Part shown: piece by piece, positions 1 through 64,000 of the stretch | Numbering within the stretch: the first letter of the stretch is position 1 | How the letters are laid out: every line of letters starts with the position of its first letter | Source: Lentisphaera profundi | GTDB taxonomy: Bacteria; Verrucomicrobiota; Lentisphaeria; Lentisphaerales; Lentisphaeraceae | Length of the DNA: 64,000 bases | Direction: 5' to 3' | Assembly: GCF_028728065.1 (NCBI RefSeq) | Contig: NZ_CP117811.1 | Span: 1,178,001-1,242,000 of the forward strand | Notes under the pieces: model-generated | Databases searched by the model: none | What the model saw: the letters and a program-made list of their open reading frames with translations, nothing else | What the model was told of the DNA's origin: nothing | Program-made: the position numbers and the translations under genes

Positions 1-408
1 AATTTGCTGCTTGGCAAAGGCTAATACAGGGTGGTTGCGGTTTGGAAGCATGGCAATACATTGGGTACGATTTTTAATGATAGTTTCCCAAAGCTGTAGA
101 AGATCATTATGTTCCAGAGCTAGGGGTTTTTCACAAATACTGTGACAATTTGCCTTGGAGGCATCGATGGCGAGCTGAGTGATTCTATCTAAACGTGTAC
201 TGATTGTAACGACGTCGGGTTTTTCTTGCTCGAGCATTTTAAGGTGATCATCATATACTCTAGCTTTGCTATATTGGCTCGTCATAGTACTCAGGTCTTC
301 ACCCTCAAAACCAGGAGCAATTGCCACAACTTCGAGGTCTTTCATTTCATCTGTTTCCTGGAGTACATGAACGTGGTGACCCCAGTTGCCAATTATTGCT
401 AGTTTCAT
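1..408 (-). CDS. Gfo/Idh/MocA-family oxidoreductase (partial, N-terminal 136 aa)
   Basis: The gene runs off the left edge of the window, so only the NAD(P)-binding half is visible. Translating the minus strand from the ATG at 406-408 gives a Rossmann start (MKLAIIGNWGHH) and the family's conserved CEKPLAL segment near residue 90, which carries the EKP motif used in cofactor and substrate binding. The first glycine-rich loop is atypical: GNWGHH instead of GxGxxG. Members oxidise or reduce sugars and inositols, often as part of polysaccharide clusters. It is the last visible gene of the minus-strand cluster, about 50 bp after the preceding gene. The substrate is unknown. Assignment to the superfamily is fairly secure from the fold motifs; a specific enzyme name is not possible. 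Confidence 0.8.
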   Translation of the reverse strand, partial: MKLAIIGNWGHHVHVLQETDEMKDLEVVAIAPGFEGEDLSTMTSQYSKARVYDDHLKMLEQEKPDVVTISTRLDRITQLAIDASKANCHSICEKPLALEHNDLLQLWETIIKNRTQCIAMLPNRNHPVLAFAKQQI

Positions 409-460
409 TTTAGTATTCTCTTTTAAGCTTGTTTTCGAAGTTATGGTATATCATCTTTAT

Positions 461-2674
461 TCAATGCGTGATTTGGGCCTTTCTAAAGTCGTAAGTTTGA
501 TGAATGGGGCCAATGCTTACTTTGACTTGATCATCTTCAAATTTATTATTGAGGTAGGGACTCTTAAAGGTCCAAGAAGGACGTAAGTTAATGACCTGAC
601 CATTGATCTTTGGAAGTTTAAAGTCCTTGTGTGCATGAGGATCGTAAAGAAAGCATTCCAGTAGATCGCTATTAGGACTGGATTGATAGACGATACGATC
701 ATTTTCGATGGTCAATGGATTGGCTAAGACTACCGTTTGAAAGGCCTCGAATGAATCGTGACTATCTTTATCACCACTCTGTATTAAGTAGCGTGTACTG
801 CTAGCGATGCCTGGCCCACTAAGAGGACTGGCCAGTTCACCACTTTCGTCCCAAGTATAGCCACCATTAATAAATTTAACGGCCGCATAAGCCTTTCCAT
901 TACTTGCGAAGATCCAGCCATCTCGCTCGATTTTTTTTAGTTTTTTTCCATGGAAGCGCATGCTTACTGTATTGGTGTGGTAGGAGCCCATGCCTTTAGG
1001 CTGATCATCAATGCGTTGAATAAATAGTACATTTTCGTGTTGAAAGCTCCAGTGAGGGTGTTGCGGACGCCCTCCCTTCGGTATTTCTATCTCGGGAAAG
1101 ATAGCACAGATTTCATCGTCGGAACGCTTACTTAAGGACGGAATCAGAGCCTGGCGGGCGTCGGGATCATCGAATAAAATTCCATACCAACGGTTTTGAC
1201 GGCTAATGCCACTATATTTTTTTATGGCTTTACCACTATCAGGAGATGTCATGCTTAAGGCTGGGTTTTGCAATGTACACCCCATAATAAAATGAGCGGT
1301 GCGATAAGCATAATTAATCAAAGCAGAATCACTCGTGTAAGCTGTGAAATTATCTTTTTTGAGTGATTTTAATTCACCAAGAATGCGATTTTCAATAACA
1401 AAGGGTTCAGGCGCCGGCAATTCAGTTTTGCGTAATAAGATTGCCGCTGCTGGCAGTTGGTAGCTACTGGTTTCGATTACTTTCGAATGACTAGATCCAG
1501 CATATAGGCCTTCAGGAGCATAGAGAAGATTTTTATACGTTTCGAAACTGTTTTTTCCGTATCCCGCTCGGCTGCGACCACCCCCACGACGACCATTAAC
1601 GGAAATTTGAGATTCTTCGATAAAGGCTATATCCATGAGCATGCCAAAGCGTTTACGAACGAGTGGATCCAGTGAGAGATCTTGCATATTAAACAGGGAT
1701 GGCCAAGAATACTTTTGATAGGTGTCTGAACCAACTTCAAACCAGAGACCACTTTTAATGCGTTGCACAGGCCATTCTTGGAAAAAGCGATTGTAGGCAT
1801 CGTAATGTTCGAGTGCAGTGTACCCATCGTTATATTTTCGTTCTTTAAATTCGGGGTCGTTTTTTAGTAGGCCGGCTACTAGATAATATACTGGGCGAAG
1901 GGTTAGGTCATGATTTTCAGTGCCATAGAGCACAAGTAGATTATCTAAGGAAGCATCCTTTACTCGGCTCATTTCTTTTACCACTAACCAAAGTGCCTCT
2001 TTCATAGCCTTTTCTGTTGCGGGTTTTAAGCGACCTGGGAAGTGAGTGCTTTTAGAATTAAAGAGAGAGAGGATTCGAACATAATCAGTGATGGCAAAAT
2101 ATGCCCAAGGGGAATACTTTCCGTAATTTTCAGGAAGAAAAACAAAGCCTTTTTCTGAGTTCAGATTGCTAATCGTTTCAGTGAAATTTTGACTACGATC
2201 TAATAAGCGTTGATTAGCTAGGTCGATTTTTTCGTTTTGGTAGAGAGCACAGAGTTCCCACATGGTGTCACCCCAAGCTCCGCCGGGCCAAGAGGTCTTT
2301 TTAGTAAGGACTTTCTCTCGTGCTTTTTGACGTAAGCTTAGTGAGGCTTTATGGGTATCTATTATGGCAGATAGTTGTTTAGGAGTGTAATTGGCTAAGG
2401 GTTTTGGTTTTGGTCTTACAGCAAGTTCAAGCGCTATCAATGGTTTGAAAACAAATGTGAACATAGAGTTATTTAAAGGAGCTTCATCATTCCAAGATGA
2501 AATGTCTCTTGACGAAACAGATGTGTCGTGAGTTTTTGTTTCGTAATTAATCTTGTTATTCCAGCTTACTCGATAAACAAGCATTTTACCTAATCTCAGC
2601 CCGGCATACGATAATACATAAAAGGCCAGAAGAATTATAAGAATGAGCTTTTTATTATTTGTTGTTTTGTTCAT
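461..2674 (-). CDS. Membrane-anchored or secreted toroid-like polysaccharide-active protein (family unrecognised)
   Basis: A 737-aa protein starting with an N-terminal hydrophobic segment (residues 9-28) that fits a signal anchor. I do not recognise the family. It is a diverged paralogue of the 883-aa protein at 9294-11945: both have an ENHDL motif (about residue 251 here), a following aromatic stretch (EVGSDTYQKYS, about 311), a Gly/Arg-rich GRRGGGRS segment, a DGWIF...YAAVKF strand pair and a C-terminal beta-rich end (FKSPYLNNKF). An all-helical N-terminal half followed by a beta-rich half, with Asn/His and Tyr candidates, resembles the alpha/alpha-toroid polysaccharide lyases such as those of heparin, chondroitin or ulvan. 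That is inference from layout. It lies downstream of the rhamnose mutarotase in the same strand cluster. Confidence 0.6.
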   Translation of the reverse strand: MNKTTNNKKLILIILLAFYVLSYAGLRLGKMLVYRVSWNNKINYETKTHDTSVSSRDISSWNDEAPLNNSMFTFVFKPLIALELAVRPKPKPLANYTPKQLSAIIDTHKASLSLRQKAREKVLTKKTSWPGGAWGDTMWELCALYQNEKIDLANQRLLDRSQNFTETISNLNSEKGFVFLPENYGKYSPWAYFAITDYVRILSLFNSKSTHFPGRLKPATEKAMKEALWLVVKEMSRVKDASLDNLLVLYGTENHDLTLRPVYYLVAGLLKNDPEFKERKYNDGYTALEHYDAYNRFFQEWPVQRIKSGLWFEVGSDTYQKYSWPSLFNMQDLSLDPLVRKRFGMLMDIAFIEESQISVNGRRGGGRSRAGYGKNSFETYKNLLYAPEGLYAGSSHSKVIETSSYQLPAAAILLRKTELPAPEPFVIENRILGELKSLKKDNFTAYTSDSALINYAYRTAHFIMGCTLQNPALSMTSPDSGKAIKKYSGISRQNRWYGILFDDPDARQALIPSLSKRSDDEICAIFPEIEIPKGGRPQHPHWSFQHENVLFIQRIDDQPKGMGSYHTNTVSMRFHGKKLKKIERDGWIFASNGKAYAAVKFINGGYTWDESGELASPLSGPGIASSTRYLIQSGDKDSHDSFEAFQTVVLANPLTIENDRIVYQSSPNSDLLECFLYDPHAHKDFKLPKINGQVINLRPSWTFKSPYLNNKFEDDQVKVSIGPIHQTYDFRKAQITH

Positions 2675-2842
2675 TGATCATTGATCCGTTTGAAATTAAT
2701 AAGAGAAAGTCCATGAATACTTCAAAAAATTAAAAATATTATTACTTTGGTCATTTCTTGAAAATAATAAATTATTCAGTTGTAACTCTTTTGTTGTATT
2801 TAATTGTTTCATTAAAACGTGATAGTGGTTGTTTGGAGGGGC

Positions 2843-3157
2843 TTATTCATGAAAAAACATTTCTTTGAGTTCTATGCACACGGGTGAATTGTCAGGATTT
2901 GTTTCCATGATATCAGCCATGTAATCCCACCATTTTTTCACAATCTCTGTTTGTGGAAGTTCTGCTGCACTATTGTCTGCACTTAATTTTTGTACAGCAA
3001 AGAGAGTTAAGCTTTCTTCATCTAAGAATATGGAGTAATCAGATATTCCCGCATGGTTCAAAGCGTGACTGAGTTCTGGCCAGATATCGTCATGGCGTTT
3101 TTTGTATTCATTCTCGAAACCAGGTTTCAACTGCATTTTAAAGGCTACTCTTTGCAT
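2843..3157 (-). CDS. rhaM: L-rhamnose mutarotase
   Basis: A 104-aa protein that interconverts alpha and beta anomers of L-rhamnose, feeding the isomerase. The longer open frame starts upstream at 3292, but the start at 3155-3157 is better. It has an AGGAG ribosome-binding site just before it, gives the usual family length, and begins with the family's opening (MQRVAFKMQLKPGFE). Other family landmarks are KKRHDDIWPEL and the late WWDYMADIME. The gene follows the esterase gene by 13 bp, so they are probably co-transcribed. Its presence inside the polysaccharide cluster, away from the main rhamnose genes at 17-23 kb, ties that cluster to a rhamnose-releasing substrate. Confidence 0.93.
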   Translation of the reverse strand: MQRVAFKMQLKPGFENEYKKRHDDIWPELSHALNHAGISDYSIFLDEESLTLFAVQKLSADNSAAELPQTEIVKKWWDYMADIMETNPDNSPVCIELKEMFFHE

Positions 3158-3170
3158 CTTATTTACTCCT

Positions 3171-5300
3171 TTATTGTGGTACGCTAATTTTAAAATCTTT
3201 GTAGATGGCGGAACGAGTGAACATGTGACGTAGACCAATTCTACCAGATTCAATTCCAGGCGCTTTGGTGTTATTCCAATGGAAGTAAGCACTTTGGTGA
3301 TTATTAGAGATCTTCATAAACAGTTGTTGATCTTTTTTAATGATCGTGAAGTGATGTTTTTCTCCTGGTTTAAATAATCCTGTATTGAAATAGTCTGGCT
3401 CAAGATCTGTGTTTTCTAGGCCTTCACTATTTGGAATGTAACGTCTTGCTCTTATGTAATCTTCATTTAAATCATCAGTGTTATTAAATGCAGCAAAACT
3501 AATATGGTAGGTGTTCATATGATCAAAGTACATTTTCATTGCAGGGGTTGTGCGTAAGCTATTCCACTCTGTTATATCCTTTAAGTAGGGTGCCTTGCCT
3601 GATCCTGTAGCTTGTATATAAATAATATTTACACAACGGGTTGCGAAATCAGTACGAGTGTAATCAAATTCAATTTTTAGATCTCCAGTAAATTCTTCCT
3701 TAGTCCATAAAACCATGTGGTGGTCATCGTTTAAGAATTGTGGACCAGCAGCGAGCAGCATGCCATTGGCACGATTGGTAACGGCGGCAATTTTACCATC
3801 GAGAAACCACTTCTCTTGCCAGTTTTCTGTACAAGGGTCATTAAAAACCTCTTTCCAGTTTTGATTTATTGCGGTGTCGAATGCGTTTTTGTCTTGTTCA
3901 TGACTCATGTTTATTTCCTTGCTAATTAAATCAAAATTTTGCGCAAATCTCTGGCCGATTGTAATAGTGTTTTCTAAATTGTAGTGGCCGCCGTTTATAA
4001 GTGGATTTAAATCATCTGTATCAAAACAGGCAACAGAGGCCATTTCTTGGGCTAAATCTGCTTGGGCTTTGCGAACCAATTGGGCTTCTTTGCCCTTGCC
4101 GTAAAAATTGCGCACTCGGGCTATGATAAAAGGCATATTGGGAGAATTGAACCTTAGACGTATATCCTTTATAAAATTAGAAAGATTCTTTTTATATTCA
4201 GCTCCCTTTTGTTCCTTTCCATCGCTTTCTCCCTGAAGCCAAAGCATCCCCGTTATCTCATAGGGTATTTTTTTATTTTCGAGATCAGCTAGAGCGCCAT
4301 AGCTCGCTTTCATAAAGTTGATATATTGTCTTCCTGTAGACGGAGCCCACTTCTTATAAAGGTTAGTGCCATTTGCTGCATATTTGACTAGGCGAATATC
4401 GTCATCCGGTAAGACTTTGGTAATGGCATGCCCAAAGCCGATTTCTGGGCCAATTCGATAGGCAGGAGCTAAAGCCACCCATTTGTTTCGCCTGTAGTCC
4501 CAAGTCTTAACTTTTGAATTAGCCTGATTGTAGGGGGCATTTAAGCCACCCCCGTAAACTTGTCCCACCATGTTTGATTGCCCGGCGAGTAGAAATACTT
4601 TGATTGGATTATTGCCATTATGGAGGTAAAAAAATAAATCCGGTGCAACGGACTCTAATTCTTTTATGATGATAGAGGCAATGACCAGGGCGCCCTTTGG
4701 GCTAAAGTGGGTGGTGTCTGTCGGTTCAAAATTGTATGTCTGACTTTCCTTTTCTCCGATTTGATTGTGATGGGCAATGCTAATTGTATTGAGGTCTAAA
4801 AAGGGAAGCTTTTGCTCTTCAGCCACAGCTTTTGCGCTGAGCGCAAAATCCGGTAAAATACGACTTTTGTTATCATTGAATATTCTTGGTAAAATTTTGC
4901 CATCCTCATCAAAATTACGACGAGTTACAGAACTTAAAATAATAGCTTTTGAGCCGGCCTTCTTGATTCGCAGTACATAATTTTTGAGTTTTTGAGCGTA
5001 GGCTTTCGCATCGCAGACTTTCATGTCGTTATGACCAAACTGAACCAGTACGTAATCTGGTTTTTTTGCAAGAAGGTCGTCTAAACGCCTGGAAAGTGAG
5101 TCGAGGGTCGCGCCATTTTTTGCGTAGTTGAGTACGGTAACATTTTTATTGACTTGTTTGGCGAAGGCAGGGCCCCAACCATAAGTTGTGGCTACAGTTG
5201 AGTCTCCAATCAAGCCTACTTTTAGCTCAATTTTTTGCTTGGCGGCAATAGCTATTGTAAGGCAAAAAAATATCAAACATGTTTTAAAAATAAGTTTCAT
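3171..5300 (-). CDS. Three-module secreted esterase: SGNH/GDSL + SASA + DUF1961
   Basis: A 709-aa protein with a signal peptide (residues 1-20). Residues about 28-220 are an SGNH hydrolase of rhamnogalacturonan-acetylesterase type (GLIGDST block I, GHND block, and DTTHFSPKGA with the catalytic Asp/His). Residues about 230-460 are a sialate-O-acetylesterase-like SASA domain (LLAGQSNMVGQ, WLQGESDG). The last 240 residues match DUF1961, a concanavalin-like beta-sandwich (DFATRCVNIIYIQ, WNSLRTTPAMKMYFDHM). Two different carbohydrate-esterase folds on one chain would remove acyl groups from a decorated polysaccharide, and the third domain may bind or cut glycan. It is in the minus-strand cluster, 45 bp after the preceding gene and 13 bp before rhaM. 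The exact ester linkage is unknown. Confidence 0.85.
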   Translation of the reverse strand: MKLIFKTCLIFFCLTIAIAAKQKIELKVGLIGDSTVATTYGWGPAFAKQVNKNVTVLNYAKNGATLDSLSRRLDDLLAKKPDYVLVQFGHNDMKVCDAKAYAQKLKNYVLRIKKAGSKAIILSSVTRRNFDEDGKILPRIFNDNKSRILPDFALSAKAVAEEQKLPFLDLNTISIAHHNQIGEKESQTYNFEPTDTTHFSPKGALVIASIIIKELESVAPDLFFYLHNGNNPIKVFLLAGQSNMVGQVYGGGLNAPYNQANSKVKTWDYRRNKWVALAPAYRIGPEIGFGHAITKVLPDDDIRLVKYAANGTNLYKKWAPSTGRQYINFMKASYGALADLENKKIPYEITGMLWLQGESDGKEQKGAEYKKNLSNFIKDIRLRFNSPNMPFIIARVRNFYGKGKEAQLVRKAQADLAQEMASVACFDTDDLNPLINGGHYNLENTITIGQRFAQNFDLISKEINMSHEQDKNAFDTAINQNWKEVFNDPCTENWQEKWFLDGKIAAVTNRANGMLLAAGPQFLNDDHHMVLWTKEEFTGDLKIEFDYTRTDFATRCVNIIYIQATGSGKAPYLKDITEWNSLRTTPAMKMYFDHMNTYHISFAAFNNTDDLNEDYIRARRYIPNSEGLENTDLEPDYFNTGLFKPGEKHHFTIIKKDQQLFMKISNNHQSAYFHWNNTKAPGIESGRIGLRHMFTRSAIYKDFKISVPQ

Positions 5301-5345
5301 TATTTATCCTTCTAAATTATTTTTTTTACGAATGAATAGTTGTTC

Positions 5346-8300
5346 CTATTTGGCGCGTAGGGTTTGACTTATACGTCGCTTCAATTCTTTAATCTTTATA
5401 TTTTTAAAAGCAACCACGGCGCCATGATCCTGTAAGCCGATATGTCCCTTTACCGTTTGGCCATAAGCTTTTGAATCTTTGAATTTGCTTTTTGCCACGC
5501 GCTTGTTCCAGTCCGCAGAACCGATTTCATACTCATATACTTTTTTGCCATTGAACCAATGTTTTGCCTTACCATCTTGCATGCGGATGCGAACATGGTT
5601 CCAGTCATTTACGTGCAGTACTTTCTCCCCTTCAATGTTATAGAGATTAAATAAACCAGCTGCTGATTTATTCTTATTCCCAGGAGTATTTTCAATTTGC
5701 ATTTCTGGAGCAACTTTCCAAATGGGGCCTTCGAGTGCTGGATTAACTCTTAGGAAAATACCACTATTGCCCGTCGTTTTCCATTCCAGAACCAATTCGT
5801 AATTTTCATAAGCTTGACTTGTATAGATGTCATGACCTTTTTCCTTAAGGAGCAATGTCCCATCTTCAACGGCCCATTTGTCTTCTTTGAGGGGCTTTTT
5901 CGTTTTCCAGTTATGCCAATTCTTTGTTGTCTTACCGTCGAAAAGTAGCTCCCAGCCATCTTTATTTTCAGCATCACTTAGACGATTATCTAGATTTTCT
6001 GACTTGATAGAATGGAGCGTGTTATCGATCTTGCCGGTAATGATATGGCCATCTGCAGCTTTGATATTGTATTGGATTTCCATCATGTGAACAGGCCTTA
6101 AATCAGGAATACTCAAACGAACAGTTTTACCATCCTTCAAGAGTTCAGCTTTCTTAACTTGAAAACCTTTCTGTGGCATTTCTGGTGATCCGTAATCTTG
6201 GCTCCATTTAATATTCCAGGCTTTGATAGAAAAATTAGCAATATCTTGAGCGAAAGCTTTATCTAATTTTTGACTAAAACTTATGTCTAGCGCACCTTCT
6301 GCTGATTTTAAGCCTATTGCCATGTAGAGCTTTTTACCGGTGTAACGGATACGGTCGAAGCCACCGTCTTTATTAGCATTCGACTGCCAACCATTTAAAC
6401 CGGACAAATAGACTTGTCCATCTTTAGAGTTAACACGGGCTCGCATAGCACTACTGGTGAGCTTGAAAGGAAGGTTTACGACTCCACCTTGCATAAGTCC
6501 ATTTTTTCTTTCTTTGAAAACAAGGTAGACTTTGCTTTGTCCATATGAAAGATGCAGGAGTTCACCTGATAAAGGCCCCCAATTTTCACCTGTCCAAACC
6601 TGACCACCGCCAGAATTGTCTACTTGTCTTTTTTTGCTGAGCCATGCCAGTGGTTTAGGCATTTCACTGTGGTCAACCATCTCTTCGATATTGCCACCCT
6701 CAGCTTTGATTTTTTCAGCCCACCTTTTCGGGCGCATGGGAAGAAAATAACGTGCAATAGGCTCGGTCTTGAGTTTTTGGGTGCCACGGTAAGTATCTAC
6801 TACGCCGTGGAACTTGTCGGGTTCTACCCAGTGGATGGGACTAGCGGAAACAAAACTTCCCTCGTTATCTCCACAGGTAACTTGACCGTTTGCTGCTATG
6901 CCAATGCCATTGGGAGCGCGAAAACCTGAAGCGTAAATACTCATCTTTTGTCCATTTGGACTAACCTTCATAATGGTACCATGATGACGGCCAATTCTTT
7001 GAAAGCCATGTCCACCAGGATTCACAGGACTTCCGAAACTGAAAAAAAAGTTGCCTTTTGGTCCAGTCTGTAAGTCAAAACAGAAGGCATGAAAGGCCTC
7101 GGTCAGATCCCAATCATTGTTAAAGTTTTCGTAGAAATCGGCTTCGCCGTCATTGTTCAAATCGTGAAAACGAGTGATTTGATCATCTCCTACCGTATAG
7201 ATAACATCGTCGACGATCTTTACACCCAGTGGCTCGTGAAGTCCTGTTGCATAGCGCTTCCAAGTTAAATTCTTTAGATCTTTATCGATACCACTAACTA
7301 TCCATACGTCGCCATCCCAGGTAGATAGTGCAGCACGTGTGCCGTCGGCGAAAAAATCGAAGGCGCCGATTCTCATTCTTCCTTCATACTCATTATCATA
7401 AGGGAGAGTGATGCGGTCGAGAACATAGGCTGATTGAGAGTCTTTCGATAGTTGACCCGCTGTTTTGAATTTTTTAGGCCATTGAATGTTTCCTCCATGA
7501 GTGAATGCCAGTAAATCCTCGGCTTTTCCAGCTAAAGCTTTGAATGAAAGGTTTAAATCTTTCTTACCAGCCCAAAAGATCAATTTTAATTTAGAATCAC
7601 CTTCAGGTATGTTTAAATAGACAATGTTATTATCTATACCAAAATTTGCTTGTTCTGATTTTACAGATAGTTCTATAAATGTCGGTTCTGAATTGCCTTT
7701 AGTAATAAAACTAACTACACCATCTTCAATTTTGGCATTTTCAGCGTCAGCTAAAATGATTTTTTCAGCTTTGGCACCGCTTATATTTAAGGTTCTTGTT
7801 ATCGCATCTTTATTGACTCCGACGATAAAACCTGGGCTATCGTAAACCACAGCATCACCTACTGTGTACTTGAAAATAACTTTTTCATCGTAGAGATAAT
7901 AACCCTTGAAGTGAGCCCAATGTTTAGGTAAGGGGCCCATTGCGGGATAAGTTTCATACTTTTGTTCACGTGGGTCGGTCAAATTGCCTTCGTAACTCCA
8001 ACCATTTCGTGACCCTGATTTAAGTAAGTGTTGATGGTGTTTATTTAAACTTGGCATATGACCATGCTTAAAAGGAAGGCCTTTAATGGCTACACTTGGG
8101 GATTTTCCTGCCAACCAAATAGAGCCATAGCTCATCGTGTCGCTATCGAAGACGATTCCATTTTTGCGATTTTTTCCTAAGGGAACGATATGTGATCTGC
8201 TAACAATATGCTTGGTGCCTTGTAAATCTTCTCCTAGATCAATCGTTGCACCAACAACTGGACCGTAGTTGTTGTGAAGAACTCCCATACCTTCTGGTAC

Positions 8301-9278
8301 TTTTACGATCTTATCCTTTGGCGCTTTGTTAGTCGTTAGGTAGATAGCTATCTTTTTAATCTGTTCGTCAGTTAAATCCAAGGCGCCTCCTCGAGGAGGC
8401 ATTTGGGCGAGTGATTTGGAATCCGGCCCACTGCCCGCGATAACAAATTTTACGATGCCGTCTACATTTTTCTTTTTAACTAAATCCGATTCCCATAAGT
8501 TCGGAAACACGCCACCAAGGCCTTTGAGATCAGGTCCGTGACAGGACGCGCATTTAGCTTTGATAAGTTGAGGTATATCGATGTCTTTACCAAGCAGGGG
8601 GGATGAGGTCGTTACTTTTAAAGCATTCGTTTTGGTGCCATGGAGGATGAGCTGTGGAGCTTTGTCTGCATCACTTTCTTTTGTTGTGTAACCACTTGAG
8701 TTAGGACCACCCTGTAGCATGATAACTACAGTATTATTGCTATCGTTTTTGATTAATTGACTGAGAGCCTCAGAGCTGAAGCTAATCCATTGATCGCGTT
8801 TCTTGGGGTTGGTGAAAGTTCCAAGTTTAATGACTTTATGAGGATCCCAGTGAGTACTTGTATAATCATTATCAACTTTTTTTAAACCCGCAAAAGTATT
8901 CCAATTTACATCTGTTTCATTAAAGAATTCGTCATTATTTGGATTATCCTTAAGTGCATAGACAGTTATGGTATTGCTATTATTTCCTATGAAATAGAGT
9001 TTAAGTATACATTCCGAAACCTTACTCTTATCAATTAATGATAAGTCGAAGCGCAAGATACCCGGATTATTTGATTTTGGATTAGTTCTTACCATTACCA
9101 TTTTAGGATGATATCGACCTGTGTGTTTAGTGGGCTGCTCTTCACTCAGCCAAAGATCTGCACCAAGACCGGCTTTGCCATCGCCGCGATCGGCTGTGCT
9201 AACTTTTACTTGTTCCTGTGCAAATAGATTAAATGTACAGGCTATTAGTAACATTAAACTAGTGATTGTTTGTTTCAT
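5346..9278 (-). CDS. Giant secreted protein: DNRLRE domain, cytochrome c, PVC-type sugar-dehydrogenase propeller, DUF1080
   Basis: A 1310-aa protein with a signal peptide (MKQTITSLMLLIACTFNLFA). Four modules are visible. Residues about 22-215 form a DNRLRE/CBM96-like beta-sandwich. Residues about 235-320 form a class I cytochrome c with KCASCHG near 243-247 and a QMPPRGG methionine-ligand loop. Residues about 330-1080 hold a PVC-type glucose/sorbosone-dehydrogenase-like beta-propeller region. Residues about 1107-1300 form a DUF1080 (3-keto-disaccharide hydrolase-like) lectin-fold domain (GWELLFDGK, NSGIFLRV, DHGAVVAFKNI). Known relatives are periplasmic proteins thought to oxidise sugars, and DUF1080 enzymes cleave 3-keto-glycosides. 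Having both on one chain suggests oxidation followed by keto-glycoside cleavage with electrons leaving through the haem. That coupling is inference. Confidence 0.85.
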   Translation of the reverse strand: MKQTITSLMLLIACTFNLFAQEQVKVSTADRGDGKAGLGADLWLSEEQPTKHTGRYHPKMVMVRTNPKSNNPGILRFDLSLIDKSKVSECILKLYFIGNNSNTITVYALKDNPNNDEFFNETDVNWNTFAGLKKVDNDYTSTHWDPHKVIKLGTFTNPKKRDQWISFSSEALSQLIKNDSNNTVVIMLQGGPNSSGYTTKESDADKAPQLILHGTKTNALKVTTSSPLLGKDIDIPQLIKAKCASCHGPDLKGLGGVFPNLWESDLVKKKNVDGIVKFVIAGSGPDSKSLAQMPPRGGALDLTDEQIKKIAIYLTTNKAPKDKIVKVPEGMGVLHNNYGPVVGATIDLGEDLQGTKHIVSRSHIVPLGKNRKNGIVFDSDTMSYGSIWLAGKSPSVAIKGLPFKHGHMPSLNKHHQHLLKSGSRNGWSYEGNLTDPREQKYETYPAMGPLPKHWAHFKGYYLYDEKVIFKYTVGDAVVYDSPGFIVGVNKDAITRTLNISGAKAEKIILADAENAKIEDGVVSFITKGNSEPTFIELSVKSEQANFGIDNNIVYLNIPEGDSKLKLIFWAGKKDLNLSFKALAGKAEDLLAFTHGGNIQWPKKFKTAGQLSKDSQSAYVLDRITLPYDNEYEGRMRIGAFDFFADGTRAALSTWDGDVWIVSGIDKDLKNLTWKRYATGLHEPLGVKIVDDVIYTVGDDQITRFHDLNNDGEADFYENFNNDWDLTEAFHAFCFDLQTGPKGNFFFSFGSPVNPGGHGFQRIGRHHGTIMKVSPNGQKMSIYASGFRAPNGIGIAANGQVTCGDNEGSFVSASPIHWVEPDKFHGVVDTYRGTQKLKTEPIARYFLPMRPKRWAEKIKAEGGNIEEMVDHSEMPKPLAWLSKKRQVDNSGGGQVWTGENWGPLSGELLHLSYGQSKVYLVFKERKNGLMQGGVVNLPFKLTSSAMRARVNSKDGQVYLSGLNGWQSNANKDGGFDRIRYTGKKLYMAIGLKSAEGALDISFSQKLDKAFAQDIANFSIKAWNIKWSQDYGSPEMPQKGFQVKKAELLKDGKTVRLSIPDLRPVHMMEIQYNIKAADGHIITGKIDNTLHSIKSENLDNRLSDAENKDGWELLFDGKTTKNWHNWKTKKPLKEDKWAVEDGTLLLKEKGHDIYTSQAYENYELVLEWKTTGNSGIFLRVNPALEGPIWKVAPEMQIENTPGNKNKSAAGLFNLYNIEGEKVLHVNDWNHVRIRMQDGKAKHWFNGKKVYEYEIGSADWNKRVAKSKFKDSKAYGQTVKGHIGLQDHGAVVAFKNIKIKELKRRISQTLRAK

Positions 9279-9293
9279 TTATACTTCCTTTAA

Positions 9294-11945
9294 TTAAAAT
9301 AATTTATTCCAAAATGATTCATTGAAATCGAGTTCGAGCTTTTTGCCGTCGTACTGGATATCAATGATTCCACTGCCGTATTTTGATTTGATATAGGGAC
9401 TTTCGAAGGTCATGGGGTATTCATAGTTGATGGCTTTGCCGTCAAGCATGGGGATAGCCGTATTTGCCGCATTAAATTCCATCTCAGGTGCAGCCTCATC
9501 GGGAGGCGTGAAAGTAAGAATGTTGAAGGTGGGAACTACCGTCTTGTAGAGTTGACAATTCGATTGCGATACTTTCTTCATGAAATTTGAAAAGCTGACA
9601 AACTGTTTTTTATCACCAGCTTGAATAATGACAGGTGAAAAGCGATCATTAAACTTAATGTATTCATCATTTCGTATCCAGCTGTAGGGCTTATCCAGCA
9701 TTTTTACTGTGGGGTCATCTTTAGGTCCGTGAAAAAGTACTTGAGTCCCTTTTGTTTTCTTTTTCTTTTTTTCGTCTTCAAAATTTTTATCACGCAAGAC
9801 CACTTTAACAGCGGCGTAGACATCTCCTTTTCTTAAAAATATCCAACCATCTTGTTCAATTTTTTCATCCCAGGATTTACCTAAATAAACGCCCATTTCA
9901 GTTCTTTGCTTGTATTGGGGGTACCAGTCCGGATGGATTGCAGTGTAGCCTCTACTGCGCTGAACAATGAGAGTGTTTTTGGATTGCAGGCTTCGATTCA
10001 TGACTTCCAGTGAGACTGGGTCAGTTTTACCTCGAAAATCAGCTTCGGTTGGGAAAGAGACAGGGACAATTTTTGCGTTATTGTCTGCTGTTACCGTCAT
10101 GCCGTGCCAGCGTCCGGCCTTACTTAAATGTGAGTGAATGGCTTGTGGGTGATCCATCTGTGTGCCCAGTGTATACAATGGTGTCACATAGACATATTTT
10201 AGAAATCGTGAATTGGGATTGATGGCAGTGGTGCGTTCCAAACCTAGGGGCCTTGGTTGTGTACCTACCTCTTCACCAATACCACGTGATTGATAGACAA
10301 AATTTTTCATGCCTTCGCGGTCAAGTGCCATTAATTGTACCACTTCCGGCAGTTCATAATCATTGATGTTATTCCAGTAGTTCCAGATTCCCGTATTGGC
10401 AGGTCCACCAAGTAAAAACTCAAGCATACCTCTATTACAGTTAGATCCTACCGCAAGTTTGTGAAAGCGTGTCTTGGGTCCACCAGTAATTCCTGCGGCT
10501 CCCGCCTGAACCCAGTCAGCCCAATAAAGAGTCATAAAATCGCCAACTAAGTCACTTAGTTTTTCATCGCCACCATAAGCGTAAATCAGGTCTACCATAT
10601 TCATGGTATGTTTACTGTATGTATAGGAGTGTCTTTCCATAAAGAAGCCATGTTTAGCACGCTCACGAAAGTACTCTTTCAAAAATTTAGTCCAGGCTAT
10701 GTAATGATCTTTAGCCGTGTATTTTTTTCCGTCACTAAGGTCGGCTCTACCGCCACCATGACGTGATTCAGCATCAATGCCTTTCCCATAGTATCCGGAA
10801 CGTCCGTAGTGATAGCCGCCGCCAAAGCCATAATCAGGGTAGATTTTATCTTTGTATTCTGGCTCATTCATGAAAATGCGTGAGCTCACTAAGTTATTGG
10901 CTTTGGCACTGAGGTCGTGATTTTCGCTGCCATCCATCCACCAAGTACTTTGTCGAGCCCAGTGAATATCGTTTTTAAGTGCGGTTCTATCCCAAAGCGT
11001 TTTAAGTAGTAACTTTTCGGTCTCTGCTTCGAGACGACCCTTGAATTTACCGCAACGATTTGAATACAATAAGTAGGTACGACAGATAACTTGTGTTTCC
11101 CATAAGCCCCAGGGATTTGTTTTTCCCCATCCAATTAAACTTTCACGTACTAACTTATTAGCTTTAGTTAAATCTTTATTGAGGTACAACATGGCAAATG
11201 CACTGACCATCGGATGATGGGCTTTTTTTGCCGATGCTTCAAAGGCTCTGTTGATACGAACTTGCTTTGTAACTTTTTGTTCAGCCCTAATCTGTGTAAT
11301 GGTTTTATCACTGATACCAATGACTTTTTCTCCGTTGTCAAAGCGGGCAAAATCGAATTTAATTCTTGCCTTATTCGCAAATTTGGGAGCTTGGAACATG
11401 CAAAGTTTGATCGTGGTTAGATCAAAGTCTTTACTTTTATTAAAGTCTTTCAATGGAAGGATAAATTCTTTCCATTCGCCTTTCGTATTCACTTCTTTGA
11501 GAAGACTCTTTGCCGTATTGCCTTTTGAATCGATAATTTGAACTTTCCAATTCCTCTGAGTATCAGCCAGGTGTTCAGTTTTTAAATGGATTTTTATACT
11601 GAAACTCTCATCAAGCTTACTGTATAATCCCCATAAATTGGTCATGAATCCGAATTGAGATGCCGACTTGGCTTTAGAAGGTGTGTAGACAATACTTAAA
11701 TCACCAACTTTTTTATCACTGAAATCATGAGAGAAAGCTTGATGGTGCTCACGCTTATAGGCATTTTTAAAATATTCCGGTGCAGTCAAACGCTGTTTTA
11801 AGTCATTCCCTAATTGCTGAGATGTATCTGCTGTACCGAAAAGCTGTATTTCTGGTCCGTAAAAATTATCGAGATACTTATCACTTTCGGCGTAAGAGCA
11901 AAAAGTAAGGGCAGTAACTGCTAGTGTTGTGAGTGTTTTTTTCAT
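9294..11945 (-). CDS. Large secreted toroid-like polysaccharide-active protein (family unrecognised)
   Basis: An 883-aa protein with a signal peptide (ends near CSYAES, residue 20). Residues about 45-205 look like a carbohydrate-binding beta-sandwich. A mostly helical segment follows with GSENHDLSAK (about 340), SRHGGGRADL and ERHSYTYSKHT (about 435), then a beta-rich C-terminal half with DGWIFLRKGDVYAAVKV. These landmarks are shared with the 737-aa protein at 461-2674, so the two are paralogues; this one has the extra N-terminal module. The ENHD and Tyr/His segments are candidate catalytic residues of an alpha/alpha-toroid lyase. I do not recognise a named PL family, so lyase activity is inference from architecture and from the nearby GH105 enzymes, which act on lyase products. 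It is 15 bp upstream of the giant propeller gene. Confidence 0.6.
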   Translation of the reverse strand: MKKTLTTLAVTALTFCSYAESDKYLDNFYGPEIQLFGTADTSQQLGNDLKQRLTAPEYFKNAYKREHHQAFSHDFSDKKVGDLSIVYTPSKAKSASQFGFMTNLWGLYSKLDESFSIKIHLKTEHLADTQRNWKVQIIDSKGNTAKSLLKEVNTKGEWKEFILPLKDFNKSKDFDLTTIKLCMFQAPKFANKARIKFDFARFDNGEKVIGISDKTITQIRAEQKVTKQVRINRAFEASAKKAHHPMVSAFAMLYLNKDLTKANKLVRESLIGWGKTNPWGLWETQVICRTYLLYSNRCGKFKGRLEAETEKLLLKTLWDRTALKNDIHWARQSTWWMDGSENHDLSAKANNLVSSRIFMNEPEYKDKIYPDYGFGGGYHYGRSGYYGKGIDAESRHGGGRADLSDGKKYTAKDHYIAWTKFLKEYFRERAKHGFFMERHSYTYSKHTMNMVDLIYAYGGDEKLSDLVGDFMTLYWADWVQAGAAGITGGPKTRFHKLAVGSNCNRGMLEFLLGGPANTGIWNYWNNINDYELPEVVQLMALDREGMKNFVYQSRGIGEEVGTQPRPLGLERTTAINPNSRFLKYVYVTPLYTLGTQMDHPQAIHSHLSKAGRWHGMTVTADNNAKIVPVSFPTEADFRGKTDPVSLEVMNRSLQSKNTLIVQRSRGYTAIHPDWYPQYKQRTEMGVYLGKSWDEKIEQDGWIFLRKGDVYAAVKVVLRDKNFEDEKKKKKTKGTQVLFHGPKDDPTVKMLDKPYSWIRNDEYIKFNDRFSPVIIQAGDKKQFVSFSNFMKKVSQSNCQLYKTVVPTFNILTFTPPDEAAPEMEFNAANTAIPMLDGKAINYEYPMTFESPYIKSKYGSGIIDIQYDGKKLELDFNESFWNKLF

Positions 11946-12016
11946 TAATTTAACCTTTAAAATTTGTTTTTTTAAATTGTTATTATTGAGCTATACAGCT
12001 TTGTTGTGTAGCACGA

Positions 12017-12727
12017 TTACTGAATTTCAGCCAGGGCCTGTGCAAACTCATCTGGGTCTTTGTAAATCATAAAATGAGCTCTTCGGTATGTGTTGTCCCA
12101 GCCGCTGGGTGTTCGATAAAGTATGGATAGGCCGCTATTTACACTACCGTCAATTTGGACCATGTTAGAATATTTGGTATTATGTCTGGTGAATGCTTTG
12201 TGTTTATGTGCAAATGCTGACCTAGATTTTTCAGTTGTAGAGGGAGATACACCATAAACCTGATCGTAAAAATCCACTTCACCTTTATGTGCCCTGTCGA
12301 TAAAGATTAAGGTATTACTTGGATATTGAACTGCAGAAATTTTCACCGGTCCTTGCCCAGAGATGTCGAGAGTGGTAAAGTAGCCGTTATATCCGTAGGA
12401 CCACAAAATCCCATTAGCATTACGGGAAGTTTTGTTTTGTGCTAAGCCATCTGATGGGCAGTACCTAACTTCACCGCTCATTTCTGCTATTTCTTTGAAG
12501 ATAGATCTCATGCCATCTAGGCCTATATGTGGCATAGTACCATCCCAATTGTCTGTGTACATAAATGAAGCCATCCCCCATTGCTTGAGGTTTGACTTAC
12601 AAACAGCCGCTCTCCCTTTAGCCCTTGTTTTACTCAACACGGGCATTAAAAGACTGGCGAGTATACCGATGATAGCGATCACCACGAGCAGTTCAATAAG
12701 GGTGAATTTATGTTTTTGCGATATCAT
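12017..12727 (-). CDS. Type II pseudopilin-like protein (prepilin N-terminal domain)
   Basis: A 236-aa protein opening with the prepilin cleavage/methylation signature: short basic leader, then FTLIELLVVIAIIGILASLL as the hydrophobic helix, with the Glu at +5. The mature part resembles the DUF1559-like or H-X9-DG pseudopilins that are abundant in Lentisphaerota, Planctomycetota and Verrucomicrobiota (CKSNLKQWGMA, MYTDNWDG, RYCPSDG, late VQIDGSVNSG). Lys, rather than the usual Gly, precedes the FTLIE cleavage point, as is common in this group. These proteins often sit singly in sulfatase and glycan clusters; whether they form a secretion pseudopilus or a surface display is not known. It lies between the symporter (16 bp) and the lyase-like gene. 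Confidence 0.9.
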   Translation of the reverse strand: MISQKHKFTLIELLVVIAIIGILASLLMPVLSKTRAKGRAAVCKSNLKQWGMASFMYTDNWDGTMPHIGLDGMRSIFKEIAEMSGEVRYCPSDGLAQNKTSRNANGILWSYGYNGYFTTLDISGQGPVKISAVQYPSNTLIFIDRAHKGEVDFYDQVYGVSPSTTEKSRSAFAHKHKAFTRHNTKYSNMVQIDGSVNSGLSILYRTPSGWDNTYRRAHFMIYKDPDEFAQALAEIQ

Positions 12728-12743
12728 ACTCTTTTCCTATCTG

Positions 12744-15107
12744 TTATTTATAATTTTCTGGTTTCTCTGGCAATGAAAACACTGTTAAACCCGTGAGATC
12801 TTTTGGCTGGCCGGGAACAATGAAGCTCATTAGATAGGCAACAGCTAAGCTGGGGATAAGACCTATCGGAGTAAAGAAAAAGGGGTGTAGAGTGAAGTTA
12901 CTTTGGCAATAGAGGGTAGCAGATATCCCAGCAATAAATCCGGCAATAACTCCGGTGGTGTTCACTCTTTTTGTTAGGACTCCCAACAGATACATGGAAC
13001 TCAATGGAGCGAAAACGACGCCAAGAATCAGCAAAATAAGATCCCATATGGAAGTCGTATTGCTTTGCGCCAGCCATAGGGCCATACCCGTGCCTATGAT
13101 GCCGAGCGCCACAGTAAGGCCCTTGCCCCAGAGTAGGGCTTGGTCGTCATTTAAATCTTTTTTGAATTTACGCACATAGTCCTCAACAGCAATGTTGGAC
13201 ACACTATTTAGCGCGCTCGAAAGTGTTGACATTGTCGCCGCCATCAATGCTGCCACCACAATGCCAGCTAATCCGGTGGGGAGCTTTTGTGCGGCAAAGA
13301 GTGGGAAAATCCCATCCGCTTTCATTGCTGGTGCAATATCCGCAGGATTGGCGTTATAATAAAGATAAAGGCAGGTTCCTAAGCCGAATAGGCAAGCATT
13401 GAGCGGTATGGCCACGCAAAGCTGGGTTAAGGCGGCCTTGCGCGCCTCTTTTTCAGATTTCACCGCCTGTACGCGTTGAATGAAGTTTTGATCTCCGATC
13501 GGAACGGCAATAGATTGCAAAGTATAGGACAGAAAAATGATATAAATAATCGGCTGAGCCTGGTCCCAAGAAAAGTCGAACATCATTAACTTGTTCTCCG
13601 AGGAGATAAGTTGCCATGCGTCAGCAGCTGTAGAGTCGAGGGACATGAAGACCCAGATTATACACATGATCATAGCCAGAAGCATGACAATGGCCTGGAT
13701 AACGTCAGTCCAGACCACCGCCTCAAAACCGCCCATCATACAATAGAGTGTAGTTACGACACCCATAATGATGATACTCACTTCCATGGGGATGCCGCAG
13801 ACAGAGCTCAAGGCTATGGAGGGTAAGAGCATAATGGCGGCCATTCTTGTGATCAGCTGCATGAAGGCGTAAGTAAGACTACCGAACATACGCAGACCTA
13901 CGCAAAAACGTGCTTCGAGATACTCAAATGCCGAAGAAAACTGCAGCCTGCGGGTGATGGGGATCACCACAAAAAATGTTACGGGTAGCAGTAGGAACTG
14001 TACAATTCCGATAGAAAAATAGAGCCAGTTGTCCGTATAAGCCTGTGCGGGCTGAGCCATTAGGCTGACCGCACTCGCACTGGTAGCAAACATACTTACC
14101 CCAACGGCCCAAAAGGGGAGGCGTTGACCGCCACGGAAAAAGTCGTTTCCGTTCTTTTCACGCTTACTAATATGTCTGCCTATCCATAGCATCATAAAAA
14201 AGAACAAGCCGACGATTAGGTGGTCCCAAATGCCGTACTTAGTCTTAGGAAAAATCGCTTCAACTTTATAGGAGGCTTCTGTTGAGATAATCGTAAAGCT
14301 TTTGTAGTCATGGGCAATTGCAAAATCACTCTGAGGAAATGATGTGATATCAAACTGCACCCATTTTTTCTGATCGAGATAGAGTGCATCAAGCTGCTTA
14401 TGGCCTTTGCCCAAAAACAATATATGCGCATCCCCGCAGGCAAAGGCCTGCTTTGCCTCGATCGCAAATTCACTAGTGCCAATGGTGCTCCATAAATTTT
14501 TATTAGTATTATACTCGTACGCAGTCAGTTTACCCGAGCTATCCTCATTCGCAAAAATATAAATACTGCCCTTCAATTGTGCCGTCAGCACTTTTGTCGA
14601 CTTCTGTATGCCCCAGTTTTTTTGTTTCACTCCGTTGCATAAGAATATATTATTCCCCTCAGCATCAAGTCCGGCAATATATAACTTGTCATTGTTGACG
14701 CTTATATCGCCTTGTGTAATGGGGAAGGGGAGGTCTTTGATTTTCTTACGAACAATTCCTCCCTCAATATATTCAAGGGTGAAAACTTTCACCCCGTCAA
14801 CAACATAGAGCTTTTTCTCGGAGCTTGTAGTCATAGTGGATTTGGAAATAATTACAGGATCGGCATTAATTTCAGTCCACTGCTTAGCTTCATCTGTAAG
14901 TAAAGATAATTTATTGTCCTGAACAATGATAAGTCCTTCGGCGCTGTGCCAAGCGCAATCTACTGCGGTTTCACTCGAAAGCGGTGCTAGCGTAGAGTAT
15001 TTAAAATACTCTTTATTCATGGCATCGCTATCTGCTTTTACATTAAAAGTAAATAGGGCTAATCCGATAAAAATAATCTGTTTAACACAGCTTGAGACTT
15101 TTGACAT
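12744..15107 (-). CDS. Sodium/solute symporter with N-terminal extracytoplasmic beta-propeller
   Basis: A 787-aa protein. A signal-like hydrophobic start (residues 8-24) is followed by about 270 residues of Kelch-like repeats, then a membrane segment (YGIWDHLIVGLFFFMMLWIGR) and the SLC5/SSS fold: SKREKNGNDFFRGGQRLPFWAVG, SMFATSASAVSLMAQPA, GGFEAVVWTDVIQ and MSTLSSALNSVSNIAVEDY. Relatives with such a propeller are putative sialic-acid or sugar-acid carriers. In this setting it probably imports rhamnose, uronate or an oligosaccharide by Na+ symport. The LacI-type gene lies upstream, and candidate operator copies sit immediately before this start at 15124-15154. The substrate is inferred from context only. 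Confidence 0.87.
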   Translation of the reverse strand: MSKVSSCVKQIIFIGLALFTFNVKADSDAMNKEYFKYSTLAPLSSETAVDCAWHSAEGLIIVQDNKLSLLTDEAKQWTEINADPVIISKSTMTTSSEKKLYVVDGVKVFTLEYIEGGIVRKKIKDLPFPITQGDISVNNDKLYIAGLDAEGNNIFLCNGVKQKNWGIQKSTKVLTAQLKGSIYIFANEDSSGKLTAYEYNTNKNLWSTIGTSEFAIEAKQAFACGDAHILFLGKGHKQLDALYLDQKKWVQFDITSFPQSDFAIAHDYKSFTIISTEASYKVEAIFPKTKYGIWDHLIVGLFFFMMLWIGRHISKREKNGNDFFRGGQRLPFWAVGVSMFATSASAVSLMAQPAQAYTDNWLYFSIGIVQFLLLPVTFFVVIPITRRLQFSSAFEYLEARFCVGLRMFGSLTYAFMQLITRMAAIMLLPSIALSSVCGIPMEVSIIIMGVVTTLYCMMGGFEAVVWTDVIQAIVMLLAMIMCIIWVFMSLDSTAADAWQLISSENKLMMFDFSWDQAQPIIYIIFLSYTLQSIAVPIGDQNFIQRVQAVKSEKEARKAALTQLCVAIPLNACLFGLGTCLYLYYNANPADIAPAMKADGIFPLFAAQKLPTGLAGIVVAALMAATMSTLSSALNSVSNIAVEDYVRKFKKDLNDDQALLWGKGLTVALGIIGTGMALWLAQSNTTSIWDLILLILGVVFAPLSSMYLLGVLTKRVNTTGVIAGFIAGISATLYCQSNFTLHPFFFTPIGLIPSLAVAYLMSFIVPGQPKDLTGLTVFSLPEKPENYK

Positions 15108-15123
15108 TTGTACCTCATTGATT

Positions 15124-15154
15124 TGTTACATATGTTACATGAGTTTTGTTACAT
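15124..15154 (-). promoter_or_regulatory. Candidate LacI-family operator upstream of the symporter
   Basis: The + strand reads TGTTACA-TA-TGTTACAT at 15124-15140, and TGTTACAT recurs at 15147-15154. The same 17-bp arrangement (TGTTACA-2 bp-TGTTACAT) lies upstream of the LacI-type gene on the complementary strand. The 16-bp core is a near-perfect palindrome (two asymmetric positions). Position just before the symporter start and sharing with the regulator's own leader suggest a binding site for that regulator. The binding protein is inferred. Confidence 0.5.
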
Positions 15155-15239
15155 GTATCATACAGGTGGTTTTTGAAAATATCAACAGCGTTATTGTTTT
15201 TTTTGTCATATGGCTACTTAAGGTGGGGTTTTAATTTAC

Positions 15240-15660
15240 TAAAAACCGTGATTTTTGGAAATAAAAGGGAATAGCTATAGATTTTTTTTTGCGTCCCCGT
15301 AATGGCGGGGAACTTAAGAGATATTTGAGCTCGAAGAACTTAGGAATGTAGTCATGGATCTAAGTTCGTGGTGTTTGACTAAGAGCATCGTGCGTGTAGA
15401 AGGTACGCTGCAGAGGGTTTCCTTCATACCTTCGGAATGAATATCATTTTTTAATAATAGCCACCGGATAAATCCGGTGGCTACCCTACTACATAGCTTC
15501 GGCATGTGCTTAAGTTCACTACCCTTAGGCGTTCCCGCGGGCCAATTAATGTTGTACACAAGCTTAAAAAACCTTAAGTGCCTTCGTGTTAGGCATAGGG
15601 GAGAACTCAGTCAGGGCTGGGGTCTTATCAACTAGCAAAAAAACCTTGTAGCACTTAGTG
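15240..15660. repeat. Non-coding interspersed-repeat region with perfect 12-bp hairpin
   Basis: This gap between the symporter and the LacI-type gene has no credible gene. At 15458-15483 there is a perfect inverted repeat, TAGCCACCGGAT with an AA loop and its complement. The surrounding 300 bp are less AT-rich than the flanks and are open in several frames, including an 81-codon minus-strand frame at 15314-15559 with no recognisable domain, low complexity (SSSSS) and no ribosome-binding site. I read it as an interspersed or REP-like repeat, or the remnant of one, rather than a gene. The hairpin could also end transcription. Confidence 0.45.
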
Positions 15661-15682
15661 ATTTTTTATACGGAAAGATGAA

Positions 15683-16690
15683 TTAAGGAGTCAGTAAGCT
15701 TGCTTCAGTGAAATACTTTATTTTATCCATATCCGGATTCTTTATCCGCAAAAGCATGGCCTCGGCGGCGAGTTTTCCGATCTGCCTGCCCTGGATATCT
15801 ATTTTAACAGTCTCGGAATCAAGGAATTGACCGTAAGCGTCCATGTCCCCGGAAATCATATAAATATCCTTCATGGGGGTGATTTCTCTGTGTTTCAGTT
15901 CGGCATGAATGTAGGATCCCAGCGCGTTAGCAACAAAAATACCGTCAGGGCGTGGAGATATTTTTTCGAGCTTATCAACTATATCAATGGCGATATTTTT
16001 TTGATCCTCAGGACTACTCAAGGGGTCTGTATACGCCGTATTAATATTGCAGTATTTCGTTTTTCCAAATTTGCCGGCATGGAGAAAACCTTCTAGTCTG
16101 GAGTGCCAATAGGGCAAAGAAATAGAATCTAAGGTGTGACTTATGCAGCAGACATTTTTACAGCCCTGTAATTCCATATTTTTGTATGCAGATACACCTA
16201 GCCCCCAATGATCCGGCTGTACCCGGTCTCCGTACTCAGTGTCACCAGACTGTAACAACCAGACTGCAGGACGTTTTTTAACGAGATCAGCATGATGTTT
16301 TGGCAGATGGTCCCCATGTAGGAAAATACCATCACAGCTTTTGTCAGAGAGGCACTTAGGTACAGAGCCATCCGAGTCAATGTAGTCAACCACCAGATTA
16401 GCCCCAATAACACGCATTGTTTCAGTAATACCAAGCATTATGTCATGACCTGTTCCAGTCATAGAGGCCCGAATGTCCGATGTCCACAGCATGGTGAAAT
16501 TGAGCTGCTTCGGATGCCCTTCGCCTGTAGCTCGTCTTTTGATCCGCTTCTCTGATTGAAAGTCATTGTCTTTCATTGCGGCATTAATTTTATCCTCAGC
16601 TTCCTTGCTTACAAAACCATTTTTGTTCAGCATACGCGATACAGTGGCAGTCGATACTCCTGAGGCTTTAGCTAGTTCTCTGATTGTCAT
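15683..16690 (-). CDS. LacI-family transcriptional regulator
   Basis: A 335-aa protein with the standard layout. An N-terminal helix-turn-helix and hinge helix (MTIRELAKASGVSTATVSRML) is followed by a periplasmic-binding-protein-like sugar-sensing domain (CDGIFLHGDHLPKH, DGIFVANALGSY, DIQGRQIGKLAAEAML near the end). It most likely represses the minus-strand polysaccharide cluster that begins with the symporter, releasing it when a small sugar binds. A TGTTACA-type repeat in its own leader (16713-16729) matches one before the symporter, suggesting autoregulation and control of the cluster. The ligand is unknown; a rhamnose- or uronate-derived sugar would fit the context. Confidence 0.92.
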   Translation of the reverse strand: MTIRELAKASGVSTATVSRMLNKNGFVSKEAEDKINAAMKDNDFQSEKRIKRRATGEGHPKQLNFTMLWTSDIRASMTGTGHDIMLGITETMRVIGANLVVDYIDSDGSVPKCLSDKSCDGIFLHGDHLPKHHADLVKKRPAVWLLQSGDTEYGDRVQPDHWGLGVSAYKNMELQGCKNVCCISHTLDSISLPYWHSRLEGFLHAGKFGKTKYCNINTAYTDPLSSPEDQKNIAIDIVDKLEKISPRPDGIFVANALGSYIHAELKHREITPMKDIYMISGDMDAYGQFLDSETVKIDIQGRQIGKLAAEAMLLRIKNPDMDKIKYFTEASLLTP

Positions 16691-16712
16691 ATTTCACCTT
16701 TGTATGTTTTAT

Positions 16713-16729
16713 ATGTAACAAGTGTAACA
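16713..16729 (-). promoter_or_regulatory. Candidate LacI-family operator in the regulator's own leader
   Basis: On the minus strand this reads TGTTACA-CT-TGTTACAT, 22 bp before the LacI-type start codon. It has the same half-site sequence and spacing as the element before the symporter at 15124-15140. It is inferred to be an autoregulatory site. Confidence 0.5.
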
Positions 16730-16987
16730 TAAATCAAAGAGTGGGCATTTTCAAATAGTTTTTCCTTGTATATGCTCATATTGGCTTAAATGATGAATTT
16801 AATCAGTAGGGGCTATGTGTATTAGTCAATATCCACAAAAAACGAGTCATGGCAGCCCTGCAAAAAGAAATCGCCTACCTCGATGAGCCATTACGCTAGA
16901 GTCACTTTTTGCATATTTCTGCTTTTAACTTAAGCTTTAGTTCACATATGAGTATTAGCTTTATTTACTCACGAATTAAGCTAATAA
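16730..16987. other. Intergenic region between the two regulators
   Basis: No gene is supported here. A 16-codon frame at 16849-16899 (MAALQKEIAYLDEPLR) looks like the end of a lost gene but is too short to identify. The rest is AT-rich with no recognised structure. Confidence 0.35.
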
Positions 16988-17752
16988 TTAAATTTTTGCG
17001 ATGGAAACTTGGATGTTTTCAGAACTGGGGATGAAGTTTTGTGCAGTATTGGAGTCGGTAATAATATGGTCGACTTCCTTGAGGCTAGCAAAGAGCACTA
17101 AAGAACGTTTGTGGACCTTTTGATTATCAAGCAAGAGGAAATGCTTTTTGGACTGTGCAAGCATGGCTATTTTAACGGCGGCGACGTCGTAGTTATTATC
17201 ACTCACGCCCCATTCAGAATCTAGCCCCTGGCAGGAGAAAAAGTATTTGTCTACGTAGTAATTGTTAATGGAGCTGATGGCATTGGGACCGAGCATCGTT
17301 TGAGTTGCGGGGCAAAGAACGCCACCAATTGAAACGAGGGTGATATTTTTGTGATTGGCGAGGCTGACGAGTACTCTGATTGAGTCACTAATAATGGTCA
17401 GCGGAATATCGGGCATCTTGCGGGCCATTTGCCAAGTAGTTGTACTACCATCTAGAAAAATGGAGTCGCCTGCTTCGATATGTTTGAGTGCGAGTTCCGC
17501 AATTGCGGTTTTCTCTTTGATATTTTGTATTTTTCGCTGATCAAAACTGAGCTCATTAGTGATGACATCTTGAGGCACAGCACCACCGTGTTTGCGGATG
17601 AGTAAACCGTCTTTCTCTAATCTTGCTAAATCGCGACGAATGGTCTCTTCGGTAACATTAAATTTTTGTGAGAGTTCATTGACTTTGGCTTCTCCCACTT
17701 CGTGGAGGAAACTCATCATTTGTTGATGACGTGCTTTGGATTGAACTGACAT
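16988..17752 (-). CDS. DeoR-family regulator of rhamnose catabolism
   Basis: A 254-aa protein with an N-terminal DeoR helix-turn-helix (KVNELSQKFNVTEETIRRDLARLE, residues about 18-42, then GLLIRKHGGAV). A C-terminal sugar-phosphate sensor domain of the ribose-5-phosphate-isomerase fold follows (DSIFLDGSTTTWQMAR, LGPNAISSINNYYVDKYFFSCQG, HFLLLDNQKVHKRSL). DeoR regulators of this type usually repress sugar operons and respond to a phosphorylated intermediate such as rhamnulose 1-phosphate. It lies directly downstream of the rhamnose aldolase/isomerase pair but is separated from it by a strong terminator-like hairpin, so it probably has its own promoter. The target is inferred to be the rhaI/rhaB divergent promoter region. 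Confidence 0.92.
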   Translation of the reverse strand: MSVQSKARHQQMMSFLHEVGEAKVNELSQKFNVTEETIRRDLARLEKDGLLIRKHGGAVPQDVITNELSFDQRKIQNIKEKTAIAELALKHIEAGDSIFLDGSTTTWQMARKMPDIPLTIISDSIRVLVSLANHKNITLVSIGGVLCPATQTMLGPNAISSINNYYVDKYFFSCQGLDSEWGVSDNNYDVAAVKIAMLAQSKKHFLLLDNQKVHKRSLVLFASLKEVDHIITDSNTAQNFIPSSENIQVSIAKI

Positions 17753-17817
17753 AAAAACCTTGTGTTTAAAGAGTGAATAAATTTAGTACGACTTTAGAAA
17801 AATTAAATTTTCCGCGA

Positions 17818-17855
17818 GTAAAAAGCTCCTCCAAATAAGAAATTAGGAGGAGCTT
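17818..17855 (-). terminator. Intrinsic terminator of the rhaI-rhaD operon
   Basis: On the minus strand a 10-bp perfect stem (AAGCTCCTCC pairing with GGAGGAGCTT) with a 13-nt AT-rich loop runs straight into a T run. It starts 6 bp after the aldolase gene's stop codon. Stem strength, T tract and position fit Rho-independent termination. Confidence 0.88.
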
Positions 17856-17861
17856 AATGAT

Positions 17862-20057
17862 TTAACGCAGGAAAGCTTCGTGAAGGCCGCCATCTACTGA
17901 GATGATTTGGCCGGTACTTTTACTCAGTTTATTACTGGCCAGAACGTAGGCTGCTTCAGCTTGGTCTTCTGGTGTAATTGGCTCCTGAGTAAGAGTTCTT
18001 TTAGCATAAAACTCGGCAAGGGTATTGCGCAGTTTTTCTGTTTCCCACTCTTCGCTATACTCAAGATTATACTTGGCAAGTGAACCAATGACGCGATCGC
18101 GAGGGAACATTGAAGAACCTTTTACGACCGTAGCGGGTGCGAGACCATTGACACGGACCAGTGGAGCCATATCGACTGCCAGTTCGCGAACGAGGTGGTT
18201 AGCCGCGGCTTTAGATGTGTCATAGGCGAATGAACCACGCTTGGCGACGGCCGCATTGACACTCGTCGTTAATACGAGTGAACCCTTGAGCCCTTGCTGT
18301 TTCCAAATTTTATTGCCTTCATCAGCAACAATAAAGAGTCCTTTGACATTGATGTCGAAAGTGAGGCCCCATTTTTCGTCAGGAATATAACCAGCGGTAT
18401 CGGAAGGAACGAAGATGCCTGCAGTCACAATCACATTATCAATGCCGCCATAAGCAAGGATGATTTGTTTGTACATATCTTGAACACTTTCGCGACTTGT
18501 GATGTTACCCTCGAGAGCTATGGCTGGACCACAGTTGGAGATACCCGTGCCAGCAACGCCAATGCCTTGGCCATAAATGGCAAGAAGTTCATCGGCAGTT
18601 TCTTGGGCAGCATCAGCATTGAGGTCAACACAAACGACGTGTGCGCCTTCTTTTGCCATACGGTGAGCGGTAGATTTACCTATGCCACTACCAGCACCAA
18701 CGACGACTACGACATTGCGGGCAAATTCTTTCTCAGCCGGCATACGTTGTAGTTTAGCTTCTTCCAGTTCCCAGTATTCAATATCAAAAGCTTCCTGCTG
18801 TGGCAGAGCGGTATATTCACTGATGGCTTCAGCACCGCGCATAACTTCGATAGCACAGTTGTAGAATTCAGTAGTCACTCTGGATTCACTTTTATTTTTA
18901 CCCCAGCCAATAATACCAACACCAGGTATGAGAATAACGGTAGGGCTTGGATCGCGCATAGCAGGTGAGTTATCACGCTTACAAGCATCGTAATAAGCTT
19001 TGTAGTCAATGCGGTATTGTTCTAGTCCTTCATTGAACTTGGCGACGAGAGTATCGAAATCATCATTAGCGGGATCAAAATCAAGATATAAGGGCTGGAT
19101 TTTTGTTCTTAGGAAATGGTCAGGACATGAAGTGCCCAGTTTAGCAAGTCTCTGTGCATCGACACTATTAACAAATCTTAAGGCTTGGTCATCAGTTTGA
19201 ACTGTGCCAATGAATTTTACTTTATTGGAAAGTAAACCACGTGCTGTTGGTAAAAATTGTGCTAATAAATCCTTGCGATCGCTTTCAGAAAGACTTTCTA
19301 CTCTGGCACCACCAAAAGTCATTGCGCCTTTGTCATGCTCTTCGATATAACGAGCCGCCGTTTCGATTACCCATAGAGAGGTTTCATAACAGCTTTTACT
19401 TTCACTACTCCAGTTGGTGTGGCCGTGTTGACCCATTAAAATACCAAGAAGATCTGAGTCACCTTTATAGATATCTTCGCACTTCTTAGCCGCTTCCCAG
19501 CCGGGTCTCATCCATGGGATATAGCCCATTTTTCCACCCCAGATTTTCTCCGCCAATAGTTCTTGATCTTTACAAGATGCAACAGCAATGACAGAGTTGG
19601 GGTGTAAGTGGTCGACATGTTTTTCTGCGATCATAGAGTGCAACGGTGTATCAATAGAAGAGGCACGTGGATTTAAACAGAAAGTACAGTGCTTATACAT
19701 GCCGATCATCGCGTCTTCACCAGCAGTTTTATAGCCTTTGACGTCAAAGTTTTGATAAGCGTCATCAAGTGCATCTAACTTACCTTGATAGAGTGAAGAA
19801 AAATTTTCTTTTTTTGCGGTGCGAATATCACCGCCAGAACCTTTCACCCACAAAACTTCTACGGATTCACCTGTGAGCGGATCGATTTCCATGATTTTTG
19901 CAGAAGTATTGCCGCCACCAGTATTGGTGACACGTTGATCATCGCCGAGCACATTGGAGCGATAGACAAGTTCTTCAACGCCTTGCAGAGATGCTGCTAC
20001 CGCATCATCCCAATTATAATTGACGTGCTTGAATTCTTTTGGACTGAATTTTGACAT
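17862..20057 (-). CDS. rhaD: Bifunctional rhamnulose-1-phosphate aldolase / short-chain dehydrogenase
   Basis: A 731-aa fusion enzyme. Residues about 30-340 are a class II aldolase domain (GGGNTSAK, HPNSVIAVAS, LMGQHGHTNW; the His residues bind the catalytic metal) that splits L-rhamnulose 1-phosphate into dihydroxyacetone phosphate and L-lactaldehyde. Residues about 445-731 are a short-chain dehydrogenase (VVVVGAGSGIGKST nucleotide loop, catalytic YDTSK, terminal GQIISVDGG) expected to oxidise the aldehyde to lactate. The length and two-domain order match the RhaD-type aldolase/alcohol-dehydrogenase family seen in Rhizobium, Bacillus and marine bacteria. It lies 14 bp after the isomerase gene in the same operon, which ends in a terminator. 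Confidence 0.95.
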   Translation of the reverse strand: MSKFSPKEFKHVNYNWDDAVAASLQGVEELVYRSNVLGDDQRVTNTGGGNTSAKIMEIDPLTGESVEVLWVKGSGGDIRTAKKENFSSLYQGKLDALDDAYQNFDVKGYKTAGEDAMIGMYKHCTFCLNPRASSIDTPLHSMIAEKHVDHLHPNSVIAVASCKDQELLAEKIWGGKMGYIPWMRPGWEAAKKCEDIYKGDSDLLGILMGQHGHTNWSSESKSCYETSLWVIETAARYIEEHDKGAMTFGGARVESLSESDRKDLLAQFLPTARGLLSNKVKFIGTVQTDDQALRFVNSVDAQRLAKLGTSCPDHFLRTKIQPLYLDFDPANDDFDTLVAKFNEGLEQYRIDYKAYYDACKRDNSPAMRDPSPTVILIPGVGIIGWGKNKSESRVTTEFYNCAIEVMRGAEAISEYTALPQQEAFDIEYWELEEAKLQRMPAEKEFARNVVVVVGAGSGIGKSTAHRMAKEGAHVVCVDLNADAAQETADELLAIYGQGIGVAGTGISNCGPAIALEGNITSRESVQDMYKQIILAYGGIDNVIVTAGIFVPSDTAGYIPDEKWGLTFDINVKGLFIVADEGNKIWKQQGLKGSLVLTTSVNAAVAKRGSFAYDTSKAAANHLVRELAVDMAPLVRVNGLAPATVVKGSSMFPRDRVIGSLAKYNLEYSEEWETEKLRNTLAEFYAKRTLTQEPITPEDQAEAAYVLASNKLSKSTGQIISVDGGLHEAFLR

Positions 20058-20071
20058 AATAATATTCCTTA

Positions 20072-21370
20072 TTATAGGCCGGTTACGGCTACGCGAGTTC
20101 CGCGCTGATTGATGAGTTCTTTGCGGACACCAAGTTCGCGGTAAGCTTGCAGAGGGCTGAAAGCAGCACCTTGACGCATGCGAGCTTCACGAACGAGTGG
20201 ACGTACGTCTGTACGGTAAGCGTCCTGGATAATTTCTTGACCACCAGCGACATCATTATTCATTTGTGCTTCTGTTAAAGTCGCACGAGGAATCGAGAGT
20301 GCTTGGCCGTAGGCGAGAGCAATAGCATCGAAAGACTGGAGCAGGTCTTCCATAGGATCTTTAGTATTGTGTGAAGCATCGATCATCCAAGCCAATTCGT
20401 TGGCTTGTTTATCATCACCTTTCATGTACTCAACGAGTTCGTTGAAGATGAGGAAAAGTTGGTAGGGTTTAAGTGAACCGACAGTGAGGTCGTCATCACT
20501 GTACTTGGAGTCATTGAAGTGGAAGCCGGCGAGGCGTTTTTCCATGATCACACGGGAGACAACCTGCTCGATGTTGGTATTTGGCAAGTGGTGGCCGAGG
20601 TCAACAAGACAGAGGCATCTTTCACCGGTGCCTTTGGCGAGTAAGAGGTTTGAACCCCAATCGTTATTTACAGTGGAGTAAAAATTCGGCTCGTAAGGTT
20701 TGTGTTCTGTGAACATGTACCAGTCTTCCGGCATAGCTTTGTAGATTTCTCGAAGTGAATTTTGAACATTTTCGAACTGACGACGGAAGTTGGCCTGTCC
20801 TGGGTAGTTTGAACCGTCGGCGAGCCACACAGTCAAGGAGTCAGAGCCGAGTCTTTTTCCGTATTCGATAACATCGATATTATGTTGAATAGACTGCTCG
20901 CGAATGGCTTCTTCACTATTGCACATAGAACCATACTTATAAGACAAGCCTTTTGGAGTATTGAGTCCTCGTGGGTCATCCATGAAGGTATTTGAGTTCA
21001 TGCTATCGAAACGCAAGCCATAACTAGCTGCGAGATCTTTGACGTCTTCGGCATTATCCGGAACATCCCATGGAATATGTAAAGAAATGGACGAAGTCTG
21101 ACCACAGAGTTGCTTAAGGATACCAACATCGCCAATTTTTTCTTCGAGCGTTGCGGGTTCGCCACCACCAGGGAAACGTCCGAAACGTGTAGCACCGGTA
21201 CCGAGCGCCCATGAGGGAGTGGCGACCTGAAGTTCAGTAATGTCTTTGATTATATCTTCTGCGTTAATACCTTTCTTGTCAAGTTTCTGACTGAGGATAT
21301 CTAGTTCTACTTGGTGTAGATCAAGTGACTTACTGTTGATATCCTTGAGCTGATCGAGGTTTAATTTCAT
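20072..21370 (-). CDS. rhaI: L-rhamnose isomerase (Rhizobium-type)
   Basis: A 432-aa TIM-barrel isomerase converting L-rhamnose to L-rhamnulose in the cytoplasm. Visible landmarks are the TGATRFGRFPGGGEP loop, EHKPYEPNFYSTVNDWG-type metal-site residues (about 223-240), LVDLGHHLPNTNIEQV and AGFHFNDSKYSDDDLTVGS. The length and these motifs fit the Rhizobium/Bacillus-type isomerase rather than the E. coli RhaA sequence class. A good ribosome-binding site (AGGAG) precedes the ATG. It is first in the minus-strand rhaI-rhaD operon and divergent from rhaB across a 295-bp control region. Confidence 0.95.
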   Translation of the reverse strand: MKLNLDQLKDINSKSLDLHQVELDILSQKLDKKGINAEDIIKDITELQVATPSWALGTGATRFGRFPGGGEPATLEEKIGDVGILKQLCGQTSSISLHIPWDVPDNAEDVKDLAASYGLRFDSMNSNTFMDDPRGLNTPKGLSYKYGSMCNSEEAIREQSIQHNIDVIEYGKRLGSDSLTVWLADGSNYPGQANFRRQFENVQNSLREIYKAMPEDWYMFTEHKPYEPNFYSTVNNDWGSNLLLAKGTGERCLCLVDLGHHLPNTNIEQVVSRVIMEKRLAGFHFNDSKYSDDDLTVGSLKPYQLFLIFNELVEYMKGDDKQANELAWMIDASHNTKDPMEDLLQSFDAIALAYGQALSIPRATLTEAQMNNDVAGGQEIIQDAYRTDVRPLVREARMRQGAAFSPLQAYRELGVRKELINQRGTRVAVTGL

Positions 21371-21454
21371 TATCTGGACTCCTTTAATGAGCGATTAATT
21401 TGCTTTTTAAAATTTGAGAAAGGTTCTTAAATCAACAAACTATACGAGTGTTAA

Positions 21455-21500
21455 ATGATTGTTTCAAGCATTTTTATTAAAAAAATGATTGAAACGAAGA
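21455..21500. promoter_or_regulatory. Candidate operator pair in the rhaI/rhaB divergent promoter region
   Basis: ATGATTGTTTC (from 21455) and ATGATTGAAAC (from 21485) lie exactly 30 bp apart, about three helical turns. The complement of the second reads CGTTTCAAT, similar to the TTTCGTTTC-type sites reported for DeoR-family repressors. It sits in the region shared by the divergent rhaI and rhaB promoters. Binding by the DeoR regulator at 16988-17752 is inferred. Confidence 0.4.
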
Positions 21501-21566
21501 AAAAATGACAAATAAGCTTTTAAAACACTTGAAAAACTTTTGCCTGTATGTAGTCTTAGGCAGTGG

Positions 21567-21645
21567 CTAAGCATCCAAGTGTTTATTGTTGTGTTTAAAG
21601 TGTAGACTCTCCCTTAGTCTCTCAGATTTGGATGCTTAGTTTTTT
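21567..21645 (+). promoter_or_regulatory. Inverted repeat with T-run in the rhaB leader
   Basis: CTAAGCATCCAA (21567-21578) and TTGGATGCTTAG (21628-21639) are a perfect 12-bp inverted repeat, followed at once by six T residues (21640-21645), only 20 bp before the rhaB start. A nested AGACT/AGTCT stem lies inside. In RNA this resembles an attenuator; as DNA it could be a looped operator. Function is not established. Confidence 0.4.
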
Positions 21646-21665
21646 AATTATAGAGAAGGATATGT

Positions 21666-23063
21666 ATGAAAGCTGTGGTTCTTGCTGTCGATTTAGGTGC
21701 TGAAAGCGGTCGTGTGATGGCGGCCGAAATTGGAGATGGAATTAACTTACGTGAAATGAGTCGCTTTATTAATAAGCCCATTAAAAAAGAGGGTCATTTA
21801 CGTTGGGATATGGAGAGTCTTTGGCGAGGTATATTAGAGGGCTTTACGGTAGCAGCAGCACAATATGGGGATTTAATAAAGAGTATTTCTTTCGATACTT
21901 GGGCCGTGGATTTTGCCCTGATCAATAATGAAGGGGAACTTATTGAAGAGCCGGTATGCTACCGCGATCCAAGAACTGAAGGCTTAGTCGATAGCATAGA
22001 GACTGAGTTTGGCAAAGATACGATTTGGAAGCATACGGGTATTCGCAATCTACCCTTTAATACAGTCTTTCAGCTTTTAGCCTTAAAAAAATCAGCACCA
22101 GAAAAACTTAAGCAAGCAGAATCGATCTTAATGATTCCAGATTTTTTGGCATGGAAACTTTGTGGCGTAGCTTCTAATGAATGGACGAATGCCAGTTCCA
22201 CTGCTCTTGCGAGTCCATCTGGACAAGGCTGGGATTTAGATCTCATCAAAAAAATTGGTCTAGGAGATTTAGCTATCTTTGATAAAGCTTTAACGAAGAG
22301 TGGCATTGAGCTTGGGACTGTGTCTGCGGATATCGCAGAAATAACTGGCTTAAAGCGAGATGTTAAGGTTCTGACTTGTGCTTCACATGATACCGCCTCG
22401 GCAGCCGCGCTGACACCAGCAGGAGCAGGGCAGGTCTTCATTTCATCGGGAACTTGGAGTCTGATGGGTATGATAAGTGAGCAGCCACTACTAAGTAAAG
22501 AAGCCAAAGAAGCCAATCTGAGTAATGAATTAGCTTGGGATGGGCGGAGTCGTCCCTTGAAAAATATTATGGGCTTATGGGTTTTACAGAATTGTCGTAG
22601 GACTTGGAATGAAGAGGGTGGCGCTGATTGGTCATATCCTGAATTAGTGGATGTGGCGCGAAGTGCAGCGGATGTGGATTTAGTGCTAGATGTGGATGAT
22701 GCTGCTTTCTTTGAGCAGCACAGTAAGGAAAATCCCTATGCTGATCGCGTCGTAAAATGGTTTGCGGATCGTGGGGTTCAAATTCCAGCAGATGAAGGGA
22801 ATATAAGTTTGGCGGTCATCAAAGGCTTAGCTCACGCTTATGCCAATACACTCAAAGAAATAGAAAAAGTATCCGGTCAAAAAGCGCAAGCAGTGACTAT
22901 CCTCGGTGGAGGAGGGCGCAATGAGCTCTTAGTAGAGATGACAGCGCAATTATGTGACTGTCCCGTGAGAGTGGGAGCACATGAAGCCACAGCTCTCGGC
23001 AATGCCGTCATTCAAGCTTTTGCTCTTGATTTGATCAAGCGCGAGGATATCGCCAAACTTTAA
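21666..23063 (+). CDS. rhaB: Rhamnulokinase (FGGY family)
   Basis: A 465-aa carbohydrate kinase that phosphorylates L-rhamnulose to L-rhamnulose 1-phosphate with ATP. The first FGGY domain opens with AVDLGAESGRVMAAE and includes DTWAVDFALI (catalytic-region Asp) and CYRDPRT. The second domain holds ASHDTASAAAL, FISSGTWSLMG (phosphate loop) and TILGGGGRNELL (adenosine motif). DLGAESGR is typical of rhamnulokinases, and the context with rhaI and rhaD settles the substrate. It is transcribed divergently from rhaI with a GAAGGA ribosome-binding site before the ATG. Confidence 0.95.
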   Translation: MKAVVLAVDLGAESGRVMAAEIGDGINLREMSRFINKPIKKEGHLRWDMESLWRGILEGFTVAAAQYGDLIKSISFDTWAVDFALINNEGELIEEPVCYRDPRTEGLVDSIETEFGKDTIWKHTGIRNLPFNTVFQLLALKKSAPEKLKQAESILMIPDFLAWKLCGVASNEWTNASSTALASPSGQGWDLDLIKKIGLGDLAIFDKALTKSGIELGTVSADIAEITGLKRDVKVLTCASHDTASAAALTPAGAGQVFISSGTWSLMGMISEQPLLSKEAKEANLSNELAWDGRSRPLKNIMGLWVLQNCRRTWNEEGGADWSYPELVDVARSAADVDLVLDVDDAAFFEQHSKENPYADRVVKWFADRGVQIPADEGNISLAVIKGLAHAYANTLKEIEKVSGQKAQAVTILGGGGRNELLVEMTAQLCDCPVRVGAHEATALGNAVIQAFALDLIKREDIAKL

Positions 23064-23110
23064 CCAGAATCCATCAATACAGTTTTAGTCTTCAGCTAAT
23101 ATACAGCTGA

Positions 23111-23528
23111 TTGTCAATTGGCAAGACAAATCTGAGCAAGTGGAGCTGAGCCTAGATCTAGATATAACGGCAATAATTATCTATTCCTCTGCCACAGGTG
23201 AGATGAGGCAAGTAAGTTCTCGATATTTTAATTTACAAATTCCTGCCTTGGATGGACTAATGATTGAATACCTACGAGCTTGAGTTTATCTCGAGCTATT
23301 TACCCTAGGGCAAGCATTTCAATGGTCATAATTAAGTGATTTAGTCTCTAAGCTGATTTTTTGAGAGTGAAATTCACTTTATTAAGTATCAATAGTTAAT
23401 GCGCTAGCGCTCTCATGGCTCGCGGCAGTTTGTTTTATGCCTCTTGATGAATCAACAAAATGATTGGGCTGCAGTGAATAGCCCGTTTATTCCTTGCATA
23501 TTTTGCAGGGAAAATTTGATCATGTAAA
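23111..23528 (+). repeat. 418-bp duplicated segment (copy 1): end of DUF6259-like gene plus downstream DNA
   Basis: This stretch is almost identical, with no gaps and about three substitutions, to 59309-59726. It encodes the last 56 codons of the DUF6259-like protein (VNWQDKSEQVEL to GLMIEYLRA, stop near 23283), then about 245 bp of non-coding DNA. Here the fragment has no start or body and sits 47 bp after rhaB, so it is a remnant. The non-coding part contains a run rich in GCTAGCGC-type palindromes. Confidence 0.93.
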
Positions 23529-23673
23529 ATAAGTCCCACGCTGAGTTCTTTTATTTGCAATGGGCCTGCTCAATTAAAGGCATAAAGAGAATGCGACGAA
23601 TTCATAATCACAAAACTGAATTTTTCGGTAAGATTATGGAGCTACGCGATAAGCCCAAGCTTACAACTAAGGT
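23529..23673. other. Intergenic stretch with a possible gene remnant
   Basis: A 28-codon plus-strand frame (23591-23677; MRRIHNHKTEFFGK to LTTKV) overlaps the end of the convergent lipoprotein gene. It has no good ribosome-binding site, resembles the tail of a lost gene and cannot be identified. Nothing else is seen. Confidence 0.3.
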
Positions 23674-24852
23674 TTAAATTCTATCTTCGTATTTTTTTGC
23701 GAATTCAGCAAGTTTATGCTTTGTTTTTGGCGACAAGTCTTGCTCTTGCAGGAAGCGGTAAGCTCGGCGAGCAATGAAGAAGTCTTTGACATCTAAGAGT
23801 GCGCTTAAATTCAATTCGTGTTTATCCGAGAATAAATTCTTATTTTCGATGAATTGCAGGGTGAGGTGAACGGTGTAATAAGAGCATTTGCTGAGTTTCT
23901 TTGAAAGTAAGAGAAGAATTTCATCATCTAGGTCATCTTCATTAGAAATCTCATCAATAATGATGGCAGCATTATAATTGCCCATTTCTGGTAGAGTCTG
24001 AATGGTTTTTTGGTAATAATCATTTTTGTTTTGAGTGGCCGTCTTTAGGTAAGTGAGACCCAAATCGATTTGATCAATCCCCGCTCCTGCTAAAGCATTT
24101 GCCGTGGCATCCACATAGGCTTGTGTATAAATCTTCTTTCTCAGTAGATAATTCAGAATAAATTCAACCTTCTGCCAATCTCCACTATCCAAAGTTTTTT
24201 GAATATAGGCCGGAGTGCAATGGAGTTCTGTCTCTGCTTGCAGTATGGGGACGATCTCGGTATTGGCATAAGTCCACAAGACCCAAGTGGTCCAGGCGGC
24301 GTCTTTCACAACGGCATCTTTGACTGATGCAGGTGTGGCAATTGACTCGCCATCCACATCATCATCGCTCGAGTCCTGAGCTGAAGACGGCTTCTTAGTA
24401 CCTTTTTTTCCCTTAGGCTTATCGGGCTCTTTCGCTAAGTAGGCTAAGGAGTGTTTCTGTAAAATCGAAGCTTTATCTTTTAAAATTGTATCAAGCCTCA
24501 AGTAATCCTCTTCAGTAAAAGGCTCGTGCTCAACTTTGGTTAGTGGTTTCTTTTCAGGATATGTGAGGTGTGAATAATTTCCGGCATCATCCCAGTACAT
24601 AGTGACTTCTACAAGTTTGCACTTGTTATCGAGACAAACGGAATTGATCAAATCCATTGAATAGCCTGTAGGATGACCATGATCATCATAATGAGCTAAT
24701 AATTCATGCTGCCTCACGGGGTCCTTAGTGTGAACAGGATCAGCCAATTCTATGTCCTTGTAAACCTGATTTTGAGTTGAACTGCATGATGATAGCAATA
24801 AGCATAGAAGACTTAATAGGACAACTGGCATTGTTTTATTCAATAATTTCAT
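23674..24852 (-). CDS. Predicted lipoprotein of unknown function
   Basis: A 392-aa protein if started at the ATG at 24850-24852. That start gives a clean lipoprotein signal peptide (MKLLNKTMPVVLLSLLCLLLSSCSS) with a lipobox ending in Cys about residue 23. The longer frame adds 21 upstream residues that overlap apbE and spoil the signal. The body has an acidic/lysine-rich linker (about 130-165) and then a helical, repeat-like C-terminal half (LLLSKKLSKCSYYTVHLTLQ, KTKHKLAEFAKKYEDRI) resembling HEAT-type solenoids. No enzyme motif is seen. It follows apbE by a single base, so the two are co-transcribed and may work together at the cell envelope. Confidence 0.75.
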   Translation of the reverse strand: MKLLNKTMPVVLLSLLCLLLSSCSSTQNQVYKDIELADPVHTKDPVRQHELLAHYDDHGHPTGYSMDLINSVCLDNKCKLVEVTMYWDDAGNYSHLTYPEKKPLTKVEHEPFTEEDYLRLDTILKDKASILQKHSLAYLAKEPDKPKGKKGTKKPSSAQDSSDDDVDGESIATPASVKDAVVKDAAWTTWVLWTYANTEIVPILQAETELHCTPAYIQKTLDSGDWQKVEFILNYLLRKKIYTQAYVDATANALAGAGIDQIDLGLTYLKTATQNKNDYYQKTIQTLPEMGNYNAAIIIDEISNEDDLDDEILLLLSKKLSKCSYYTVHLTLQFIENKNLFSDKHELNLSALLDVKDFFIARRAYRFLQEQDLSPKTKHKLAEFAKKYEDRI

Positions 24853-24853
24853 C

Positions 24854-25849
24854 TTAAGCAAGTCCAAAACCTTCTGTGTGTTGTATATGCCCCTTTTTAT
24901 TGACAAAAAATGCATCGACCTGAGGAAGGTTTTTCATGAGCTTCATTGCCTTTTCTTGACCAAGCACAAAGAGGGCCGTCGACAAGGCATCGGCTTGCAT
25001 GGCACTAGGAGCCAAAACCGAGACACTAGAAAGCTCAGTAGGGGAGTATCCCGTTCTTGGATCGAATAAATGATTGAGGCGAAAGTCCTCAGAGAATTTC
25101 ACCTGATAATCACCCGAAGTCGATAAGCAGCGATTTTTTAAGTTGATTTTACCCAAGTATTCATCTTTTCGACTATGCTGAATGCCAATTTTCCATGCCT
25201 CTCTATTTTGCGGTTTACCAAGCGAGCTCAATTCTCCGGCGTCAATAAGAGCGTGTTCTATTCCCCTAGCTTTTAGAGCTTGTTGAGCTACATCTGCCGC
25301 TAAACCTTGAGCAATACCATTGAGGCTTATTTGGCCACCGGCCTTATTCATACAGATTAAATCATCTTGAATATCGATGAACTGCCAGCCAACTCGCTTC
25401 TTTACCTTTGCGACTTCATCTTGATTTGGTATAGTTCCCTTGATAGAATGCTGTCTAAAGAGATTCCAGAGAGGCTGAACTGTAATGTCAAAAGCGCCAT
25501 CAGATAATGCTGAAATTTCCTGAGCTCTTTTTAAAGTATCGACAAATAAAGGGTGCGGCTTACGCAAAAGACCTTCGCGATTGAGTTGACTTAATTGGCT
25601 GTCAGGACGATAGAGGCTCATTACGTTCTCGACTTTATCAATTTGAAGCAAGGCCTCATCGATAGCCTGATTGGCTAACTTTTCATCTTCATGAAAAACT
25701 GTAAAAGTTATTTTCGTTCCCAGCGCAAAAGAGCAGCGGACATGCTTTTGTAGGCTTGTTGTTTGACTGTGACCATTCAAGCCTAGGAGCATGAGTGATG
25801 CTCCTGAGCTCAAAGATAAAAAGTGTCTTCTATTCAATAAATTATTCAT
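24854..25849 (-). CDS. apbE: FAD:protein FMN transferase (ApbE family), probably Tat-exported
   Basis: A 331-aa protein. The twin-arginine start (NRRHFLSLSSG) suggests export as a folded flavoprotein or lipoprotein-like protein. ApbE enzymes take FAD and attach FMN covalently to Ser/Thr of exported redox proteins using Mg2+. Landmarks are MSLYRPDSQLSQLNREG, DGAFDITVQPLWNLF, LNGIAQGLAADVA, IDAGELSSLG and RLNHLFDPRTGYSP (metal/FAD region). The usual Lys of the GIAKG motif is Gln here. A GGCAGGTAT-N10-CAAATTA promoter-like element lies upstream at 25877-25902, divergent from the same element before the large FAD oxidoreductase. No protein in the window has a convincing flavinylation motif, so the target is elsewhere or atypical. 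Confidence 0.93.
   Translation of the reverse strand: MNNLLNRRHFLSLSSGASLMLLGLNGHSQTTSLQKHVRCSFALGTKITFTVFHEDEKLANQAIDEALLQIDKVENVMSLYRPDSQLSQLNREGLLRKPHPLFVDTLKRAQEISALSDGAFDITVQPLWNLFRQHSIKGTIPNQDEVAKVKKRVGWQFIDIQDDLICMNKAGGQISLNGIAQGLAADVAQQALKARGIEHALIDAGELSSLGKPQNREAWKIGIQHSRKDEYLGKINLKNRCLSTSGDYQVKFSEDFRLNHLFDPRTGYSPTELSSVSVLAPSAMQADALSTALFVLGQEKAMKLMKNLPQVDAFFVNKKGHIQHTEGFGLA
25200..25399 (-). repeat. 200-bp internal apbE segment duplicated at 59729-59928 (source copy)
   Basis: This internal part of the intact apbE gene recurs with one substitution at 59729-59928. Here it is in frame and functional; the other copy is an orphan fragment. Confidence 0.93.
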
Positions 25850-25876
25850 ATATATCCTAATAAATATTCTAACACT

Positions 25877-25902
25877 TAATTTGTGTAAAAAGAATACCTG
25901 CC
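25877..25902 (-). promoter_or_regulatory. Candidate ECF-type promoter of apbE
   Basis: The minus strand reads GGCAGGTAT-N10-CAAATTA followed by AAGTG, preceded by an A/T-rich run. It ends 27 bp before the apbE start. One of six elements in this window with the same two boxes and identical 10-bp spacing; it differs from the others only by A for T in the first box. Confidence 0.65.
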
Positions 25903-25984
25903 GCCGTATTTATTGTTTTTGTGTAAATTCATTGTTGAATAGATGGTCGGCTAAATTTATTCTTCTTTTTTCAAGAAAAAGTGC

Positions 25985-26010
25985 GGCAGGTTTGTTTTAT
26001 ACTCAAATTA
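25985..26010 (+). promoter_or_regulatory. Candidate ECF-type promoter of FAD oxidoreductase 1
   Basis: GGCAGGTTT (25985-25993), 10 bp, then CAAATTA (26004-26010) and AAGTA-like extension, preceded by an A run. It ends 35 bp before the start codon. Together with the apbE element it forms a divergent promoter pair about 80 bp apart. Confidence 0.65.
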
Positions 26011-26045
26011 AGTAATACAAGAATGTTAAACTAGGGAAAAAATTA

Positions 26046-29000
26046 ATGAGAATAACTTACTACCTTAAGCTCGCAGTCATCTTTGCGCTATTGCCACTCT
26101 CCGGCTATTCACTTGATAAACTTGTTGAATCCAAGGCATCACTTCCACTGGCCTATGATGTGGATGTGCTCGTCGCCGGCAGTTCACTGGCGGGCATTGA
26201 AGCCGCTTGCGCCGCGGCAGACAATGGAGCTTCCGTACTCGTCATTGAGTCACGCCCCTATCTTGGTTACGACATCTGTGCCAATCAAAAATTGTGGCTT
26301 GATCCAGGAGAAAAACCGCAAACTGAAATCTCACAATGGATATTTGATAATAAACGTCAAACGACGCCCCTCAAGGTCAAGGGCCTTTTTGATAAAGTTC
26401 TCCTTAAAAGAAATGTTCAATTTTTGACGGGGAGCTTTCCTGCCGAATTGTTAGTTAACGAAAATGGTAAGCCAGCCGGTATGACCATGGTGAACCGCAG
26501 TGGTCGACAGGCCATTCGCGCAAAAGTTATCATTGATGCCACACCTTATGCTACCTTGATTCGTCAGTTACCCAATGCTTTAACTGACTTTCAAGTGGGT
26601 GAAAAACAAGCTGCTTTCACTGTGATTGGCGGTGACTTAAAAAAGGCCAACGAAATTATCAGTGGCAAGCAAGTTCCAAACCTACAATTTTCTTCAAAAC
26701 ACCAAGTCAAGAAAAATAAGAAAAAAACATGGGTGACTAAAAACTACCCCGTTTATCACTACGATGCCAAAGTTGATTTAAAAGATGACACTTACCGCGA
26801 GCATAGTAAAGCTCTTCATAAGATCAGATCAATGGTCTCTGATTCAAAGATGGCTGACCACTCAGAGGGTCTATTAGTCTTCCCTGAAAGAATGATCCAT
26901 GCTAAAAAGGCCAGTGAAGATAGTCATGATCTAAATAACTATCTTCCCAAGGGCTTTGATAACATTTTCAGTTTGAATGCTTATGCGGGGATTAAAGAGA
27001 ATTCCGCTCGTCTTCAACTTTTAAAAAGTCCTTACCAATTCGCTCCCATCGGCAAAAAATTAGGTGCTGAAGCCGCAAAAATTGCGAAACAAGCAAAAGC
27101 AAGTCAAACAATCGATTACATAGCTTCTAAAGCTAAAAATGGGAAACTCATCGTATCTGAACAGGCCAAGAGTTTTCGTTTTAATGATCGTCCTCAGCTA
27201 GTACTCTCAGATCATGATTTACCTGTTTTAGGCCGATGGGATGTGGTAGTCGTTGGTGCAGGGACATCGGGCGCACCGGCAGCGCTTGGTGCCGCAAGGG
27301 CTGGAGCAAAAACTCTCGCCATCGAATACATGGATGAGTTGGGTGGCGTTGGAACTGCTGGTTTAATTTCAACTTATTGGTATGGTTTCCGCTTTGGCTA
27401 CACCGCAGAAGTGGATAAAGCTCTTGGCACTAAAGAAAGCTGGAATCAAATACAAAAATCCGAGTGGCTTCGTCAGCAATTACTCAAAAGTGGTGCTGAA
27501 CTATGGTTTGCCAGCTATGGCTGTGGCGTCGTGACAAAAGGTAATAAAGTTGTCGGTATAGTTGTCGCTACTCCTTTCGGACGAGGCATTGTTCTGGCCG
27601 ATGTCGTAGTTGATGGCACTGGCAACTCAGATTTAGCTGCCGCAGCCAAGGCAAAAACTCAGTACAGCATCTCCAAACATGGCGACTTATCTGTACAAAT
27701 TTCTAATTATTCCTATCGCAAACTTGGTTATGGCACGAATAACCCCGCCCGTTACATGCTTAATGATAACGATATTTTCGATCGCTGGCACCTTAAATTA
27801 TCCGCTAGGCAAGAAGCGTATAAAAACCCAGCAGTTCACGATATGGGTCAACTGATACCTTCACGAGACCGTCGTCGCATCATCGGTGAATATGTTTTAA
27901 CTACCGAAGATATTCTCACTAAGCGTACTTTCCCGGATACCATCAGCCATCACAAAAGTAACTTCGATGCCGGAGCTCACCCTGATACTGAGATGTTCTT
28001 AATCAAAGATATGAAAGGCCCCGTTTTTACTTGTGACATGCCTTACCGCTCGGTTATACCACAAGGACTCGAGGGACTTCTTGTTATCGGCCTAGGCGCA
28101 AGTGCTGATCGCGATGCCATGACCTTAGTTCGCATGCAACCCGATTTACAAAACCAGGGCTACGCTGTGGGTATGGCGGCGGCCATGGCTGTACTGACTA
28201 CTGGTGGAAATGTACGGGACATCGATATAAAAATGCTACAAAGAGAATTAGTGAATAACAATTGTCTGAACAAAAGAGTTCTTACTGATCGTGATTCCTT
28301 CCCACTTAGTCAAGATAAAATTAAACAGGCTGTGAAGGAGCTGCATGCTCTTACGATAGATGTGCATCAAAAACCAGGAAAGGACGACACCCATACCGCT
28401 TTAGCCGTAGTTATAAGTCACCCCAAAGAATCGATTCCTTTGCTGAAAGGTGCCTATACTAAGACTACGAATCCTCAAGCTAAAATAAATTTCGCCCGCA
28501 TCTTAGCCATCCTCGGTGACCAAACGGGTAAGAAAACACTGATCGAAGCCGTCAAAAAAGCGCCTAATTGGGGAGATGGCTGGGACTATAGTAACCAGCG
28601 TAAATATGCCAACACCTATGGCCCTGTGGATCGAATTGTCCTTGCTCTAGGTTTTTTAAACACTAAAGAAATCCACCCGCCTCTACTAGAAAAGCTCCAA
28701 CAATTGAACTTACAAAGCCCACTTTCCCATTACAAAGCTCTATGCTTAGCCTTGAGAATGAACAAGGATAAATCATTGGCTGAACCACTGGCTAAATTCC
28801 TCAAAGAGAAAAAACTAAAAGGTCATACTCAGGCACTTAGTTATTACAGTGAATTCAAAGCAAATAAAAATGCCTATATCCGTCAGGGTGTGAATACCAA
28901 AGGTGGCGCAATGGTGAATAATAAATTCAAAGAGCTTTTGATCGCGGCGCTTCTTTTTGAATGTGGAGATTATCAAAATCAAGGGCGCAAAATTTTAGAA

Positions 29001-29084
29001 GCCTATACCAAAGATGTGAATGGACATTTTGCGGAATACGCAAATAAAGTCTTGACCCATGGCACGGCCATGAGCAAACAATAA
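26046..29084 (+). CDS. Secreted double-Rossmann FAD-dependent oxidoreductase with helical C-terminal domain (1)
   Basis: A 1012-aa protein with a signal peptide (residues 1-22). Two FAD-binding cores are visible. The first (YDVDVLVAGSSLAGIEAA, about residue 38) has a degenerate glycine loop; the second (WDVVVVGAGTSGAPAALGAARAG, about 400, then GGVGTAGLIS) is canonical for the FAD_oxidored family (PF12831). The second core ends with VIGLGASADRDAMTLVRMQPDLQNQGYAVG. The last 230 residues are helical and HEAT-like (NFARILAILGDQTGKKTL). Family members are found in PVC and Bacteroidota glycan clusters, but the substrate is unknown. It shares the whole architecture with 31130-34135. It is followed 80 bp later by a sulfatase and preceded by the ECF-type element. 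Confidence 0.87.
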   Translation: MRITYYLKLAVIFALLPLSGYSLDKLVESKASLPLAYDVDVLVAGSSLAGIEAACAAADNGASVLVIESRPYLGYDICANQKLWLDPGEKPQTEISQWIFDNKRQTTPLKVKGLFDKVLLKRNVQFLTGSFPAELLVNENGKPAGMTMVNRSGRQAIRAKVIIDATPYATLIRQLPNALTDFQVGEKQAAFTVIGGDLKKANEIISGKQVPNLQFSSKHQVKKNKKKTWVTKNYPVYHYDAKVDLKDDTYREHSKALHKIRSMVSDSKMADHSEGLLVFPERMIHAKKASEDSHDLNNYLPKGFDNIFSLNAYAGIKENSARLQLLKSPYQFAPIGKKLGAEAAKIAKQAKASQTIDYIASKAKNGKLIVSEQAKSFRFNDRPQLVLSDHDLPVLGRWDVVVVGAGTSGAPAALGAARAGAKTLAIEYMDELGGVGTAGLISTYWYGFRFGYTAEVDKALGTKESWNQIQKSEWLRQQLLKSGAELWFASYGCGVVTKGNKVVGIVVATPFGRGIVLADVVVDGTGNSDLAAAAKAKTQYSISKHGDLSVQISNYSYRKLGYGTNNPARYMLNDNDIFDRWHLKLSARQEAYKNPAVHDMGQLIPSRDRRRIIGEYVLTTEDILTKRTFPDTISHHKSNFDAGAHPDTEMFLIKDMKGPVFTCDMPYRSVIPQGLEGLLVIGLGASADRDAMTLVRMQPDLQNQGYAVGMAAAMAVLTTGGNVRDIDIKMLQRELVNNNCLNKRVLTDRDSFPLSQDKIKQAVKELHALTIDVHQKPGKDDTHTALAVVISHPKESIPLLKGAYTKTTNPQAKINFARILAILGDQTGKKTLIEAVKKAPNWGDGWDYSNQRKYANTYGPVDRIVLALGFLNTKEIHPPLLEKLQQLNLQSPLSHYKALCLALRMNKDKSLAEPLAKFLKEKKLKGHTQALSYYSEFKANKNAYIRQGVNTKGGAMVNNKFKELLIAALLFECGDYQNQGRKILEAYTKDVNGHFAEYANKVLTHGTAMSKQ

Positions 29085-29164
29085 GCTATGAAATTTTTAG
29101 TAGGTAGTCCACGATTTATCGTGCGTGATAAAAATCAAAAAATTAAAACAACATTGAGCCAAAT

Positions 29165-30712
29165 ATGAAAAAATTAACCCCAATAATCACATTAAAATTG
29201 GGCTCACTTGCAGCACTATTGATTTCATTCTTCTTGAGTAATACTCTTCTTGCTGCCGAAAACCCCAATATAATTGTGATCCTTGCCGATGATTTGGGTT
29301 ATTCCGATCTAGGGATCTATGGTGGCGAAATCGAAACCCCCAATATCGATCAACTAGCGCGGGAAGGAGTACGCTTTACGGGGCTAAAGAATGCCTCGCG
29401 TTGTACACCATCACGAGCGTCCTTCTTGACGGGTCGCTATTCGCATTCAGTTGGCGTGGGTGCGATGTCAAAAGACGAGAATCTACCCGCTTATCGCGGA
29501 CAGCTTTCAGCCGATGCACCAACCATAGCTGAAATCATGAAAGCACAAGGCTACGCAACGGGCATTGTCGGCAAATGGCACCAGACCTATACCGGCAAGT
29601 CGAAACAAAAAGCACTGTACCCGCTCGATCGTGGCTTTGATTTTTTTTACGGCACCTGGTGGGGCGCTAAGGATTACTTCAGCCCTAAATTCATGATGAA
29701 GAATGATGAGCACATACCCGATGACACAAAATATCCAGATGACTTTTATCTAACGCATGCGCTTTCAGATTCAGCTATTGAGTTTGTCGAAGCACAAATT
29801 GATCAACAAAAGCCATTCTTTCTTTACCTAGCGCATTATGCCCCTCACGCTCCAATTCAGGCTCCAAAAGATAGAGTTCAAAAATGTATTGAGCGTTATA
29901 AAGTTGGATTTACCCAATTACAACGCGAGCGACTCAAACGTCAGAAAAAACTAGGTGTAGCGCCAAAGAATGCTGTTCTTCGGGATCAAGCAAATAACTG
30001 GAATAAACTCAGTGAGAAAGATAAAGGTGAATGGGTAAATACTATGGCAACTTATGCCGCTATGATTGAAATTATGGATGATGGCATTGGCCAACTCATC
30101 GATGTCTTGAAGAAAAAGAATCAGTACGATAACACCTTGATCATCTTTCTAAGTGACAATGGTTCCACGCCTGAAAGAAAGGGAAAGAGAAATCTAGCCA
30201 ATTTTTGTGCGGAATTGAGTAATACTCCCTACAGCGGCGTCAAGGCTCATGCCCTCGAGGGTGGCATTTCTTCGCCACTTATTGTCAGCTGGCCCGAGCA
30301 ACTTGCGGAATACGCAAATCAAATACGTCATGGTCACTGCCATATCATCGATATTTTACCAACTTGTCTGGAAGCAAGCGGAATCAATTTCCCCGGTTCA
30401 TTTAAAGGCATAACTCCAGTGCGCCCGGATGGCATAAGCTTGATGGCCGGAGTCAAAGGAGCTGAATTAGAAAAGCGTACATTCTTTTGGGAACATCATA
30501 AAAGTCGCGCGGTTTACCATGATGGTTGGAAACTTGTCAATGATAAAAGTACTTGGAAGCTTTACGATCTAAAAAATGACCCCAGCGAACAATCCGATTT
30601 ATCGAAGCAATACCCGGAAAGGACTGAAGAACTTAAAGTGTTGTGGACTAAATGGGGCACAGATTACGGTGTAATTCGCTTACCATCAAATCAGAAGAAG
30701 AGAAAGAAATAA
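29165..30712 (+). CDS. Secreted sulfatase (type I, arylsulfatase-like)
   Basis: A 515-aa sulfatase that would remove sulfate esters from glycans after its Cys is converted to formylglycine. A signal peptide (residues 1-30) is followed by the metal-binding start NIIVILADDLGYSDLG and the maturation motif CTPSRASFLTGRYSH (Cys about 79). Further landmarks are GYATGIVGKWH, FFLYLAHYAPHAPIQAP, LIIFLSDNGSTPE and a late HDGWKLVND. The length and order are complete. It is a close paralogue of the interrupted gene at 38109-39689 but with lower G+C. It follows FAD oxidoreductase 1 by 80 bp; a small CACGAT-TT-ATCGTG hairpin lies between them. The exact sulfate position is unknown. Confidence 0.95.
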   Translation: MKKLTPIITLKLGSLAALLISFFLSNTLLAAENPNIIVILADDLGYSDLGIYGGEIETPNIDQLAREGVRFTGLKNASRCTPSRASFLTGRYSHSVGVGAMSKDENLPAYRGQLSADAPTIAEIMKAQGYATGIVGKWHQTYTGKSKQKALYPLDRGFDFFYGTWWGAKDYFSPKFMMKNDEHIPDDTKYPDDFYLTHALSDSAIEFVEAQIDQQKPFFLYLAHYAPHAPIQAPKDRVQKCIERYKVGFTQLQRERLKRQKKLGVAPKNAVLRDQANNWNKLSEKDKGEWVNTMATYAAMIEIMDDGIGQLIDVLKKKNQYDNTLIIFLSDNGSTPERKGKRNLANFCAELSNTPYSGVKAHALEGGISSPLIVSWPEQLAEYANQIRHGHCHIIDILPTCLEASGINFPGSFKGITPVRPDGISLMAGVKGAELEKRTFFWEHHKSRAVYHDGWKLVNDKSTWKLYDLKNDPSEQSDLSKQYPERTEELKVLWTKWGTDYGVIRLPSNQKKRKK

Positions 30713-31049
30713 AGACTAAGTAGTGCTCCCAAGAGAACACGAAGAGTTATCGAATTTTAATGCCGGCGGGTCGCCAGCGCTCCCAAGAGAACACGAAGAG
30801 TTATCGAATTTTAATGCCGGCGGGTCGCCAGCGCTCCCAAGAGAACACGAAGAGTTATCGAATTTTAATGCCGGCGGGTCGCCAGCGCTCCCAAGTGAAC
30901 ATGCAAGGGAGTACTCATGCAAGCTATGAGCTAGGAATTCAAAATGGAGTACAGAAGAGTACAAAAATTGTGGAGTCCGCTAAGAGTGCTTGCTTAAATG
31001 ATAAGCATCAAAGTTAGAGTTATTCTATTGAAAATTAAAAAATAAGAAA
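30713..31049. repeat. Tandem 54-bp repeat array with REP-like core
   Basis: Three identical 54-bp units (30725-30886) and the first bases of a fourth start at 30725, 30779, 30833 and 30887. Each contains a GCCGGCG-GGT-CGCCAGC near-palindrome and GCTCCCAAGAGAACACG. The related GC-rich core recurs at 55146-55216. As 54 is a multiple of three, the array is open on both strands, which creates repetitive frames with no ribosome-binding site; I do not regard these as genes. The remaining stretch to the next promoter holds nothing recognisable. Confidence 0.9.
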
Positions 31050-31057
31050 AAAAGCAC

Positions 31058-31083
31058 GGCAGGTTTTTCTCTGAGGCAAATTA
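31058..31083 (+). promoter_or_regulatory. Candidate ECF-type promoter of FAD oxidoreductase 2
   Basis: GGCAGGTTT (31058-31066), 10 bp, then CAAATTA (31077-31083) and AAG, preceded by an A run and GCAC. It ends 46 bp before the start codon. The boxes are identical to those at 25985 and 47705. Confidence 0.65.
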
Positions 31084-31129
31084 AGAGTTGACAAGAAGGA
31101 ATATTTTTTAAAATTAAAGGAAGTAGTAG

Positions 31130-34100
31130 ATGAAGCCCTCATTTTTTTTCACAACCATATTACTAAGTTTATTATTATCGCTAGACATCCATGCACAGTC
31201 AAATTCAATGACTGTTAGTGAATCTGAACGCCAGATTCCTCTATCCTATGATGTCGATGTCATTGTCGTTGGCGGGACTCTACGAGGTGTAGCAGCGGCT
31301 GAAGCGGCTGCCAAAGCAGGAGCAAAAGTTTTTCTTGTAACTGATCGTCCTTATTTAGGTGAAGATGTCTGCGCCACTCAGAGGTTATGGATTAAATCCG
31401 ATCAAAAGCCAAAGACTGAATTGGGTGAATCAATTTATGGTAAAGCCCGCAAAACAAAAAATGGCTACTCAATTGTTACACCAATGGATGTCAAGCGAAA
31501 GCTCGATGAAGCCCTGTTAAATAAAGAAGTTCCTTATCTCTATGGTAGTTACCTGACTGAAATTCTTCACGATCCAAATGGCGAGGTCGCCGGGATTGTA
31601 GTAGCGAATCGCTCTGGTAGACAGGCGATACGTGGTAAGCTTATCATTGATGCTACAGATCGTGCTTTTGCAGCTCGAATGGCCGGAGCAAATTTCACGA
31701 CTTACCCTGCGGGCCCACAGAAATTCAAACGTATAATTGTTGGAGGTGAGCCAAATAAAGAAGCAAAAAATTTAGGTTTTCAGTACACCGTTGTGCAAGT
31801 AGCTAACAAGCCGAAAACCATCAGGAATTCTTACGCAGTTTATGAATATGATTTAGAAATCTCCATGAAAGATGGCTCCTTCAAATCTTTTATTAAAGCC
31901 GATAAGCTTGCCCGCGATAAAAGCTACCAATTCGGTCAGGCGACTTACTCAGAGAAGCTATTTCAAATTCCACCAGATAACTTAAAATCGATCAAATCTC
32001 ACAAAGGCTCATGGCAAGAGGCAAAACAAATCCCCTTAGCTGCCATGACTCCAAAAGGCTTGAAGCACCTTTATGTCCTTGGCGGCTGTGCTGATATATC
32101 ACGGGACGCAGCTGAACAATTACTCAGACCACTTAATAGCTTACAGCTCGGCCAAATCCTAGGTACAAAGGTCGCAGACATTGCTAAGAAGAGAGACTTA
32201 GCTCCAGCGGATCAACTTGTGGTTGCCGGACATGGTGGCAAAGCGACAATCCAAGCTGAAGTGGGAGACGTTTTAACTGGTCTGCGCTGGAAGCCTAGCG
32301 AAGGATCTGTTCGCAGTCCTGCCAGAGCTTTACCCGTAATTGCTCGTTACGACACAGTGGTTGTCGGTGGTGGAACTGGCGGAGCGGCTGCCGGTATTGG
32401 TGCTGCTAGAGCCGGGGCTCGCACGCTTGTTATTGAGCATTTGCACGGCCTTGGCGGCGTTGGAACTCTGGGCCGTATTGCCATTTATTACAACGGCAAT
32501 AAAGCCGGCTTTAATGCCGAAGTAGAAAGAGAAATCACGGCACTAGCGGATGAAAAGTTTAAACCAAGAAGCATCCATAAAAACATCCCTTTTGACATCG
32601 AAACCAAGATGGAGTGGTTGCGCAAAGAAATCAATAAAGCCGGTGGTGAGGTTTGGTACCTGACTCTGGGTGTCGGTTCAGTTGTACAAGACAAGCGCTT
32701 TACGGGGGTGGTTGTGGCCACACCAGAAGGCCGTGGTGTCATTCTCGCCAATACCGTCATTGACTCAACTGGTAACTCAGTCATCCCTCACTGTGCCGGA
32801 CTGAAAACTCAAATGATCGACAAAGAACATATCTCTGTTCAAGGTACCGGCTTACCTCCCTGGCACCCCGGTGAAAATATGATGAACTCGGACTGGACAT
32901 TTGGCTACGATGACGATGTTTTGGATATTTGGCGTATGCACGTAGTAGCAAAACAAAAATTCAAAAATGATTATGATTTAGGTCAACTCGTTGATTCACG
33001 AGTCAGGCGTCGCATCTATGGCGATGTCTACATTACTCCAATGGACATCCTCAATAAGCGAGTCTTCCCGGACGTGATCACTGTGGCCAAAAGTGACTTT
33101 GATAATCATGGTTTCTCTAGACATAACATGTTTATGGTTTATCGCCCGGCAAGAGAGTACATGTACGGCAACATACCTTACCGGGCTTTATTACCCAAAG
33201 GCTACGATGGCATCCTGGTAACCGGGCTCGGAATCAGTGGTGATGGCGATGCCATGCCGGTTATTCGTATGCAAAGGGACATCGAAAACCACAGTTATGC
33301 CGCTGGTTATGCTTCCGCAATGGCGGCTCGAGATCAATCAACTGTGCGTAAAATTGATATCAAAGAACTGCAAAGACACTTAGTCGACATTGGTACCATT
33401 CCAGAGAAATTTATCGGTGCGAAAGATAGTTTTCCTTTAAGTAAAAGTACTATTCGTGATGCCGTAAAAAGCCTTGGCAAGGATTACTCCGGTATTGAGA
33501 AAATTTTAACTCAAGTCGATAGCGCAATTCCAATGATGCAGGAGGCTTACAAAGCTTCAAATGATCACGAAGTTAAACTGCGTTATGCCCATGTACTTGG
33601 CCTTTTACACGATGCTACTGGTGTTGATAATTTATTGACTGCAGTCAGTGAAGCCAAGTGGGACAAAGGCTGGAAATTTAAAGGCTGCGGTAACTTTGGC
33701 CCAACCACAAGTCCTTTGGATAATTTGATCATTGCCCTGGGACGTACAGGTGACGAAAGAGCTCTGCCTATACTCATCGAAAAAGCTGAGCAGCTTGATA
33801 CAAACCATGCCCTATCGCACTTTCGCGCCCTGTCTGTAGCTTTTGAAGCTCTCAAAAAACCTGATGCAGCAAAAGCGCTCGCCGCACTTTTGGAACTCCC
33901 TAAAACAAAAGGCAATGCCTTTTTGGACATAAATAAAGTTAATAAAATAACGCCTGCTAATAATTATGATTGTACAACTCGCGAGGTTTCATTGAGAGAA
34001 CTCATAGTCGCACGGGCCTTGTACCGCTGCGGGGATTATCAGGGCATGGGCAAGAAGACCCTTGAGGCTTACAGTAAGGATTTCCGTGGCCACTATGCGA

Positions 34101-34135
34101 TTCACGCAAGAGCTATTTTAAAAGAACAGAATTAA
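31130..34135 (+). CDS. Secreted double-Rossmann FAD-dependent oxidoreductase with helical C-terminal domain (2)
   Basis: A 1001-aa paralogue of the protein at 26046-29084 with the same parts. It has a signal peptide (ends near DIHAQS), a first Rossmann core with weak glycine loop (YDVDVIVVGGTLRGVAAAEAA), a second canonical core (YDTVVVGGGTGGAAAGIGAARAG, then GGVGTLGRIA) with the VTGLGISGDGDAMPVIRMQRD segment, and a helical C-terminal region (RYAHVLGLLHDATG). It is followed after 15 bp by a GH105 gene, suggesting one transcript. Oxidation of a sugar or of an uncommon glycan residue is plausible but unproven. Possible roles of the first, altered core are a structural duplicate or a second cofactor site. 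Confidence 0.87.
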   Translation: MKPSFFFTTILLSLLLSLDIHAQSNSMTVSESERQIPLSYDVDVIVVGGTLRGVAAAEAAAKAGAKVFLVTDRPYLGEDVCATQRLWIKSDQKPKTELGESIYGKARKTKNGYSIVTPMDVKRKLDEALLNKEVPYLYGSYLTEILHDPNGEVAGIVVANRSGRQAIRGKLIIDATDRAFAARMAGANFTTYPAGPQKFKRIIVGGEPNKEAKNLGFQYTVVQVANKPKTIRNSYAVYEYDLEISMKDGSFKSFIKADKLARDKSYQFGQATYSEKLFQIPPDNLKSIKSHKGSWQEAKQIPLAAMTPKGLKHLYVLGGCADISRDAAEQLLRPLNSLQLGQILGTKVADIAKKRDLAPADQLVVAGHGGKATIQAEVGDVLTGLRWKPSEGSVRSPARALPVIARYDTVVVGGGTGGAAAGIGAARAGARTLVIEHLHGLGGVGTLGRIAIYYNGNKAGFNAEVEREITALADEKFKPRSIHKNIPFDIETKMEWLRKEINKAGGEVWYLTLGVGSVVQDKRFTGVVVATPEGRGVILANTVIDSTGNSVIPHCAGLKTQMIDKEHISVQGTGLPPWHPGENMMNSDWTFGYDDDVLDIWRMHVVAKQKFKNDYDLGQLVDSRVRRRIYGDVYITPMDILNKRVFPDVITVAKSDFDNHGFSRHNMFMVYRPAREYMYGNIPYRALLPKGYDGILVTGLGISGDGDAMPVIRMQRDIENHSYAAGYASAMAARDQSTVRKIDIKELQRHLVDIGTIPEKFIGAKDSFPLSKSTIRDAVKSLGKDYSGIEKILTQVDSAIPMMQEAYKASNDHEVKLRYAHVLGLLHDATGVDNLLTAVSEAKWDKGWKFKGCGNFGPTTSPLDNLIIALGRTGDERALPILIEKAEQLDTNHALSHFRALSVAFEALKKPDAAKALAALLELPKTKGNAFLDINKVNKITPANNYDCTTREVSLRELIVARALYRCGDYQGMGKKTLEAYSKDFRGHYAIHARAILKEQN

Positions 34136-34150
34136 AGGATCGTAAAAATC

Positions 34151-35299
34151 ATGATGAAAAATCTAAGCTTGTTATTTTGTACTATTTTAAACATTGGTGT
34201 TTTGGCTGAAGAGCCTAAAGCCTTGCCTACAGAAGCTGCCATTAAAATGGCTGAGACTGTCATTGCTGAAACCGCTTTAGAAAAAGATCAACAGCCTACG
34301 CGTTACAATTACTGGATGTACCAAAACTACATAATTGCCGAAGGCATAAAAAATATGGGGGATGCCTTGGGTCGCCCAGAATTCAGTGAATATAAAGAAA
34401 AACAACTCATGTATTTCTGTGATTCTTATAAAAAAATTACAGATACACGATCACAAAATCATTACCTAAAACCAAATTCTCTATGGCATAGTGGTATGGT
34501 TGCCAGTTTTGTTGAAGCACAGGCGACAAGCAATCATCCCGAAATTGCCCGTGGAATATCTTACTTCCAAGGCATGTTGAATAGAGCGCCTAAAATTACC
34601 GATGGAACACACACTCGCTATAAACCTCGATGGAAGTCAAAGGGTGTGCAAATTGACGATTTATACATGCTTGTTCCCTACTGGGTACGTAAATCCAAGC
34701 AAAGTGGCAATCCAAAATACCTTGAGAAAGCCATAGAAGAAACTCTTAACTACAATAAGTATTTGTGGAATCCGCAAACAAAACTGATGCATTGTCTATG
34801 GCTGGAAAAGAAGCCAGAAGCCAAAATTCATCACTGGGGACGTGGCAATGGCTGGTTTGTCATGGCCATTACTGACTTATTGAACTTTGTTCCTGAAAAT
34901 CACCCAAAAAGAGCTGAACTCCTAAAGATCTACAATAATGTTATGCTAGGTCTTATGGCTCGTCAAAATAAAGACGGCCTATGGCACCAGGTTTTAAATC
35001 GCCCTGAAAGTTATACCGAAACATCCTGCTCCGGCATGTTTACCTACAGTCTCTTACTCGGCTCTAACAAGGGTTGGTTACCTTCATCGGCGCGTACTGC
35101 AGGTATCAAAGGTTGGAATGGACTGCAGACAAAGTTAACGGATAAAAATCAACTCAAAGACGTGTGTGTCGGAACGGATATGTCCGAAAAAGTGCAATAC
35201 TTTTTTACGCGCCCCCGAGTCACCCACGATCAACATGGCATAGGCCCCTTCCTATTGGCTGCCGCAGAAATTATTAAACTTAAGTCAAACAAGCTCTAA
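34151..35299 (+). CDS. GH105/GH88-type unsaturated uronyl hydrolase (1)
   Basis: A 382-aa secreted protein (signal peptide residues 1-18, ATG preceded by AAGGA). It has the (alpha/alpha)6-barrel signature of unsaturated rhamnogalacturonyl/glucuronyl hydrolases: RYNYWMYQNYIIAEGI, SLWHSGMVAS, IDDLYMLVPYW (catalytic-region Asp pair), HHWGRGNGWFVMAITDLL and ETSCSGMFTYSLL. These enzymes hydrate the 4,5-unsaturated uronate left at the non-reducing end by polysaccharide lyases, which implies lyase activity upstream in the pathway. It is very similar to the next gene, so they arose by tandem duplication. Whether GH88 or GH105 by formal family needs a profile search; the motifs favour GH105. Confidence 0.93.
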   Translation: MMKNLSLLFCTILNIGVLAEEPKALPTEAAIKMAETVIAETALEKDQQPTRYNYWMYQNYIIAEGIKNMGDALGRPEFSEYKEKQLMYFCDSYKKITDTRSQNHYLKPNSLWHSGMVASFVEAQATSNHPEIARGISYFQGMLNRAPKITDGTHTRYKPRWKSKGVQIDDLYMLVPYWVRKSKQSGNPKYLEKAIEETLNYNKYLWNPQTKLMHCLWLEKKPEAKIHHWGRGNGWFVMAITDLLNFVPENHPKRAELLKIYNNVMLGLMARQNKDGLWHQVLNRPESYTETSCSGMFTYSLLLGSNKGWLPSSARTAGIKGWNGLQTKLTDKNQLKDVCVGTDMSEKVQYFFTRPRVTHDQHGIGPFLLAAAEIIKLKSNKL

Positions 35300-35405
35300 T
35301 TCATAAAATATAAGTGATTCAATTAAAGGAAAATATTAGCTACTTATGAAACATCTAATATTACTACTGTGTGCAGTCTTAGTGACTAGCACTTATGGAC
35401 AAGAA
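35222..35405 (+). repeat. 184-bp duplicated junction (copy 1): GH105 3' end, spacer and signal-peptide start
   Basis: Near identical to 36408-36591 at a constant offset of 1186 bp. It spans the end of GH105 (1), the complete spacer with its AAAGGAAAA ribosome-binding region and the first 20 codons of GH105 (2). Confidence 0.92.
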
Positions 35406-36485
35406 GCAAAACCCTTGCCGGTGAAGTCTGCCATTAAAATGGCTGAGACGCTAGTCGCGAACACTGCTCTTAAAAAAGGCCAAAAGCCAAGGCGTTATAA
35501 TTACTGGATGTACCAAAATTACATGATAACAGAGGGTATAAAGGCGATGGGCGAGGCTTTAGGTCGCCCGGACTTCAGCTCTTATCAAAATAAACAGATG
35601 CTGTACTTTCTCGAAGAGTACAAAAAAATTAAACCTATGACGGGCATGTACCTACATCCAGGAACCATGTGGCACTGTGGTATGGTCGCTAGCCTTTATG
35701 ACTTAAAAAAAACAAGTGACCATCCGGAAATTGATCGAGGAATTAGCTATTTTCAAAAGATGTTAAATAATGCTCCTAAAGTAGCTGATGGTACCTTAGC
35801 TCGATATAGACCTGAGTGGAAATCTAAGGCTATTCAAATTGATGACTTGTACATGGTTAGCCCATACTGGGTGCGTAAATCGGTTGATCATGGCGAAGCT
35901 AAATATCTTGATTTGGCGATCGAAGAAACCCTTAGTTATTACAAGCATCTGTGGAACGCTGAGACAAAATTATTTAATTGTCTATGGCTCGAAAAAAAGC
36001 CGGAGATTAAGATTCCGCACTGGGCTAGAGGCAATGGCTGGTTTGTTCTGGGCATCACGGATTTGCTAAATTTCGTGCCCGAAAACCATCCGAAACGAGC
36101 TGAGCTTTTAGAGGTCTATAATAATGTTATGCAGGGTCTTGTGGCGCGTCAAAATAAAGATGGCTTATGGCATCAGGTATTAGATCACCCGGAAAGTTAT
36201 ACCGAGACATCGAGCTCCGGCATGTTCACTTACAGCCTATTGCACGGCTCTGCCAAGGGCTGGTTGCCGCCATCTGCTCGCACTGCCGGCTTAAAAGGTT
36301 GGAACGGACTGCAGACGAAGTTAACAGACAAAAATCAATTAAAAGATGTTTGTAGGAGTACCGGTATGTCTGAGGACCTCGACTACTACTTTAACCGTGA
36401 ACGGATTACCCACGATCAACACGGCATAGGCCCCTTCCTATTGGCTGCCGCAGAAATTATTAAACTTAAGTCAAACAAGCTCTAA
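35346..36485 (+). CDS. GH105/GH88-type unsaturated uronyl hydrolase (2)
   Basis: A 379-aa tandem paralogue of the preceding gene, with a signal peptide (MKHLILLLCAVLVTSTYGQ) and the same catalytic landmarks (RYNYWMYQNYMITEGI, MWHCGMVASL, IDDLYMVSPYW, PHWARGNGWFVLGITDLL). The two differ mainly before residue 120 and near KTRPxxTHDQHGIG; their final 25 codons are almost identical in DNA. The 3' end, the intergenic spacer and the start of this gene recur around the start of the following sulfatase (36408-36591), a sign of recent copying. Two enzymes of one type may serve different neighbouring sugars or sulfation states. Confidence 0.93.
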   Translation: MKHLILLLCAVLVTSTYGQEAKPLPVKSAIKMAETLVANTALKKGQKPRRYNYWMYQNYMITEGIKAMGEALGRPDFSSYQNKQMLYFLEEYKKIKPMTGMYLHPGTMWHCGMVASLYDLKKTSDHPEIDRGISYFQKMLNNAPKVADGTLARYRPEWKSKAIQIDDLYMVSPYWVRKSVDHGEAKYLDLAIEETLSYYKHLWNAETKLFNCLWLEKKPEIKIPHWARGNGWFVLGITDLLNFVPENHPKRAELLEVYNNVMQGLVARQNKDGLWHQVLDHPESYTETSSSGMFTYSLLHGSAKGWLPPSARTAGLKGWNGLQTKLTDKNQLKDVCRSTGMSEDLDYYFNRERITHDQHGIGPFLLAAAEIIKLKSNKL

Positions 36486-36591
36486 TTCATAAAATATAAG
36501 TGATTCAATTAAAGGAAAATATTAGCTACTTATGAAACATCTAATCTTACTACTGTGTGCAGTCTTAGCTACTAGCACTCATGGACAAGAA
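36408..36591 (+). repeat. 184-bp duplicated junction (copy 2), supplying the sulfatase leader and signal peptide
   Basis: Copy of 35222-35405 with a handful of substitutions. It spans the end of GH105 (2), the spacer and the first 20 codons of the sulfatase at 36532, so translation signals and signal peptide are those of a GH105 gene. Confidence 0.92.
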
Positions 36592-38073
36592 ACGCAAGCC
36601 TTGACTGAGCCGGCAGTCGCGAAAACGGCTCTTAAAAAGCGCCCGAATATTTTGTTTGCTATTGCCGATGACATGTCGCATGCAAGCGCCTATGGACACA
36701 AATGGGTAAGCACACCCCATTTCGATAAACTAGCTAGTGAGGGAATACTGTTTAAGAACGCATTTACCACTAATCCGAAGTGTGGACCATCGCGTGCTGC
36801 AACCTTGGGCGGACGCCATTTCTGGCAGATGAAAGCCGGATCGTGTCATTGGAATGTGTGGCCGAATGAATTAAAAATTTATACCGACCTCTTGGCAGAA
36901 GCTGGTTACCACGTTGGCCTGACCGGTAAGGGCTGGGGACCTGGAGACTACAAGAAACGCGGGGGACGTGTTCATAACCCTGCGGGGAAGGCCTACAATA
37001 CGCAGAAGAAAAAATTCCAGGTGGGCATAAGCGATAATAACTACTCAGGTAATTTTAAGGAGTTTCTTAAAAAGCGAAAACCAGGGCAGCCGTTCTGCTT
37101 CTGGTACGGAGCAAAAGAACCTCATCGTGGGTATCTAGCAGGTTCGGGAATTAGAAGCGGTCTTGACCCTAAAACCGTGAAAGTACCGAGTTACTACCCA
37201 GACCATGCCGATGTGCGCAGCGACCTTCTGGATTATGCTCTGGAGGTGAACTGGTTTGATAAACACCTCGGCGAGATTGTTGAACACCTGCGCGAGATTG
37301 GGGAGCTAGACAATACCCTGATTATTGCAACTAGTGATAACGGAGCACCCTTTCCACGTATCAAGGGACAGATATACGATGAAGACTTTCGTTTGCCAAT
37401 GGCTGCACGCTGGGGTGCTGTCCACAAAGGTGGAGCAGTTGTTGAGGACTTTGTGAACAATATCGATATTGGTCCAACCTTTCTTGAAGCCGCAGGTGTA
37501 GAAATTCCGGAGGAGATGTCTGGCCGAAGCTTTGTTGATATTTTCAAAGCAAATATAAGCGGTTTTATTGATCCGAAACGCGACTTTGTTTGTGTGGGAC
37601 GCGAGAATCATGATTTAGGCCGGGAAGGGGATCTGGGCTATCCTGTGCGCGCAATACGGACTCGAGACTACCTGTATGTACATAACTTTGCTCCGGATCG
37701 GTGGCCGGCGGGCAACCCTGAAACAGGTTTTACAAACTGTGACAGTTCGCCGACGAAAAGTCTGATCCTCAAGTTGCATAAAGAGGGTAAAAGTCAGTAC
37801 TTTGAGGCAAATTTTGGGAAGCGGCCTCAAGAGCAGTTGTTCAAGTTGTCAGTTGACCCGGAATGCATGAACAATCTGGCTCAAAACCCGGAGTATTCTA
37901 AGATAAAAAAAGAACTGTGGGAGCAGTTGAAGACTACATTGATAGAGACTAAAGACCCTCGCATCCTAGGCAAGGGCAAGGTGTTTGATGATTATGAATA
38001 TATCGGAAGTGACAAAGCTAAACACTCATGGAAAGCCTATATAGAGGGTTGGTGGAAACGACAAAGGTATTAA
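36532..38073 (+). CDS. Secreted sulfatase with GH105-derived N-terminus
   Basis: A 513-aa type I sulfatase. The catalytic region begins at about residue 37 (RPNILFAIADDMSHASAYG), with formylglycine motif CGPSRAATLGG (Cys about 83), VGLTGKGWGPGDY, CFWYGAKEPHRGY and TLIIATSDNGAPFPR. The first 36 residues are not sulfatase-like: MKHLILLLCAVLATSTHGQE plus a segment ending AKTALKK match the signal peptide and mature start (ANTALKK) of the upstream GH105 enzyme with an eight-residue deletion. The gene therefore seems to have been spliced behind a GH105 leader after its own signal was lost. Reading frame and motifs are intact, so it should be exported and active. Confidence 0.93.
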   Translation: MKHLILLLCAVLATSTHGQETQALTEPAVAKTALKKRPNILFAIADDMSHASAYGHKWVSTPHFDKLASEGILFKNAFTTNPKCGPSRAATLGGRHFWQMKAGSCHWNVWPNELKIYTDLLAEAGYHVGLTGKGWGPGDYKKRGGRVHNPAGKAYNTQKKKFQVGISDNNYSGNFKEFLKKRKPGQPFCFWYGAKEPHRGYLAGSGIRSGLDPKTVKVPSYYPDHADVRSDLLDYALEVNWFDKHLGEIVEHLREIGELDNTLIIATSDNGAPFPRIKGQIYDEDFRLPMAARWGAVHKGGAVVEDFVNNIDIGPTFLEAAGVEIPEEMSGRSFVDIFKANISGFIDPKRDFVCVGRENHDLGREGDLGYPVRAIRTRDYLYVHNFAPDRWPAGNPETGFTNCDSSPTKSLILKLHKEGKSQYFEANFGKRPQEQLFKLSVDPECMNNLAQNPEYSKIKKELWEQLKTTLIETKDPRILGKGKVFDDYEYIGSDKAKHSWKAYIEGWWKRQRY

Positions 38074-38108
38074 GCAAAAAAACTCAGTTAAAAATAATTG
38101 GATAAACA

Positions 38109-39689
38109 GTGAAGAAACTTAAATTTATCATAAAATACAGTTTACTGGGTGCCATGTTGCCAGCACTGTTCTGTAGTACTCTGACTGCGGCAGCCCCGTC
38201 TTCGCCTAAGGGTTACGACGTGGCAGGCAGGCCGAATATCATCGTCATCTTAGCCGATGACCTGGGCTATTCGGATCTGGGCTGTTACGGCGGTGAAATT
38301 CAGACCCCGAATATTGATCAACTGGCGCGTGAAGGAGTCCGGTTTACTGGCTTCAAGAACACCGCCCGTTGTACGCCGTCACGCGCCTCTCTGCTGACCG
38401 GTCGCTACTCGCATTCAGTCGGGGTGGGCGCTATGCAGCAAGACCAGCATTTACCCGGTTATCGCGGACAGCTTTCGGCCGATGCACCGACCATCGCCGA
38501 AATCCTGAAACCGCACGGCTATGCAACGGGTATTGTCGGGAAATGGCACCAGACCTTCACCGGCAAATCAAAACAGAAACCGTTATATCCGCTCGACCGC
38601 GGCTTCGACTTTTTTTACGGCACTTGGTGGGGTGCGAAGGACTATTTCAGCCCCAAGTTCATGATGAAAAACAGTGAACACATACCGGACAGCACTACAT
38701 ATCCCGCTGACTTTTATCTGACCTATGCGCTCTCCGATTCCGCAATTGAGTTTGTGGACGCGCAGTTGGGTCAGGAGAATCTATTCTTTTTGTACCTAGC
38801 GCACTACGCGCCACACGCCCCGATTCAGGCACCGGCGGATCGGATCCAAAAGTGTATCGACCGCTATAAAGTTGGGTTTGTGCAGCTCCAGCAGGAACGA
38901 TTTGAGCGTCAGCAGGAACTGGGAGTGGCACCCGATCATGCAGCAACCATTGACCAGTCCAGTAAATGGAACACACTCAGTGAGGCCGAGAAAAATGAGT
39001 GGGTAACCACGATGGCAACCTATGCCGCCATGATTGAGATAATGGATGAGGGGATCGGGCAATTAATTGATGTTTTGAAGAAGAATGGTCAATATGACAA
39101 TACCCTGATACTCGTGCTCAGTGATAACGGTTCAACACCCAATCATAAGGGGACGAGGAATTCGGCTAATCTTTGTGCCGCACTCAGCAACACGCCATTC
39201 AGCGGAGTCAAAGCCCATGCCCTTGAGGGAGGTATCTCTTCACCACTGATCGTCAGTTGGCCGGATAAGCTGAAAGAATATGCCGGCCAAATTCGGAATG
39301 GACGCTGTCATATTATCGATATTTTACCGACCTGTCTGGATGCATCTGGGACCAAATTCCCCGATTCATTTAAAGGAATTATGCCGGTGCAAGCGGATGG
39401 AATAAACTTGATGGCTGCGGTAAAAGGGGCTGAATTAGAAAATCGCCCCTTTTTCTGGGAACATCTATAAAGCCGTGCTGTTTACCGTGATGGTTGGAAA
39501 TTGCTTGCAGATAAGACGCTGTGGAAACTGTATGATCTGAGCAAGGACCCTGGCGAGCAATGCGATTTATCCAGTAAGCATCCTGAACGGGCTTCCGGAC
39601 TCAAAGCGCTCTGGACCGAATGGGCAGAAGAGTATGATGTGATTCCTTGGCCTTCAGCCAGGAAGAAATTTCCTGCTAAATTACAGTAA
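38109..39689 (+). pseudogene. Sulfatase interrupted by an in-frame stop codon
   Basis: From a GTG at 38109 the frame gives 453 residues of a sulfatase closely related to the one at 29165-30712: signal peptide, NIIVILADDLGYSDLG, CTPSRASLLTGRYSH and VLSDNGSTPNHKG. It then ends at TAA (39468-39470) in the sequence FFWEHL-stop. The same frame continues for 72 more codons (SRAVYRDGWKLLADK, WKLYDLSKDPGEQCDL) to 39689, matching the paralogue's C-terminus without a gap. The paralogue has EHHKSRAVY at this point, so a few base changes created the stop. The missing end includes the GWKL strand found in most sulfatases. Either the gene is newly inactivated, a 453-aa form is made, or the base calls are wrong. 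G+C is clearly higher than in the paralogue. Confidence 0.85.
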
Positions 39690-39848
39690 GTTAAGCAAAG
39701 TATAAAAACTCATGTGTCGATGCGTACATTAATAACAATACTCAAGTAATTATGAATTAAGCTATCCACTAAACACGCTATCAGCAAAAGCAAAGACTTT
39801 CACGTCCTTTGATTTTTGTGATTTTAGAAGTTAGACAAATAAAAAAAC

Positions 39849-39901
39849 GAGCCATTAAAGTTATTAACAGGCAATTGATCTGTTAATTTTGCAAAAGGCT
39901 C
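39849..39901 (+). promoter_or_regulatory. Nested hairpin before the SASA esterase gene
   Basis: GAGCC (39849-39853) pairs with GGCTC (39897-39901), and inside them ATTAACAG (39863-39870) pairs with CTGTTAAT (39880-39887). It ends about 30 bp before the start codon. It could be a terminator-like or leader structure; no family is recognised. Confidence 0.35.
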
Positions 39902-39931
39902 AATAGTGAATACAAAGAAAAGAATGTGATT

Positions 39932-40789
39932 ATGAAAATTAGAATTTTATGGCTAAAAGGACTGCTGCTAATTGCTTTGTCATCAAATCTGTTTGCGGAA
40001 GGTTCGGAACGCGGCGGGGCTCAACCGCCCCTGAATACCGCCGATTTCTCCGTGTTTTCGAAGGATGCTACGATGAATCTGTTCCTATTGGCTGGACAGT
40101 CCAATATGAAAGGGCGCGGCGCCATAGACATGAACCCCAAGACCCATGCCAGGAATCTTTTTTTTCACTCCAAGAAGAAGTCGTGGTATATCAGCCGTGA
40201 CCCACTGCATGCATTGGGTACGCCGGATTTACTCGACGGTAAAGATAATGCCGGAACCGGACCTGGGATGAGTTTTGCAATGACCTTGCTCGGGAAGGAT
40301 TCGGATTTGGCCATAGGCTTGGTTCCCGCTGCAGTTGGTGGTGTATCAATAAACCATTATGATAAAAGGTTTTACGACCGTTCGTTAATGCGACTGAAAG
40401 ATGCCGAAAAAAAATCATCCCTCAAAGCGGAAATTAAAGCCATCCTCTGGCTGCAGGGTGAGACCGATGCGAAAGGGGACGGTTATCTCTCCTATGAGCA
40501 GAAGCTGCTGCGTCTCGTAGATCGTTATCGGGCTGATCTGAATAACCCGGAACTCCCTTTTATTGTCTGCACCATTGGCAGTTTTCTAAAGCACCACGAA
40601 AGGTTTACCCATTTCGAAGAGATCAATGAGATTCTTCTGAATCTCCCAACGAAGAGAAAATATACCGCCTGTGTTGACGCTCGGGAACTTAAAATGTCCA
40701 TCGGAGACGACGTACATTACAGCACAGAGGCTCAGATCGAGATCGGAAAACGTTTTGCCACTACGTACATGAAGTTAACAGAAAAGTAG
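39932..40789 (+). CDS. Secreted SASA-domain carbohydrate esterase
   Basis: A 285-aa protein if started at the ATG at 39932 (a GTG two codons earlier is possible). After a signal peptide (ending SSNLFAEG) comes the SASA/DUF303 esterase fold: MNLFLLAGQSNMKGRG with the catalytic Ser in GQSN, LVPAAVGGVSI, ILWLQGETDAKG, and a terminal catalytic Asp/His segment (GDDVHYSTEAQIEIGKRF). Relatives remove O-acetyl groups from sialic acid, xylan or pectin-like glycans. It resembles the middle module of the 709-aa esterase at 3171-5300. It sits among sulfatases, so it probably deacetylates the same polysaccharide. Confidence 0.9.
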   Translation: MKIRILWLKGLLLIALSSNLFAEGSERGGAQPPLNTADFSVFSKDATMNLFLLAGQSNMKGRGAIDMNPKTHARNLFFHSKKKSWYISRDPLHALGTPDLLDGKDNAGTGPGMSFAMTLLGKDSDLAIGLVPAAVGGVSINHYDKRFYDRSLMRLKDAEKKSSLKAEIKAILWLQGETDAKGDGYLSYEQKLLRLVDRYRADLNNPELPFIVCTIGSFLKHHERFTHFEEINEILLNLPTKRKYTACVDARELKMSIGDDVHYSTEAQIEIGKRFATTYMKLTEK

Positions 40790-40857
40790 AAACTGCGAGT
40801 GCAATGTGTTCGCTCCGCTCTTTTGTACTGACTTTAAATTTAATCAGGATTATAAAT

Positions 40858-42288
40858 ATGAAAACCCTACTAACATTGATTTTATATACATCTTTGAGTA
40901 TGACTATGTTTGCCCAAGATTCAGAGAAACTCAACATCCTCTGGATCATAGCCGAGGATATGTCTCCCGATCTGGCTTGCTATGGCAATAAGGTCGTGAC
41001 AACGCCAAACATTGACTCCTTGGCGGCCAAAGGGATGAGGTTCAGTAATGTCTTTACCACTGCCCCTGCGTGTTCTCCGAGCAGGACGGCACTCGCAACA
41101 GGAGTCTATCAGACGACGCTCGGCGCCCATCACATGCGCTACAGTACCGAGCTCAGACCGGACCTCCCCAAAGCGGTCAAGGTATTGCCGGAGTTGATGC
41201 GCGAGAATGGATACTACACGGGGAATATCAAGGGAATTTGCGGCACGGGAACAGGGAAGGATGACTGGCAATTCAATGTACCGGGGAAGTCATGGGACAC
41301 CCATTCGTGGAAGGACTTGACCAAACGCCAACCTTTCTTTGCTCAGATCAATTCCTCGCAATCCCACCGCGGATTCTCGTCAACCAAGAACATTGCAAAA
41401 GAGAAAATCAAGATTCCTCCGTACTACCCGGATCACCCTGTGAGCAGACACGACTGGGCCGGATACTACAATGAGATAAATAAGTTCGATCGGCAGGTCG
41501 GTGATATCCTGAAACGTCTTGAGGCCGAGGACCTCGCGAAGAACACGATCGTCTGCGTCTTTGCGGACCATGGCAGGCCGATGATTCGCGGAAAGAACTG
41601 GCTGTATGACAGTGGAACGCAGATCCCGCTGGTTATCTACTTCCCCGAAGGGATGAAGAAACCCAAGGCGTACCAAGCGGGAAAGACGAACACCGAACTA
41701 CTCAGTGCCATCGATCTGGTGGCAGAAACCGTTCTTATAGCCGGCGGCAAGATCCCTGCTTGGATGCAGGGCAGAAGTTTCCTCCGAAAAGACTCCAAAC
41801 CGCGGAATTACATCCACACCGCTGCCGACCGTTTCGGGAATGTCGACACATGCAGCCGGGCTGTTCGAACCGATAGGTTCAAATACATCCGGAACTTCAA
41901 GACGCCCGGATCGATCAATGAATGCACGACAGCATACCGTCGAGCATCGCATCCGATTTACCACCTGTTGAACATCATGGAAGACAAGAATCTACTGACA
42001 CCTGCCCAGGCTCAGCTTCTAAAGCCTCTCGCGGATGAGGAATTATACGACCTGGTGAATGACCCATACGAAACGCTTAACCTCATCGGCAAGAAGGGTT
42101 TCGACACAATTCACAAAGAGCTCAAAGAACGAATGGCGGAATGGATTGAATTCAGTAAAGACAAAGGCCTCGAGAAAGATAGCGACGCCATCGTTGAGCA
42201 TTTCAGAGAATACGGTAACACTACAATGAAAAGCAGAGCGAAAAGTATTCAGAAAAGGCGGTTGTCAGTCGAAAAGTACTTTAAGTAA
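40858..42288 (+). CDS. Secreted sulfatase (heparan-sulfatase-like subfamily)
   Basis: A 476-aa sulfatase. The ATG at 40858 is preferred because it yields a good signal peptide (MKTLLTLILYTSLSMTMFAQ); the longer frame adds 18 residues with no signal. Landmarks are LNILWIIAEDMSPDLACYG, CSPSRTALATGVYQTTLGAHHMR (Cys about 69), FFAQINSSQSHRG, TIVCVFADHGRPMIRGKNWLYDSGTQIPL and the late DEELYDLVNDPYE. The IAEDMSPD and ADHG...YD(S/E)GT patterns place it with the sulfatases at 59927 and 61408. Base composition is much more GC-rich than in the flanking AT-rich genes, with many C/G third positions, suggesting a later arrival. Confidence 0.93.
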   Translation: MKTLLTLILYTSLSMTMFAQDSEKLNILWIIAEDMSPDLACYGNKVVTTPNIDSLAAKGMRFSNVFTTAPACSPSRTALATGVYQTTLGAHHMRYSTELRPDLPKAVKVLPELMRENGYYTGNIKGICGTGTGKDDWQFNVPGKSWDTHSWKDLTKRQPFFAQINSSQSHRGFSSTKNIAKEKIKIPPYYPDHPVSRHDWAGYYNEINKFDRQVGDILKRLEAEDLAKNTIVCVFADHGRPMIRGKNWLYDSGTQIPLVIYFPEGMKKPKAYQAGKTNTELLSAIDLVAETVLIAGGKIPAWMQGRSFLRKDSKPRNYIHTAADRFGNVDTCSRAVRTDRFKYIRNFKTPGSINECTTAYRRASHPIYHLLNIMEDKNLLTPAQAQLLKPLADEELYDLVNDPYETLNLIGKKGFDTIHKELKERMAEWIEFSKDKGLEKDSDAIVEHFREYGNTTMKSRAKSIQKRRLSVEKYFK

Positions 42289-42449
42289 TACCCCTCTATT
42301 AAGGACTGCGAAGATTTAGAAATCGCTTGATGGCCACTGCTCGAAAAAATGGTTTGTCTTTCATAAGGGCAAGCCGTTCGTATGGCAGATAAGTGGAGGA
42401 GAATAATATAAAAATCAGTGCGTACAAAAATTAAAAATTTGGATGAATA

Positions 42450-44051
42450 ATGAAGAAACTTAAGTGTAAAATTAAATTTAGAGTGATGCTTGCCATGTTG
42501 GTAGCACCAATTTTCTGTAGCGCGCTCGCTGCGGCAGAGAAGCCGAACATTATTATCATCATGACCGATGATATGGGCTTTTCGGATCTCGGCTGCTATG
42601 GCGGCGAGATAGAAACACCGAATCTTGATATGTTGGCGAATAAGGGGGTGCGTTTTACCCAGTTCTATAATGCGGGTCGCTGTTGTCCAACCCGTGCGAG
42701 TTTGTTGACCGGGTTGTATCAGCACCAGGCAGGTATCGGAGGAATGATGGGGGATCGGGGAGAGAAGTGGCCGGGATTCCGAGGGTATTTGACTGAACGT
42801 TGTGTTACTTTTGCTGAAGTTTTGAAGACTGCCGGTTACAATACTTATCAGACGGGCAAATGGCATGTTGGTGACAAGAAAAAGGAGTGGTGGCCCCTAG
42901 CACGTGGCTTTGACCATAGCTATAGTTGTCCGCAAGGTGGAGGGTTCTTTTTCAAACCCTCTTCATTCAAAGAAAAACGACAAGTCGTGCGTGACACGGA
43001 AGTGCTTTATGATCAGGAGAATGACCCGCCGGCAGATTGGTATGCGACGGATGCCTGGACAGATGAAGGCTTAAAATTTATTGAGTCGGAAGCGAAGGAA
43101 AACAGACCTTTTATCTGGTATCTGGCACATAATGCACCGCACTTTCCCTTGCAGGCAAAACCTCAAGACATTGCCAAATACCGCGGGAAATTCATGCAGG
43201 GTTGGGACAAGCTACGCGAACAGCGTCATAAGCGTTTAATTGACTTGGGAATCATTGATAAGGAGTGGAAACTTTCGCCAAGGGAAAAAGGTATTCCAGC
43301 TTGGGACTCTTTATCCGACAAAGAAAAGGACCAACAGGATCTGCGCATGGCAAGCTATGCCGCAATGATTGATTGCGTCGATCAGAATGTCGGCAAGATC
43401 ATCACCAAGCTTAAAGAGCTGAATCAATATGATAATACCCTGATACTCTTCCTGCACGACAATGGTGCTTGTGACGCGGGTGGAACCATGGGTGAAAACA
43501 CTGGTAAAGGCACCTGCGGGACAGCGGAATCATTTGCCTATTATGGTGCTTGCTGGGCGAATGTATCGAATACTCCGTTCAGGAAATATAAAAAGTATAT
43601 TCATGAGGGTGGCATTTCAACGCCGCTTATTGCTCATTGGCCAGCAGGTATAGCAAAAACACTTCAGGGAAAGCTGATAACAGAGCCAGCCCACGTAATT
43701 GATATTATGGCAAGCTGTGTTGATCTGTCCGGGGCGACTTATCCCACAAGCTTCAAAGGACATGAGATCATTCCCATGGAAGGAACTAGTTTGCGTCCGC
43801 TGTTTGAAGGAAAAAGTCTTGAACGTAATGACGGTCTATTTTTTGAACACTTTGGTCACCGCGGCGTCCGCAAAGGCTCTTGGAAACTGGTGGCAACAAG
43901 GCAGGGAAAATGGGAACTCTACGATATGGTGAGTGATCGTACGGAACTAAACAATCTAGCCTCAAAAATGCCGGAAAAAGTAAAAGAACTTAGTCGCCTC
44001 TACAATAAGTGGACGGAACGCTGCTTGGTTCAAAAGCTGAAAGGGGAATAA
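42450..44051 (+). CDS. Secreted arylsulfatase
   Basis: A 533-aa type I sulfatase with a signal peptide (ends near SALAAAE). The metal-binding start is NIIIIMTDDMGFSDLGCYGGE; the maturation motif is CCPTRASLLTGLYQHQAG, where the first Cys is the formylglycine position. NTYQTGKWHVGDKKKEW, FIWYLAHNAPHFPLQA, LILFLHDNGACD and HEGGISTPL follow. The C-terminal GSWKLVATRQGKWELYDM shows it is complete. A DLSGATYP stretch resembles a flavinylation motif but matches a sulfatase loop in its paralogues. It follows the preceding sulfatase by 160 bp with no visible terminator. Confidence 0.95.
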   Translation: MKKLKCKIKFRVMLAMLVAPIFCSALAAAEKPNIIIIMTDDMGFSDLGCYGGEIETPNLDMLANKGVRFTQFYNAGRCCPTRASLLTGLYQHQAGIGGMMGDRGEKWPGFRGYLTERCVTFAEVLKTAGYNTYQTGKWHVGDKKKEWWPLARGFDHSYSCPQGGGFFFKPSSFKEKRQVVRDTEVLYDQENDPPADWYATDAWTDEGLKFIESEAKENRPFIWYLAHNAPHFPLQAKPQDIAKYRGKFMQGWDKLREQRHKRLIDLGIIDKEWKLSPREKGIPAWDSLSDKEKDQQDLRMASYAAMIDCVDQNVGKIITKLKELNQYDNTLILFLHDNGACDAGGTMGENTGKGTCGTAESFAYYGACWANVSNTPFRKYKKYIHEGGISTPLIAHWPAGIAKTLQGKLITEPAHVIDIMASCVDLSGATYPTSFKGHEIIPMEGTSLRPLFEGKSLERNDGLFFEHFGHRGVRKGSWKLVATRQGKWELYDMVSDRTELNNLASKMPEKVKELSRLYNKWTERCLVQKLKGE

Positions 44052-44345
44052 TGAGGGAGTCCTTTTATTGAGTGAAACCGACAAAAAACCTGGGACATCT
44101 TTACCCAAGCAACAACTCATCTGGGGAAATAGACCAGGACTAGAATCGGGTAAGGTTGGTACAGAAGCACAGATAAAAAAGCTAACAGGATTTTGACCCT
44201 GTTGTGAAAGACTATCTGCCAGATATAAATCTGCTGTTCAAGATGGGTGGCTCTTAGCAAAAAAAGTATATGAAGTCGATTCTATAGTTAATAGAAATTT
44301 TCAAAAAACGACATTAAACAAATTTAGAATACAGGAAAAATAAAA
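44052..44345. other. Intergenic region with degraded coding remnants
   Basis: No intact gene. In the plus direction two short frames read through what looks like one decayed gene end: LSETDKKPGTSLPKQQLIWG (stop near 44196) and, after a frame change, DFDPVVKDYLPDINLLFKMG (stop near 44258). I cannot identify the parent protein. Confidence 0.35.
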
Positions 44346-45827
44346 ATGAAAAAAGAATCTAAAAGATTACATAAGCTCAATTTATGTTTATTAGGGTGCT
44401 TACTCCTCGTATGCTTTGCTCAGACCACTTTTGCGGAAGAAGACTTTACAAAACGCCCTGCGCAGGCATCTGCGAAATGGACAGAACTCTTGGATAAGGA
44501 TTTAAGCAACTGGGAAGTCTGGACCGGAGTGCCGCATACGGAAGGGGCTCCTGTTAAAGCAGGAAAGCCTGTGGGGCTTGGAGACCCTAAAGGCCTCTTC
44601 AAGGTGATTGCCGACAAAAACGGAAAATCTGTTTTAAGCGTATCGGGCGAAGTTTATGGGGGGCTAACTACAAAAAAGAGCTTCTCAAATTACCACCTGT
44701 CGCTGATGTTCAAGTGGGGCGAAAAGAAATGGGCACCGAGGTTAGATGTTCAGAGAGACTCGGGGATCATGTATCACTGCTACGGTTCTCATGGCGCAAT
44801 CATGGGGAGTTGGAAGAGATCTATGGAGATGCAGATTTTAGAAGGCTATTGCGGGGACTTCATCAGCCTTGGTCCAAGCGTCGAATCTACTGTAACCCAG
44901 GCAGGTCTACACAATCGCTGGGATCCGGAAAATGGTAAAACAAAACGCGTTCAGGGTCGAATTATCCGCAAGGGTAACTATGAGAAAGCGAATGGCGAAT
45001 GGAATCATTTTGAACTTTATGCCTTTGAAGATAAAGCCGTTCATAGGGTTAACGGGAATGTCGTTATGATCCTTGAAGGTCTGAGACTTGGCGACAAGCC
45101 TCATACATCAGGCCAAATCCAGCTTCAGTCTGAAGGAGCACAGTGTTTTGATAAAGAGATCAAGATCCGTAAGATTCGGGCATTACCTGAGCGACTGAAC
45201 GCCAGTGAAGCAGGCTGGGACACTCTCTTTAACGGCAAGGATATTGAAGGGTGGGAGAGTAAAGGCGGTGTGGCGACCTATGCTGTCGAGGACGGGTGCA
45301 TTGTCGGGACCACCGCGCCCAATACACCCAATACTTTTTTATGTCCGCCGAAGATGTATGGCGACTTCGAATTGACCTTCGAGGTTAAATGCGACCCCGA
45401 TCTAAACTCCGGGGTGCAGATCCGTTCCATCTCTGATGCGCATGAAATTCCCGTCGGGATGTCTGAAAAAGATGCCGCGAAAGCGCGCAAGTCAGCGACG
45501 AGGGAATCGTTGTTCGGCCCCCAAGTAGAAATCGCGGCCGATGGTAATGCCGGAGCGGTCTGGTTTGAAGGGGTCGGAGGCTGGCTTGTGCGCCCGAAGC
45601 CTACAATCACCAATAAAGTCTATCAGAAGGAGGGTTGGAACCGCTATCGGGTACTCGCAGAGGGGCAGCGTATTCAGGTATGGATTAATGGCACACAGAT
45701 TTCTGACAATAAAGACAATCGCTCACACTTTACCAAAGGTCGTTTGGGGTTTCAGGTTCATGGCATTGGAGGCAAGCCCAACACCTATTCTGTGCGCTGG
45801 AAAAACATTAAAATACGTAATTTATAA
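44346..45827 (+). CDS. Secreted protein with two DUF1080 (3-keto-disaccharide hydrolase-like) domains
   Basis: A 493-aa protein with a signal peptide (ends near TTFAEE, about residue 31). Two concanavalin-fold DUF1080 domains follow: one at about 45-275 (WTELLDKDLSNWEVW, DSGIMYHCYG, HFELYAFEDKAVHRVNG, GQIQLQSEG) and one at about 290-493 (WDTLFNGKDIEGWESKGG, LNSGVQIRS, VWINGTQISD, GFQVHG). DUF1080 enzymes include 3-keto-glycoside hydrolases; others appear to bind glycans. Two unequal domains suggest one catalytic and one binding unit. It begins a DUF1080-Dabb gene group that includes the broken gene after it and the single-domain protein at 46315. Codon use is GC-rich compared with the Dabb gene nearby. 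Confidence 0.88.
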   Translation: MKKESKRLHKLNLCLLGCLLLVCFAQTTFAEEDFTKRPAQASAKWTELLDKDLSNWEVWTGVPHTEGAPVKAGKPVGLGDPKGLFKVIADKNGKSVLSVSGEVYGGLTTKKSFSNYHLSLMFKWGEKKWAPRLDVQRDSGIMYHCYGSHGAIMGSWKRSMEMQILEGYCGDFISLGPSVESTVTQAGLHNRWDPENGKTKRVQGRIIRKGNYEKANGEWNHFELYAFEDKAVHRVNGNVVMILEGLRLGDKPHTSGQIQLQSEGAQCFDKEIKIRKIRALPERLNASEAGWDTLFNGKDIEGWESKGGVATYAVEDGCIVGTTAPNTPNTFLCPPKMYGDFELTFEVKCDPDLNSGVQIRSISDAHEIPVGMSEKDAAKARKSATRESLFGPQVEIAADGNAGAVWFEGVGGWLVRPKPTITNKVYQKEGWNRYRVLAEGQRIQVWINGTQISDNKDNRSHFTKGRLGFQVHGIGGKPNTYSVRWKNIKIRNL

Positions 45828-45828
45828 T

Positions 45829-46277
45829 ATGAAGTATGAAATTGGAGATAATTTACTGGTGAAGGTGGTGGTCGTACTACTTTTGGCTTGCTTGAGTGCG
45901 GCGGGATCGTCCGTGGAACCGTGGGATACCTACAGTGATACCTGGTGTGTGCGGATCGGCTGGGTCGGGAATTGCCGCGGCAGGATGAAGCCGGGGAGCC
46001 CAGAGAGAATCGGTCGCTCTGTCTGTTTTATTATATTTGGCATGGATCGCATGGCTATGATCGCCATACGGACCCGTCTCGCGATGATCCGAACGAAGGG
46101 CAAGGTCCGTTGCTTCCTGATCCCAAAGCGGATGTGGATTCACCGCGTGATATTACCCGTATTCTTGAGGCCCCGATGGGGGCGCGTCCATGGGGGCCAA
46201 AGGATACCTGGCACCATTGGGGCGAGTCGGTGTTCGGTTACTATGTAGCATTTAAATTGAATACTCAGATCAATTAA
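45829..46277 (+). pseudogene. Frameshifted N-terminal remnant of a TIM-barrel-like glycan protein
   Basis: Starting at the ATG at 45829, two bases after the DUF1080 stop, the frame reads MKYEIGDNLL...SSVEPWDTYSDTW, then shifts near 45940. The adjacent frame continues ADRLGRELPRQDEAG, CLFYYIWHGSHGYD, GPKDTWHHWGESVFGYYVAFK to a stop at 46277. The DTWHHWGESVFGYY segment matches GSWHFWAEPAVGYY in the intact protein at 53824-55089, so this is the first third of a related gene. The remaining two thirds are absent. The frameshift and truncation together show it is dead. Confidence 0.8.
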
Positions 46278-46314
46278 TGTCAAGATATTAAAGGTTAAAC
46301 AAAGGAGTACAATC

Positions 46315-47166
46315 GTGAAAATCAAAAAAAAAGTATGGAAACAAAAACATGGTGTCACTTTTATAACACTTGTAGTCATGGGGCTATTCGCCAATTTCGC
46401 TTTTGCGGAAGAGGGCTTTGTTCCACTTTTTGACGGGGAAACGCTCAACGGGTGGATCTCCGCCAGGTCAACGGGTGATGGAGATTGGGGTGCTTTCTCT
46501 ACTAATAAAGAGGAGCAGGCCATTCACGTTTATGCGGGTAAAAAACAGGGGTCAAAGCAAACTCATGATTGCCTCGTTACTAAAAAACAGTTCAGTCATT
46601 ACATACTCCGCATGGAGTACAAGTGGCTAGAAAAACGCTTTGAGCCACGTGTCAACTGGGATCGTGACGCAGGTCTTCTCTTCCATGTGCATGGAGACCT
46701 CAAAAAAGTATGGCCAAATTGCTTTGAAATGCAAATTGGCGAAACTCCAGGCCATGTTACGGCTAAGTCGGAAGATTATTGGCAAGGCAGAAAGCCCAAA
46801 CATCGTTTTCATAGCGGAGATTTCTTTACCGTATCTACAAAGGCACATCTTCGCTCCCAGACAAAACGCAAAGGGAATCTTTGGGATCCTAAAGGTGAAT
46901 CAATCACGATTTACGGCAATAGCATTACACCTTTCGGCAAGGAAAAAGCAAAAGGGAAATGGAACGAAGTAGAGATCCGTGTTCACGGTCATAAAAAAGC
47001 CACTTTTATTCTCAATGGCGAAGTCGTCTTCGAAACTATGAATATGGAACAAAAGAAGGACGGCAAGTTTGTCCCCATTAAAAAAGGTCATATTGGTTTA
47101 CAGGCCGAATCAGCTGAACTCTTGTACCGAAACATTCGGATCAAGGAATTGAAAGAGGAAAAATGA
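46315..47166 (+). CDS. Secreted DUF1080 protein (single domain)
   Basis: A 283-aa protein starting at GTG with a strong AAAGGAG ribosome-binding site. A long basic signal peptide (MKIKKKVWKQKHG to ANFAFAEE) precedes one DUF1080 domain: FVPLFDGETLNGWISA, HYILRMEYKW, DAGLLFHVHGD, ATFILNGEVVFE, KGHIGLQAESAELLYRNIRIKEL. It could hydrolyse 3-keto-glycosides or bind them. It overlaps the Dabb gene by four bases (ATGA), so the two are translationally coupled. The A-rich codon use differs from the GC-rich double-domain gene before it. Confidence 0.88.
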   Translation: MKIKKKVWKQKHGVTFITLVVMGLFANFAFAEEGFVPLFDGETLNGWISARSTGDGDWGAFSTNKEEQAIHVYAGKKQGSKQTHDCLVTKKQFSHYILRMEYKWLEKRFEPRVNWDRDAGLLFHVHGDLKKVWPNCFEMQIGETPGHVTAKSEDYWQGRKPKHRFHSGDFFTVSTKAHLRSQTKRKGNLWDPKGESITIYGNSITPFGKEKAKGKWNEVEIRVHGHKKATFILNGEVVFETMNMEQKKDGKFVPIKKGHIGLQAESAELLYRNIRIKELKEEK

Positions 47167-47459
47167 TGATTAGACATACCGTAACATTTCGCTTAAAGCA
47201 TGAAAAAGGCTCTGAGCAGGAAAAAGCATTTCTCAAACTTGCCAATAATTTATCATCTATTTCCACTGTTAAAAATTTTGAATTGCTGAAACAAGTCAGC
47301 TCTAAAAACAACTTTGATTTTGGCCTATCTATGGAATTTGATAATCAAGCTGATTATGACTTTTACAGCAATAACCCTAAACACAATGAATTTGTACAAA
47401 AGTACTGGATTCCCGAGGTGGATGATTTTCTGGAAATCGATTATGAGAAGTACTCATAA
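47163..47459 (+). CDS. Dabb-family (stress-responsive A/B barrel) protein
   Basis: A 98-aa cytoplasmic protein of ferredoxin-like A/B-barrel fold: MIRHTVTFRLKHEKGSEQEKAF, a central KNFELLKQVSSKNNFDFGLSMEF and FYSNNPKHNEFVQKYWIPEVDDFLEIDY. Dabb proteins are dimeric and include small catalysts and stress proteins. Its start overlaps the DUF1080 stop in ATGA. Coupling of a Dabb gene with glycan genes is common in this phylum, but a function in the pathway is not known. Confidence 0.87.
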   Translation: MMIRHTVTFRLKHEKGSEQEKAFLKLANNLSSISTVKNFELLKQVSSKNNFDFGLSMEFDNQADYDFYSNNPKHNEFVQKYWIPEVDDFLEIDYEKYS

Positions 47460-47501
47460 GACCGGTATTTTTTATAAAAGATTAATTTTGAAGGATAGTC
47501 T

Positions 47502-47600
47502 ATGAGACTCTTACTCTACATGCTTTTAATACCCACCATGATCTTCGTTAAAAAACACAGTGCTAATCGAAAAGAGATAACCTTTATAAAAATTGATTAA
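47502..47600 (+). pseudogene. Short orphan signal-peptide-like frame
   Basis: A 32-codon frame (MRLLLYMLLIPTMIF, then KKHSANRKEITFIKID) with AAGGA nine bases upstream. The start resembles the signal peptide of the sulfatase at 48685 (MRLLLFIALSLYL). It may be a tiny secreted peptide or, more likely, the surviving leader of a deleted gene. No other feature is seen between 47460 and the promoter-like element at 47705. Confidence 0.35.
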
Positions 47601-47704
47601 ATACTACAAGTTTTCAGAAGAGAAAGCTATCTGTTATTAATGAATAAAGAACTAAGGGCATAGCCTTATTTTAAATAAAATTTAAAAAAAAATAAAAAAA
47701 GCAC

Positions 47705-47730
47705 GGCAGGTTTTGTTTGACTGCAAATTA
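47705..47730 (+). promoter_or_regulatory. Candidate ECF-type promoter of the pseudopilin gene
   Basis: GGCAGGTTT (47705-47713), 10 bp, CAAATTA (47724-47730), then AGTA, with AAAAAAAGCAC upstream exactly as at 31058. It ends 55 bp before the start codon. Confidence 0.65.
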
Positions 47731-47785
47731 AGTACTTATGAATCATCAAAAGGTATTTTAACTAAGGAATCTTCAAGGAGTATGT

Positions 47786-48577
47786 ATGAAAAGAAAGTTT
47801 ACATTAATAGAGCTATTGGTTGTCATGGCAATTATCGGCATACTTGCTTCACTACTGCTTCCATCGCTAAAATCGTCAAGGGAAAGATCTCGTCGAGCTG
47901 TCTGCAAAAGTAACCTAAGGCAAGTCTATACAGCGGCATTCATGTATCATGATGATAGTGGCTTTCTTCCTGTGGGTGGTGCGACAGTACTCAACAATAC
48001 GCCTTGGGATCCCAATGGATGGGCACAAACAGAGACCTATATTAAAGATATCATTCCCTACCTAAGTTCAGGAGATCTAACAAATCTTAAACGCCCGGCT
48101 GTATTAATGTGTCCAAGTAATTTTAGTGATGCTTCGAATGCAACAGAGTCAACAACTTACATCTATACCGGAAACTTCCAAGACAATGAAAATTGGGTTA
48201 TGTTTAGAGGCCTAGGACGTCAGACAACGAGCACGACATGGCTAACAGGAGGTCCTAGAATAGCGGTGGAAAACAGAAAGCTTACTGCTTACGAAGATCC
48301 GAGTCAAACCACTGTTTTTGCCGACATAAACCAATTTGTCAATGGTGGGACTAAAATAATCAAAGTAAATCACTCTCTGCAAGGGGGGAACATTTTTAAA
48401 AATGTATCAGAGATTTATTTACATTCAGCAGGAGGCAATCGTAATACATTAGACGGTGCGGTAAAATGGATAAAGCCAAATCAACTGGGTTATGATGGAG
48501 TCGCTAATGAAGACGCCTTCCCCAACAGTTCTACAAGTCGAAAATATGGCGCTGGTTCTCATTCTTTTTATTGGTAG
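47786..48577 (+). CDS. Type II pseudopilin-like protein
   Basis: A 263-aa protein with the prepilin signature right after the start (MKRKFTLIELLVVMAIIGILASLL), then CKSNLRQVYTAAFMYHDD. The mature domain has a CPSNF element and LDGAVKWIKP near the end, in line with the DUF1559/H-X9-DG pseudopilins of the PVC group. It has an AAGGAG ribosome-binding site and an ECF-type promoter-like element upstream, so it may be induced with the FAD oxidoreductases. Its sulfatase neighbours suggest a role at the cell surface in glycan handling, but that is inference. Confidence 0.9.
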   Translation: MKRKFTLIELLVVMAIIGILASLLLPSLKSSRERSRRAVCKSNLRQVYTAAFMYHDDSGFLPVGGATVLNNTPWDPNGWAQTETYIKDIIPYLSSGDLTNLKRPAVLMCPSNFSDASNATESTTYIYTGNFQDNENWVMFRGLGRQTTSTTWLTGGPRIAVENRKLTAYEDPSQTTVFADINQFVNGGTKIIKVNHSLQGGNIFKNVSEIYLHSAGGNRNTLDGAVKWIKPNQLGYDGVANEDAFPNSSTSRKYGAGSHSFYW

Positions 48578-48684
48578 AGCGCGCACTTAGAGTTTAAAAT
48601 TGTGGTGCAAAAATTGAAAAATCTTTTTATTGGCGGCCATCTAGTGAATTTACTAAAATTACAAAAATTATAATCAGGTTTTTT

Positions 48685-50133
48685 ATGCGACTTCTTTTAT
48701 TTATCGCTTTATCACTTTATCTAAATGCCCAAGACAAGCCGAATATTGTCCTCATCATGGTCGATGATCTTGGGGGGAGAGACTTAGCCGTATACGGAAA
48801 TAAATTTAACGAAAGTCCCAATATAGACAAGTTAGCCACGCAGGGCATGGCCTTTAATCAAGCTTATGCAGCACCTGTGTGCTCAGCAACCCGTGCGAGT
48901 ATTCAGTCGGGACAAACACCAGCTCGAGTGGGTATTTTTGATTTCATCCCTGGTCATTGGCGCCCTTATGAAAAAGTGATTGTGCCCCATCACAAAGTAC
49001 AGCATTTGCCCAAAGATATTTTCACTCTTGGTGATGTCATGAAATCGGCGGGTTATAAAACCGGCTATTTTGGTAAATGGCACCTTAATGCTAGGAACGC
49101 AAAGGACAAAAAATCTCGTCATACTCCGGATGTGCGAGGCTATGACAAGTCTCATATGTATGCTGGAGGGGGATTTTATCGTCCTGTTTTTCAACCGGCT
49201 TATAAGCCCAATAAACCCAAACGTTTAAGCCAGGTGCTCACTGATATGGGCGTTGATTTCATTAAAGAAAATAAAGACCAACCCTTTTTTCTGTTTGTCT
49301 CTCATTATGATGTTCACGTGCAATTAGATGCTGATAAAAAACTCATTGACAAGTATCTAAATAAAAAAAGAGTTCCCAATTACCCTGGCAATGCGGTTTA
49401 TGCTGCGATGATTGAGCACACCGACGATAGCGTTGGCCAGTTAATGAAGGCAATTGATGATCAAGGTTTAGCCGATAATACTATTTTTATTTTTTACTCC
49501 GATAATGGCGGTGTTGATAATCGCTATGACGATATTCCTTTGTTAGGCGGACGCAGTGCCAATGTCTATCCGGAAGGACACCCATTGAGATATGTGGCGA
49601 CCTCTAATGCACCACTTAGATCAGGGAAAGGCACTTTGTACGAAGGCGGCATACGTGTACCGCTCATCGTGAAGTGGCCTGGGAAAGTAAGTCCGGGAAC
49701 GAGAACTGAAGCCGTTTTTAGCAGTAGCGACTTTTATCCAAGCTTTTTGGAAATGGCTCATGCCAAGGCCCCCAAAAACCAAGTCCTCGACGGCGTCTCT
49801 ATGGTGGGGGCATTGACTAAAAATAGTTTTGACCCAGAGCGAGAGTTATTCACTCACTACCCCGTTTATCACCATGATCAACCCATGTCGGCATTGAGAA
49901 AAGGTGATTGGAAAATCATTGAAAACTTAGTGAGTAAAGAGTTTTACCTCTACAACATAAAATACGATGTTAATGAAATGGTGGACCACAAAGTAAGCTT
50001 GCCAACCAAGTTTGCAGAAATGAAAGTGGCTTTAGCAAAATGGCAAAAAGAGACAAAGGCGCAAATGCCCGTACCAAACCCCAATTTTGATCCATCAAAA
50101 CGTTATCAATGGGGAGAAAACCCCTATAAATAA
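48685..50133 (+). CDS. Secreted sulfatase (CxAxR type)
   Basis: A 482-aa type I sulfatase with a short signal peptide (MRLLLFIALSLYLNAQ). Landmarks are NIVLIMVDDLGGRDLAVYG, CSATRASIQSGQTPARVG (formylglycine Cys about 73; Ala replaces Pro, an accepted variant), KTGYFGKWHLN, FFLFVSHYDVHVQLD, TIFIFYSDNGGVDNR, YEGGIRVPLIVKWPG and MSALRKGDWKIIENL. Complete by length and landmarks. It is followed 150 bp later by a second sulfatase of similar type. Confidence 0.95.
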   Translation: MRLLLFIALSLYLNAQDKPNIVLIMVDDLGGRDLAVYGNKFNESPNIDKLATQGMAFNQAYAAPVCSATRASIQSGQTPARVGIFDFIPGHWRPYEKVIVPHHKVQHLPKDIFTLGDVMKSAGYKTGYFGKWHLNARNAKDKKSRHTPDVRGYDKSHMYAGGGFYRPVFQPAYKPNKPKRLSQVLTDMGVDFIKENKDQPFFLFVSHYDVHVQLDADKKLIDKYLNKKRVPNYPGNAVYAAMIEHTDDSVGQLMKAIDDQGLADNTIFIFYSDNGGVDNRYDDIPLLGGRSANVYPEGHPLRYVATSNAPLRSGKGTLYEGGIRVPLIVKWPGKVSPGTRTEAVFSSSDFYPSFLEMAHAKAPKNQVLDGVSMVGALTKNSFDPERELFTHYPVYHHDQPMSALRKGDWKIIENLVSKEFYLYNIKYDVNEMVDHKVSLPTKFAEMKVALAKWQKETKAQMPVPNPNFDPSKRYQWGENPYK

Positions 50134-50180
50134 CGCGTGTAATACGGGCTCTTCAATGAGAAGTCATTCATTATAAATAT

Positions 50181-50210
50181 TAGGGCAAGCCCTAGAGAAG
50201 CAGCTGCTTC
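50181..50210 (+). promoter_or_regulatory. Two adjacent perfect palindromes between sulfatase genes
   Basis: TAGGGC-AA-GCCCTA (50181-50194) is followed two bases later by the perfect palindrome GAAGCAGCTGCTTC (50197-50210). There is no T run directly after, so a terminator is uncertain; a protein-binding site is equally possible. Confidence 0.35.
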
Positions 50211-50282
50211 GTAAGCATCTTCTTACACATTTTTCTTCTGTTCACTCCCGCTACTGCGATTAAAATTTTAAAAAGGTTTATT

Positions 50283-52166
50283 ATGAAAAAAAAGATTTAT
50301 TGTACCAATATTAGGGCCACTATTATGATTAAGAAGTATTTTTTCTTATTGACTTTCCTCACAGTGGGATTTGTGGCAGCTGCCGATAAGCCTATGAATG
50401 TCATCCTCATTTTAGCCGATGACTTAGGTATTTCCGATACCAGTTTAGGAGGCTCAAAGCTATATCAAACGCCCAATTTAGAGAGGCTGGCTAAACGTGG
50501 AGTTTACTTCACCAATGCCTACGCGGCCAGCCCCCTTTGCTCGCCAACTCGCTCCAGTATTCTTACTGGACAAAACCCAGCCAGAACAGGTTTCACGGCC
50601 CCTCATGGGCATTTGAAAAATGTTGTTTTAACTGCCCGAGCCGGCAAAGCTGCAGCGCCTTCAAAGAGACAAGTTCCGCCCGTATCAGTCAATAGATTAT
50701 CGACAGAATATTTAAGCCTTGGCAAGGTTTTTAAAAATGCCGGATACAAAACAGCCCACTTTGGCAAATGGCACCTTGGCAAATCACCTTACTCACCCTT
50801 GGAACACGGATTTGATATAGATATCCCCCATTGGCCGGGACCCGGACCTGCCGGTTCCTTTGTCGCACCTTGGAGATACCCTAACTTCAAAGAGAATTAT
50901 CCCGGTGAGCATATTGATGATCGTTTAGGTGACGAAATAGCAAAATATATTAGCGAAAATAAAGACCAGCCCTTTTTTATTAATTTTTGGCAATTCTCTG
51001 TTCATGCGCCATTTAATGCTAAGCAGGAACTTATTGATAAATACAGAAAACTCATCGATAAAAACAATCCTCAACATAACCCCGTTTATGCTGCAATGGT
51101 TGAATCTATGGACGACAGCATAGGCAAAGTCATAGATGCCCTCGAAACAAATAAACTGATGGAAAAAACAATCATTGTCTTTTTTTCAGATAATGGCGGA
51201 AATATGTATAATGTTGTCGATGGTACAACGGCCACAAGTAATAAACCTTTCCGCGGGGGTAAAGCCTCTATATACGAAGGAGGAACACACGTACCCGCTA
51301 TTGTCGTTTGGCCAAATCAAACAAAAACCGGCGTTAGAAATGACAGTTTAATTCAGAGTGAAGATCTTTATGCAAGTATCTTAGAAATGGCAGCTTTACC
51401 GGTGGATTACCAGCAGGCAAAAGATTCCATTAGTTTTGTGCCCGTTTTAAAAGGTCAGGAAGCCAAAAGAAAACAAGTTTTTACCTACTTCCCACATTCA
51501 CCAAATGTTCCCGATTGTGTACCACCATCTGCAGCCCTGAGGATCGGTGATTGGAAACTCATCAAAGTCTTTCATGACAATCCAGATTTAACTGACCGAT
51601 TTGAACTTTATAATCTTGCAAATGACCAAGGAGAGATGCTTAACCTCGCTTCTCAAAACCCCGAAAAAGTTAAAAGTATGAATGAAGTCATTGATCAGTA
51701 CCTTAGGAAGAGTGCATGTATAAAGCCTATCAAAAACCCCAAATATAATAGCAAATTCATACAATCTGCCGGAAAATTAAAAGCTCGTGGTCATGGCATT
51801 TTTTCCAAAGGTAAAGCAGGCTTGTACATAAGAAAATACGCCGATAATCAAGATATGAGTTTCACTTTACCCACTCCTGCTCTCAAAGCAGGGAAATATA
51901 CTTTGCAAATGGATATTCGTTCGCTATCGGCTAAAGGAGATATTCTGGTCAAAGGCTTTTCACCAGGAACGAAAGTTACTGATTTTACCAAAATCAATTT
52001 AGTCGATGACGGCTTATGGCACCAAAGTTCACATCCTTTTACAGTGATAAACACCCCATCCAAAGTGATGAAGTTTATCCTGGATTTTCCTCAGGGGCAA
52101 CTTCATTTGAGATCCCTCAAAATACTCGATGAAAATAAAGATCAAGTTATCAATCTAAAGTTTTAA
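50283..52166 (+). CDS. Secreted sulfatase with C-terminal beta-sandwich extension
   Basis: A 627-aa sulfatase. The ATG at 50283 has an AAAAGG ribosome-binding site; an internal ATG (50325) would also give a signal peptide (KKYFFLLTFLTVGFVAAA) but lacks one. Landmarks are NVILILADDLGISDTSLGG, CSPTRSSILTGQNPARTG (Cys about 92), TAHFGKWHLG, FFINFWQFSVHAPF and TIIVFFSDNGGNMYN. The family normally ends near residue 500; the last 115 residues (KAGLYIRKYADNQDMSF, AGKYTLQMDIRSLS, KFILDFPQGQLHLRSLKI) look like a carbohydrate-binding beta-sandwich. This extra module would tether the enzyme to its polysaccharide. Confidence 0.93.
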   Translation: MKKKIYCTNIRATIMIKKYFFLLTFLTVGFVAAADKPMNVILILADDLGISDTSLGGSKLYQTPNLERLAKRGVYFTNAYAASPLCSPTRSSILTGQNPARTGFTAPHGHLKNVVLTARAGKAAAPSKRQVPPVSVNRLSTEYLSLGKVFKNAGYKTAHFGKWHLGKSPYSPLEHGFDIDIPHWPGPGPAGSFVAPWRYPNFKENYPGEHIDDRLGDEIAKYISENKDQPFFINFWQFSVHAPFNAKQELIDKYRKLIDKNNPQHNPVYAAMVESMDDSIGKVIDALETNKLMEKTIIVFFSDNGGNMYNVVDGTTATSNKPFRGGKASIYEGGTHVPAIVVWPNQTKTGVRNDSLIQSEDLYASILEMAALPVDYQQAKDSISFVPVLKGQEAKRKQVFTYFPHSPNVPDCVPPSAALRIGDWKLIKVFHDNPDLTDRFELYNLANDQGEMLNLASQNPEKVKSMNEVIDQYLRKSACIKPIKNPKYNSKFIQSAGKLKARGHGIFSKGKAGLYIRKYADNQDMSFTLPTPALKAGKYTLQMDIRSLSAKGDILVKGFSPGTKVTDFTKINLVDDGLWHQSSHPFTVINTPSKVMKFILDFPQGQLHLRSLKILDENKDQVINLKF

Positions 52167-52244
52167 CACTTGTCTTTAATTGCGCCCTCCATTTACCCGG
52201 CCTTGTGTTTGTAAGCCTTATCATTAATCAAAAAAAAGAAATAA

Positions 52245-53690
52245 ATGAAAATAGAAATGACAAAAAACCTTAGCCTTGTTTTGATTCTCTTGGCATCGAT
52301 GGCTTATGCCGGTGAACGACCCAATATTATTATTATCGTAACTGACGATCACGGTTATGCCGACTTCGTGGCCTATGAAGGTTCCTCTCCAGATTTGAAA
52401 ACGCCTAACTTAGACGCTCTTTCAAGTGCGGGTGCAGTGGTGACAAATGGCTACTCTACAGCTCCACAATGTACGCCTTCGCGAGCCGCTATTGCCACAT
52501 CCAGGTATCAAACTCGATTTGGTTTAGATGATAATGATTTAGCACCTATGGACATAAATGAAAAGACTATAGCAGAAAAATTAAAAGACTCAGGTTATGC
52601 AACAGGCTTCGTTGGCAAATGGCATTTAGGCCCTAAAACAGGTAATAAGCTATGGATGGAGAAGAACTATCCTGAAGGTTTGAAACAAAAAAAGGCTCAT
52701 ATTCCCGAAAACATTAGCCGTCCGTATTATCCTATGAGCCGAGGTTATAGCGATTACTATGATGGATCAAAATCTGTTTATCTAAGGAATTTTGATTTAG
52801 AGGGGAAGGCCATAAAACATGAACGCGAAGTCGATAATAAAACCTTCCGAGTTGATAAGCAGACCGATGCGGCGTTAGCTTTCATTGATAAAAATCATAA
52901 CAAAGCTTTTTTTCTGCACCTGAATTACTTCGCTCCTCACGTTCCCATGGAAGTTGTTAAAAAGCATTTTGATCGTTTCCCTGGTGACATGACTGAACGT
53001 CGCCGTTGGGGCTTAGCATCTTTAGCAGCCATTGACGATGGTATTGGTGCTGTCATGGAAACGTTAAGGAAATATAAAATCGAAGAGAATACGATTGTTT
53101 TTTACTTTGCCGACAATGGTGCGCCCCTTAAAATCAAAAAACAAGATCTTCCCTACAAGGCTAGAGGCGGTTGGTCCGGCTCTTTAAATGGTGAGCTTGT
53201 CGGCGAAAAAGGTATGATTTCAGAAGGGGGTGTGCGTGTGCCGTACCTCGTCTATTGGAAGGGTAAAGTTCCTGCACAAGTTTATCACAAAGCTGTGAGT
53301 ACCATGGATGCAGGTGCTACCGCTTTGGCTCTGGCGGGTGTGGAAGTGAAAAAGGGCGAGCTCGATGGTGTGAACCTGATGCCGTATTTATCGAAGGACA
53401 ACAAGTCAAATCCACATCAATACCTTTATTGGAGGTTTTGGGGTCAGTCGGTCATTCGTTCAGATAAATGGAAGTTTTTCGAACTGGAAAATGGCGTTCA
53501 GATGCTTTTTGATATGACGGATCCACTCCCCGAAAGAAAAAATCTGATCAAGACTTACCCCGAACTTGCCGCTGATTTACAAAAGAACTTAGCGACTTGG
53601 AGAAATCAGCAAAAATGGCCAGGCTTTGTAAAGAGCTATGGTCGTGAAGCCCAGTTTTTTAAACATTATTTTAAGCTCCATGAAGAATAA
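52245..53690 (+). CDS. Secreted sulfatase
   Basis: A 481-aa type I sulfatase with a signal peptide (TKNLSLVLILLASMAYAG). Landmarks are NIIIIVTDDHGYADFVAYEG, CTPSRAAIATSRYQTRFG (Cys about 83), ATGFVGKWHLGPKTG, FFLHLNYFAPHVPM, TIVFYFADNGAPL, SEGGVRVPYLVYWKG and SVIRSDKWKFFELEN. TDDHG, in place of the common DDLG, is a subfamily trait. Either the ATG at 52245 or the one at 52257 could start it. It is the last of three consecutive sulfatases and precedes the TIM-barrel-like gene. Confidence 0.95.
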   Translation: MKIEMTKNLSLVLILLASMAYAGERPNIIIIVTDDHGYADFVAYEGSSPDLKTPNLDALSSAGAVVTNGYSTAPQCTPSRAAIATSRYQTRFGLDDNDLAPMDINEKTIAEKLKDSGYATGFVGKWHLGPKTGNKLWMEKNYPEGLKQKKAHIPENISRPYYPMSRGYSDYYDGSKSVYLRNFDLEGKAIKHEREVDNKTFRVDKQTDAALAFIDKNHNKAFFLHLNYFAPHVPMEVVKKHFDRFPGDMTERRRWGLASLAAIDDGIGAVMETLRKYKIEENTIVFYFADNGAPLKIKKQDLPYKARGGWSGSLNGELVGEKGMISEGGVRVPYLVYWKGKVPAQVYHKAVSTMDAGATALALAGVEVKKGELDGVNLMPYLSKDNKSNPHQYLYWRFWGQSVIRSDKWKFFELENGVQMLFDMTDPLPERKNLIKTYPELAADLQKNLATWRNQQKWPGFVKSYGREAQFFKHYFKLHEE

Positions 53691-53748
53691 ACTTTGTGAT
53701 AAGCACTTCATATTCTCGAGTAAATAAGCCTTTTCCCAAGGATAAAAA

Positions 53749-53785
53749 CAAGACAATTACCTTAATGTAGCTCATGGATTCAGCG
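53749..53785 (+). repeat. AGCTCAYGGATTCAG leader motif before the TIM-barrel gene
   Basis: CTTAATGTAGCTCATGGATTCAG, preceded by a CAAGACAATTAC tract, lies 40 bp before the start at 53824. It matches, on the complementary strand, the right arm of the dyad at 57245-57284 and the copy at 57393-57407. It may be a conserved operator or leader element. Confidence 0.5.
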
Positions 53786-53823
53786 TCCATATAAATAATC
53801 AATAAAAATTTCCGGAGTACCAT

Positions 53824-55089
53824 ATGAAGAATGGGATATCTAGCAAGCTTTTAGTCATGACTTGCTTGCTGTCAATAATGAGTCAGGCAGATGCTAAAAA
53901 AACATCTGTAATTAAGTCTGAAGCCTCTACGACTAAGCTTGAGATTCAGGATGCAACAGACAAACAAAATCTAGTCGGCATTAACTACTCGACCTGGCAT
54001 TCATTGGCCTTTAGAAGAAACCAGCCTATACGCAATATCCAAAAGATTCATAGTGGCAAAGGGAAGTTTGGTCACCGAGGATCATGGCACTTCTGGGCGG
54101 AACCCGCAGTCGGTTACTACCGTGGCGACAATGCTATGGTCATGGATTACCACTTTGATCTATTCGAGGAAGCAAAAATTGATTTTATCATACTGGATGT
54201 CACCAACATCTATCCAAAATCGAAAATCAAGGATGAGTACATATACAAGCCCTTTGAAGTTATGGTGAAAGTGATGCGTGATCGTCAGCAAGCAGGCAAA
54301 GAATCGCCACGCATTGTCATGTGGTCTCCTGGCGTGCTCGCCGAAGAACTCGATGAACGCTATTTCTCTAAACCCGAATACGATGATCTCTGGCTCTACC
54401 TCGACGATGGCCAAGGATCAAAACCGCTTTTCCTGAGTAGATTGGATAGAGACCAAATCCCTCAGCAGCTCAATGATCAATTGACGATTCGTACGATGTG
54501 GGGGCTGCGCAGTAAACCAGCTGATCGCGAATGGTCTTTTCTCATGAATTATCCTCAAAAAGTGGCTACAGTTGATGGTAAAGCAGAACAGCTGGTGGTG
54601 TGCACCGCCTTACAAAAGAACTACATGTCCAATGAAAAGTCTGCCACATCTCGTGAACAGGGCAAGACTTTTCAGCGCCAGTGGTCACGAGCCTTTGAAA
54701 TACGTCCTAAATTCATCGTCATCACTTGGTGGAATGAACTTATTGCCCAGCGTCAAAAAGATGGAAAAGATGGCCAAGTTCAGTTTGTTGATTTATTCCG
54801 TCCCGAATACTCTCGTGATATAGAGCCTATTAAAGAACCTTATGGGGACATGTACTTCCGTTTTATGCGGGATTACATAAAAGCTTATAAGAAGGGAGAG
54901 CAAATGCCCATGGATTTACTCGAAGCTTTGGATAAGGGTTCTGATCGAGAGGATTTTGACATGGATGGTATACCCAACAGCGTCGAAGGTAGCAAGGATA
55001 GCGATGGCGATGGCATCAGCGATCAATGGGATCTTGACTCAAATAACGATGGAATTCCTGATTCCAGAAAGCCTCTTGAGAAGGACTAA
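53824..55089 (+). CDS. Secreted TIM-barrel-like glycoside-hydrolase-type protein with calcium-binding repeats
   Basis: A 421-aa protein with a signal peptide (ends near SQADAKK). The body looks like a GH99/GH71-type (beta/alpha)8 barrel: GINYSTWHSLAFRRN, GSWHFWAEPAVGYYRGDN, IDFIILDVTNIYPKS, RIVMWSPG and FIVITWWNEL, the last with candidate catalytic acids. The final 50 residues hold thrombospondin type 3-like calcium-binding loops (DFDMDGIPNSVEG, DSDGDGISDQWD, DSNNDGIPDS), often used to extend or anchor secreted enzymes. A decayed relative lies at 45829-46277. GH family membership is inferred from the pattern; no specific substrate can be given. Confidence 0.7.
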   Translation: MKNGISSKLLVMTCLLSIMSQADAKKTSVIKSEASTTKLEIQDATDKQNLVGINYSTWHSLAFRRNQPIRNIQKIHSGKGKFGHRGSWHFWAEPAVGYYRGDNAMVMDYHFDLFEEAKIDFIILDVTNIYPKSKIKDEYIYKPFEVMVKVMRDRQQAGKESPRIVMWSPGVLAEELDERYFSKPEYDDLWLYLDDGQGSKPLFLSRLDRDQIPQQLNDQLTIRTMWGLRSKPADREWSFLMNYPQKVATVDGKAEQLVVCTALQKNYMSNEKSATSREQGKTFQRQWSRAFEIRPKFIVITWWNELIAQRQKDGKDGQVQFVDLFRPEYSRDIEPIKEPYGDMYFRFMRDYIKAYKKGEQMPMDLLEALDKGSDREDFDMDGIPNSVEGSKDSDGDGISDQWDLDSNNDGIPDSRKPLEKD

Positions 55090-55145
55090 ACAAGCCTAAG
55101 TTTGGCTGAAGTTTACTCGATTAAGTATACTCTGCAGGTTCACTT

Positions 55146-55216
55146 GGGGTCGCCAGCGCTCCCATTAGGAATAACTTTTTTTCTAATGCCGGCGGGTCGC
55201 CGGCGCTCCCATTGAG
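55146..55216. repeat. Dispersed GC-rich REP-like repeat (two copies)
   Basis: GGGTCGCCAGCGCTCCCATTAG at 55147 is followed by AATGCCGGCGGGTCGCCGGCGCTCCCAT at 55185. GCCGGCG-GGT-CGCCGGC (55188-55204) is a perfect 7-bp stem with a 3-nt loop. The core is shared with the 54-bp tandem array at 30725. It lies just after the anti-sigma gene and the converging TIM-barrel gene, so it may act as a bidirectional terminator. Confidence 0.8.
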
Positions 55217-55224
55217 CGCGACTC

Positions 55225-56529
55225 TTACTCCATAATGAGCTCTAAACGCGGTCCTGAAGCTTCTGTATTGAGGCTGCTGGCAAAGCCGTGGACCAATGTT
55301 CCACCTAGAGTGCTGCAAGCTAAAATAAAGCCGACTTCAGAAGATTGATTAGACTTAATGAAATTGAGTAATTCAGGTGAGTCAAGCCTAACTGTAGTTC
55401 TTAGATTTGCTCTGGAGATTTTAAAGCTGGCTAATGGCAAGGCTTTTTTAATTTTTGGGGCATCAGCCCATTTCAAAAAGCCCGTTCTTTGCCATTGTTC
55501 ATCTTCACCATCCTTGATACCATATAAGTGGAAAGTACTTTCTGCTGGCATTGTTCCGACTTCACCGAGGCTCGTTGGTATAGAGTTTAAACTCAAACTG
55601 ATCCTTGCAATATTGCTCAAATCCAGCTCATCGACTTGAAAAGCAAAAAAAGCTCGACGATTGACATCACCTTTCTTGTTCTTTTTAACCATGAGGAAAT
55701 TTTGATTGAGACGGCTTTGTTGATTATTAAAAACAATTGATGTTTCATGACCAATTGAACTCAAAATATGGGAATTAGCTTCGTTTTTGAGAAAGCCCTC
55801 AAGATCAGAGTCTTGAAGGTCGGCTAAAGTAGAGGCATTCATTTGAGAGGCTTGCGCATCGCTTAAATGTTTGACTTCACCCAATTCGTGGTGCAAAGAT
55901 ATTTCTCCTTCCAAAACTTTGAAGTCAGCCGATTTTTTATCTTCGGAAATGCTTACGGAAAAACGCGTACCATGATCAATGGCATAACCATTGGGAGTAT
56001 TGACCCGGAAACCCTGCGCTGACTCCCTGACATACATGGACATATTTCCTGAAATGAGTTTTACTTCCATCGCCGAAATGAGCTCAATTTTTGCTGGCGC
56101 CTCCAGAGTTAAATCTGCGCCTGAATTGAAAGCCAAGGTGGCGACCCCAGTGGTCAGATTAAGGGTGCCGGCATGTAATTCCGAGCCCTCCAGGGTAGCT
56201 TGGCTACTTTCCCAACCGGCGTATTCGCTAGATTGAATCACAGCAATCGTATTTGCTGAATTAAAAAAGAAGAAGGCGGGAAGACAAATAAGCATGGCTG
56301 CGGCAGCCGCAAACCAAAGAAAAGGATTGGAGCGCTTTTTTTGAATGTTGACGATATTCATTCCTTCCTGTGAATGGCTGCGCAAGCCGGCATCCATCAT
56401 GGTGTAGTCAAGGTATCTTTGTCGCAGGTCAGCATTGTTCTCGAGAAGATTTTCCAGTTCCTTAAATTCGAGTTCGCTGATATTATCGAGGAAGTATTTA
56501 TGAAGTAGTTGATCAAATTTTTTATTCAT
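55225..56529 (-). CDS. FecR-like membrane regulator with C-terminal DNRLRE-type domain (probable anti-sigma partner)
   Basis: A 434-aa protein starting at the ATG at 56527-56529, which overlaps the sigma stop in ATGA; the longer frame extends into the sigma gene. Residues about 1-60 form a short cytoplasmic helical domain (FDQLLHKYFLDNISELEFKELE). One membrane helix (about 70-90, LWFAAAAAMLICLPAFFFF) leads to a FecR domain (about 100-230: TLNLTTGVATLAFNSGADLTLEAP, MYVRESAQGFRVNTPNG, DHGTRFSVSI). The last 165 residues are a DNRLRE/CBM96-like beta-sandwich (RRAFFAFQVDELDLSNIARISLSL) of the type found at the start of the giant protein at 5346-9278. Such proteins transmit external signals to their sigma factor. 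A carbohydrate-binding sensor role is inferred. Confidence 0.87.
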   Translation of the reverse strand: MNKKFDQLLHKYFLDNISELEFKELENLLENNADLRQRYLDYTMMDAGLRSHSQEGMNIVNIQKKRSNPFLWFAAAAAMLICLPAFFFFNSANTIAVIQSSEYAGWESSQATLEGSELHAGTLNLTTGVATLAFNSGADLTLEAPAKIELISAMEVKLISGNMSMYVRESAQGFRVNTPNGYAIDHGTRFSVSISEDKKSADFKVLEGEISLHHELGEVKHLSDAQASQMNASTLADLQDSDLEGFLKNEANSHILSSIGHETSIVFNNQQSRLNQNFLMVKKNKKGDVNRRAFFAFQVDELDLSNIARISLSLNSIPTSLGEVGTMPAESTFHLYGIKDGEDEQWQRTGFLKWADAPKIKKALPLASFKISRANLRTTVRLDSPELLNFIKSNQSSEVGFILACSTLGGTLVHGFASSLNTEASGPRLELIME

Positions 56530-57056
56530 GATTGAAGTGCCTTCTGTGAGTTCACACACTTGAAGAGAAGGTCTCTTAAGCGTCCGAGCTTTTTGTAGAG
56601 TGAATTGACTGAAACCGATTGATTACTGGCTAAAACTTTTACTGAGCCATGATTGAGGTAGGGGGCCATGACCAATTGTTGATCCTGCTCAGATAACTTT
56701 TTCAAGCATTGGCCAATGGCATTCTGCCTCCAGGTATACTCCTGTTCATCAATTTTTTCTGCATCATCGGCAAGTAAGTTCACTAGGGTCTCGCTAAACA
56801 CCAAACGTTCATTTTTTTTCTTTTGCATCAAATTCATGCATTTGAAACGGATAATTGTTTTTCCCCAGGGGAAAAAGCCTTCTTCGCCATCGAGTTGATC
56901 GAGTTTTTCCCACATCACGATGCTAGCCTCCTGTAAAACATCGTCGACATTTCTCCAGCTCGGCAAGATGCTCCTAGCAAAGACGCGCAGGGCATTTTCG
57001 TGCTTTAAAAAAAGCTTCAAAAAATCAGCCTCTTTAAGTTCTGTGTTCTGGTCCAT
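56526..57056 (-). CDS. ECF-type RNA polymerase sigma factor
   Basis: A 176-aa sigma-70 family protein of the small PVC-type group (resembling the Rhodopirellula/Verrucomicrobium family). Region 2 is at about 15-80 (HENALRVFARSILPSWRNVDDVLQEASIVMW, then FFPWGKTIIRFKCMN for -10 recognition and melting). Region 4 is at about 118-172 (CLKKLSEQDQQLVMAPYLNHGS, VSVNSLYKKLGRLRDLL) and binds the -35 box. It is translationally coupled to the FecR-like gene. An element identical to those before apbE, both FAD oxidoreductases and a pseudopilin lies 33 bp upstream, suggesting self-activation. The first 80 codons and the whole upstream region are duplicated at 63415-64000. Confidence 0.93.
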   Translation of the reverse strand: MDQNTELKEADFLKLFLKHENALRVFARSILPSWRNVDDVLQEASIVMWEKLDQLDGEEGFFPWGKTIIRFKCMNLMQKKKNERLVFSETLVNLLADDAEKIDEQEYTWRQNAIGQCLKKLSEQDQQLVMAPYLNHGSVKVLASNQSVSVNSLYKKLGRLRDLLFKCVNSQKALQS

Positions 57057-57089
57057 AATAAAATTCTCTTAGCTTGCTTTCTTATATAC

Positions 57090-57115
57090 TAATTTGCTTA
57101 AAATAAAAACCTGCC
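57090..57115 (-). promoter_or_regulatory. Candidate autoregulatory ECF-type promoter of the sigma gene
   Basis: The minus strand reads GGCAGGTTT-N10-CAAATTA followed by GTATA, with AAAAAAGGGT upstream. It ends 33 bp before the sigma start. Identical boxes and spacing to those at 25985, 31058 and 47705. Confidence 0.7.
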
Positions 57116-57188
57116 ACCCTTTTTTAATAAAAGTCAATAATAAGTCCTTTTTTTTGCAAAATAGCTTCTCTAGTTTTAAGACAAAAAA

Positions 57189-57284
57189 CAAGAAGATTAA
57201 CTTTATTTTACTCATGGATGTAGGAATAAGACGGAAACTAAAGAATAACCTGAATCCGTGAGCTACATTAAGTTAATCCTCTTG
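57189..57284. promoter_or_regulatory. Long imperfect dyad in the sigma upstream region
   Basis: The left arm (57189-57230, CAAGAAGATTAACTT then CTCATGGATGTAGG) and the right arm (57245-57284, complement CAAGAGGATTAACTT then CTCACGGATTCAGG) form a 40-bp imperfect inverted repeat around a 14-bp spacer. The CTCAYGGAT element recurs at 57396 and 53771. Nothing else is recognised between 57116 and 57587. Confidence 0.6.
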
Positions 57285-57587
57285 ATCTTTCGCCTTCATT
57301 GACTTACAATTTTTTTCAAAAGACCTACGGGTATTCCTGCAAAAAGTTGTAAAGTTCTGAAACCAAAATCCCTACGAGATTATTACAAAGCCAGCTCACG
57401 GATTCAGGAATAAGTCAAAAAATATAATTTTGCTGTAAGATTTTCTTAGTCCAAGATAATACAGAACTAAGAATTAAATGCACAGAGAAATTTATGACTT
57501 AAGAAGCTCCTTGGCCAAGACTAAGATTTATCTTCAAAGAACTCATGAATTCTTCATTTTTATTGATTAGAATTAAAAGGAATCATT

Positions 57588-57758
57588 ATGGATCGTCGTC
57601 AATTTTTCAAAGCTCAAATTGCAGGCACTGCAATTCTCGCATCGTCTGGCTTAGTTTTTAAAGCGGATGCTAAAAATCTTCCCACTCCCAGTGCTGAGAG
57701 TCCCGATATGCTGGATGTGGATGTATTAGTTGTCGGCGGTGGTTCAGCATCCCTATAA
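57588..57758 (+). pseudogene. N-terminal fragment of a Tat-exported FAD oxidoreductase
   Basis: The frame gives 56 residues with AAAGGA before the ATG: a twin-arginine start (MDRRQFFKAQIAGTAILASSG), a short linker and a Rossmann opening DVDVLVVGGGSA. It then hits TAA. The sequence breaks at about 57748, inside the GGGxxG loop, where DNA of the DUF6259-like gene begins in another frame. Only the export signal and first beta strand of the oxidoreductase survive, so the product is non-functional unless a short peptide is made. Confidence 0.85.
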
Positions 57759-59481
57759 AGCCGTAGAGTACCCCTCGGGTGGTTGGTATGGTTTGTACCC
57801 TGGACCTTTGCAAATGCAGTACATGTCCGTACAGTCTTCCAAGGGTGGCTTGTATATGGCCTCGCATGATGAGTCTCATTGCCCCAAAGAAATCGAGTTC
57901 TGTGCGGTAGAAGAGGGGACTCGCCTCATTTATAAAGTTTTTACGGGTGTAGCCAAAAATTCATACAGTATGACTTACCCAATGATTGTGGGTGGTTTCG
58001 ATGGCGATTGGTACGCCGCCGCGGAGATTTACCGTGATTTTGCGACGAACGCAAATGTATGCCAAATACCTAAACTCAAGGATAATCCGAAGGTTCTCGA
58101 TTGGATAAAAGAATCACCAGTTGTTTGTACTTATGCAGTTCGGGGTGAGGGGCACCATGCAGGACCGACTCAGCCCAATAAGCTCTATCCCTATAAAAAT
58201 GTCTTACCGCATTTAGAGATGTATCAAAAAGAATTTGGAACCAATATTCTCAATATTATTATGCAGTACGAAGGGACGGCACCGTGGTCACCGCCGTATG
58301 TTTGGCCTCCCATGGGGGGCGAAGACCTTTTCAAAGAATATGTCGATGCACTGCATGAGCAGGGCAATATGGCTGGTCTTTATTGCTCGGGAACTTCGTG
58401 GACGGAGTTTTCTTCCACGGGTGAAGGTGATTATGACTGCCGAGAAACATTCAAAAAATTGAATCTAATAGAAGACATTTGTCTAGGTCCACAGGGCGAG
58501 CAAAGTTCACTTGTCTGCAATGGCGATGCCCTGCGCTGGGGTTACGATCTTTGCGCCTCTCGCAAAAAGACCTTGGAATTACTATCTGCTGAAACAAAAA
58601 AAATGATTGATGTAGGCGTGGACTACGTTCAGCTCTTTGATCAAAATTTAGGCTGTGCGCCTTATTTTTGTCACAGTTCCGATCATGGACATTCAGCTGG
58701 GCCCGGGCCATGGATGGTGCAAGCCATGCAGGAACTCATTAGTGGTATTTATCAGCATAGTGGGGCCAATGATAAAGGTGTATTATTGGGTTGTGAGGCA
58801 GCAGCAGCCGAACCCTTTATGACCGATCTTCCGCTCAATGATTTACGCTTTAATCAAGTTTTGAGCTACGGTAAATGGGTGCCGGCTTATGCATTTGTTT
58901 ACCATGAATACGTCAATAACTTTCAGGGTAATCAAGTAGAGACGACTGAGTTTTTAAGTACAGAGCAGGGGGCTAATCACTTATTACTAAGAACGGCTTA
59001 TTCTTTTTCAATCGGTGATTTAATGACTATAGTGTTAAATGATCAGGGACAGATACACTGGGGCTGGTGTACTAAGTTTTCAGTCCCCGCACCCGATCAA
59101 AAAAGTATTATTCAACTGATAAAAAATCTTAGCGCTTGGCGCAAGGGAGCCGCAAAAGAGTTTTTAATTTACGGACGCATGGAAAAGCCCTATGAAATCT
59201 TAAATCCACACCAAGCTAAAGTCTATCGTAGCGATGATTCATATATGAATTTTAACAAGGTCTTGACTAGCCGTTTTGTTAGTGAAGTGGGCAGAGACGT
59301 TCAACTTTTTGTCAATTGGCAAGACAAATCTGAGCAAGTGGAGTTGAGCCTAGATCTAGATATAACGGCAATAATTATCTATTCCTCTGCCACAGGTGAG
59401 ATGAGGCAAGTAAGTTCTCGAGATTTTAATTTACAAATTCCTGCCTTGGATGGACTAATGATTGAATACCTACGAGCTTGA
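57748..59481 (+). pseudogene. DUF6259-like glycan protein lacking its 5' end
   Basis: About 577 residues remain of a secreted TIM-barrel-like protein: HPYKAVEYPSGGWYGLYPG at the broken start, YPMIVGGFDGDWYAAAEIYRDFA, MQYEGTAPWSPPYVWPPMGG, DVGVDYVQLFDQNLG-like barrel strand (VGVDYVQLFDQN), GCEAAAAEPFMTDL and a C-terminal beta domain ending GLMIEYLRA. The family is recognised only as DUF6259-like, with a probable glycosidase-type barrel. The junction with the oxidoreductase fragment is out of frame; a TTG at 57730 keeps a long open frame, so some translation cannot be ruled out. The signal peptide and N-terminal domain are missing. Its last 56 codons plus downstream DNA are duplicated after rhaB. 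Confidence 0.75.
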
Positions 59482-59726
59482 GTTTATCTCGAGCTATTTA
59501 CCCTAGGGCAAGCATTTCAATGGTCATAATTAAGTGATTTAGTCTCTAAGCTGATTTTTTGAGAGTGAAATTCACTTTATTAAGTATCAATAGTTAATGC
59601 GCTAGCGCTCTCATGGCTCGCGGCAGTTTGTTTTATGCCTTTTGATGAATCAACAAAATGATTGGGCTGCAGTGAATAGCCCGTTTATTCCTTGCATATT
59701 TTGCAGGGAAAATTTGATCATGTAAA
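59309..59726 (+). repeat. 418-bp duplicated segment (copy 2)
   Basis: Counterpart of 23111-23528 at a constant offset of 36198 bp. Here it is the natural end of the DUF6259-like gene plus about 245 bp of non-coding DNA. The similarity stops abruptly at 59726. Confidence 0.93.
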
Positions 59727-59728
59727 CA

Positions 59729-59928
59729 TCTCTATTTTGCGGTTTACCAAGCGAGCTCAATTCTCCGGCGTCAATAAGAGCGTGTTCTATTCCCCTAGCT
59801 TTTAGAGCTTGTTGAGCTACATCTGCCGCTAAACCTTGAGCAATACCATTGAGGCTTATTTGGCCACCGGCCTTATTTATACAGATTAAATCATCTTGAA
59901 TATCGATGAACTGCCAGCCAACTCGCTT
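59729..59928 (-). pseudogene. Orphan internal fragment of apbE
   Basis: A copy, with one substitution, of 25200-25399, the middle of apbE (includes the LNGIAQGLAAD and IDAGELSSLG codons). It has no start and no end, and is joined to the DUF6259 downstream DNA by two extra bases. Its last bases form the stop codon of the sulfatase at 59927-61405. Confidence 0.92.
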
Positions 59929-61405
59929 ATTTCCCTTCTGCGGCCCATTTTTTCATTATGCTAATGTTGCTTTCGATTGATTGAATGCGCTCGGTATTTT
60001 TTCGTTTTCTAAAAGCATCTAAATAAGCCTTCATATCGCTATCGTAGCTTTCTTCGCTTTCGGGTTTTATCCCCTTGTCCCCAGTTTCTTTTATCCACTT
60101 GGATAAGATACTTCTAAAATCCATCAATTTTGAGCCATAGGCTTTATCATTAGCCAAATTATTAATTTCAAAAGGATCAAGTGATAAATCGTACAACTCC
60201 TCGGGGGGACGAGTTTTTGCGGTCAGTAATTTGTGGACATCATTTAATTCACCTAGCTTGTCCAATTCTCTTAATTTCAACATCCAGGGTTTATGGTCTT
60301 TGTAGTCACAAGGCTGCAGGTAAGGACGATTGGGTAGGTGATTTTTTATGTATTTAAAATTTCCTTTCCGCACGCTTCTGATATGATCAACCGTTTCATC
60401 GCAACGGTCGCGAGCTGACACCATAAACTCACGGGCTTTATGGTCTTTATTAAACAAAGGTTTTGCCTCCATGTAATCAGGAATTTTTATCCCTGCAAAT
60501 TGCAAAGAAGTCGCCGCCATATCAATATGACAAACAAGCTCATCTTTAATTTGCGGTTTAAGAAGTTTGGGAGCCCATACCACAAATGGAATGCGAGAAC
60601 CCTCATCGTACATAAATTGTTTGCCACGAGCCTGACTAATGCCGTGGTCGGTGATGAAGAAAATAATGGTATTGTCCAATAATTTATCTTTTTTGAGACG
60701 GTTGATTATCTTTCCGACTGCCACATCGGTGTAACTGACTGAATTTAAATACTCGGCCCAATCTTTGCGGAACTCTGCACAATCGGGGTAATAAGGCGGT
60801 AGATTTACATCTTGTGGCTTTACCAAATTCTCTGGAATTGCCTGCTCTACTTCTTTGTTCCATTTTGCCACATTGCGCAACTTTCCGCCTCGCAATTGAA
60901 CTTGTGCAAAAAATGGCTGACTCTTAGCCATCTTTGACCAATTTGGCGCATCATACAAATCCTGGCGTTTATACACAAAGTTATAATCCTCTTTACCCGG
61001 CTTAGTAAGAGATTCTTGCATATTACAGGTATAATAGCCATGCTCTTTAAAGATTTCGGGAATTATTTTAATTCCTTCAGGTAAATAAATTTTATGAGTT
61101 CCCCTTGATGAACGGTGATGATGCGCGCCGATTGAGGTCTGATACATTCCTGTCACCATTGCCGAACGACTGGTCGAACAAACGGGTGACGTTACATAAG
61201 CATTATTATATACCACCCCTTCTTTGGCCAATTTATCGACATTCGGCGTGTAGACCAGCTTCTCCCCCTGATAGCCAAAGTGGGAGGACATATCTTCAAC
61301 AACTATCCAGAGGATATTGGGTTTCTTTCTTAGCTCTTTATCTTGAGCATGAGCACTTAAGAGAAAAGTTAATAAGAACAAAAGTTGATAAAGTTTACAG
61401 CTCAT
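59927..61405 (-). CDS. Secreted sulfatase (heparan-sulfatase-like, CSTSR motif)
   Basis: A 492-aa sulfatase with a signal peptide (ends near LSAHAQD). Landmarks are [42 protein letters not shown] (candidate formylglycine Cys about 81), [43 protein letters not shown] and [16 protein letters not shown]. Thr occupies the position normally Pro or Ala in the C-x-P/A-x-R motif. Its stop codon lies exactly at the junction with the apbE fragment, so the original C-terminus may have been a little different. It follows the next sulfatase after two bases, implying one operon read leftward. Confidence 0.93.
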
Positions 61406-61407
61406 AA

Positions 61408-62847
61408 TTATTTCTCCTCTTTAAATATGTCGTATTCAGGGTTCTCGACTTTACCCTTTGCGTGCTTGTAAACCTTTTGTAATTCATCTCTACTGGACGG
61501 AATTCTGCCTTTGTCATCAGTCGTATTCTCCCATACTTTAAGTTGCTCGCGGTGCATTTTTAGAATAGATACATATTCCGGATTCAAAGCTAGATTATGC
61601 ACTTGATGCGGGTCATTTTCCACATCATATAACTCCTCCACTTTTCTCTTAGAGGCATCGTGGTATGAGCCTTGCAGAGGCGTGAGTTCACCGTCTTTAT
61701 ACATTTTCCTGATATTTGTAAAGACCGCGTTACCATCTCTGTAGGCGGCTTGGTAATGGGGACGATCAGTCATGTGATTTTTAATATAGACAAACTTCTC
61801 ACTTCTCACTGCCCGCACATGATCGATAGCGATACCCATGCGATCTTTAGCTGAAATCACATAATCCCGCTCCTGATAATTCTTTGCAAAAAGATTTTTT
61901 CCTTCCATAAAATCCGGCACTTGGAGTCCTGCTAATGCGAGGGAACTCACCGTTATATCTATTCCACTTACCAAATCCTTGCGTATGCTTCCCTTATTGG
62001 TGATTTGTTGGAAACCTTTTGGCCAATGAACAATCAGAGGTACTTTTGTTCCTTCATCATAAAGATGCTGCTTGGCTCTAGGCATCTGGCAACCGTGATC
62101 AGTAAAGAAAAATACAATGGTATTATCCCATAACTCATATTCTTTCAAAGCTTTAATAATTGATCCAACTTGGCTATCGCAAAAGGCGACCTGTTCGTAA
62201 TGGCGTGCTATGGCATTGCGCATAACAGCATTATCGGGATACTGAGGAGGCACATTTACTTCACGCTCTTTTACACGACTGTAAGCAGGATATTTACTGC
62301 CCGCTTCCCCCTGATACTTGCCTCCCGAAAGCTGTATTTGACCAAAGAACTTTTTCCCTTTAAGCTGCTCAAGCCAGCTCAGATCATGGGCCTTTAGGTG
62401 ACTGGAAACAATTTTTTTAGAAGGCCGTTTGAACTCAGGAGAATACAAATCACTCAGTTTATAAGAAAAGTTATAATCCGTTTTTTCTTCATTAAAGGTA
62501 AGGTAAGCCGCTTGGCGAAATAGTTGCGGAATTGTCGTAATGCCTTTAGGAAGGGGCTTCTTTATCATAGTGCGGTGCTCATGCAGACCATGGCTTGTCT
62601 GCATGGTTCCAGTAATTAAGGCAGAGCGACTTGTCGAACAAACTGGCGCCGGCATATAGACACGTTCAAACTTAACTCCATTTTTCGCCAGCATGTCGAT
62701 ATTGGGCGTGGCTACCGTCTTATCTCCATAACAGCCCATCCAGTCACTCATATCATCAACGTATATCCACAAAACGTTTGGAGCTTCTCGCGAAAAAACT
62801 GCATGACTTAAGGTGAAAAGAGCAAGTATTGCTACTATTTTGTTCAT
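61408..62847 (-). CDS. Secreted sulfatase (heparan-sulfatase-like, CSTSR motif)
   Basis: A 479-aa sulfatase with a signal peptide ([19 protein letters not shown]). Landmarks are [41 protein letters not shown] (Cys about 70), [47 protein letters not shown] and [16 protein letters not shown]. It is similar throughout to the downstream sulfatase, pointing to tandem duplication, and has the same unusual Thr in the maturation motif. The upstream flank holds a small inverted-repeat-bounded element that could have altered its promoter. Confidence 0.94.
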
Positions 62848-62872
62848 GAAAATAAGGCCTCTGTTAAATGCT

Positions 62873-63060
62873 TTCTATAATATGATTACCCATAAAGCGG
62901 GACAAAGCCCCTAATCGCCTGGTCAAGGATCTTGCCAGACAGGCAAACAAAAAGTATATGCCCGTGCGGCGAGCACCTTGCAGGGGAGCTCGAGGGGACA
63001 GCGTCCATCTCGTATGGGTCGCATCATGCCCTTTATTGTGGGTAATCGTGTTCTATAATA
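62873..63060. mobile_element. Small MITE-like element with inverted ends and flanking direct repeats
   Basis: GATTACCCA at 62884 and its complement TGGGTAATC at 63039-63047 bound about 164 bp of GC-richer DNA that codes for nothing recognisable. TTCTATAATA occurs directly outside both ends (62873-62882 and 63051-63060), as a target-site duplication would. An inner TTGCC/GGCAA stem is also present. This fits a non-autonomous insertion, though no parent transposase is in the window. Confidence 0.55.
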
Positions 63061-63103
63061 GAATTGTCTCGAATAATGCAATTGACACAATTGTTTCAAA
63101 TTC

Positions 63104-63655
63104 TCATTCATTTGCGATCAAAATCTTACTATGGCAAGAAGTACGATTGGCTTCTTTCTTTGTCTTTCTGTTGATTAAAAATGGCAATGAGTTTTTTAGC
63201 AATTCAGGGTGCTGACCGGTACCTTTGTGACCATCGTGCATTCCGGTGAGCAAAGTATAACGAGCGGGAGCACAATAGGCGCTGCCATAGTAGCGTTTAA
63301 ACTCCATGCCCTGTTGAGCTATAGAGTCGATATTTGGCGTTGTCAGGTGTTTTTGTCCATAGTGACTTAACATTCCTTTGCCGAGGTCATCGGCATAAAT
63401 CAAAATGATATTGGTTTTCTTTTGCATCAAATTCATGCATTTGAAACGGATAATTGTTTTTCCCCAGGGGAAAAAGCCTTCTTCGCCATCGAGTTGATCG
63501 AGTTTTTCCCACATCACGATGCTAGCCTCCTGTAAAACATCGTCGACATTTCTCCAGCTCGGCAAGATGCTCCTAGCAAAGACGCGCAGGGCATTTTCGT
63601 GCTTTAAAAAAAGCTTCAAAAAATCAGCCTCTTTAAGTTCTGTGTTCTGGTCCAT
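63104..63655 (-). pseudogene. Chimeric frame: sigma factor region 2 fused in frame to a truncated sulfatase
   Basis: The first 80 residues are identical to the ECF sigma factor at 56526-57056 (whole of region 2). At the Lys-Lys codons the sequence switches, in frame, to a sulfatase start: TNIILIYADDLGKGMLSHYG, then CAPARYTLLTGMHDGHKGTG with a proper C-x-P/A-x-R motif. Sulfatase similarity ends after about 70 residues, and an unrelated tail (INRKTKKEANRTSCHSK) closes the frame. Sigma region 4 and most of the sulfatase are lost and there is no signal peptide. The sigma promoter is retained upstream, so a 183-aa product could be made. Neither parent activity is expected; a region-2 fragment could still touch RNA polymerase, which is speculative. 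Confidence 0.88.
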
Positions 63656-64000
63656 AATAAAATTCTCTTAGCTTGCTTTCTTATATACTAATTTGCTTAA
63701 AATAAAAACCTGCCACCCTTTTTTAATAAAAGTCAATAATAAGTCCTTTTTTTGTAAAATAGCTTCTCTAGTCTTAAGACAAAAAACAAGAAGATTAACT
63801 TTATTTTACTCATGGATGTAGGAATAAGACGGAAACTAAAGAATAACCTGAATCCGTGAGCTACATTAAGTTAATCCTCTTGATCTTTCGCCTTCATTGA
63901 CTTACAACTTTTTTCAAAAGACCTACGGGTATTCCTGCAAAAAGTTGTAAAGTTCTGAAACCAAAATCCCTACGAGATTATTACAAAGCCAGCTCACGGA
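63415..64000 (-). repeat. 586-bp direct repeat (copy 2), continuing past the window edge
   Basis: Counterpart of 56816-57402 in the same orientation, about 6.6 kb away. The similarity begins in the sigma codons where the sulfatase fragment stops and is still intact at the last base of the window. It holds no further gene up to the edge. Confidence 0.95.
63689..63714 (-). promoter_or_regulatory. Candidate ECF-type promoter of the sigma-sulfatase chimera
   Basis: An exact copy of the element at 57090-57115 carried by the direct repeat, ending 33 bp before the start of the chimeric frame. Confidence 0.65.

Follow-up and report, generated by a model that had tools for sequence, protein, structure and literature searches.

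A sulfatase gene lying directly downstream of two GH105-like genes in a 64,000-nucleotide stretch of Lentisphaera profundi DNA (the window) is probably a chimera that captured the leader of a GH105 gene at the PN motif of its own body. Its leader appears to have been exchanged again later, and joins of this type seem to recur in the locus and in the genus; the probability of this combined reading is put at roughly 85%. The join itself is directly seen in the sequence, and we infer both the route that led to it (a deletion or an unequal crossover) and the translation and export of the sulfatase by the leader. The genome of the window (G000) was compared mainly with its congeners Lentisphaera marina IMCC11369 (G001) and G002, and signal peptides were called by eye.

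Table 1. Positions in the window of the genes, repeat copies and proposed joins discussed in the text.
Feature	Position	Strand	Basis or remark
GH105-like gene, body type A	34151..35299	+	Pfam PF07470 (Glyco_hydro_88); last ~26 codons of B/J type
Junction unit J, copy 1: GH105 3′ end, 46-bp spacer, first 20 codons of next gene	35222..35405	+	179/184 identity to 36408-36591
GH105-like gene GHb, body type B with leader J	35346..36485	+	Pfam; orthology comparison
Junction unit J, copy 2: second GH105 3′ end, spacer, first 20 codons of sulfatase	36408..36591	+	Alignment with copy 1
Chimeric sulfatase (S): GH105-derived leader, type I sulfatase body	36532..38073	+	PF00884; CGPSR at residue 84
Presumed captured GH105 part: signal peptide, linker, first domain residues to ALKK, 24-nt in-frame deletion	36532..36639	+	
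Fusion junction	36634..36645	+	Identity of L. marina orthologue from 36634; PN codon 36643
Sulfatase S4	40804..42288	+	Leader unlike G002 orthologue; identity from 40932, NILW codon 40933
Sulfatase Y	48685..50133	+	Carries leader A, found in both congeners on orthologue of next gene X
Insertion of 1,662 bp: Y body, spacer, new X leader	48735..50396	+	Inside older sulfatase gene at leader/body junction
Sulfatase X: old body behind new leader	50283..52166	+	Congener alignments

The genes are connected by the junction unit J, for which the original prediction gave the right coordinates but claimed exact repetition. Five mismatches separate the two copies (35236, 35360, 35383, 35384 and 35394), the longest exact run measures 123 nt (35237-35359), and the two spacers are identical. 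Outside the copies identity drops on both flanks, on the 3′ flank down to chance. Both GH105-like genes pass the Glyco_hydro_88 model with 191.1 and 184.7 bits (cut-off 26.6); this model, which the donor thus matches, does not split GH105 from GH88, the GH105 label being that of the original prediction. Across the genus the GH105 bodies fall into types A and B, ~70% identical in DNA between types and 88–96% within a type. The body of GHb is orthologous to the first GH105 gene of G002 and to the second of G001. The last 90 nt of the upstream gene are 91% identical to GHb, although the two bodies reach only 69.5%.

The sulfatase passes PF00884 with 116.2 bits against a cut-off of 25 (residues 38-323, Pfam), and its own domain begins at RPNIL, at about residue 38. 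The formylglycine motif, which in type I sulfatases takes the form CxPSR, is intact. Upstream of the domain, the leader is 95.4% identical to that of GH105 over 196 nt, whereas the bodies have no protein match. The likeness continues after the signal peptide: between 36602-36643 and 35440-35481, 34 of 42 positions are equal, a value reached by none of 20,000 shuffles, the match being shifted by a 24-nt (8-codon) in-frame deletion in the sulfatase (spacing 1162 versus 1186). Protein likeness to GH105 had been predicted to extend to ALKK, and it does so, ALKK occupying residues 33-36. The captured stretch thus comprises the spacer, the signal peptide, and roughly the first 36 residues of a GH105/GH88-type enzyme, and it extends into the Glyco_hydro_88 domain, which starts at residue 34 of GHb.

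These domain residues bear on the direction of transfer. It is very improbable that the GH105 genes received their leader from the sulfatase: the sulfatase holds Glyco_hydro_88 residues, outgroup sulfatases lack this leader, and a GH105 gene of another genus (G005), the one outgroup gene examined, has a similar leader together with the same N-terminal segment (AET..ETALEK), which refutes a founding event in this direction. Some exchange of that kind may nevertheless have taken place, as the N-terminus of GHb in G000 (VANTALKK) has sulfatase sites missing from other B-type GH105 genes. An incoming, GC-richer sulfatase, as originally proposed, finds little support in the composition. The sulfatase body has a G+C content of 47.4% against 41–43% in the GH105 genes, yet the next three sulfatases of the locus range from 46.8 to 50.7%; a recent GC-rich incomer was discarded since its fellow sulfatases are equally GC-rich. 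The neighbours of the body are moreover the same in all three congeners, which speaks against a recent arrival. In the adjoining sulfatase gene (38109-39470) an in-frame stop follows 453 codons and the frame continues beyond it; the orthologues in G001 and G002 are uninterrupted (526 aa), and the gene is, judged by its sequence, probably either truncated or a recent pseudogene.

The sulfatase protein is present in 11 of the 59 genomes searched (E 1e-50). G002 encodes the full protein including the GH105-like leader, with the same fusion and the same 24-nt deletion. In L. marina only residues 34-513 match (97%), behind an unrelated leader; the body is 95.7% identical in DNA, identity setting in 9 nt 5′ of the PN codon. 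A relative of the kind the original prediction had looked to, with another signal peptide on the sulfatase, has thereby been found. The nearest outgroup orthologue (72%), in a MAG labelled Planctomycetota (L151), has a third leader and no adjoining GH105 gene. Because the leaders in L. marina and in this MAG differ, the GH105 leader must have been acquired on this sulfatase body; together with the Glyco_hydro_88 residues and the GH105 leader of G005, the unrelated leader in a congener upholds the proposed capture from GH105 to sulfatase.

The gene order is A-B-S in G000, B-A-S in G002, and A-B-T-S in G001, T being another sulfatase that precedes the orthologue of the chimera. The 3′ region of T has two 85% relatives elsewhere in G001, and the 50 nt immediately preceding the sulfatase body correspond to the leader of yet another sulfatase. 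The leader in G001 is most likely a later replacement. In the rpoB tree G001 and G002 are grouped with a bootstrap of 48 (97.2% versus 95.2–95.6% identity), so this polarity is no more than likely. Under another species tree G001 could keep the older state, though its leader, too, looks secondhand.

Since the junction and the 24-nt deletion are common to G000 and G002, they point to one event before the split of these genomes or to a transfer between them; the capture is in our reading of the alignments genuine, and it either predates that split or was passed between the two. Its age is not recorded in the 184-bp repeat. Between G000 and G002, identity is 80.0% in the sulfatase leaders (-60 to +60) and 96.1% in the bodies, a difference in divergence (24/120 versus 55/1400) that is significant (Fisher p 1e-9). 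Each leader is closer to the GH105 leader of its own genome (96.7% in G000, 85.8% in G002), and given the shared fusion the repeat therefore dates the last exchange rather than the capture. Dating the fusion by substitutions in the repeat, which had been proposed, was abandoned on account of this homogenisation within each genome. Leader J is carried by body B and S in G000 and by body A and S in G002. In G000, the leader in front of GHb is 90.8% identical to the A-body leader of G002, as against 64.8% for the leader on the orthologue of its own body (-60 to +60). By this comparison the leader goes with the position and the body does not.

Promoter capture, also part of the original prediction, is not favoured. 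The spacer measures only 46 bp, and a sigma-70-like site is absent from its + strand; in the region as a whole, seven such sites were counted against 8.1 in shuffles, the sigma-70-like type being the only one scored. From the length and content of this spacer, the gain from the capture is more plausibly a ribosome-binding site and a signal peptide.

In the proposed mechanism, the spacer and the 5′ part of a GH105 gene up to about codon 36, which together supply the ribosome-binding site, a Sec-type signal peptide, the linker and the first residues of the domain, would have been placed in front of the sulfatase domain, directly upstream of its conserved PN motif. This could most simply have come about by a deletion or an unequal crossover. 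The remainder of a tandem GH105 copy would have been lost in it along with the old leader of the sulfatase, which would then be translated and exported with its neighbour's leader. No genome compared shows an intermediate in which the sulfatase is preceded by a third GH105 copy, and microhomology at the junction is short and A-rich only. Later exchanges among leader copies would have kept the leader GH105-like in each genome and swapped the GH105 body between them, and in L. marina the sulfatase leader would later have been replaced, leaving the gene behind another sulfatase. More generally, an enzyme body and the leader of the next gene would form segments that are inserted, duplicated and exchanged; as both of their ends fall at signal-peptide/domain boundaries, reading frames would survive. 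Three copies of a repeat with 54-bp spacing lie between two genes at 30722-30901, and single or partial copies occur elsewhere in G000, G001 and G002, many of them at G002 C22:47-48 kb. Dispersed repeats of this family were rejected as mediators, since they are found there and at other places and are absent from the junctions.

Further joins were detected in the same locus. The gene in front of S4 also differs from G002, and identity begins one base 5′ of the motif codon. Leader A on Y is 88–91% identical to its congener counterparts over 233 nt, the bodies behind it being only ~40% identical at the protein level, while the Y body is 90% identical (aa) to G001 C1:2155811. The insertion responsible has empty sites in both congeners, where the flanks are contiguous within 8 nt (G001 2375285/2375293, G002 42262/42270). 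A Y-Z sulfatase pair at G001 C1:2.155 Mb matches the insert in a single alignment of 1,759 columns with 82.8% identity. At the left end of the insertion the old leader (MRLLLFIALSL..) is joined to the new body Y (PN codon 48739); at its right end the new leader is joined to the old body X (motif codon 50397). By being placed at the signal-peptide/domain junction, the 1,662-bp insertion makes two complete genes out of one sulfatase gene. Judging from these alignments, the capture-type join is recurrent in the locus, as exemplified by the X/Y insertion, the S4 leader, and the two GH105 bodies exchanged between species. At the end of the window, a 587-bp duplication (56816-57402 and 63415-64000; 99.3% identity, 6.6 kb apart, reaching the window end) spans the 5′ half and upstream DNA of a small gene, which we take to be sigma-factor-like.

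Signal peptides evolve fast, and such leaders might merely look unrelated with no exchange having occurred. Leader identity indeed declines with body identity among the 114 of 118 sulfatase orthologue pairs that could be scored, and the leaders of S1 and of a FAD gene may be accounted for in this way; these two were not counted as swaps, divergence being sufficient, nor was S5 (42450), where the difference is mainly a linker indel. As leaders decay generally at lower body identity, a test for leader swaps has no power there. Among the 21 pairs with a body DNA identity of at least 0.90, however, leader identity is no higher than 0.65 in six, close to the random level (0.59, sd 0.05); these six, of which S5 is one, all lie in this locus. 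Bodies that are 95–98% identical in DNA although their leaders match no better than at random, leaders that positively match other genes, and an insertion with empty sites refute the explanation for S, X, Y and S4 and make it highly improbable.

Sharing of leaders was surveyed in the DNA of 1,233 genes (1,026 from G000-G002, 207 from G004/G005) by in-phase likeness within the same genome between genes with non-homologous bodies. Left out of this survey were 74 prepilin-like genes, whose N-termini are common as a domain (50 were left out of another leader comparison), and the sample was aimed at sulfatase-rich stretches covering ~10–16% of each congener genome, i.e., it is not random. Eighteen hits were obtained. 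Removal of a sulfatase fragment (G000 C2 1137007/1140356, one of 13 strong hits) and of five weak hits with E of at least 3e-5, taken as chance (one pair within a single locus, four not), left 12 strong pairs. In all 12 the two genes lie within one locus, as compared with 3,292 of 150,709 pairs in the background, and the 12 stem from only four loci. No sharing pair occurred among the 207 genes of G004/G005, and none among 654 pairs of non-homologous genes sharing a locus, drawn from 25 non-Lentisphaera loci, where about two would be expected at the genus rate (12/3,292), so that no real difference outside the genus is indicated.

The richest example is found in a fucosidase/sulfatase locus of L. 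marina (G001 C2 865-881 kb, within L101:1-18001 at 865-883 kb), where seven genes in a row, with four types of fold (two GH95, three sulfatases, one fucosidase, and one PA14/beta-helix protein), carry variants of one leader, MITQKIKTMLTVAALAFAGQLFAAE. Such a series would be expected if a common leader cassette served many exported enzymes. This explanation is, however, hardly tenable for the chimera, because leader sharing is local to each locus and because leader J, searched in six genomes, is confined to GH105 genes and this one sulfatase (three matches each in G000 and G002, none in G001, G003, G004 and G005), which supports capture instead. Both in G002 (L113:10625-15827) and in G001 (L102:10058-15260), the leader MKKTFLSLMLISSSLLA occurs on two adjacent unrelated genes, one of which encodes a DUF7133/cytochrome c protein. 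In G002 C12, the leaders of a protein with a sub-threshold GH106 match and of a sulfatase 11 kb away (L112:14432-16555 and L142:6109-7683) are 80% identical.

Whether leader repeats promote these events is a separate matter. It has been considered that they are active recombination handles, homologous recombination at leader copies or at conserved N-terminal sulfatase motifs moving a body and the next leader in frame, a cassette-like way of building polysaccharide loci; this exceeds the main reading, in which the joins are merely said to recur, and is conceivable, yet on balance doubtful. A repeat in G001 C2 (89.1% over 1,979 columns) begins 7 nt upstream of one sulfatase start, ends 50 nt inside the next gene and is bounded at both ends by leader copies (85–98% identity), the interval between J copies is occupied by body B in G000 but by body A in G002, and both ends of the X/Y insertion fall at the sulfatase motif. 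Against this stand the shortness of the leader copies (~50–200 nt) and their often modest likeness (80–90%), and no circular form, strain-level variation or enzyme was seen. Selection for intact frames would, furthermore, yield the same survivors: joins elsewhere in genes destroy the frame and are lost, so a preference of recombination for leaders does not follow from their position, and a preference for these sites is not proved. That Lentisphaera leaders (ribosome-binding site plus signal peptide) act as in-frame recombination sites for gain, loss and exchange of a body with the next leader can therefore be put forward only tentatively; if true, the leader of an incoming enzyme would be one already proven in the operon, and its translation and export would be secured at once.

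The chimera resembles several known systems. Gene conversion, or concerted evolution, homogenises tandem paralogues, and the J copies have likewise been homogenised within genomes; unlike in the usual case, the process in Lentisphaera affects the leader only and operates between genes with non-homologous bodies. In blaNDM-1, the first residues derive from aphA6, only six residues matching according to PMC12326980, which cites Toleman 2012. There, too, the coding N-terminus of an unrelated gene is fused to an exported enzyme, but the Lentisphaera sulfatase shares a whole signal peptide and about 17 further residues, stands beside its donor, and belongs to a locus in which joins recur. Polymorphic toxin cassettes, as far as described in the accessible part of PMC3482391, join diverse C-terminal bodies by recombination and in this way similarly exchange bodies behind a kept N-terminal part, whereas the units in Lentisphaera are separate metabolic enzymes with unrelated folds and the kept part is a ribosome-binding site with a signal peptide. 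No report of natural signal-peptide exchange between neighbouring enzyme genes of a polysaccharide locus was found in a search of mostly open literature. Leader capture as such is already known from NDM-1; no case recurring at signal-peptide boundaries within one polysaccharide locus and in other loci of a genus was met in that search, within the portions of the sources available. The locus is accordingly read as one probably remodelled by recombination at leader/body junctions, an event of a known kind that is unusually recurrent here.

Sulfatase-rich marine bacteria carry well over 100 sulfatases per genome (at least 139, 138 and 139 matches in the three congeners). In the assembly of loci of this type, the unit of change can, according to these data, be an enzyme body together with the leader of the next gene, joined at the export-signal boundary. 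Signal peptides and 5′ ends are consequently unsafe for inferring orthology or age in such loci, and joins of this kind offer a testable route by which new enzymes may become secreted parts of an operon.
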